Below are positions 1-64,000 of a stretch of DNA of 64,000 nt, piece after piece. Position 1 is the stretch's first letter; each line of letters begins with the position of its first letter. The position numbers and the translations under genes are program-made. The notes beneath the pieces are model-generated. The model was not told the DNA's origin. It did no database searches and worked only from the letters and a program-made list of their open reading frames with translations. This DNA comes from Xiphias gladius (taxonomy: Eukaryota > Chordata > Actinopteri > Istiophoriformes > Xiphiidae), in the NCBI RefSeq assembly GCF_016859285.1, contig NC_053409.1, positions 21,833,976-21,897,975 of the forward strand, in the 5' to 3' direction.

Positions 1-505
1 TTTGCGTTAGGTCCGTTGTAGCGAGTGTTAGAGTGAGGCGGCTGCGTTGTCTGAATAATTCAGTGAGTCTGTTCAATGCCATTCTAATTAGCTGGAACGT
101 GTGATGACAGGAAATGTTGTGAATTGGAACAAAGGCTCTACTGGGGTTTAGCTTTTTAATCCTCTTCCCATCAAGGGTTCCATCTACTCAAAATGCCCAT
201 CACAAACACCCAGAAAGTATGACCACTCAGAAAAACACCTTATTCGAAGGTTATCTTTTGCAGCCATCAGGACATTCAAAGAAACTATTCAGAACAGCTT
301 ATATTTGCATTATATTTGTCTGTTCCAGGTTTACAACTGAGGCCACCTCTCAGAACTAGTATTTCTTAGGAGATGGAAGGGGTATCTATTTCTTTATCCA
401 CTGTCGAAGCCAGTTATGCATGGGTGCCCAGGGATAGTGGTTGTGAATGTATTAATAATTGATTAAACCTGTCGTCTCTTAATTTCTTTCTTCCTATATT
501 TGCAG

Positions 506-28536
<28,031 letters not shown>

Positions 28537-28560
28537 GACAAGCGAGCGCACGCATCGCAT

Positions 28561-28588
28561 CACACACACACACACACACACACACACA
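28561..28588. repeat. (CA)n microsatellite
   Basis: Perfect CA dinucleotide tract just after the pcnx1 stop, within its 3'UTR. Confidence 0.97.
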
Positions 28589-29651
28589 TGCACACACAGC
28601 TGTGTGAAGACGAAGCCAGACCTTCTCTGGCTTTCAGCAGGATGCAGGAACCTGCAGACAAACAGGAAACGGGAGTCCTCCCCCCTCCCCCGTTCCTTAT
28701 CACTGAGGGGGAAAGGAAGCCAGGGAAAAGTGCAAGCAGAGGCAGAGCCTACATTCATCCAGCAACCTTTACTGCATCGACACACATCCACAGTATCTGC
28801 CTTGCTTTGCGTCTCAGAAATGCTGCATGACAGGAAACAACCCTTAAGTTAAGTTAGTTCTTGCTACTGGTAATTAATTTCTATGCATTTCATCGACTAT
28901 TTTGTTGGCAATTCTGACGAAGCTGAGTGTAATGAGCATTTGGAGAATTTCTTGTGTGTGTTTTGTTGGTCTTTAAATAATTTGCCAAATAAGCCTGGTA
29001 TTGAATATCTGCCACGGTTTCATACATGTGAAAGCTTTTTTTTTTTTTCGCTGCCAAGACAACAGAGAAAGTTGTGGTGCGGAACAGACTGAAGTCAGAG
29101 ACTTGACGGTGCAGTGTTCAACGAACTTCTCTGTTACATTGTTGTCATTCCGTTTTGATTAGTTTGAAATTTGCAAGATTACTTTGCGCAAAGAAAAAAA
29201 AACTTGCACTACAATGTTTGTTGTTTAATTTACAGTGATGCACTACAATCTTTAGATAATATCACATTTTATTTATTACTGACTCTGAATGGCCATGGTT
29301 ACCGATGCCTTGGGAATGAAAAAAATGCAATCATTCTGTTTTCAGCCATTTTATTTTACTATTTTATGTTTGATAAACTTGAAAATAACTTTTTACTGTG
29401 TATGATTATATCTATATCTATATAATATATATATATATTTACACAAATATATATATATAATGTAAATGTATAAAAGATTTTGTTTTCAATATTTATTACT
29501 GTGAACATGGTATTTACACTTTGCTACATCTTTTTTTTTTTTTTAATTTTGGGACAAAGGTTAATGTATTAAGGACCATTGGTTGAAAACAAGATGCCAG
29601 ATTTTTGATGGACTGTTTCACTATTTAACTTAATTCTTTTCTATATGGAGA

Positions 29652-29657
29652 AATAAA
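29652..29657 (+). terminator. pcnx1 poly(A) signal AATAAA
   Basis: Canonical AATAAA in GAGAAATAAAAGT about 1.1 kb after the pcnx1 stop, followed within 50 bp by a T/GT-rich stretch. It is the first canonical signal in this 3' region. Confidence 0.7.
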
Positions 29658-29670
29658 AGTTTGATTTATT

Positions 29671-32160
29671 GCTGACATCTTTAATGCGCCTCTTCTGATT
29701 GTTTATGCATTGTTTGATGGATCCCTCCAAGTCATTTTTGATGTCTGACGGTCGCTGCCGTTGTGTTAGTCAGCATTTGAGCCTGGGTTTACAGTTGGTG
29801 AAGTAAAAGCGGAGTCATCAACAGGGACTTTTGGTAAATGTACAAAATGTTGCATAACAGAAGAACTTTATTATGAAACTTGTGATTAGCAGGGGCAGTG
29901 AAGAGGTACGGTATTTTATGATCCTTTTTTTTCTGTGGTTCTGTAAGATTTGATTATGGCAGAGTAAATCATATGACAGTTCCGTACTATGCCCTTTTTA
30001 ATAGCTTATTAGGTGTAGCTATTACACAACGTGCTGCAAAACTGGAGCCATTCACTGTTCATGTGTGAAGAATCTTCAGATCCAAAGAATAATGACATTC
30101 ACATGCAGCACATTATCTTCCATCAATCCTTTTTTAAAACTGTTTCACTGTATGTGTATATTTCCTGATACTACCGTTTTTATTGGTTTTAGCATATTTT
30201 GGTTTCAATAATATTAATTATATTACAATATCAGTGCTGTAGTTACAAATAAATCTAATCTCACACTTACCCATTACCAGAATTTACCACACTATGCTTT
30301 ATCAGTCAATTGTTTTTGACCCCTATGTATTTTTTAGGTTGCCTTTGGTAAATAACCCAAAATGAGAAAATATTAAGTAGGAAATGGTACAAGGTAATTA
30401 AAATAATTACAGATTTTAATTTGTCTGTCACGATAATCAAGAACCTATAACACACAGCATAAACTATATACAGTACAATTCCTTGATATGATTTTCAAAG
30501 TTGTTCTTATTAATGGCTTATAATCAAACTATAAATTATTAGTAAATTATGTATTAACCATTACTTGAGCCTGTATAAAACCCTGTATAAATTGTGCCTT
30601 ATTAGAAAGTGGTACCGTAAAACCTTTTGTGAGTTGAGTTATATTCTTTTTTCTTCAAAGTTTGTAAAATTAAGTTTTCCAAGCACTGAATGCACAAACT
30701 TGTAAAAACAGACACAGGCAGAGAACTAAATGTTCAGACTTCGATTACGCCTGCAAGCTCTGAACACAGAATTAACAGATACTAGCTTATAGGATAAGTT
30801 CACAATTTTTCAAGGCTGTCTATAGTCAGGTGCCCATATGAACACCTGAACAGTTTTTGTTTGCCGTGATCATTCTTCCTGTTCATACTGGACATTAATA
30901 GATTCTTTCCTAAAGTGTTCTAAAGCAAGCGATGGGGGACAAAAGTTGGAATATCTCTACGTAATTTGTCTAATACAGACTAATGAAGCCTCATATTAGC
31001 TTCAGATAGATTTTGACCTTCTTTTTGAACAGAAAGGGAATTTTCTCCACATTGAAAGCACATTAAGAATCCAAACTAAGGTCTCAGGTTCAAAACTGTG
31101 TTTTCAAGTGCATCGTTTTGACCGATAAGTTTGAGGTATGCCAGACAGACATTTTTTTTGTTTTTCAGGTTTACGTCAATATTGAAAGAACTGTGTGAGA
31201 TGTAGCCCTTTTAACACACAGTGCCCAAATTGCAAGGGTTCAAAAGTAATTGGACACGTGGCTGCCAAATGTTTCTGGGGCAGCTGTGAGTCGTTTCAAC
31301 ATTAGATCATTGCCTTTTAGATTGAAGTGGAAGGAGAGAGTGAAGGAGAGAATAATGAGGCTCAAGGAAAAAAATTTTATCAGAGAGATATCAAAGGAAG
31401 TTGGTATGCCAAAATCAACAGTGTGGTACACTCTTAAAAAAAAAGAAGTAGACCTGTGCAGACAGGAAAACTAGAAAATGGCAAACGACCTGTTTGCTCA
31501 GATTCAGCCTGATGCATCCATTCTCATTGGACGACACTTCATCATTCAGCAGGACAACGATCTTAAACATCCAGCCAAAGCAAACAAAGGTGTTTTCAGG
31601 GCGCAGAGGCGGAGTATCCTCAGCTGACCGAACCCCCACAACAAACGAGAGCTGGAGGTGGCCGGTGTCTACAGGTCGAAGACTTAAGGCCACGAAATAT
31701 CAAATATGATGATTTTGTTTGACTTGGTGTGTATCTGTCCAGTTACTCCTGACCCCCCCAAAGGGCAACACCAGTTTATTAGGTCCGCCCAGCTGTAAGT
31801 AACGCAGTCCATTATAAACAGTCCCGCGGTAAAACCCCAAATCCTCCATGAAGCTTGAAAGTGTCCTGATTCAACCTTATGGCCATTTTGGATCCTGCGG
31901 TTTGTGGCGCTGTTGAATTTCATTGCACTGTGCGGACAGGTGTTTCTATTATCTTGTGTTTCTTTTATCACTGAGCGAAGCGCGTCCCTAAAACGATTTC
32001 AGCACAAACTGAACATTACGACCTTCGGGAAGGCAGGTTGTTTTTTTTTTGTTTTTTTTTGCAGTACTGTTGTATTAGTTTTAACTTTCACAGGAATCAT
32101 AATCTAGATCCCGCTATCTTCGGCAAACTCACAGGTTCGTACATTTTGTTGCTGTTTGAC
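29671..32160. other. pcnx1-lgmn intergenic region
   Basis: About 2.5 kb, AT-rich. The only recognisable element is the Tc1-like remnant at 31225-31700 (separate entry). No splice-supported exon was found on either strand. Confidence 0.7.
31225..31700 (+). mobile_element. Tc1/mariner transposon remnant, internally deleted
   Basis: The flank reads AAAAGTAATTGGACACGTGG, typical of Tc1-like ends in fish. The open frame at 31250-31474 contains FIREISKEVGMPKSTVWYTL, the N-terminal paired-type helix-turn-helix of a Tc1 transposase. About 60 bp later, near 31525-31595, another frame gives LIGRHFIIQQDNDLKH, the region around the second catalytic Asp in the DDE domain (QQDN..KH). Most of the catalytic domain between them is missing and no terminal Glu region was found, so it cannot be active. 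Confidence 0.75.
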
Positions 32161-32280
32161 AGTAAGGCCCCGCCCCCCTCGGCGCGCGCCCCTTCTGATT
32201 GGCTGCCGCGCGAGAATACCCATCGACGTCGGTTTTCCCGACGTCACGTATAAATGTCCCACCAACTCCTGCGGAGGATG
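32160..32280 (+). promoter_or_regulatory. legumain core promoter: GC box, CCAAT, CRE-like site and TATA box
   Basis: GC box CCCCGCCCCCC at 32168-32178. Reverse CCAAT (ATTGG) at 32198-32202. CRE-like GACGTCAC at 32240-32247, with another GACGTC at 32225-32230. TATAAA at 32249-32254. Transcription is expected to start near 32280, giving a short non-coding first exon that ends at the donor AG|GTAAAA (32332). GTCACGT here is only half of the CLEAR (TFEB) palindrome, so lysosomal-gene regulation through it is speculative. Confidence 0.7.
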
Positions 32281-32700
32281 TTGATGTAGTCACCTCAGCG
32301 CCGTATCCACCACCACAAAAAAAAAAGAAAAGGTAAAAATAATAATTTTAAAAAAGAAACAGAAAGAGGAACAAAAAAAGTCTATTGTCTTTATGGGTTT
32401 TTAATTCCGTTGGGATTTATTCGGAGTGTTTCTTTATAGCTTTAACACATTCTCTGCTGTTAAAAAGTCACTCGTTTTGTTAGCTTGTTTTGCTGCCGGC
32501 TAGCGAGGTCCTCGGGAATGGCTATCATCGTCATGTGACATCCAGGCCGTCAGGTGGCATGTGCGTGTGTGCGGTGTTTTCGTGATGGGTTCGTCGTTGT
32601 TCGGTGCCGCCCAACAGTCCAGCCCGTAAACCTGGCGTTATTTCAATGAGCGAACGTGTGTTAGCAGAGTTTTTTTTTCTTCTCCCTGTCACCCCTCCAG

Positions 32701-32722
32701 GAATCCCGCGGAAGGCGAGGAA
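32701..32722 (+). other. lgmn: lgmn second-exon 5'UTR and start context
   Basis: The exon begins after CCCCTCCAG. The ATG at 32723 (GGAAATGC) is the first in this exon and opens the signal peptide, which decides the start. A first exon of about 50 bp (about 32280-32332) with an A-rich end is inferred. Confidence 0.65.
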
Positions 32723-35700
32723 ATGCAACAGTCAGCCCTCCTCGCACTGCTCGGCCTGAGTCTCGGGCTGGTGAACGCATTCCCCTCCCAGCAGCAGGAC
32801 AATGGGAAACGCTGGGTGGTTATCGTAGCCGGCTCCAACGGCTGGTACAACTACAGACACCAGGTGAGAGGTGTCAACCAGGGAAATCACACGAAACCGC
32901 TGCCGCATGGTCACTTTGCCAAGTGCAAACTGTTCATGACTCGTTTGTTTTCTCTTCTAATCCGCATTGGTTTAGATAAGATCTACTTTAGCCACAGATA
33001 AGTCACTGCCCCTTCACAGTGCGCGCTTTCCGGGAGTTTTTCCACCCTCTTAAAAGGCTCGGAGGGTGACTGTGATAATATGCTGCTGACCTCTACTCAT
33101 TGCTCTCCCTCTCTCTCAGGCCGATGCTTGCCATGCATACCAGATTGTCCACAGGAATGGCATCCCAGATGAGCAGATAGTGGTTATGATGTACGATGAT
33201 TTGGCCCAGAATGAAGAGTGAGTTGGCATCTTTGTATTTCTGAGGCAGATCTTTGTGATAGAGTGACTTCTTCTTTCCCCTGCAGTGTTTAAAAACAATC
33301 CCCATTGGACTTTACAGCGCTACAATGATGGTTCTTGACCTTCGTTCTTCCCTATTTGCAAATGTTTATATAAATGTCAGCCTTTGTTACATTGAACACA
33401 CTTATTATATGTGATAAATATGTGACAAAATCTTCAGTTTTGTAAATGCTGTATTGCATTTTTAAGTTCAGTTGAGTGTGATTACATGATTTTAATCTCA
33501 AACTTTCGGGCTGTTTGAAATGTCAAAAAGTTAGTGGAAAAAAACGCCCATCGCATCTACACAGAATCCAAGGTGACGTCTTCAGATGGCTTGTTCTGTC
33601 TGATCAAAAGTCCAAAACTCGAAGGTATTCAGTTTGTCATTATACATGACAAGGATGAAAAGCAATTCCTGCCATTTGAGAAGCAGGAACCTGAGAATGT
33701 GTGGAAAAATTATCTTTCTTTTTTTTTTTTTTTCATATAATTGCCATTTATTTCTCTGCCCTTCGACTACTCAATTAATCGACTAATCATTTCAGCTCCA
33801 ACTTTGGTCATTATGTACAAGCCATGTTACTGTTCAAACTTTCCACACTGCCCTAATAGCACTGAGCGCTAAAGTTGGTGAATAACGAATATGAGCTTTT
33901 CATAGGGTCAGGGCATGAAAATTATGAGTTGAAATGATTTCACTATTTCGAATAAGTTCTGATCATCTGTAAGGAGAGGTGAAATGCATAGTTTAAATTA
34001 ATTAGCTGATAAACAATTAATTAATCTGTAACTGCTTTGACAATAGTTTGAGGAGAAATGTCAGTTATTTATTGGTTCCAGCTCTATTGACAGAAAATAT
34101 AAGTTAACTAATTTGATACCATAATTTTGTGGTTCCAGCTTCTCAATTTTGAGTTTGGCTTCTTAAATGGGAGAGTTTGCTACTATTCCTTGTCTGACAC
34201 CGTAGTAAACTGAATGACATGGCTTTTGGACCGTTGGACGAACAAAAAAGACATCTGAAGACGTCACCTTGGGCCCTAACAGACTGTGATGGGCATTTTC
34301 TCCGTATTTTCATTGACCAGACCATCAGTCGAGAAAATAATTGGCAGATAAAACCGAAATGAAAATAATAATAATAATTTGCAGTCATGTCTGTGAGGCA
34401 CAGAGTAATCGCACACTCATGCTGGCATTTCCGGCGTCGCTGTGGGTTGTCGGCCCCGTGTCGGACATCGCCAGAGAAGCAGCGGTATTCAGAGCAGGCA
34501 GCACTGTAAACAGGCGCGTTATGGAGACCCACTGAGACGAGTCACAAGGAACTAATTTTAGTGCCCCTTCAGGACTTTGAAATGGAGTTATATTACTGAC
34601 ATGACGGCTGGATAGAGGCGTATTAGTTTAAGCACATCCACCAGTTTCAGTCAGAGTTAATGCTAATGTATATTAGGGCTTAAATTTCATCAAGATAACC
34701 TGTTCAGATGTATGAAAAAGTTAATCGTCTGTCTGGATCAAGGCTCCAGTGGAATTTAGAGGCAAAAGAAGAGTAAAGTGGAAATTCAGCTTGCTAATAA
34801 CACACAGCTCCAAATGCTTAGATAGGGCTGCAACTAACAGTTATTTTCATAATTGATTAATCTGTCGATTTAGTTTTTGTTTTTTTGTTTTTCCGATTAC
34901 TCAGTAGTGGGGAAAAGCCAATCAATAGTTCTCAGAACCTAAGCTGGCGGCTTCAAATGTCTTGTGTTGTCCGACAAACAGTCTGTGTCTTTCAGCACCA
35001 CAGTCAACATAAGCTTTTAGTGACGGCCAGCTTTATGATATGATTTTGATAATATGTGCTAAGCAAAAGAAATGTAAACATATAAACTTTTTAGATGGGA
35101 ACCGACGAAAGCTTTTTCAGGCTGCAGGTTAATTTAATTGTAATAACCAATGACAGGTTGAGGAATATGGTTATTCTGCTGTTACTAACTGTCTACACAC
35201 TTCAGTATTGACCGGCGTATCACGTCTTAAAATACCTTGACATAATGTAGGTCAAGTTTTGGAGAAAAGTAATGCAAGATTGATTGTTTATCCGTATATC
35301 CGTATCGCACTCATGTGCGGTTGACATCTTTTATCAGAATGTGGTTGTGGTTAATAAATAACTTGTTTTTATAACATTGCAAACAATAGTGCAGCTGACA
35401 TAGTTTCTCATAAAGACTGTACGAATCAATGTCCACTGAAACTGATAGCAGAAGCTATTTCCAGTTTTCCCCGATTTCCTGCAAAATATTGATTTCTGCG
35501 ACGGAGATGATGTTCACTCTGTAACACAGCAGTCTTGTATATGATAAGGGCCTTGTTGTTGAGAGTTACAGAAAGTGATTCTGCGGTGAAAGGGGGAAAA
35601 ACCTGAAGTGCTGTGGAGCTTCTGGCTGTGTCACCTGACCGGTGAATCATGCTGTTCATTCTGTTTCCCTGTCATCACGTCGAAGTGTTTTGTCAGCCGT

Positions 35701-38700
35701 TTTCACTTCCCTCTGTAAATCTGTATCGTATTGTGTCCAGAAACCCCACCCCTGGGATACTGATCAACAGGCCGAATGGCTCAGATGTGTACAAGGGAGT
35801 CCCTAAGGATTACACCGGGGAAGTGAGTGCTTCAGCGCAAATATTTTTACAAGAGTACAAATCAGAGCCGCTTAATCAGTATTTTGCTTTTGCTCTTGAC
35901 ATTCAGGCAGATTGTTTGAACAGATTTTAACATTAAAAGCAAACTTAATGACTTCTGACTGGGTGGTTTTTTAGGTTTGTCTTTTTTTTTTGTTTTTTTT
36001 CTGCAGGATGTGACCCCAGAAAACTTCCTGGCAGTGCTGAAAGGTGACTCCTCAGCAATCAAAGGTGGCTCGGGAAAAGTGTTGAGGAGGCAAGTGATAA
36101 AAAAAAAAAAACAAGAGATGGGGACAGTGAATCTGACTCCAGACATTAGAACAGCACAAAATCTGGTTTATCAAGTTATTTCTTTTCTAACCTTGTCTTT
36201 CTCTTGGCAGTGGCCCCAATGATCATGTGTTTGTGTACTTCACCGATCACGGGGCACCTGGTATTCTGGCTTTTCCTAATGATGAAGTGAGCACGTTTTT
36301 TTACATCCTGCTCTCGCTAATGTTCGCTCGTGTCATGAGCTCACCGCAATAAACACAGATGAGCTGGGTCTTGCCCGTAAAAAAGGAACCAGACACTAAC
36401 ATTTCTTAAGTTGTTCAACTTGTTGTTCTTGTTGTTTTTTTTTGTTTTTTTTAATACTTGATATGACACCATAAAGTATGAAGGAAGTGAGGCCATGCTA
36501 TAGTTGGCTCAAAGCACCACTGTGCACAGGAACAGCCTTGCAGAGCCACGTGCTTGAGAGTAGACTCCATTCTCGTGTTCATTTACCAAATGAAGCCAAA
36601 ATTCTCCGATTTTAAGTGTCTTAACGAAAACAGCTGTACAACAACTTTGTCTGGACAAAATGGCAAAATTATGAGTCAAATAATAATATATTACAGTATC
36701 CTTCAGTAAAACAGTATCCTATCCAAGAATAAGTAAATACCGCCATAAATCTGACCAGTGCCAGCTTTCAGGACTTGACAGATTTTGATACTCGGTGCCT
36801 TGAAGTATTAAGGTTTGATACCCAGCACTGTTTATATGTGGTCAGTTCACTAGCCTGTCTTAATTTCTAAGCAGAGATGCTCAAAGGGCATATACGGACA
36901 ATAATTACTATAAGAATGATTATAACTACTACTGTATATGTATTTTATATGTGTCTCTATATAAAGTAGAATCCATCTGAATGGGCAAAGTATATAAAGT
37001 TTTCCTGCTCCGAAACTGTAAAATTAAAAGTAAAATTGTCTTCCCTCTCTCTCCCTCTCTCTAGCTCCATGTTGAAGATCTCCAAGAAACCATTAAATAC
37101 ATGCACAAAAACAAGAAATACAGAAAGGTACGCAGCAACATGCTGCCGTGTAATCTTCTAGCCTACATTTGTATACGTGCCCTTCAGTGTGTAGGTCAGT
37201 CATAAAAGCCAATCAGGTGATGATGCAGCTGTGCTGAAGGATCAGATCATAACACTTGTTTTTGTCCTTTTTAAATCTTCCATGAAAACCATTCCTTTCT
37301 CAACTACACACACACATTCACAGATGGTGTTCTACATTGAGGCATGTGAGTCTGGGTCAATGATGAACCATCTGCCTGCTGACATTGACGGTGAGTTGAA
37401 CTTTACTTCATCAGACTCACTTTCCAGTAAAACCAAGAGATAATGAACCTACACAGATCAATAAAAAAGTGTCATAAACAGTATAAACTCATGTCATTTC
37501 CTTAAGAAGGTGAAGAGTGTGTTTGTTTTTTGTTTTTTTAACATCCTTTGTCGTGAATAGACCAGACTGACGCCAGCATTGTGGTTTGTGGACATAGTTC
37601 TCATCTTAGTTCTTTGTCATGTCTCTACAAACGCTATGGTCAGCATTATGACTTCTGGTAATTTGTGAGGCCAACTCACTGTCATGTGCCTGACCTCACA
37701 TGTTAAACATAACTGGACCTGCACGGGACATAGATCAAAGTTCTGGTTTTATTGTGTGTAATCAAAGATGGTTTTTGTTTTGTTTTTTTTTAATTTTTTT
37801 AATCCCATTGTTTTACACTCTTCCCTCTGTGGTTTCAGTGCCTACCTCGGATATAGAAAGTCTTGACTTTTTAATTTGCATTTAGCCCTTAGTGACCTCA
37901 TATCGGTCATTTAAGAGGTTCAAGTGTTGACTTTGAAGTAGTTTTGTCAAGCACACGTGTGAGTCATGAAAAGGTTTGCCTAGTGGCAAATTGTAACCTT
38001 CTACCAAACGATTATGCTCATTAACAGGAGGATGTCTATGTGTTTTTCAGTGTACGCCACCACAGCAGCCAACTCTCACGAGTCGTCTTATGCCTGCTAT
38101 TATGACGAGAAGAGAGACACATACCTGGGCGACTGGTACAGCGTTAACTGGATGGAGGACTCCGATGTGGTGGGTGGTGTTTCCCCTGCTGTATCCAAAT
38201 CATGACATCTACTGTATGTTTTTTTAAAAAAAAAAAAAAAAAAAAAGTTGTTAAAATTTAAGAAAATTGAAATCTAAAGTCATCACAGTTGTATTGATGA
38301 ATGCAATGAGAGTAAAGTAACTCGTCCTGTGAGACATCAACAATAAGTAACATGTTTTACAGTGACTCAGTTTCAGAGGATTTCAATTTACCTTACAAGT
38401 GCTTTCATTTCTTACTCTTTAAATGAAACTTTAAAGGAATAGCTGTACATTTTGGGAAATATGCTTATATGCATTCTGGGTGAGAGTGAAATGAGAAGAT
38501 GGATGCCACTCTTTTGGGGAAAACGGGGCTAGTCCGGCTCTGTCCCAGCAGTGACAAAATTCGCCCAACAGCAGCTCTCAAGCTCATTAATGAACACACG
38601 ACATCTTGTTTATATATTCCGCATGGAAAATGAAGTGTTAAAATTACTATTTTTTGGTTTTGCAGGGGTTATGCGCTGGACTATTTTTTGGTTTCTGTAC

Positions 38701-41700
38701 CAATTTAATCAAACAAGATATAACATTTTAAAAGTCAACTAACTCTCTTCGGGAAAGCAAATAAGCAGATTTTCCAAGACATCAAACTACCGCTTTCATC
38801 TGTTACACTTCAACTGAGCTGCTTTTATGGCTTAGACATTGATGTTACCTAAGCTGTTTTCAGTGTTTACAGACAAACTACAATTCAGTGCCTACTGGGG
38901 TTACTTAGGAACCTAAACATGAAACAAAATTTAAGATCCTTTCAGCGATTACAGTGCAAAAGAGACCTCAAGCCCCTTCAGCGCTTCTTCAGTTGACACT
39001 TCAGCTGCTTTCCCACAATATTTTTGCATGCAACGATAAAACAATTTAGACATTCAAACCTGTGCAGACTGTTCACACATACAATTTATTGCGTAAGTGA
39101 GCAATTTCAGGAAGCAAGCAAATTCGATTTTTCTTCAGAAAGTGTAGTTTCTTGTAGTTTAGCTGTAATTTCATACAATTTATTGGTAATTTTACCACTC
39201 TGTTGTTGACTGATATTAAACAGTACAATAGTTACTCTTACTATATGTAGTCCAATAAAGGTTTCTTTGCTGTTCCAAACACCTGGTGTCAAATAGGCAG
39301 GAAAAGGAAGTGGTGAGTGTTTCCATACAGCAGCAACAGAATAAGACTTGGCTAGTTTGCATACGCATGTAATAGCACCTGTGGGCCTACAATACTGTGT
39401 GCGTGTATATATGAGCATCACAAAACAGAAACTTGAACTTCATCAGTGAAAAACAAAACAAAGTACCAGCCGCAGTGTTTTAATTTGTAATCCACGAGCA
39501 ATGTACAGTTTTACAGATTATTATTCCATCTTTTTGGAAATGTTTTGTTGCTTAGAACAGTTCTGTCTGTGATGTTGTTTTTACTTATTTATTTTCTGAC
39601 ATCGTGCTTCCAGGAGGACCTGACAAAAGAAACTTTGCTGCGGCAGTTCAAGATTGTGAAGAGCCACACAAACACCAGCCACGTCCAGCAGTACGGGAAC
39701 AAGGTGAAGGAAAAGAATGAACACTGTTTGTTTGTTTGGGGGGGGGGGGGGCTGTAGAGTTAACTACCTATTACGAACCAAAAGAATTTGTCTCTTCTAA
39801 CCAAGAAACATTTTGGGGGATGTACGGCTTTATTTTAAATGTCAATGACTGGCATAATAGTGATGGGGAAGGAGAACTGTGTGAAAAAATGTTTGTTTCC
39901 TGCCCTTATTCAATTACTCATCTTGAGTTTCTTATTTTCTGTATAGACAATGGCCCACATGAAAGTGATAGCATTTCAGGGTAACCACAAAGCAGACAGC
40001 CCCCCCACCCCTCCGATGACCCTGCAGCCAGTTACGAATCTGGATCTGACCCCGAGCCCTGACGTTCCTCTGGCCATCCTCAAGAGGAAGCTGATGGCCT
40101 CCAATGATATCAGTGTTGCAAGGGGCCTGCTGATGGAGATCAGTGCCCACCTCAAGGTGAGGAGTGACAAAGCGCACTTTAAGTGGGTCATGCAAATCAG
40201 ATTTATCGCGAAGATTTAACTGCACGAACTAAACATTTGACGTGACAGTTGGTCACGTTACAGATTTCTAACGGCGTGTGAACCTGCGTGTGTTCAGGTC
40301 AGGGAGATGCTGGCTGAGACTATGCACCAAGTGGTCGAGAGGGTGACCGGTAATAAGCTCAAGGCCGAGGAGGTTCTCAACGACAGAGCCGAACTGTCCC
40401 AGCATCAGTGCTACAAGGCTGCAGTCGACCACTACAAACACAACTGCTTCAACTGGCACAAAACTGAGGTGCACAGCTGCTTTCTCCTCATTGAAATCAG
40501 ACTGGGGATGTCCTGTCCAAATTCAGAAAGTGTCGGTGGTTGACGCAACGGTTGATTAGTCAGTTTTTCTAGGATTCATATGTAGCTAATGGTTTAAACT
40601 TACTCGCGTGCCGAGTGTCTGGTTCTGCTTTTGAAAAAGGGTAAACACCAGATCTGTTTCCCATTCTATTTCTATGCTATTCATAAGTAGGTATCAGATT
40701 TACATTCATTTGCCTTTTTGCATTCAGCTGAAACTAATCCAGAGATTAGTGTCAGTATGCAGTAAGAGCAGAATAAACTTGAATTCTTACATCATTAATT
40801 TATTAAAACAATATTCTAAAGTGTTATTCCTTAACACATTAGGCCTCATGTAAAATAATTTTTGTATTTTTAATCTTGTTTCAACCTGATGAATGGCACC
40901 TGCTCATGAGGGGGCTGGACGTCCACAAATGTCACAATTAGCGTAACCAACGCCCACAAATAGCAATAAAAAGGCTGCCCATTCTGCTTTATAGGCCTTG
41001 TGCTCAGCAGCCATAGACTCCATAGTATGGAGAAGCACATTTGTTACTGATAACATTAACGATGAATCTGTTCTCTTCAAGTGTCCCAGTGAGACATGAC
41101 AGTGAGCCAGCGTGAACAATCCCAGGACCCTGAAACTGAAACATATTTAAACTCCAAATTCGTTCAAGTTAAAGCATTATAATTCTTCAAACTAGGAATT
41201 TTTCTTCCCTCTGTGGAGAGAGGCAGACTGTCTGCCTGTAACTCGTACGACATGTTCTGACAACTTGCTGATTTTGTTCTTTACACATGAGAAAAAATAA
41301 TAAATGCCACGAATTTGCTTAAATCACTCATACGTGGCACCTAAGAACAGATCTGTTAGTATGAAAACGTTCATGAGGCCAATTGCTACCCACGATGATC
41401 ATGTGAGATCAGCGATGCAGGAGAAAGAGAAATATGAGAGAAACGTAGACAGTAAGTATGCCCTGGTCGATCAGAAAACAGTCAGAATTGGACAATAATC
41501 ATTATGAATTCATTGTCTCTCAAGTCCCTTAAATTTCATGTAAGTGCAACTATATAACTGATACGTGGCTTTGGTCGAGCTAAAATGATTAGGCAAAAAC
41601 ATCAGACCCTCTCTGGTTCCAGCGGCTCCAGTATAAAATCTTTTTTTTCTGATTTATATCACTGTAAACTGAGTATCTTTGGGGATTAGACTGTTGGTGC

Positions 41701-43644
41701 AACACAATGAGACATGTGAAATCGTTCTTTGTTTTTCAGATACTGCGAAGGCCAGTTTTAATTATTCACTGACATGTTAGCGACCAAACGATTGATCAGC
41801 TGATCAAGAAAGTAAACAGCAGATTAACTGATAATGAAAAGTATCGTTAGTTGCAGATCTAGAGTTTGCTTTTGCATTTAAAAAGAAATCAGTGAAAATC
41901 TTGTATCAAAAAAGTGATGATGAAGTAGACGAGGCACAAAAGTAAAAACCACACAGAAGGTGTTGTTATTGCTCTGTTCCCCATGGTTGCCCCCGGTCAA
42001 AGAGATGTTAGAAGTAGTTCAGTAGTAACAAGATCAGACAGAGTATCCCCGGTAGGGATGATTGTGAATCCGGAATAAGATAAGATACTGTATGATGATG
42101 AAATGCCTGAGAGAAGCTGTGCAGTTCTGACCAGAAAAGGAAGTTGTATATAAAAGCTGGGGTGTTTGTTAGTCTCATTCTGTCTGATGAGAAATTCTTG
42201 ATTGTATGAAAAAACCCCACAGTATTTTCCCAGATACTTTCACGCAGCTGTATGGGTTAATTCAGTAAATCTTCATTACAGGCGCCACAAATACCATAGG
42301 GGAAATAAAACTTTGGTCATTAACATTTAAAGAGTCGCACGCTGTGAAACGCAGACCGTGGTGACTCTTCTGACATGTGACGCCCTCTTGTGTTTCAGTA
42401 TGAATATGCTCTGAGACATCTGTACGCTCTGGTGAACCTGTGCGAGAGAGGATACCGCGCAGAGAGGTATGGTCTACTTCCTGCTTAATAAACCTTTTTT
42501 TAGTTTATGCAACAGAAAATGTAGTTATTTGTCCATAAAAGAGAAATGTCAACAAGCGTCTGTGTGGGCAAAGCCTGACATATCATATTCTTCTATTCCA
42601 TTGAGCTCAGTTATTGTCCAAAGACCATTGAAAACATGTCAGTGAGCCACGCTGTTGCACTGGGTGACATGTTCCTTCATTACCATGAACACACACACAC
42701 ACACACTGTAGTTTATTTTGAATCCCACATTCATATCAGCTGGTTTTAGTCTTTTCTGACAATAACCAAAGCGTGTATTGAAAATATACAGCAAATTGTG
42801 GAATATGTCTTATCCTGTAAGGAAAAGGTTTGACCAGTATGGACTTTTCAGAGTGCATTGCTGATATATTTAATATTTTTAGGCAAAAATGATCCATGCA
42901 TTTATTTATTTATTTGACCGTTTTTAAGATAAGCTAACACTTTTTTTTTTGATTCTAAGCGTTTTAAATTAAGTGTGAAGTTTTACATCAGCAAGAAACA
43001 CAGTGAGGCGCAGAGGTGTAGAAAAAAACTGTACACACGCATCTGAGTTACAAAGTTACAAACTGCATGTACTGTACAATACCCTGGATCTACCTGAGAG
43101 ACTTGAGTGTGAAGAAGTTTCAAACGTTTCAGTCACAAATTTGTATTTATAATTGCAAAGCTTCTAAAACTGCATGTGGACCTCCTTTAAATAATGCTAA
43201 GCTTTTGCATGAAAACCCATATAAATTACAGTGTTTTAGAAAATGCAATTACTGGTTCCAGCTTCTCTAATATGAGGGTTTGCTGCTTTTTAAAAACTGT
43301 ATACCACAGTACATGGATTATCTTTGGGTTTAAGACTATTGGTTATACAAAAGAAGCCATTGAAGATGTCATCCTGGGCTATAGGAACATTTTTTACCAG
43401 TTATTAAAATTGTACACACTAACAGACTAGTTGCAGCCCTGTATTAATCTTAATTTCTACCAAAATATCAATGTAACCCCAGTTAAGTGAAGAGAAAAGG
43501 AACTGTCTCATTTTGAAAGGTTTTTTTTTTCTTTTTTTTTTTTTTTTTAAATCTTTTTGTTATTTGATCCTGAAGTCATATTGTCCTGTTTCTCTCTGCA
43601 GCATCCAGCTTGCCATGGACTCTGTGTGTCATTTCAGCAAGTAG
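32723..43644 (+). CDS. lgmn: legumain (asparaginyl endopeptidase), complete, 13 coding exons
   Basis: Lysosomal C13 cysteine protease that cleaves after Asn. Coding exons: 32723-32863, 33120-33217, 35741-35822, 36007-36089, 36211-36286, 37065-37127, 37324-37390, 38051-38169, 39614-39703, 39947-40156, 40298-40468, 42399-42466, 43602-43644. They total 1,311 nt and encode 436 aa (human about 433). The coding exon begins at 32701 after a non-coding first exon. Residues 1-19 are a signal peptide. The catalytic His is in TDHGAPG (H148) and the catalytic Cys in EACESG (C189), the same numbers as I recall for human. KGD replaces the human RGD before the SSAIKGGSG loop. N326-D327 is at the expected C-terminal autoprocessing site. 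NGS and NTS glycosylation sequons are present. The intron after 36089 uses a GC donor. Confidence 0.97.
33535..33800. repeat. dispersed repeat family B in lgmn intron 3 (two facing copies)
   Basis: The copy at 33535-33800 ends CGACTACTCAATTAATCGAC. A copy in the other orientation occupies about 34120-34370 (GACGTCACCTTGGGCCCTAA). Related pieces are at 34820-35000 (AGGGCTGCAACTAACAG), 41780-41865, 43190-43440, 53706-53995 and 55035-55320. The hallmark is a (GATTAAT)-rich end next to GGGCTGCAACTAA or its complement. No coding capacity was seen. I know this as a very common percomorph repeat but cannot class it. Confidence 0.65.
34120..35000. repeat. repeat family B, opposite-orientation copy and a further fragment
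   Basis: 34120-34370 carries AAGACATCTGAAGACGTCAC and a GATTAAT-poor end. 34820-35000 starts at AGGGCTGCAACTAACAG and continues TTGATTAATCTGTCGATTTA. Together with 33535-33800 they fill much of the 2.5 kb lgmn intron 33218-35740. Confidence 0.55.
38432..38770. mobile_element. degraded copy of the foldback element in an lgmn intron
   Basis: Starts TTAAAGGAATAGCTGTACAT with TTTTGGGAAATATGCTTATA, and shares AACAAGATATAA with the copy at 19983-20522. It lies between the exons ending 38169 and starting 39614. The right arm is poorly kept. Confidence 0.6.
43190..43440. repeat. repeat family B copy in the last lgmn intron
   Basis: Ends AACAGACTAGTTGCAGCCCT and contains GAAGATGTCATCCTGGGCTA, both seen in diverged form in the other copies. 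Confidence 0.5.
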
Positions 43645-44039
43645 AAGACATTCTACAAATCCATTAACGTCTCAGATTAGACTGCTTCTCTTTGCACAGT
43701 TTAGGAATCAATCTGACTTGGGAGTTGACATTGTTTTAAAAAAAACTCTATAACACTTTGGTTTTTTTTTTTTTAAATTTTTACCGAGAATTTTAAGTGT
43801 TTTATGATGAATTGCACTATCACTGTAGATGATTTGTGGGTGATGTTTTACTGCTTCTGAGATATATATAAAAATATAATTTTTTTTTTTTATATATGTA
43901 TAAAACCTGTAAAATCATGTAATTTTGCTTTGTGGTACAAAAGGCCTGGCATGAATGTTTGATTGACATGTAAAGGACATACCACTAAATATTGAATGTT
44001 TGAGCCTCAGCCGACTGTGTTGTAACACAGGGATCTTGA

Positions 44040-44045
44040 AATAAA
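44040..44045 (+). terminator. lgmn poly(A) signal AATAAA
   Basis: AATAAA in CTTGAAATAAAATC, about 400 bp after the lgmn stop. The intervening 3'UTR is AT-rich and has TATATA and poly(T) tracts. Confidence 0.75.
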
Positions 44046-46060
44046 ATCTTACAGACCAAAACGGCCGAAAAAAACCGACTCTTATTTCCAATGTTTTTAC
44101 CTCTTGTTGATATCCAGCGCAGGTTTCTATTCTTCCTTAATGTCAAAAGGACACATTTTTTAAAAAAAAACACTTTCTCACATGGTAGTATTCTTTACAC
44201 ATTAGCAGTAGCTAGTCTTCAGAAGAGGATTTCTATGGTGTCCCAATAGTTCTACCTAAGCCTATTTTCCTATGACCAAAAACCCTTCTTAAGTGTGCAA
44301 TCCGCCACCTGATAGACATGCACACCGACACACATCCTCTTTTTACCTGAACCTGTGTCAGCTTTACGGGGATTTTTGATCTCCCTTTGAGCTTCTTCGT
44401 ACGTTTAACAGGATGATAGTTCTTTCCAAAAGAAGGAATTTAGGCATTTTATTTAGCCTCTGTCCCAAGTTGGGAAAACCGAATCGTGCTCTTTTTTTTT
44501 TTTTTTTCCCTCTTCTTGAATACATATTAGCAAATATCTGTGTATAACAGGAGGCCTTTTCAAATGACAGACAAGACAGTTGAGACTTTTGCTCTCTTGC
44601 TGTTGCATTTCATTTTTAAGTTCAAAAGTTTGAGAATTTTGCTCACTGAAAATGAGAGATGGAAATGCAAAAAGGGGATTTGTCTTTAAATTTCAGCTAG
44701 TGATTTGATGTCAAACCAGCAGTATGAATAACAGGGAATATTATTAATGTTAAAAGGGTTTCATTTGACTTGTATGCGTGTTTGCTAGCCAGTACTAAGC
44801 CCAGAGTGCATTAGCAGCTAATAGAAATGGCATTAGTTTTTGCAGGTATTTGGCCATAGACCGAAATATTGAACCTGCTGACATTTTGACCCGATGATGG
44901 CGCTAAAGGAATGGTGAATCCTAATACCCTTGGTTATTCACCGACTTTTCCTTTAGTGCCAAACCGATGACACTGCCACCAGCCTCGGCCGTGCTTTGCG
45001 CGCAGCCCCGGTGCCACAGATCCCGCTGGCCGGCAAAGGGCAGGGGGTTTCTGTTGTTTGACTTCGGACGAGAAACCACCACGTCAAGCGAGGACTACTG
45101 CGTTAAACGGTATGAGACAGGGAAATTACGAATTGCGACATCTAGTGGCAAAAAGTTGACTTACATATTAAGCGTGGAGCTGTATTACATAGGAGTGAAA
45201 TTTTGTTTGGTTGTTTGGGGGGGGCTACATCTTATTTAATAATCTACCTCTTCATTTATCATTTGATAGCTGACCTTTCATTATTTGACCTACAGTTTTG
45301 TTTTGTTTTTTACAACACTTTTTTTCTATATAACACTTGGCTTTGAATTTATTGCAATGTTTTGCAAATCATTGCACATTTTGCTATTTGCTGTGATTAT
45401 TTATTTTTTGATGATATACGCATTTATTGTTGTGCCTGTCATATATTATTTCAGATTTTATCATTAAATGTGACGATTAATTGTTAAAGTAGAAATTAAT
45501 TTATTATTATTATTATTATTTAACTGATTAATGGTAAGGGAAAAAATATGAAAATTTTCAAACAGATAATTGGAGGTTAAAGGAACCGTATATGTATTTT
45601 TAAAAACCTAACAATAAAACAGTTATCTAGCAATATTATTTATCAGTGTATTAAGTTGTATTTTCTGACTCGTCTAATGACCCAATACAACATTTTGTCC
45701 GTTTTTGGCCTCTATGGAAATTTTAATACTTTCAGCGTCTCACCCACTGCTACGGTTGAGATGGTTTCCGTAGCAGGATGGTCCCCGTCGCAGCTAGCTA
45801 TTCTTTGGCATGACTGGAGGGAATCCATGAGCTTTATAATAGATGTCCGCTAGCTTTATTTTGAATTATAAGTAGTACGTTTATTTGTTTAACAGAGTCA
45901 CTAAAATTGTATTTTGAGTAGAAAAATACTTGCGTGCAAGACATTATCTTTGAATTTTGAGCAGGCAGGAAACTCTGCTACCCAATTGCGCGGGGGGCGG
46001 CCCTGGTAGGGGGTCGGCCTTGTTCAGTACCTGCCCACCAGTTTCACAAAGCAGGAAGAC
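44046..46060. other. lgmn-chp1 intergenic region
   Basis: About 2 kb. It contains a family A repeat piece at about 44860-44960 and possibly other dispersed repeat sequence at 45100-45190 and 45575-45890, which I cannot classify. A 90-residue open frame at 44967-45239 has no recognisable domain and no splice context. Confidence 0.5.
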
Positions 46061-46362
46061 AACCTGACCGAAACCCCGTCGTTGTAATATGAAAACACGA
46101 CAGAGGAGAGAAAGGGAATACTAGCACAGAGAATACCCGCAGAGTTACATCGACAGGAGGACAGAAAACGGCTGCGTTAGTTCCCGGCTGCTTTTTTCAT
46201 ATCGGAACGACCAAAGGGCAGGAAGCAGGTTTTCAGCTCGCTAAGTTAGCCTGCTTGCTAACTTTAACGTCGGTCCGGGTCGAGATTCTTTCACAGTTGG
46301 TCTGGTTGCGCAAAAGGGGATAGTTACTTTGCTCGGTTTTAAACCCCCGTTAACGTTTCATC

Positions 46363-49300
46363 ATGGGATCCAGAGCGTCATCGTTACTCAGAGAAGAGGA
46401 AATTGAAGAAATTAAGAAGGAGACCGGCTGTAAGTTGAGCTCAGACTAATTCCCGTGATGCAGATGAAGACTCTAAACTATCAGCCACCGTACTTAAGCA
46501 TTAACGCCATTCAATTCAGTTAGCCTGTTACTGAAAGCCTCTCTTTTCCTATGTTAAACCCCAAAATCACTTACCAATAGGAAGTTGCGCCAGTGGCGGT
46601 GATTGTGTGACTTACATTGCTGCTGAGCCTTTTCTCTCAGCTCCGTAACTGGACAAGTAGTGTAGGAAAATAACAGAATACATTTACTCAATTGCCACAC
46701 TTAAGTACAATTTTGGGGTATTTGTACTTTATTTGATTATTTCCATTTTCTGCTACTTTGTACTCCGCTACCTTTTAGAGGGAAATTTTGTACTCTTTAC
46801 TGTTATACATTTATATGACCGATATGCACGTATCTGTCTGCAGTTTATTTAGCCTAATAAAATGAATGCAGTCTAATACAACAGTCCTGCAGTAAATCCC
46901 ACCTCCACGGAAGTAATTTGAAGGATGTAATTTGTGTTCCTGATTATACAGAGAGGTTTTTCCTGTAATTTAGCCAATGCTCAGTGATATAAATGGGTTG
47001 GACAAAAGAACAGAAAAACCTGTCCATTTAACGCAGTACCATTCAGCAGCACCACAAAATGCAGCCTCCCGAAATGACCATAAAGTTGAACCAACACCTC
47101 TCTAAAACAGTTTGGATAAAAACTGAACATTATAACCTTCAATTATGGCTGGATGTACTGCAGGACTGTTGTTTTAGACTTCATGGTTGGGAACCACTGA
47201 ACTACCCTACCTAAGTGTATATAAAGTAGTTAAAACTGGCTCAACATCGAGCAGCTACAACAGTAAAATACTGCTTAAACACAGATGAATCAATAACAAC
47301 AATCTAATGATGTTATATATAATAATATATCAGTCACAAGGACCTTTTTAAGTTAGATAGTTTAAGAACTGTTTTTGAATGGAGTATTTTTACATTAATA
47401 TATTTGTAGTGTTACTTAACTAAAAAGATCTGAGTACGTCTTCCACCACTGTGGGCAATAATTCAAACATACAACCCCTGAGGAAGACTTTTTAAGATGA
47501 CTATTTAGGTGGAAAGTTATTTTTCCGGAAGCAGTCTATATCTCTTGTCTTCTGGTCATTTGGTAGTAAAAACGTATGTCTCTTTGTTATCTTACCCACA
47601 GTCTCCCACAGTCAGATAACTCGCCTGTACAGTCGCTTCACCAGTCTGGATAAAGGTGAAAACGGCACTCTCAGGTAAGCAATAATATAACCACCATTGT
47701 GTGAATAAACCCATTAAACACCAACTAGTAGATGTGGCTGATAAGTTAGGTTCCTTTGCCCAGCAATTTGGCAGGTGACCAGCCATTTACTGTTATACAG
47801 GTCAGATTGGCTAGGTAAATGACAAGTGATTGAATTTTGCAAAAGCCTCACTTTTTTGGGGACTGCTTGTAGTGGTAAACTTATTACATTGAAGACAAAT
47901 ATGAAAGATATTACAATGGATTTGATGACCTTGATTGTAAATAGATTCTACTAATTTGGAGTTGGGCATTTTATGTTGCACTTTAAAACAAATTTTACTC
48001 TGTGAATGCACTTCAAGGTTGAAGACAACCTGTTGTCGTTTGATAAAGGCTGTCAGCCACAGTTTTGCAAAATATCATTCATTTTCAAATGGGTTTCACA
48101 GGAAGTCTTATTGAACTCAGTATTCAGTGAGACCTCAGGTTGATAATTCTCTGGTGCTTGATTAACTTCTAGTTAACTCTTGTCACAGTCTGGGCAGAAC
48201 AAGCAATAGGTGAAGAAATTGGTAATCATTAAAGCTGCTAAAACTTTAGATTGAAACTTAGTTTTACCCAGCCCTTTGATTCGGCAAAGAGGATTCATTT
48301 GCAGACCAGCCTCCCAAGGATAAAATAAAATAAAATAATCTATATACAGTTTTGTAGGTTTCACAGAACTCACTCTTTTGAGAGACGTTGTGTTTACACA
48401 TAACAGCTTCTTGGCTTCACTTGTTCTTGCTCCATTGCTTTCAGTCACAGCACACAGTCAGGTACAGCGTCATATATGTCCAAGGTGACTTTCTTATTAT
48501 CCATCAGAGGTACAACAGTCAAATTTAACATATGTCTAGGCAGGCTAACTTCCAGTCCCACTGATGGACTAAAAAACTTTTTCAAATTTCACGATTTATT
48601 CATGTGATATATTTTCCCAGACAAAAAATAATTTTAAAAATCAAAATGATTTATTTGACATCCTTATTTCCTCTTTTCACCTTTTCCTGTTCTCATATTT
48701 GCAGTCAAATCAAGTCTGATTTTAGATTATAATGAAGACATGGCCTGTGTCAGTTCTTTTTAAAGTAGATGACAGTCGAAGATCTGTGGTAAATTGTCAT
48801 TTTTAATTTTTTTAATGGTTAAACTTTTGATGTCCTGCGTTAAAATATGTTATGTTGCATTCTCACTTCCATTATATCTCCTGATGTCTGCAGTCGAGAA
48901 GATTTCCAGAGGATCCCAGAGTTGGCCATCAATCCTCTGGGAGACCGAATAATCAATGCATTCTTTCCTGAGGGGTGAGTTGTCCCGGTTATTGGTCTGC
49001 AGTGTTTGAGCGATTTTGTTTTGCGCAGGTTGTGTTTGAGTCACAGACACCACAAAGCTGAACCAGATCATCATGCTTTTTAGTCGTGGCTCCTTGACCG
49101 CAGACTTAAGAAGCTCGGTCTTTTCTGCCAATTCTCCGTAGAAAAAAAAAAAATCAACTTGGGTTTTTGTGCACCACAGGTTCTGTATGTATATTTGGCA
49201 GTTGTTTGGCTGTTTTATCAGTCTGGAAGTTGAAAACCAGATGTTCGCAGATGTATCATTAAATTCCCAAAAAGTCACATGTGTAGGCGTCGTAATTTTA

Positions 49301-51484
49301 GCCATGGCTTTTAATGGTTTCGGATGGGTTCCTGTTGCTCTGGTTTAGGCTTGTTTGCTTTAGAAGAGCTTGAGAATAGAAGTGGAGGGTGTTTGACTTG
49401 GTAAAATGGTGTTAGGTTACGACTTGTTTGAGTTTTCATTGTGTTTCCCACACAGCCAACGTTTATTTCAAGTATGAAGGTAATCTGAGCAAGGCAACAC
49501 ACAAGAATCAGTGTCAGTTTATTTTGTGTTTGTTTGAGATCCAAAAGGTTGGATTAAATTCTTTATCTCATGGGTTTTTTTGTTTTTGTTTGTTTGTTTT
49601 TTGTCTGTGATTTTTAGAGAGGACCAGGTAAACTTCAGGGGCTTCATGCGGACCTTGGCTCACTTCAGACCGATTGAGGACAATGAGAAGAACAAGAACT
49701 CGACTGCCAGCGAGCCACTCAACAGCAGGACAAACAAACTGCTCTGTGAGTGTGGAGCTCGGTCACACAGGCGTGTCCGGGTGGAGTTTATGACCAATAT
49801 CATGAAAATTCCCAGGATTACATAATATGCGCTTTACTGTGTCTTTTACGACTTCCATATTTTTATATTTCTCCAGTTGCTTTCCGCCTGTATGACCTTG
49901 ACAGAGATGACAAAATTTCTCGGGATGAGCTGCTGCAGGTGGGTGGATGGTTTTTTTCATGTAAATAAGACTCCGAGTCACAGTACGGTTTGTGGAAACG
50001 GCTGCTTCACACGATAACTCAATCGGCCAGATGGTGAATAATTACATTTTAAAGACATCTTTTCTTTTCTTCATGGAAATCCATTATTACCTCTGAAAAT
50101 ATTTGCTATTCATTTTTTTTCTTAACAAGGGAACAAATGCTACTGTTTAATATCTATTTTAAGGTGCTCCACAGAGAGAGGGATTTTGATGTCAATGAGA
50201 GGACTTTGCCCTTGTGGTGATTATGATGTGACATTGCTCCTTAACTACAGGTTGATTTTTCCCAGACAGTCTAATATCCTGTATTTTGTCATCCTTTGCA
50301 CTCCCTCCGTGTTGTTTGTTGTCCCTCCGGGAAGCCCTCTCGGTTTCAGTGACATTGTGTGACCTGTAATTGCTATAAGCTCGGGGTTAAATGACTCAGA
50401 CAGATCCCTTGTTTTGCGCAAAACACTTCTGTGTCGCCTTCTCCGTGTGATGCACCAGCCCGTAAGGCTCGAAACATGTAACTCAAAGTAGTGTTTGTCT
50501 GCCTGTTTTTTTTTCAGGAAATATGCGTTCACTGTTATTTATCATCATGTAATTCTTACAGTAAAGTGTGGCTGCGGTTTGCTTGGCATTTAACTGAAAT
50601 ACCTACAAATTATCTCGGGCAGGTCTTAAATACCTGTAGTATTAACATTGTTTTCAAAACAGTTCACCATATTGTTTGGGCAACCATCATGATTAGTATT
50701 TAATCTTTACCATGAGATGTTTTCACTGGAATTCCTTAACCATAAAAGGACTTTTTGTTCATTCTTTACAGGTCTTGAGGATGATGGTTGGCGTAAACAT
50801 TTCAGATGAACAGCTTGGCAGCATTGCTGACCGGACCATCCAGGAGGCTGACACGAACGGGGATAACTCCATTTCCTTCAATGAATTCATCAAGGCAAGT
50901 TTGGTGGTCAGAGGGCATCTGTCATCTTACATATACAACTATCTTGTGTACTTACTTATGCTACTGTATTCTTTACTTTGCGGTCTTTGACCTAAACTAG
51001 TAACTACATAAAAAATGCTATGTGAAGTGCGCTCTTCATGAAAGCTCTGACCATGTACCACTACCATGAGCACATGCTGTACATTTTATGCATTAGAAGC
51101 CCTAGTGGACACCTGGAAAGTCCACAGAAATGGAAAATAATATATTCCCCACAGGACATATTTTACAAAGTACAGAATGGCTTTCAATGAGAACCTGTAT
51201 CCTTGTTTATTTACTATAAAAGCAAGATACACAGGATGAATACCTCTAAGTTAATGCAAGCCCTGGTTTTTCAGGGGGACATATTTCATGTTTTGTGTGT
51301 TTGAGTTAATAGAAATACATTGTTTTTGTGTGTGACATTGCAACGCTGTGCCTATTAAACATTACAGGACCACAACATAAAAGTGTTATTTTTAGTAGCT
51401 GAACTTGATCTTTTTTGATCCTTTTCTCAGGTCTTGGAGAAGGTGGATGTGGAGCAGAAAATGAGCATCCGGTTCCTGCACTGA
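46363..51484 (+). CDS. chp1: calcineurin B homologous protein 1, complete, 7 exons
   Basis: EF-hand calcium-binding protein that is an obligate cofactor of plasma-membrane Na+/H+ exchangers and also acts in membrane traffic. Coding exons: 46363-46429, 47602-47674, 48894-48974, 49618-49745, 49877-49938, 50772-50894, 51431-51484. They total 588 nt and encode 195 aa, the usual CHP1 length. MGSRAS at the N-terminus is an N-myristoylation signal, so the ATG at 46363 is the start. Canonical EF-hand loops are [12 protein letters not shown] (123-134) and [12 protein letters not shown] (164-175). The two N-terminal EF-hands lack key acidic residues, as is normal for the family. The protein ends MSIRFLH. 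The intron after 50894 has a GC donor (AAG|GCAAGT). A GC-rich 5'UTR lies upstream of 46363. Confidence 0.97.
46640..47452. mobile_element. non-autonomous DNA transposon (hAT-like MITE) in chp1 intron 1
   Basis: The right end reads GATCTGAGTACGTCTTCCAC followed by CACTG, so the terminus in reverse complement is CAGTGGTGGAAGACGTACTC. The left part has the familiar TACTTAAGTACAATTTTG-like run and TGCTACTTTGTACTCCGCTA. The left terminus is diverged. I recognise this as a widespread teleost element with hAT-type CAGTGGTGG ends. It has no transposase. Confidence 0.6.
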
Positions 51485-53260
51485 GTTTCATTTTTTCTAA
51501 GTTTGAGTGGAGCTTCAACGTGTCAGTTGATGTAGGACACAACCTCATCCTGCTTCTCTGCAGGCTGCTGTGACCCCCCCACCATGAGTAAACACTGTCA
51601 GACCAAGCATTAGGTAGATAATGTCAAAGATCTTGAGTTTCTGCCTTTGCACTGCTCTATAAACAAAGGGAAAAGTTGCGTGCCTTGGGTTGTTTTATGC
51701 AATGTCACTATGTATTTTTTTCCGAGTAATGGAACATTATTTATGAGAAAACTTGTAGAGATGGAGAGATAGTAACACTACTGTTCCACTTTTTACATTA
51801 ATAGGATTTATAGCACAGTATGGTAAATCTTTTTGCTATTGCAACGAGTACGTTTACTCATACTGTTCCATGGATACTTATCACAAGCTGCATCTTTGTC
51901 CATACAAATATGCAATTGTTCAAAGTGAAACTTGTAAGATGTGTGATGCCACTTCAAAACAAATAGTGTTTTTAATGCTAACATGATCTTATGACTCCTT
52001 TTTTTTTTTTTTACTTGTGGCAGAGCAAGTTAGACCAGCCAGCTCTAAGTTTGTCCCTTGAAGCAAAGCAGCACCTGCTCCACAGATTTTTGTGTTTTAC
52101 TCACTGAAGTGCAATGGCTTTGGTTCTCCTTTGTAAGTTATTATCTCAACAGTAAACAGGAACCGATGGCCATGTTTGTGTGTTTTGTTTTTCACATGAG
52201 TTAACCTAGCTACTTCCAATAGATTTTAAATACCTGTCTCAATTGTTGGACTAAAACCAAAGCAAGTTTGACCTTCCTTCAAAGCCAGTAACCACCCGGG
52301 GCCTGTTGGAGGCACTGCTGAATCTCTTTGTTTGTTATGTTGTATATAATGAACTGCCTATTAATTTAAAGCTAAAATTGTGGCGGCAAGAATGAAAGTT
52401 TCACACAAAATGCCGCTATGTCTTTGGCTAGTATGTAAGTCTCCACTTGCACCGGATTTGACAGGTAAAGATAGTATATTTGCAAAATGTTACAAGGATT
52501 TAACTGCCACTGGGGCTTGCTTTCAACAGTCTTTTCTTCCTGATTGAGACGTAATAAAGCCGTGACTAACAGCATCAGGCCCTGTGGTGGGAACTGGGCG
52601 GTGGACCAGTTAGTTTGTTGACTCAGAACAGTTAAACTCATGATCACGTGCTATGCCTCTGTTTATATGATCAGTCTCCCTGTGGCTAAGGAAAAAAAAG
52701 TCTTCGTTAATTTATGCGCTGCTCATGATTTGTCGTGCATTTTATTTCGCCACTGAGCAGATCCATATGATTAAAAGAGAATCCGATGCATTAATGTGTA
52801 TTTTCTGTGCAGGCTAGTGTACGATGAATTGGAGTGCTTATGTCTGACCCTTTTAATCGTTAATTTAAGTTTGTTAAATCATTACAAGAACACCCTCCAG
52901 CAGCTGAGTGCAGGAAATACAGCTCAACCATCTTGTCAATCATTATGTGATTATCAATCAGATATGATTCACATGTTATGTGATGTTGGTCTAGGTATTA
53001 TCAAAGTGATTCATGAATTTGATTCGAATAAAATAAGTGCTATCCTTTCTTTGTGTCATTTATTGGGAAGTTGTAGTTTGTTTTTGGTTTTTTTTTTGTT
53101 TTTTTTTTACTTTTTACCTTTGTATCTGGGTTTATTCCAGTTGATTGTATGAACTCTTAACATGTCAGGGGCAAGTCAAAGGTTGAGACTTAAATCTGTT
53201 ACTTTTAGCATGGATATGAGAAATCCAACTTGCAAAATAAAGAAACAATACATAACAAAA
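51485..53260 (+). other. chp1: chp1 3' untranslated region (long)
   Basis: Candidate poly(A) signals are AATAAA at 52553-52558, 53027-53032 and 53236-53241. Mammalian CHP1 also has a long 3'UTR, so the distal sites are plausible. A 118-residue open frame at 52796-53152 lies inside and has no recognisable domain. Confidence 0.55.
53236..53241 (+). terminator. candidate distal chp1 poly(A) signal AATAAA
   Basis: AATAAA in GCAAAATAAAGAAAC. Alternative signals lie at 52553 and 53027, and sequence alone does not show which is used. Confidence 0.45.
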
Positions 53261-54289
53261 TTAAACCAATTTCAATACTTACCCATTACCTAGCACTATG
53301 GTACTTAAGTAGACCTATTAATAGTAATACCTTTAGCTACACTACACTTCTGAGGAAGATGATGTACTTAATACTCTGTAAGAAGACTACTACAGTGCAA
53401 ACTGACTAATTAGAAATACTGAATGACAAGGAAGACGTAGGAGAAAATACAAATGAAATATGAAATAACTTGTTTTTCAATACTCTACCCACAGTAACTG
53501 CAGTGTTAAACAATTTAATTCATCCGTAGCAAAACGTACAGGTCTTTAAACGGTGAGGCTGGTGTAATTTGACTTTTTCTTATGTTCAACAAATCTCACG
53601 AAAAGATGGAATCCACGTTAGCCCAGTTCTGCTGCTGCTCACTAGTTGACTTCGAAAAATTAGACTTCACGTGAAAAAACAAATTAATGAAATGTGATTG
53701 AATTAGATTAGGGCTGCAACTAAGTTATTGATATTGATTTTTTTTGTACATAATAAATAATTGATTAATGGCTTTAGTCAGTAAACATTTGAAAGGTGTC
53801 AGACAAACAGTCCAACATGATAGAAATTTACGCGGAAGCAGCAAATCCTCAAATTTGAAGCGGGAAGCAGCAGAAAGTTGACACGTTTGCTTTAAGAATG
53901 ATTTTTTTTTTTTTAAAAGATGAATTTCATTGAAAAATGTATACTTAATTTCCTATTGATCAAATACTCGATTAATCGACAGGTTGCTTTGGCACTGATT
54001 TGGAGCAGTTAGCTGGACCACCGAGCATAACGTATAATTGAGTAATACCTCTTTAGCTAACGTTCGTAAAAATCGCGATTTACTTTTTTGATAATTAAGT
54101 GGGTGTTGGTATTAGTTCTTATATATTTTTACTTAGATTTTAACCCCTTTGCTTAAATTAGATCGATTATTTCAGGGATTTCTATTGACTCTGGTCATGC
54201 TTGTGTTCCCTTGGCGGTTAATTAGTTTGATCGACGTCCGCTTGGAGAACAGAAAAAAAAAAAAAAAACACATCCGGGGCGGGCTCCAA
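53261..54289. other. chp1-cyrano intergenic region
   Basis: About 1 kb, holding a family B repeat at 53706-53995 (AGGGCTGCAACTAAGTTATT). No other feature was seen up to the cyrano promoter. Confidence 0.55.
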
Positions 54290-54400
54290 CTTTGATTGAC
54301 AGGTCACCGGCACAATCCTACTCTTCCGTTGGCTCATAGTAGCAGAGCGAAAATGGCGTAGAGCGGAGGGTGTGTGGCGAAGGGGACGAGGGGGACGAGG
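54290..54400 (+). promoter_or_regulatory. putative cyrano promoter with YY1-like site
   Basis: TATA-less sequence. AAAATGGCG at 54350-54358 is a good YY1 core, which often sits just downstream of the start site. GTTGGCTC is nearby, and a C/T-rich (CTCTC)n stretch follows from 54410. The exact start site cannot be read from sequence. Confidence 0.5.
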
Positions 54401-55562
54401 GGACCTTCTTCTCTTCTCTCCTCTCCTCTCCTCTCCGGCGTGTAGGGGGTGAGAGAGGGGGTCCCGGAGGTATTCGGTTTGTTCTTTTCTAAATGTGTCC
54501 CCAGCGCGGCGCGGTCCCTCTTTACAGAATAAATCCGGTACACGTCCAGTTTGGGAGACCTAAATGTGTCACCGTAGAAGAAGACTCCCCCCCCCCCCGG
54601 CTTTTGTTTACCATTGTGTGCAGCTGCAGCTCAAACCACAGCCGAAATGTCCCTGCATCATTTCGGATCAACTCACACCAAGGTCAGTGTTTCTTTACTT
54701 GCCAGCTTTAACTTATAGATTCCCCTGCACGTTTTTCTTATTTTGGAAATTGGCAAGGTAGTTTAAAGGGTGAATACGTCCAGAAATTGAATGTGGATTG
54801 TGTTAATTCAGTCATTTTTGGGTAGTAAAAGTCAGTTTCCCTAAAACAAGGCAACTCTCTCTCTAAGCCGGAAGCAAGGCATCAAAGACCTGAATTTATT
54901 ATGTCATTAGGTCACATCTTGTGTATATGAATGTCCCCATATTCCAGTTAAATCACAGTGAGCTCTGTCAAATTGTCTGAGGAGTTATTTGCTTTAATCA
55001 GCGTCTGTGGAGCAGGTCCAGGGTTCGTTTATAGTAGAGATGAAACAGTTATTCAATTAATCAATCAATCAGTTGGTGAATAGAAAAATAATTGACAACA
55101 ATTCGGATAACGGCTTTGAAGTCATTTTTCAAGCAAATACCCCAAACCTTCCCCAGCTTCAGCTCTCCAGTAACTATGGGGCTTTTTTCTCCGTTTTATC
55201 GGTCGAAAAGGGACATTTGAAGACGTCACTTTGGGCTTTAGGAAATCTCAACAGGCGTTTTTCACTATTTTCAGACATTTTAAAGACCAAAGTTTAATCA
55301 GTTAGTTGGAAAAATTATAGGAAGATGCCTGGTTGACATCCTCAACATACCGTGGTCCCGTGTCTCAGCTGCTCAGTTTTCATCATCCCCGCCTGGAATT
55401 TTCATATTTACAATCTGCAAACAGAACATTGAAATAATATGGAAGTAACGTGTGCATTTTTATCCTAGGGGTGGGTTTTCCAGTCAATGCAGTCGGGAAA
55501 CCAGCTGAAGCCCAAACTGGAGGAACATCTCCCTTCAGATCAGCCCCGGCGCCATTGACGGA

Positions 55563-55590
55563 TCGCCCCCACCACCACCACCACCACCCA
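55563..55590 (+). repeat. (CCA)n run in cyrano exon 2
   Basis: C-rich CCACCACCACC tract near the first candidate donor of exon 2. A longer C run lies at about 54588-54598 in exon 1. Confidence 0.8.
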
Positions 55591-57142
55591 GACCTGCGGT
55601 AAAGAACTAAGAGTCATCGAGAAGATGACCTCTTTTGGGGTTTTGGGACACGGGTGTCCTCCTTCCTGCTGTCGCTGGGACATTGGCCCTCTTGCCTCCA
55701 CAGCATCCCCTCTTGTCCTGGCCCCATTTCTGCCACATGACCATCAATGAGGACATCTTCCAAGATTTTGGGCCAGTCTGACTTCCATCACGCGCGCACA
55801 CCGACTATGTCTAGATGTAGCCTAACGCTGGCTGAAAAGCCACGGGGTTTCTGCACTCGCTCTATTTGTCTGAAAGTCTCCATGATTTGGGCATTTTCAG
55901 TCAGGTTTGGGTTAGATTCTTTTCTGGCTGCATGTAAACGTAGTAACTGATTTTTCTTGCGTAAGTACAAAAAAAATCCCCACTTTCTTTGGGATAGGAT
56001 CAAAGCTGTTTGATAATGAACAAATTAACTGCTCCTGTTTTCTAGGGAGGCAAGTAAAGACACAAGATACTGTAGCAAAGATCAAGGCCTGTGATTAAAT
56101 TAGATGCAAAGGGTGTTTAATTTTTTTTTTTTTTTTTTTGCACTACCTCATTGCCATAACAAGTCCAGAAAGGGAGTGTGATCAGTACAAGTAGCTTAAC
56201 GGTTGTCCAGCGCCACAGCAGTTTTATATATTGTTCCGGGAGGAATTTTGGTTTTAGTTTTAGAGGCTCAATAGGTGGGGATGTCAGCCCACAAGCACAC
56301 GATGCACATTTCACTTTCAGTTCAGCCGTTTTGACAGAAACACTGACTCACTCAAACTGTGGTCTCCTATGCATTTGTTGTAAAGGAAGGTCACGATATG
56401 GAATTTTTAATCCATGCTCTCATTTTTGCATTTCGGATTTGTAGTGCTCTCCTTTGTCAAGTCTGCAGGTTTATTCACAAATTGCAGGTAGAGACAGAAT
56501 AGCTAATGTTTCCCTTGTGACTTAATGTTTGAGATCCCAAACATTTGGCAACTTAAGGTATTTAAAGTTCGTCTTTTATTACAAAAGTCTAGTCCAGTTT
56601 TCCTCCCTTAAAATACTCTTCATTTGGTCTGTCTTCCCCCCTTTCCCCTGCGTATAGTCTAATTTGATCCATTTCATACTTTAACATGTTCCCATTATTG
56701 TTGTTTTCCCCCCCTTAACATTAGCTTTCATTTGTCCATGTTCTATAACCATATGAGATGTATAAACAGACCTTTTTTACATGCTGCCAGTAGAGACAGA
56801 ATTGACCGTTTGATTGATTTTGTTCAATGAAACATGAGACAAAATAATCCAAAAATTTAGTAAAAACATCATTTTTTTTGTCTCTGACCTGCTGTTTCGA
56901 TGTGTCCAATAAGTTTAGAGACACCAGTGCTGAAATATCAGCTTTAATTGTCCTTGTATTTGTCCTTATCTGAAGGAAACCCTGATCTCATTTTTCAGTT
57001 TTCTTAGATAACGTTTATATGATTTTAAACCAAAAAAAAAAAAAAAAAGACATCTACCGGGATTCGTGCAATATTTGATCTTAACTGTCATGTTGTTGAC
57101 CAAACTGTATATTGTATAAACAAGTGACAAGTTGTTTGAAAG

Positions 57143-57166
57143 CAACAAAATCACCAATGTCTTCCA
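57143..57166 (+). promoter_or_regulatory. extended miR-7 pairing site (target-directed miRNA degradation site)
   Basis: The sequence is CAACAAAATCAC, then four bases CAAT, then GTCTTCCA. GTCTTCCA is a full 8-mer seed match to miR-7 (seed GGAAGAC), and CAACAAAATCAC pairs with the miR-7 3' half (GUGAUUUUGUUG). Only the central bulge is unpaired. This seed-plus-3'-pairing layout with a short central mismatch is the known cyrano architecture. Confidence 0.93.
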
Positions 57167-58132
57167 TTAAGATATGTATAGACTCGTGCATTAGCTTATT
57201 TAGCGGGACTGTGGTACCAACATTATAGTAGCCATGCATGACCAGTAGTGATGCTTGCTTCATAAAGAATAGTGAAATCGATTTCTAGCCGGAGCTCAAA
57301 ACTGTGGAAACCATTTTCAGTAAAATTAAAGGGTAGTAGGCTGACGTACTCGACCTTTTAAATACACCGCGTCTAGATACAGCTTTGCCCTAAAATCTTA
57401 GTGCAAGATCTCCTCTTTATTCCGCATCTAGGTTGTGTAATGAAAATACAAATGAAATACGAACCAATCAGGATATGCAGTTATAAGTATTGATTCAAGT
57501 CCTTTTACAAAGGCGTATATGCTCAGCATAAGTTAGTGCTTTCTTTCAGACCTGCTGCATATTCTTAGGACTCTTGTCTTTTTTTGAAAGAAAAAAAAAA
57601 AAAAAAAAGCTTAAGAAATGTCCAAAAGGTACTCGTGCACTCTCAAGCATCAAAAGAATTTGGTAGTTATTAAGTGACAGCAAAAAAGCTCCCAAGAAAC
57701 AAGTCTCAGACGTGACAATGATAGAAACCTTCAGAGAGATGTTATATAAACAGTAGTACTTTAATCCTGGATTCGGATCTAATTGGTAGGGATCCGACGT
57801 GGTGTATGAGTCCTAGAATTAAGATCCCACCATGACATTGCATTGTACATAATACCTCATAATAGTTTTGGGATTCAGAGCGTTATATTTTAATCCATAA
57901 AATTGTATTTGATTAGAGTTTTAGAAGCAATAATCTACAATAATGCATGAGTTTAGTGCCAGGGTGTAAGTGTTAAAAGGATTCTGTGACGTCACGTGGA
58001 AAGGATCCCGCCCCCCCCTTTTACGCTTATAGTAGCTAGCTATCCATTGGTCACTTTTCTGGGGAGTCGTATAATATTTGGCTTTAGGATACAGTGTTAC
58101 TTATGAAGGTTTAGGATACTTCCTGCAGAACA

Positions 58133-58134
<2 letters not shown>

Positions 58135-58169
<35 letters not shown>
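58135..58169. repeat. (GT)n microsatellite in the cyrano last exon
   Basis: Perfect GT tract of about 35 bp within the putative lncRNA 3' exon. Confidence 0.97.
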
Positions 58170-58172
<3 letters not shown>

Positions 58173-59130
58173 ACTGCTGTAGCATGATGGTATTACATTG
58201 ACAAATTTAACTAAATGCTTCTATTTTTCAGAGAGTATTTTCCCTGCCTTGTATCCAATCAGTACATGGGAGATGCTTTGAAATTCAATTCTCGTAGCAT
58301 TTTACATCCTCAGAACCCACCCCTTCCTTTAGAAATGTAGACTTTCAGTAACTCTGTGGCTGCAAAGTACTTACTGAACGAACTTGACACTTGTTTGAAA
58401 AGCACTTTCTCTCTATGTACTGACTTGCACCATCATCATCACCATCCTGTCTTGAATACCGTGTTCTAAAAACCCTGTAATGCTCTTTGTGGGGATTTAT
58501 AATCACAATTTATAAGCAAGTAGGCATCTAGCAACATGAATATATGGGTTTAAAAAAATATGCATGACTTAGTAAAATAATGAATGATTTGTATTGCATG
58601 CAATAATCCAACTTTGTAATGTGAATGAGTATAATTAGGATATTGAAATGTTCATATGAGATGTTCTGTGACAACTTGGGGACGGTCCTCTGACACTACA
58701 GCAAGCATGTTGAAGTAGTTTTGATCATCAGTTGTGGTTTTTACAGACTAAACAGCACCAAAAAAGATGTAACGGAGAGTAGTTTTAAGTGTTCCTGCTC
58801 TCACTCTCTGTTGTGTCAAACAAGACCATGGCAGTACTGCCACAGTGCAGCTGAAAAAACACTGATCAACCTTTGTTCCCATGAAGAAAAAAACAACAAC
58901 AAAACGAACAAAAAACACAAAAGGAAAAAAAAAAAAACATGCACACAAGCCTAGGTAAGAAGATTAATGACATTACTTTGTTGATCAACTTTTCCACTGA
59001 GGTGGGTTGTGTAGAAACTATGCACTCTAGACAGAGGAAGTGGGCATGCTTATTATGTGTGAGCCTCTTGTCTGGTTTTGTATTTACTAAAAAAAAATAT
59101 ATATATATGGATCTGTATCAGAAATTCAGC

Positions 59131-59136
59131 AATAAA
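59131..59136 (+). terminator. cyrano poly(A) signal AATAAA
   Basis: AATAAA in TTCAGCAATAAAATGC, followed by a GT-rich stretch (GGGTGTTTGTTTAGTGG) within 40 bp, as expected for a cleavage site. Confidence 0.65.
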
Positions 59137-59150
59137 ATGCAGCATGGTGC

Positions 59151-59995
59151 CAATTGGATGGCTGGGTGTTTGTTTAGTGGAGTTACAAAGAGAATAACAC
59201 AATGTACATTATCATTTTTGAAACAAGAGCAAAAGTCTATTGTTACATGCTAGAAAACAAAATATTGAGTAAAAGCAGAGCATATACATTATTCCTACAT
59301 CCTTACCACTGGTGGGGCACAAAATAATGTAATTTGTTCTGAAGGTGGGGACAGAATATCAGCGTAACTGAATCGAAATCTCACAGGAACACTTCCAACA
59401 ATTTGGGAAATACAATCATGCACTTTCTTTCTGAGAGTTAGCGAAGATGTCTTTATGCGAAATTATAAAAACACTACCATGTGTCCAAAGTACAGCTGAG
59501 GCCTACACACGTTAACTTAACAGTTTTGGAGGCATCCATGAACTGAGGTGTTGGAAAATGTGAGTTTAAACCTGTTGGTGGCGCTAGATTAAGTCACGGG
59601 GATCTCGTGAGTCTGGGGACCATTAATGTCTAAATGTACTTAATGTTACGTCAGTCTGTTCAAAATCTGTCAAGATATTTCCAGATGGACGTACTGGACC
59701 AAATGGGCAAAACATTACCAGCATTCCTTCACAGATTTGGCAAAGTTGAAAAAGGATTGATGGAGGTCTTAAAATATTTGACAGTATCTGGAATCAGAAA
59801 TCTCTGGTTGTATTACTACTGTCCATATTTCATATTAACTGTAGACCCATTTTGACATAAATCGCTCGTGTGGAATTGTCCACTATAAGCATGTACTTCA
59901 ATTTAAATACAAGCCGGAATCTTTAAAAAAAAAAAAAAAAACATAAATAAGAGATTAGTGTTCCAGCTGCAGGGACATATACAGAGACATCAATG
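59151..59995. other. gap between the convergent cyrano and oip5 3' ends
   Basis: About 850 bp made largely of repeats: a foldback-element fragment at 59398-59465 and a family A copy at about 59560-59850. There is an A-run at 59924-59940. No coding exon was found. Confidence 0.55.
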
Positions 59996-60017
59996 CCTGC
60001 ATCACCAAAAAAAAACA

Positions 60018-60023
60018 TTTAAT
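60018..60023 (-). terminator. oip5 poly(A) signal ATTAAA (minus strand)
   Basis: TTTAAT on the plus strand, about 135 bp beyond the oip5 stop. It is the nearest acceptable signal, and no AATAAA lies closer. Confidence 0.5.
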
Positions 60024-60155
60024 GAAAACATTAAGACACAAAAACACAGAAAAAGAAATAACATACAACACAAACTAACCTACAGGAGGTAGCAGATTAA
60101 AGAGCACATGGTCCCTAATCCCAGGACAAGGTACAGTCTAGCGTGCTCTTGCATA

Positions 60156-62802
60156 CTACTTATCCAATACACAGGTAACACTCCTGTCGGCCAGTCTGCT
60201 CTTAATGCGTGACATCAGATCCAACTGCTCTTCAAAGTGCTGTCTCATCTGCCCACAAAAGGAAAGAACAGATTTGGTTTTCTTGGTAGAAAGCAATTGG
60301 TTTTGTTTTTGTTTGTTTTTTTTAACAAACTCATCATTTGTTCAGTTAAACTTTACAAAATCAAGGCAACTAGATTTGCTGGAATGCAGAACCGGATGGG
60401 TTTTAACCCAAGATCTCTGGCGCCACCCACAGGCCAGAAGGTCGCACTTAATTATCTGTTTATTATCTACAATTGTTTAATTAGTCGTTCGAAAATGGCC
60501 AGGTCATGTCAAGTAAATTAACTTATAGAAAACGTAAGTGCTTATCATGTGTCACTAAAGTACAGATAGTACTCAGATTATGATGTGAAAATAAGAAAAA
60601 AGAATGAACTGTTGCAATTGTACATGCAGGTGTTAATCATGATCGTCAGAATAAACACAGTATTAGCTTTTGTTGTCTCACCTCATTCATGTTTTCTCTG
60701 AGGGGCTTCAGATCAAATGTGAGTTTGGATGCCTTCACCATTGAGCTGCTGTTGAGGATGTAACTGCACAGAAAAATAAGAAAAGGGAGTTTCGATAGAT
60801 CACTCAATGCACCCTACAATGACTTCATATTATCACTATCCGAAGAATGAATGAAAGGAAATCAGTCACATTTAAAAAAAAAAACAAACAAAAAAAACTT
60901 ATCGATTGTGTTTCATCTCTAAGCTCAGCTTTAAAAAAAAATTCAATTCATGCAATAGAAAACACTCACAAGGCACTTGTATATTTTAGCCTCTCCAGAC
61001 AGCAGTAAACCTGTACACAAAAAGTCAATATGCCTGTGTGCTCAGCAGAAGCGGCAGGGCTTACCAACTGATGTTTGCTTTGTAGAGGAGAAAGAGGGAG
61101 CGAATCGTGGCCAAACATGACGGAGCTGAGTGAATAACTTTGCCCACGGCGCAGCGGCAGCCACGACATTTTAGAGAACTGTAGATGCTGTAGAAGCAGG
61201 AGCAGTGACAACAAATAGGTCACTGACAGAAACCTTTCAGCCATGAGCGTGCAACAAACCGACCGGGAACACGTCCCCTAATGACAGTCAATAACAATTG
61301 GGTGACGGCGAAAGGATAGCGGCTTGCTCATAAAAACGTTTTGCGAAATTGTCAAAAACCAAAAACTCCACTGCTGCATGCACTCACCAATTACCCATTT
61401 CGCCTTTATGTCCTGACTCCATCGCATCACTGATGACCACATCACTGGTTACTCCTGAAGAGAGACAAAGCAGCAATGTCAGCATGTGTGCATATCAAGT
61501 ACTGTAGGGCTGGGACAAATAATATACGTAGCAATAATAACAATACAGAATGATATATTCTCATATCACACTGTTATGGATACACTACCACTGATGCCAT
61601 CAAATACCTCTGTTTTATTAAATGTATCACCAATTTGTATTTTTAAATATTTTGTCATGCAGCAGGCTTTCCTCATCCATGCATATATTGTGATACATTA
61701 TTGTAAAACTAGCGTGCAAAATCTAGCAGATTTCATATATTTTGTGATTAATAAGTGAACAGTAGCCCTGCAAAACACAAATTAAAGAACATGCTAGGAA
61801 GTAAATTAGCCCACGTTAATTCAAAATAACATTTAATTATAATAATATCCACAACAAACTTTAATTATATAGCACCTTTTTAAAATGTCAGTGTGAAAAT
61901 AAAATTAACAAATCAGCACCGTTTAAATAAAATCCAGCAAAAACAAATCAGCAGAACCCAATTACAATTCACATAAAGTAAAACAATATCATAAAACATT
62001 ACCAAATGATAGCACTATTCACAACTATTTTATTTGTTTATATATACACAGACATACACATGCATATATACATATACACATACACACACACATATACACA
62101 CATACACACTCATACATATACACACACACATGGGCGAAGTATTTTTTTTTTGCATTGCTGTCAACTGCCTCATAAGGTCTTGGACAGCAGACAGTTTGCT
62201 CAATTTTCTTAGAGACCACTTAGGTGTTAGAAAACTAGGTCATGACAACTAACTACCTAACTAACTAACTAAACTCCATCACTGAGGGAAGACCGTGAGA
62301 TGTGGTGAAGAGGTCCAGAAAAAGCTTATAGGTGGACCTTGATTTTGTCTGCATCTGTTAAATTATTTAACATTCTGTTCTGTGAAATGCCACTTTTCTC
62401 TATTTTCTTAATTTCTAAAAAAAAAAAAAAAAAATTAATGTATTTCGCGAAGTATTGTGTTTTGGATCTCAGGGCCACCATAAACCCAACTATCACTATG
62501 CTAAACTCAGGAGACACAACACAGGTACATTTACCAACATTAGCGGAGTTCTTAATAAGTAAAACACGCAAACAACTGTTGTACTATTTTCTGACTCGAC
62601 AATAATCGGTGAGAGATGAGTTGAACTTACTCAGACACACGATGGAGTCCATACGTTCGATCTCCCCACAGACGCCGAGGGAGTCCGCCAGGACAGTGTT
62701 GCATTGCGCGCAATGGAAAGTCATCTGCTGCCCGTGTACCGCCTCCGCGGCCAGTTTTCCATCGTCGATCCGTTGCATTAAGAGGCTATCGTCATATTCC
62801 AT
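60156..62802 (-). CDS. oip5: Opa-interacting protein 5 / Mis18-beta, complete, 5 exons
   Basis: Subunit of the Mis18 complex that licenses centromeres for new CENP-A deposition after mitosis. Coding exons, 5' to 3' on the minus strand: 62802-62631, 61454-61388, 61178-61065, 60763-60682, 60248-60156. They total 528 nt and encode 175 aa, shorter than human (about 229) because the N-terminal extension is short. The Mis18/Yippee-like zinc fold is marked by CAQC (31-34) and CRGC (84-87). GKVIHSAP and the stretch from KANISC to NSSSMVKAS match the family. The C-terminal ENMNEMRQHFEEQLDLMSR looks like the Mis18 coiled coil. All introns are GT-AG. The ATG (ACCAACATGG) has a good Kozak context. The gene is head-to-head with nusap1 and tail-to-tail with cyrano. 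Confidence 0.93.
62034..62131. repeat. (AC/AT)n-rich tract in oip5 intron 1
   Basis: Imperfect TATACACA/CATACACA tract. It creates spurious Tyr/Thr/His open frames. Confidence 0.85.
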
Positions 62803-63302
62803 GTTGGTGAAGTTTCACGCAGTCCAGCCAGCCGGTTGTCCCGCCTGTGAATTTGAACTCCGCGCGTCGCAGAGGCAGGACGTCGCGTCCTTCAGTTTTA
62901 CCTCTTCGCGTTGGCGTTTGCTCGGCGTAACACTGCCACCATCTGGAGTGACGTGAGAAATGCCGGTATACTGCCGAAGAACGTTCGCTGTAAACACTTT
63001 CATCAACAAGTGAATGTTGAATAATATCATGCGGGAAATAACGATTTCTTAATTCATCGTCGAAATTCAAGCGAAAACGTTGAGTAACAATGGGAGAACA
63101 CCGACAAAGGGCCCCTTCACTCTGGTTGGCTGCGTGACACATCCGGTCTCATCCAGGAGCCAATCAGACGGCCGCAGCCGCTGTGTTTTGAATCGGGGGT
63201 AGTTTTAACCGTCGGGCGCCTCCACGGCTCGCGGTGCGGCAGAAACGAAACGAGCCTATGCTGGTTTTCTTCTCACAGAACGGGATATACTAACACATCG
63301 AC
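62803..63302. promoter_or_regulatory. oip5/nusap1 bidirectional promoter
   Basis: The two start codons are 500 bp apart on opposite strands. GCGGGAAA (63031-63038) is a perfect E2F-type site. CCAAT lies at 63160-63164 and TTTGAA (CHR-like) at 63187-63192, about 27 bp apart, on the nusap1 side. A second TTTGAA is at 62852-62857 on the oip5 side. CCAAT plus CHR is typical of G2/M genes controlled by DREAM/B-MYB, which fits the cell-cycle roles of both products. Site function is inferred. Confidence 0.65.
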
Positions 63303-63938
63303 ATGGATTTGGACTCCATGAAATATGCAGAGCTGCGAAGCCTCGCCAAGGAGCTCGGGATTAAAGTAACCGGGAAGGTAACGGAATTGCACTTTTTCAA
63401 CGGACCTAGCAGTAGTTGGATGTTATTTTGAACGGTAGCTTGTCAGGCTTGAGTAACGTTAACGGTAACTGTAAGCTAATGATCGTAGTTGTATGTAATT
63501 GGTAAGAATATACTCAATTAAACTGATTATTTTTTCCCCCCCTTGTTTGTTCGAAAACAGGCTGATAAACTCCTGAAAACTATCAAGCAGCATTACCAAC
63601 AAGAAAAGAACAAGGAGGAGGAAGAGCAGGTAACTTACTCCTGGCCAATGATTCTATCTTGTTGCAAGAACAGTCTTAAGCAGTGGCTTTTTTTTCAAGT
63701 GAATATCTTGTTTGTTTCTCAGGGACAAGACAAGGATGCAGCTGCTGTCCAAGAAGACGAAAATGCAGGACAAGAGAGTGCTCAGGCGAGGAAAGAGGAG
63801 ACTTGCAAGGAAGAAGCTTCCAGCACCGCCGTGTTTGTGAACACACGTCGAGGCAAAGGAAACGGTACCAAGAGAAAGATCTCTGATGCTGCGCCAGAGA
63901 CCGAGGGTGGTGCTAAGTTACCTGCAAGTGTTGCACAG
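63303..63938 (+). CDS. nusap1: nucleolar and spindle-associated protein 1, 5' part (3 exons)
   Basis: Microtubule-binding and bundling protein of the mitotic spindle. Coding exons in the window: 63303-63377, 63561-63629, 63723-63938, all phase 0 and 120 residues in total; the gene continues to the right. Residues about 5-32 form the SAP motif (YAELRSLAKELGIKVTGK, then ADKLLKTI). It is followed by a Lys/Glu-rich, low-complexity region with VFVNTRRGKGNGTKRK, as in other NUSAP1 proteins. The ATG is the first in the transcript side of the bidirectional promoter. The open frame continuing past 63938 is intron. Confidence 0.93.
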
Positions 63939-64000
63939 GTATTGCACATCATATCATAGTGACAGAACTACAACTAAATAGTGTGTAACATGCACCTTTT

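Follow-up and report, generated by a model that had tools for sequence, protein, structure and literature searches.

The 64,000-nucleotide window of Xiphias gladius DNA analysed here (the whole stretch, read on both strands) very probably contains the orthologue of the vertebrate lncRNA gene cyrano (oip5-as1), lying on the plus strand between chp1 and oip5. The assignment is based on the pairing layout of an extended miR-7 site, the order of the neighbouring genes and a set of ordered short elements, the last being compared with a published element map and not by direct alignment. Cyrano has a conserved block of about 67 nt that can be aligned between human and zebrafish. As in Cyrano/OIP5-AS1, the candidate gene is located beside oip5 on the opposite strand and has an extended miR-7 site and a 5' two-codon open reading frame (ORF). 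In addition, the two agree in how the miR-25/92, Pumilio, Rbfox, miR-153 and poly(A)/miR-137 elements are ordered and spaced. Both the gene and its mechanism are known, and the locus is a clear copy and not a new gene. Biologically, it is ordinary.

The extended miR-7 site occupies positions 57143-57166 of the plus strand. It is composed of a 3'-pairing block, CAACAAAATCAC (57143-57154), a loop of four bases (57155-57158) and a match to the seed 8-mer, GTCTTCCA (57159-57166), so that the two blocks and the four-base spacer of the preliminary description are present exactly where it had placed them. Its further claim that the blocks pair with the seed and the 3' half of miR-7 was borne out base by base, using a miR-7 sequence that occurs in published papers. 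Positions 1-8 and 11-22 of miR-7 formed Watson-Crick pairs with the site, and positions 9-10 were unpaired, facing the four target bases of the loop. The pairing can be extended to 57141, with U23 of miR-7 forming a wobble with G57142 and U24, which exists only in the 24-nt form, forming an A-U pair with A57141.

The duplex of the 23-nt miR-7 with this site had an energy of -28.9 kcal/mol in RNAduplex, compared to -35.8 kcal/mol for a perfect complement. When the window was scanned on both strands with RNAduplex (32-nt windows, step of 4), the next-best separate places reached only -20.1 kcal/mol on the plus strand and -18.8 kcal/mol on the minus strand. The seed match was not unusually open in local folding, with an unpaired probability of 0.028 against a regional median of 0.030. 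The full site pattern showed a single exact match in the 64-kb window and none in 100 dinucleotide-preserving shuffles, whereas the seed 8-mer alone was found twice against a mean of 2.76 expected, which is chance level. Only the additional pairing with the 3' half of miR-7, and not the seed match, rises above chance. Rfam gave no match at gathering score across the whole window, and the letters of the site, searched as text in several spellings, were not found in the searched literature. The exact 24-mer of the site had no match in prokaryote contigs or in virus contigs, as expected, because these collections consist of prokaryotes and viruses.

The location of the site between chp1 and oip5, as originally proposed, was confirmed, with chp1 on the plus strand, oip5 on the minus strand and nusap1 on the plus strand further on. 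The chp1 coding region (46363-51484, plus strand) lies upstream of the site and has seven exons encoding 195 aa. Over residues 1-195, its model matched PDB chain 2e30 (Calcium-binding protein p22), with an E-value of 2.7e-113 and 176 of 195 residues identical, and the same match list continued with PDB chains that bear the name Calcineurin B homologous protein 1. The last chp1 intron seemingly uses a GC donor (AAG/GCAAGT after 50894; window positions 50772-51484), yielding the 195-aa protein. The one model found with GT donors throughout, which had 198 aa and thus three extra residues, was set aside for the GC-donor model.

Downstream of the site, the oip5 coding region (60156-62802, minus strand) was modelled with five exons and 178 aa. 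Thirty-six exon models passed the filter and the top-ranked one had 186 aa, but the 178-aa model was preferred because of its better donors. This model, the only one so searched in Pfam, showed a Yippee-Mis18 domain with an E-value of 5.3e-24; exon 1, searched with phmmer against the PDB, gave only a RecR match (E-value of 0.33). Beyond oip5, the first three coding exons of nusap1 are found at 63303-63938 on the plus strand, and a SAP domain was detected in the first 120 residues (E-value of 4.7e-07). The names oip5 and nusap1 follow from these domain matches together with the human gene order. Genes are more compactly spaced here than at the human locus, which suggests a fish. In zebrafish, the neighbours of cyrano are tmem39b and oip5 (PMC6347452).

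The region upstream of chp1 was also surveyed by domain searches covering 20 of the 192 listed ORFs. Two plus-strand ORFs at 23865-24926 matched Pecanex_C with E-values of 1.2e-22 and 2.6e-42, and a pecanex-family gene is therefore placed upstream of chp1. A 607-aa ORF at 658-2481 had no Pfam match and may or may not be part of this pecanex-like gene. Between this pecanex-like gene and chp1 there may be a legumain gene, to judge from weak matches at 32630-32998 and 40241-40540, one to Peptidase C13 (E-value of 4.7e-05) and one to the legumain prodomain (E-value of 5.4e-05, which is under the cut-off).

Ross et al. compared Cyrano across 18 vertebrates including seven fishes in 2021, and nine Cyrano elements were described as conserved in all vertebrates studied except shark (PMC7798263). 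We used this published element map as the identity test, in which eight of the nine elements were identifiable and compared. Seven of the eight were exact in the window, the eighth (the miR-25/92 9-mer) agreed at 8 of 9 bases, and the published order was kept; the two miR-7 halves were counted as exact by pairing, as their letters are not printed in the available passages of PMC7798263. All of the remaining elements were located on the plus strand. The conserved 5' AUGGCG with its two-codon ORF (Met-Ala-stop), ATGGCGTAG, is at 54353-54361, and the miR-25/92 element, with its 8-mer GTGCAATA intact, is at 57066-57073. The Pumilio-type element TGTATAG (57175-57181) lies 9 nt downstream of the miR-7 site, start to end, followed by the Rbfox-type element TGCATGA (57235-57241). 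Near the 3' end, the miR-153 element CTATGCA (59018-59024) precedes the combined poly(A) signal and miR-137 element, GCAATAAA (59129-59136). The gap between the miR-25/92 element and the miR-7 site was 69 nt compared to about 60 nt in the published map, that between the Pumilio and Rbfox elements was 53 nt compared to about 55 nt, and that between the miR-153 and poly(A) elements was 104 nt compared to about 100 nt (PMC7798263).

Some differences from published Cyrano were also observed. The published miR-25/92 9-mer, UGUGCAAUA, is replaced here by CGTGCAATA at 57065, in which C takes the place of the first base (U). By the layout of the miR-25/92 8-mer, the changed base at 57065 sits outside the seed match proper, which hints that the first base of the 9-mer is dispensable. 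The context of the 5' ORF matched the TISU consensus at 9 of 12 positions, a score that was equalled twice elsewhere in 53.5-56 kb. By comparison, a perfect TISU match was reported for the 5' Cyrano ORF and the miR-25/92 9-mer was reported in all 18 species (PMC7798263). Furthermore, 54001-59300 contained four copies of WGCATGA and one of the full Pumilio consensus, below the published averages of 9.8 and 3.2, respectively (PMC7798263).

The match to the element map was examined with controls whose counts are flattered, because the spacing limits and the use of the 8-mer in place of the 9-mer were chosen after the motifs had been seen: among 20,000 dinucleotide flank shuffles each, 1 passed the miR-25/92 test, 161 passed with the Pumilio element alone, 0 passed with Pumilio plus Rbfox, 8 passed the miR-153 plus poly(A) test and 43 passed the 5' ORF test, and when the motif letters were scrambled, 192 of the 20,000 resulting sets succeeded in a single test out of four and no set in two. 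The spacings in the published map do not depend on the limits chosen here. The Pumilio-Rbfox, miR-153-poly(A) and miR-25/92-Pumilio combinations and the 5' ORF were each found only at these places when both strands of the window were scanned. Conservation beyond chance seed matching, which had been set beforehand as one point on which the cyrano call could fail, was found through the element map, order and spacing, and not through alignment. The altered base of the miR-25/92 9-mer and the imperfect TISU context would also be compatible with a chance or decayed miR-7-like sequence that has no transcript. However, the absence of the site pattern from all 100 shuffles, the gene order and the ordered elements jointly argue against such an origin, which we consider to have almost no probability.

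A tentative transcript was modelled on the plus strand. The first exon is predicted at 54300-54682, with an approximate start and the donor AAG/GTCAGT, and the last exon, which would carry the miR-7 site and end just past the poly(A) signal, at 56046-59150. The exon ends are tentative because, in the hand-made splice matrix that was used, seven acceptors in 54400-59200 outscored 56046 and three donors outscored 54682. The G+C fraction was 0.55 at 54300-54699, up from 0.32-0.35 in the sequence before it, although the segment 55500-55899 was equally rich. The longest ATG ORF in 54300-59150, read unspliced, was 72 aa. The cyrano transcript of zebrafish is 5.5 kb (PMC6633201), and 2,340 nt of exons are given for medaka cyrano (PMC7798263).

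The nearest same-strand gene upstream of the site is chp1, with its stop at 51484, and the site could in principle be part of a long chp1 3' UTR and not of a separate lncRNA. However, the stretch from the chp1 stop to the 5' Cyrano element contains six AATAAA/ATTAAA signals, and that element with its two-codon ORF is itself present at 54353. A chp1 3' UTR is accordingly very improbable as an explanation of the site. The cyrano identity given in the preliminary description is supported by the site, by the order chp1-site-oip5-nusap1 and by the published elements.

In some mouse tissues, Cyrano is responsible for the loss of more than 97-98% of miR-7, by a decay that requires ZSWIM8 (PMC10899785; PMC10620050). 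The site in the window showed the layout of a TDMD trigger, with an 8-mer seed match, an unpaired centre at positions 9-10 and 3' pairing that runs for 14 contiguous pairs with the 24-nt miR-7, compared to a minimum of 6 for such triggers. The 3' pairing energy was -16.0 kcal/mol, compared to published values of -9.6 to -17.1 kcal/mol that were possibly computed otherwise, and the 3' pairing started at miR-7 position 11, whereas 12 or 13 are described as frequent (PMC10899785). Judging from work in mouse and human, the site should direct ZSWIM8-dependent decay of miR-7. In the mechanism proposed from that work, miR-7 in Argonaute would bind the cyrano site through its seed, the long 3' pairing would pull the miR-7 3' end out of Argonaute, and the open centre of the duplex would block slicing. 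ZSWIM8 would cause ubiquitination and destruction of Argonaute, the exposed miR-7 would then be degraded, and the cyrano RNA could be used again. The level of cyrano RNA would be set by the miR-25/92, miR-153 and miR-137 sites and the Pumilio element. The miR-29b site of libra (a zebrafish lncRNA) and Nrep (a mammalian mRNA) is similar in that an RNA directs the decay of a miRNA (PMC7798263; PMC10620050), although the gene and the miRNA are different; this likeness to the cyrano locus is one of description.

By analogy with mouse, we lean towards a cyrano-directed decay of miR-7 in this animal too. Alternatively, the RNA may be cyrano with a site that, instead of triggering miR-7 decay, chiefly acts as a sponge or as an ordinary target through which miR-7 lowers cyrano. 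In zebrafish lacking the conserved region, the cyrano RNA that remained was increased in embryos and in adult tissues except brain, unlike in mouse (PMC6633201), which speaks for this alternative. The absence of overt defects in zebrafish mutants points the same way: two cyrano deletion alleles were viable and fertile with no embryonic defect, and what morpholinos had caused was non-specific (PMC6347452), although the knockdown phenotype is still cited in a review (PMC11260338). Among the papers listed by the literature search, which did not include the two original Cyrano papers, none was seen to quantify miR-7 in cyrano mutants of fish. However, the length of the 3' pairing equals the one described for Cyrano, and the open positions 9-10 correspond to the validated trigger layout. 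Moreover, the RNA would make a poor sponge because it has a single strong site and few other miR-7 seed matches (7-mers at 55756 and 56631). A role as plain target or sponge is thus unlikely, and a decay trigger remains our preferred reading of the site.

These data show that an lncRNA can be named from gene order, a single miRNA site and short ordered elements, without protein evidence or RNA data. In mouse neurons, miR-7 decay protects Cdr1as, which is described as confined to eutherians (PMC10899785), yet a non-mammal keeps every part of the trigger. If cyrano does direct miR-7 decay here, the decay would therefore have originally served another end. The question touched is the use of miR-7 decay without Cdr1as, and in that case fish could reveal its earlier purpose.
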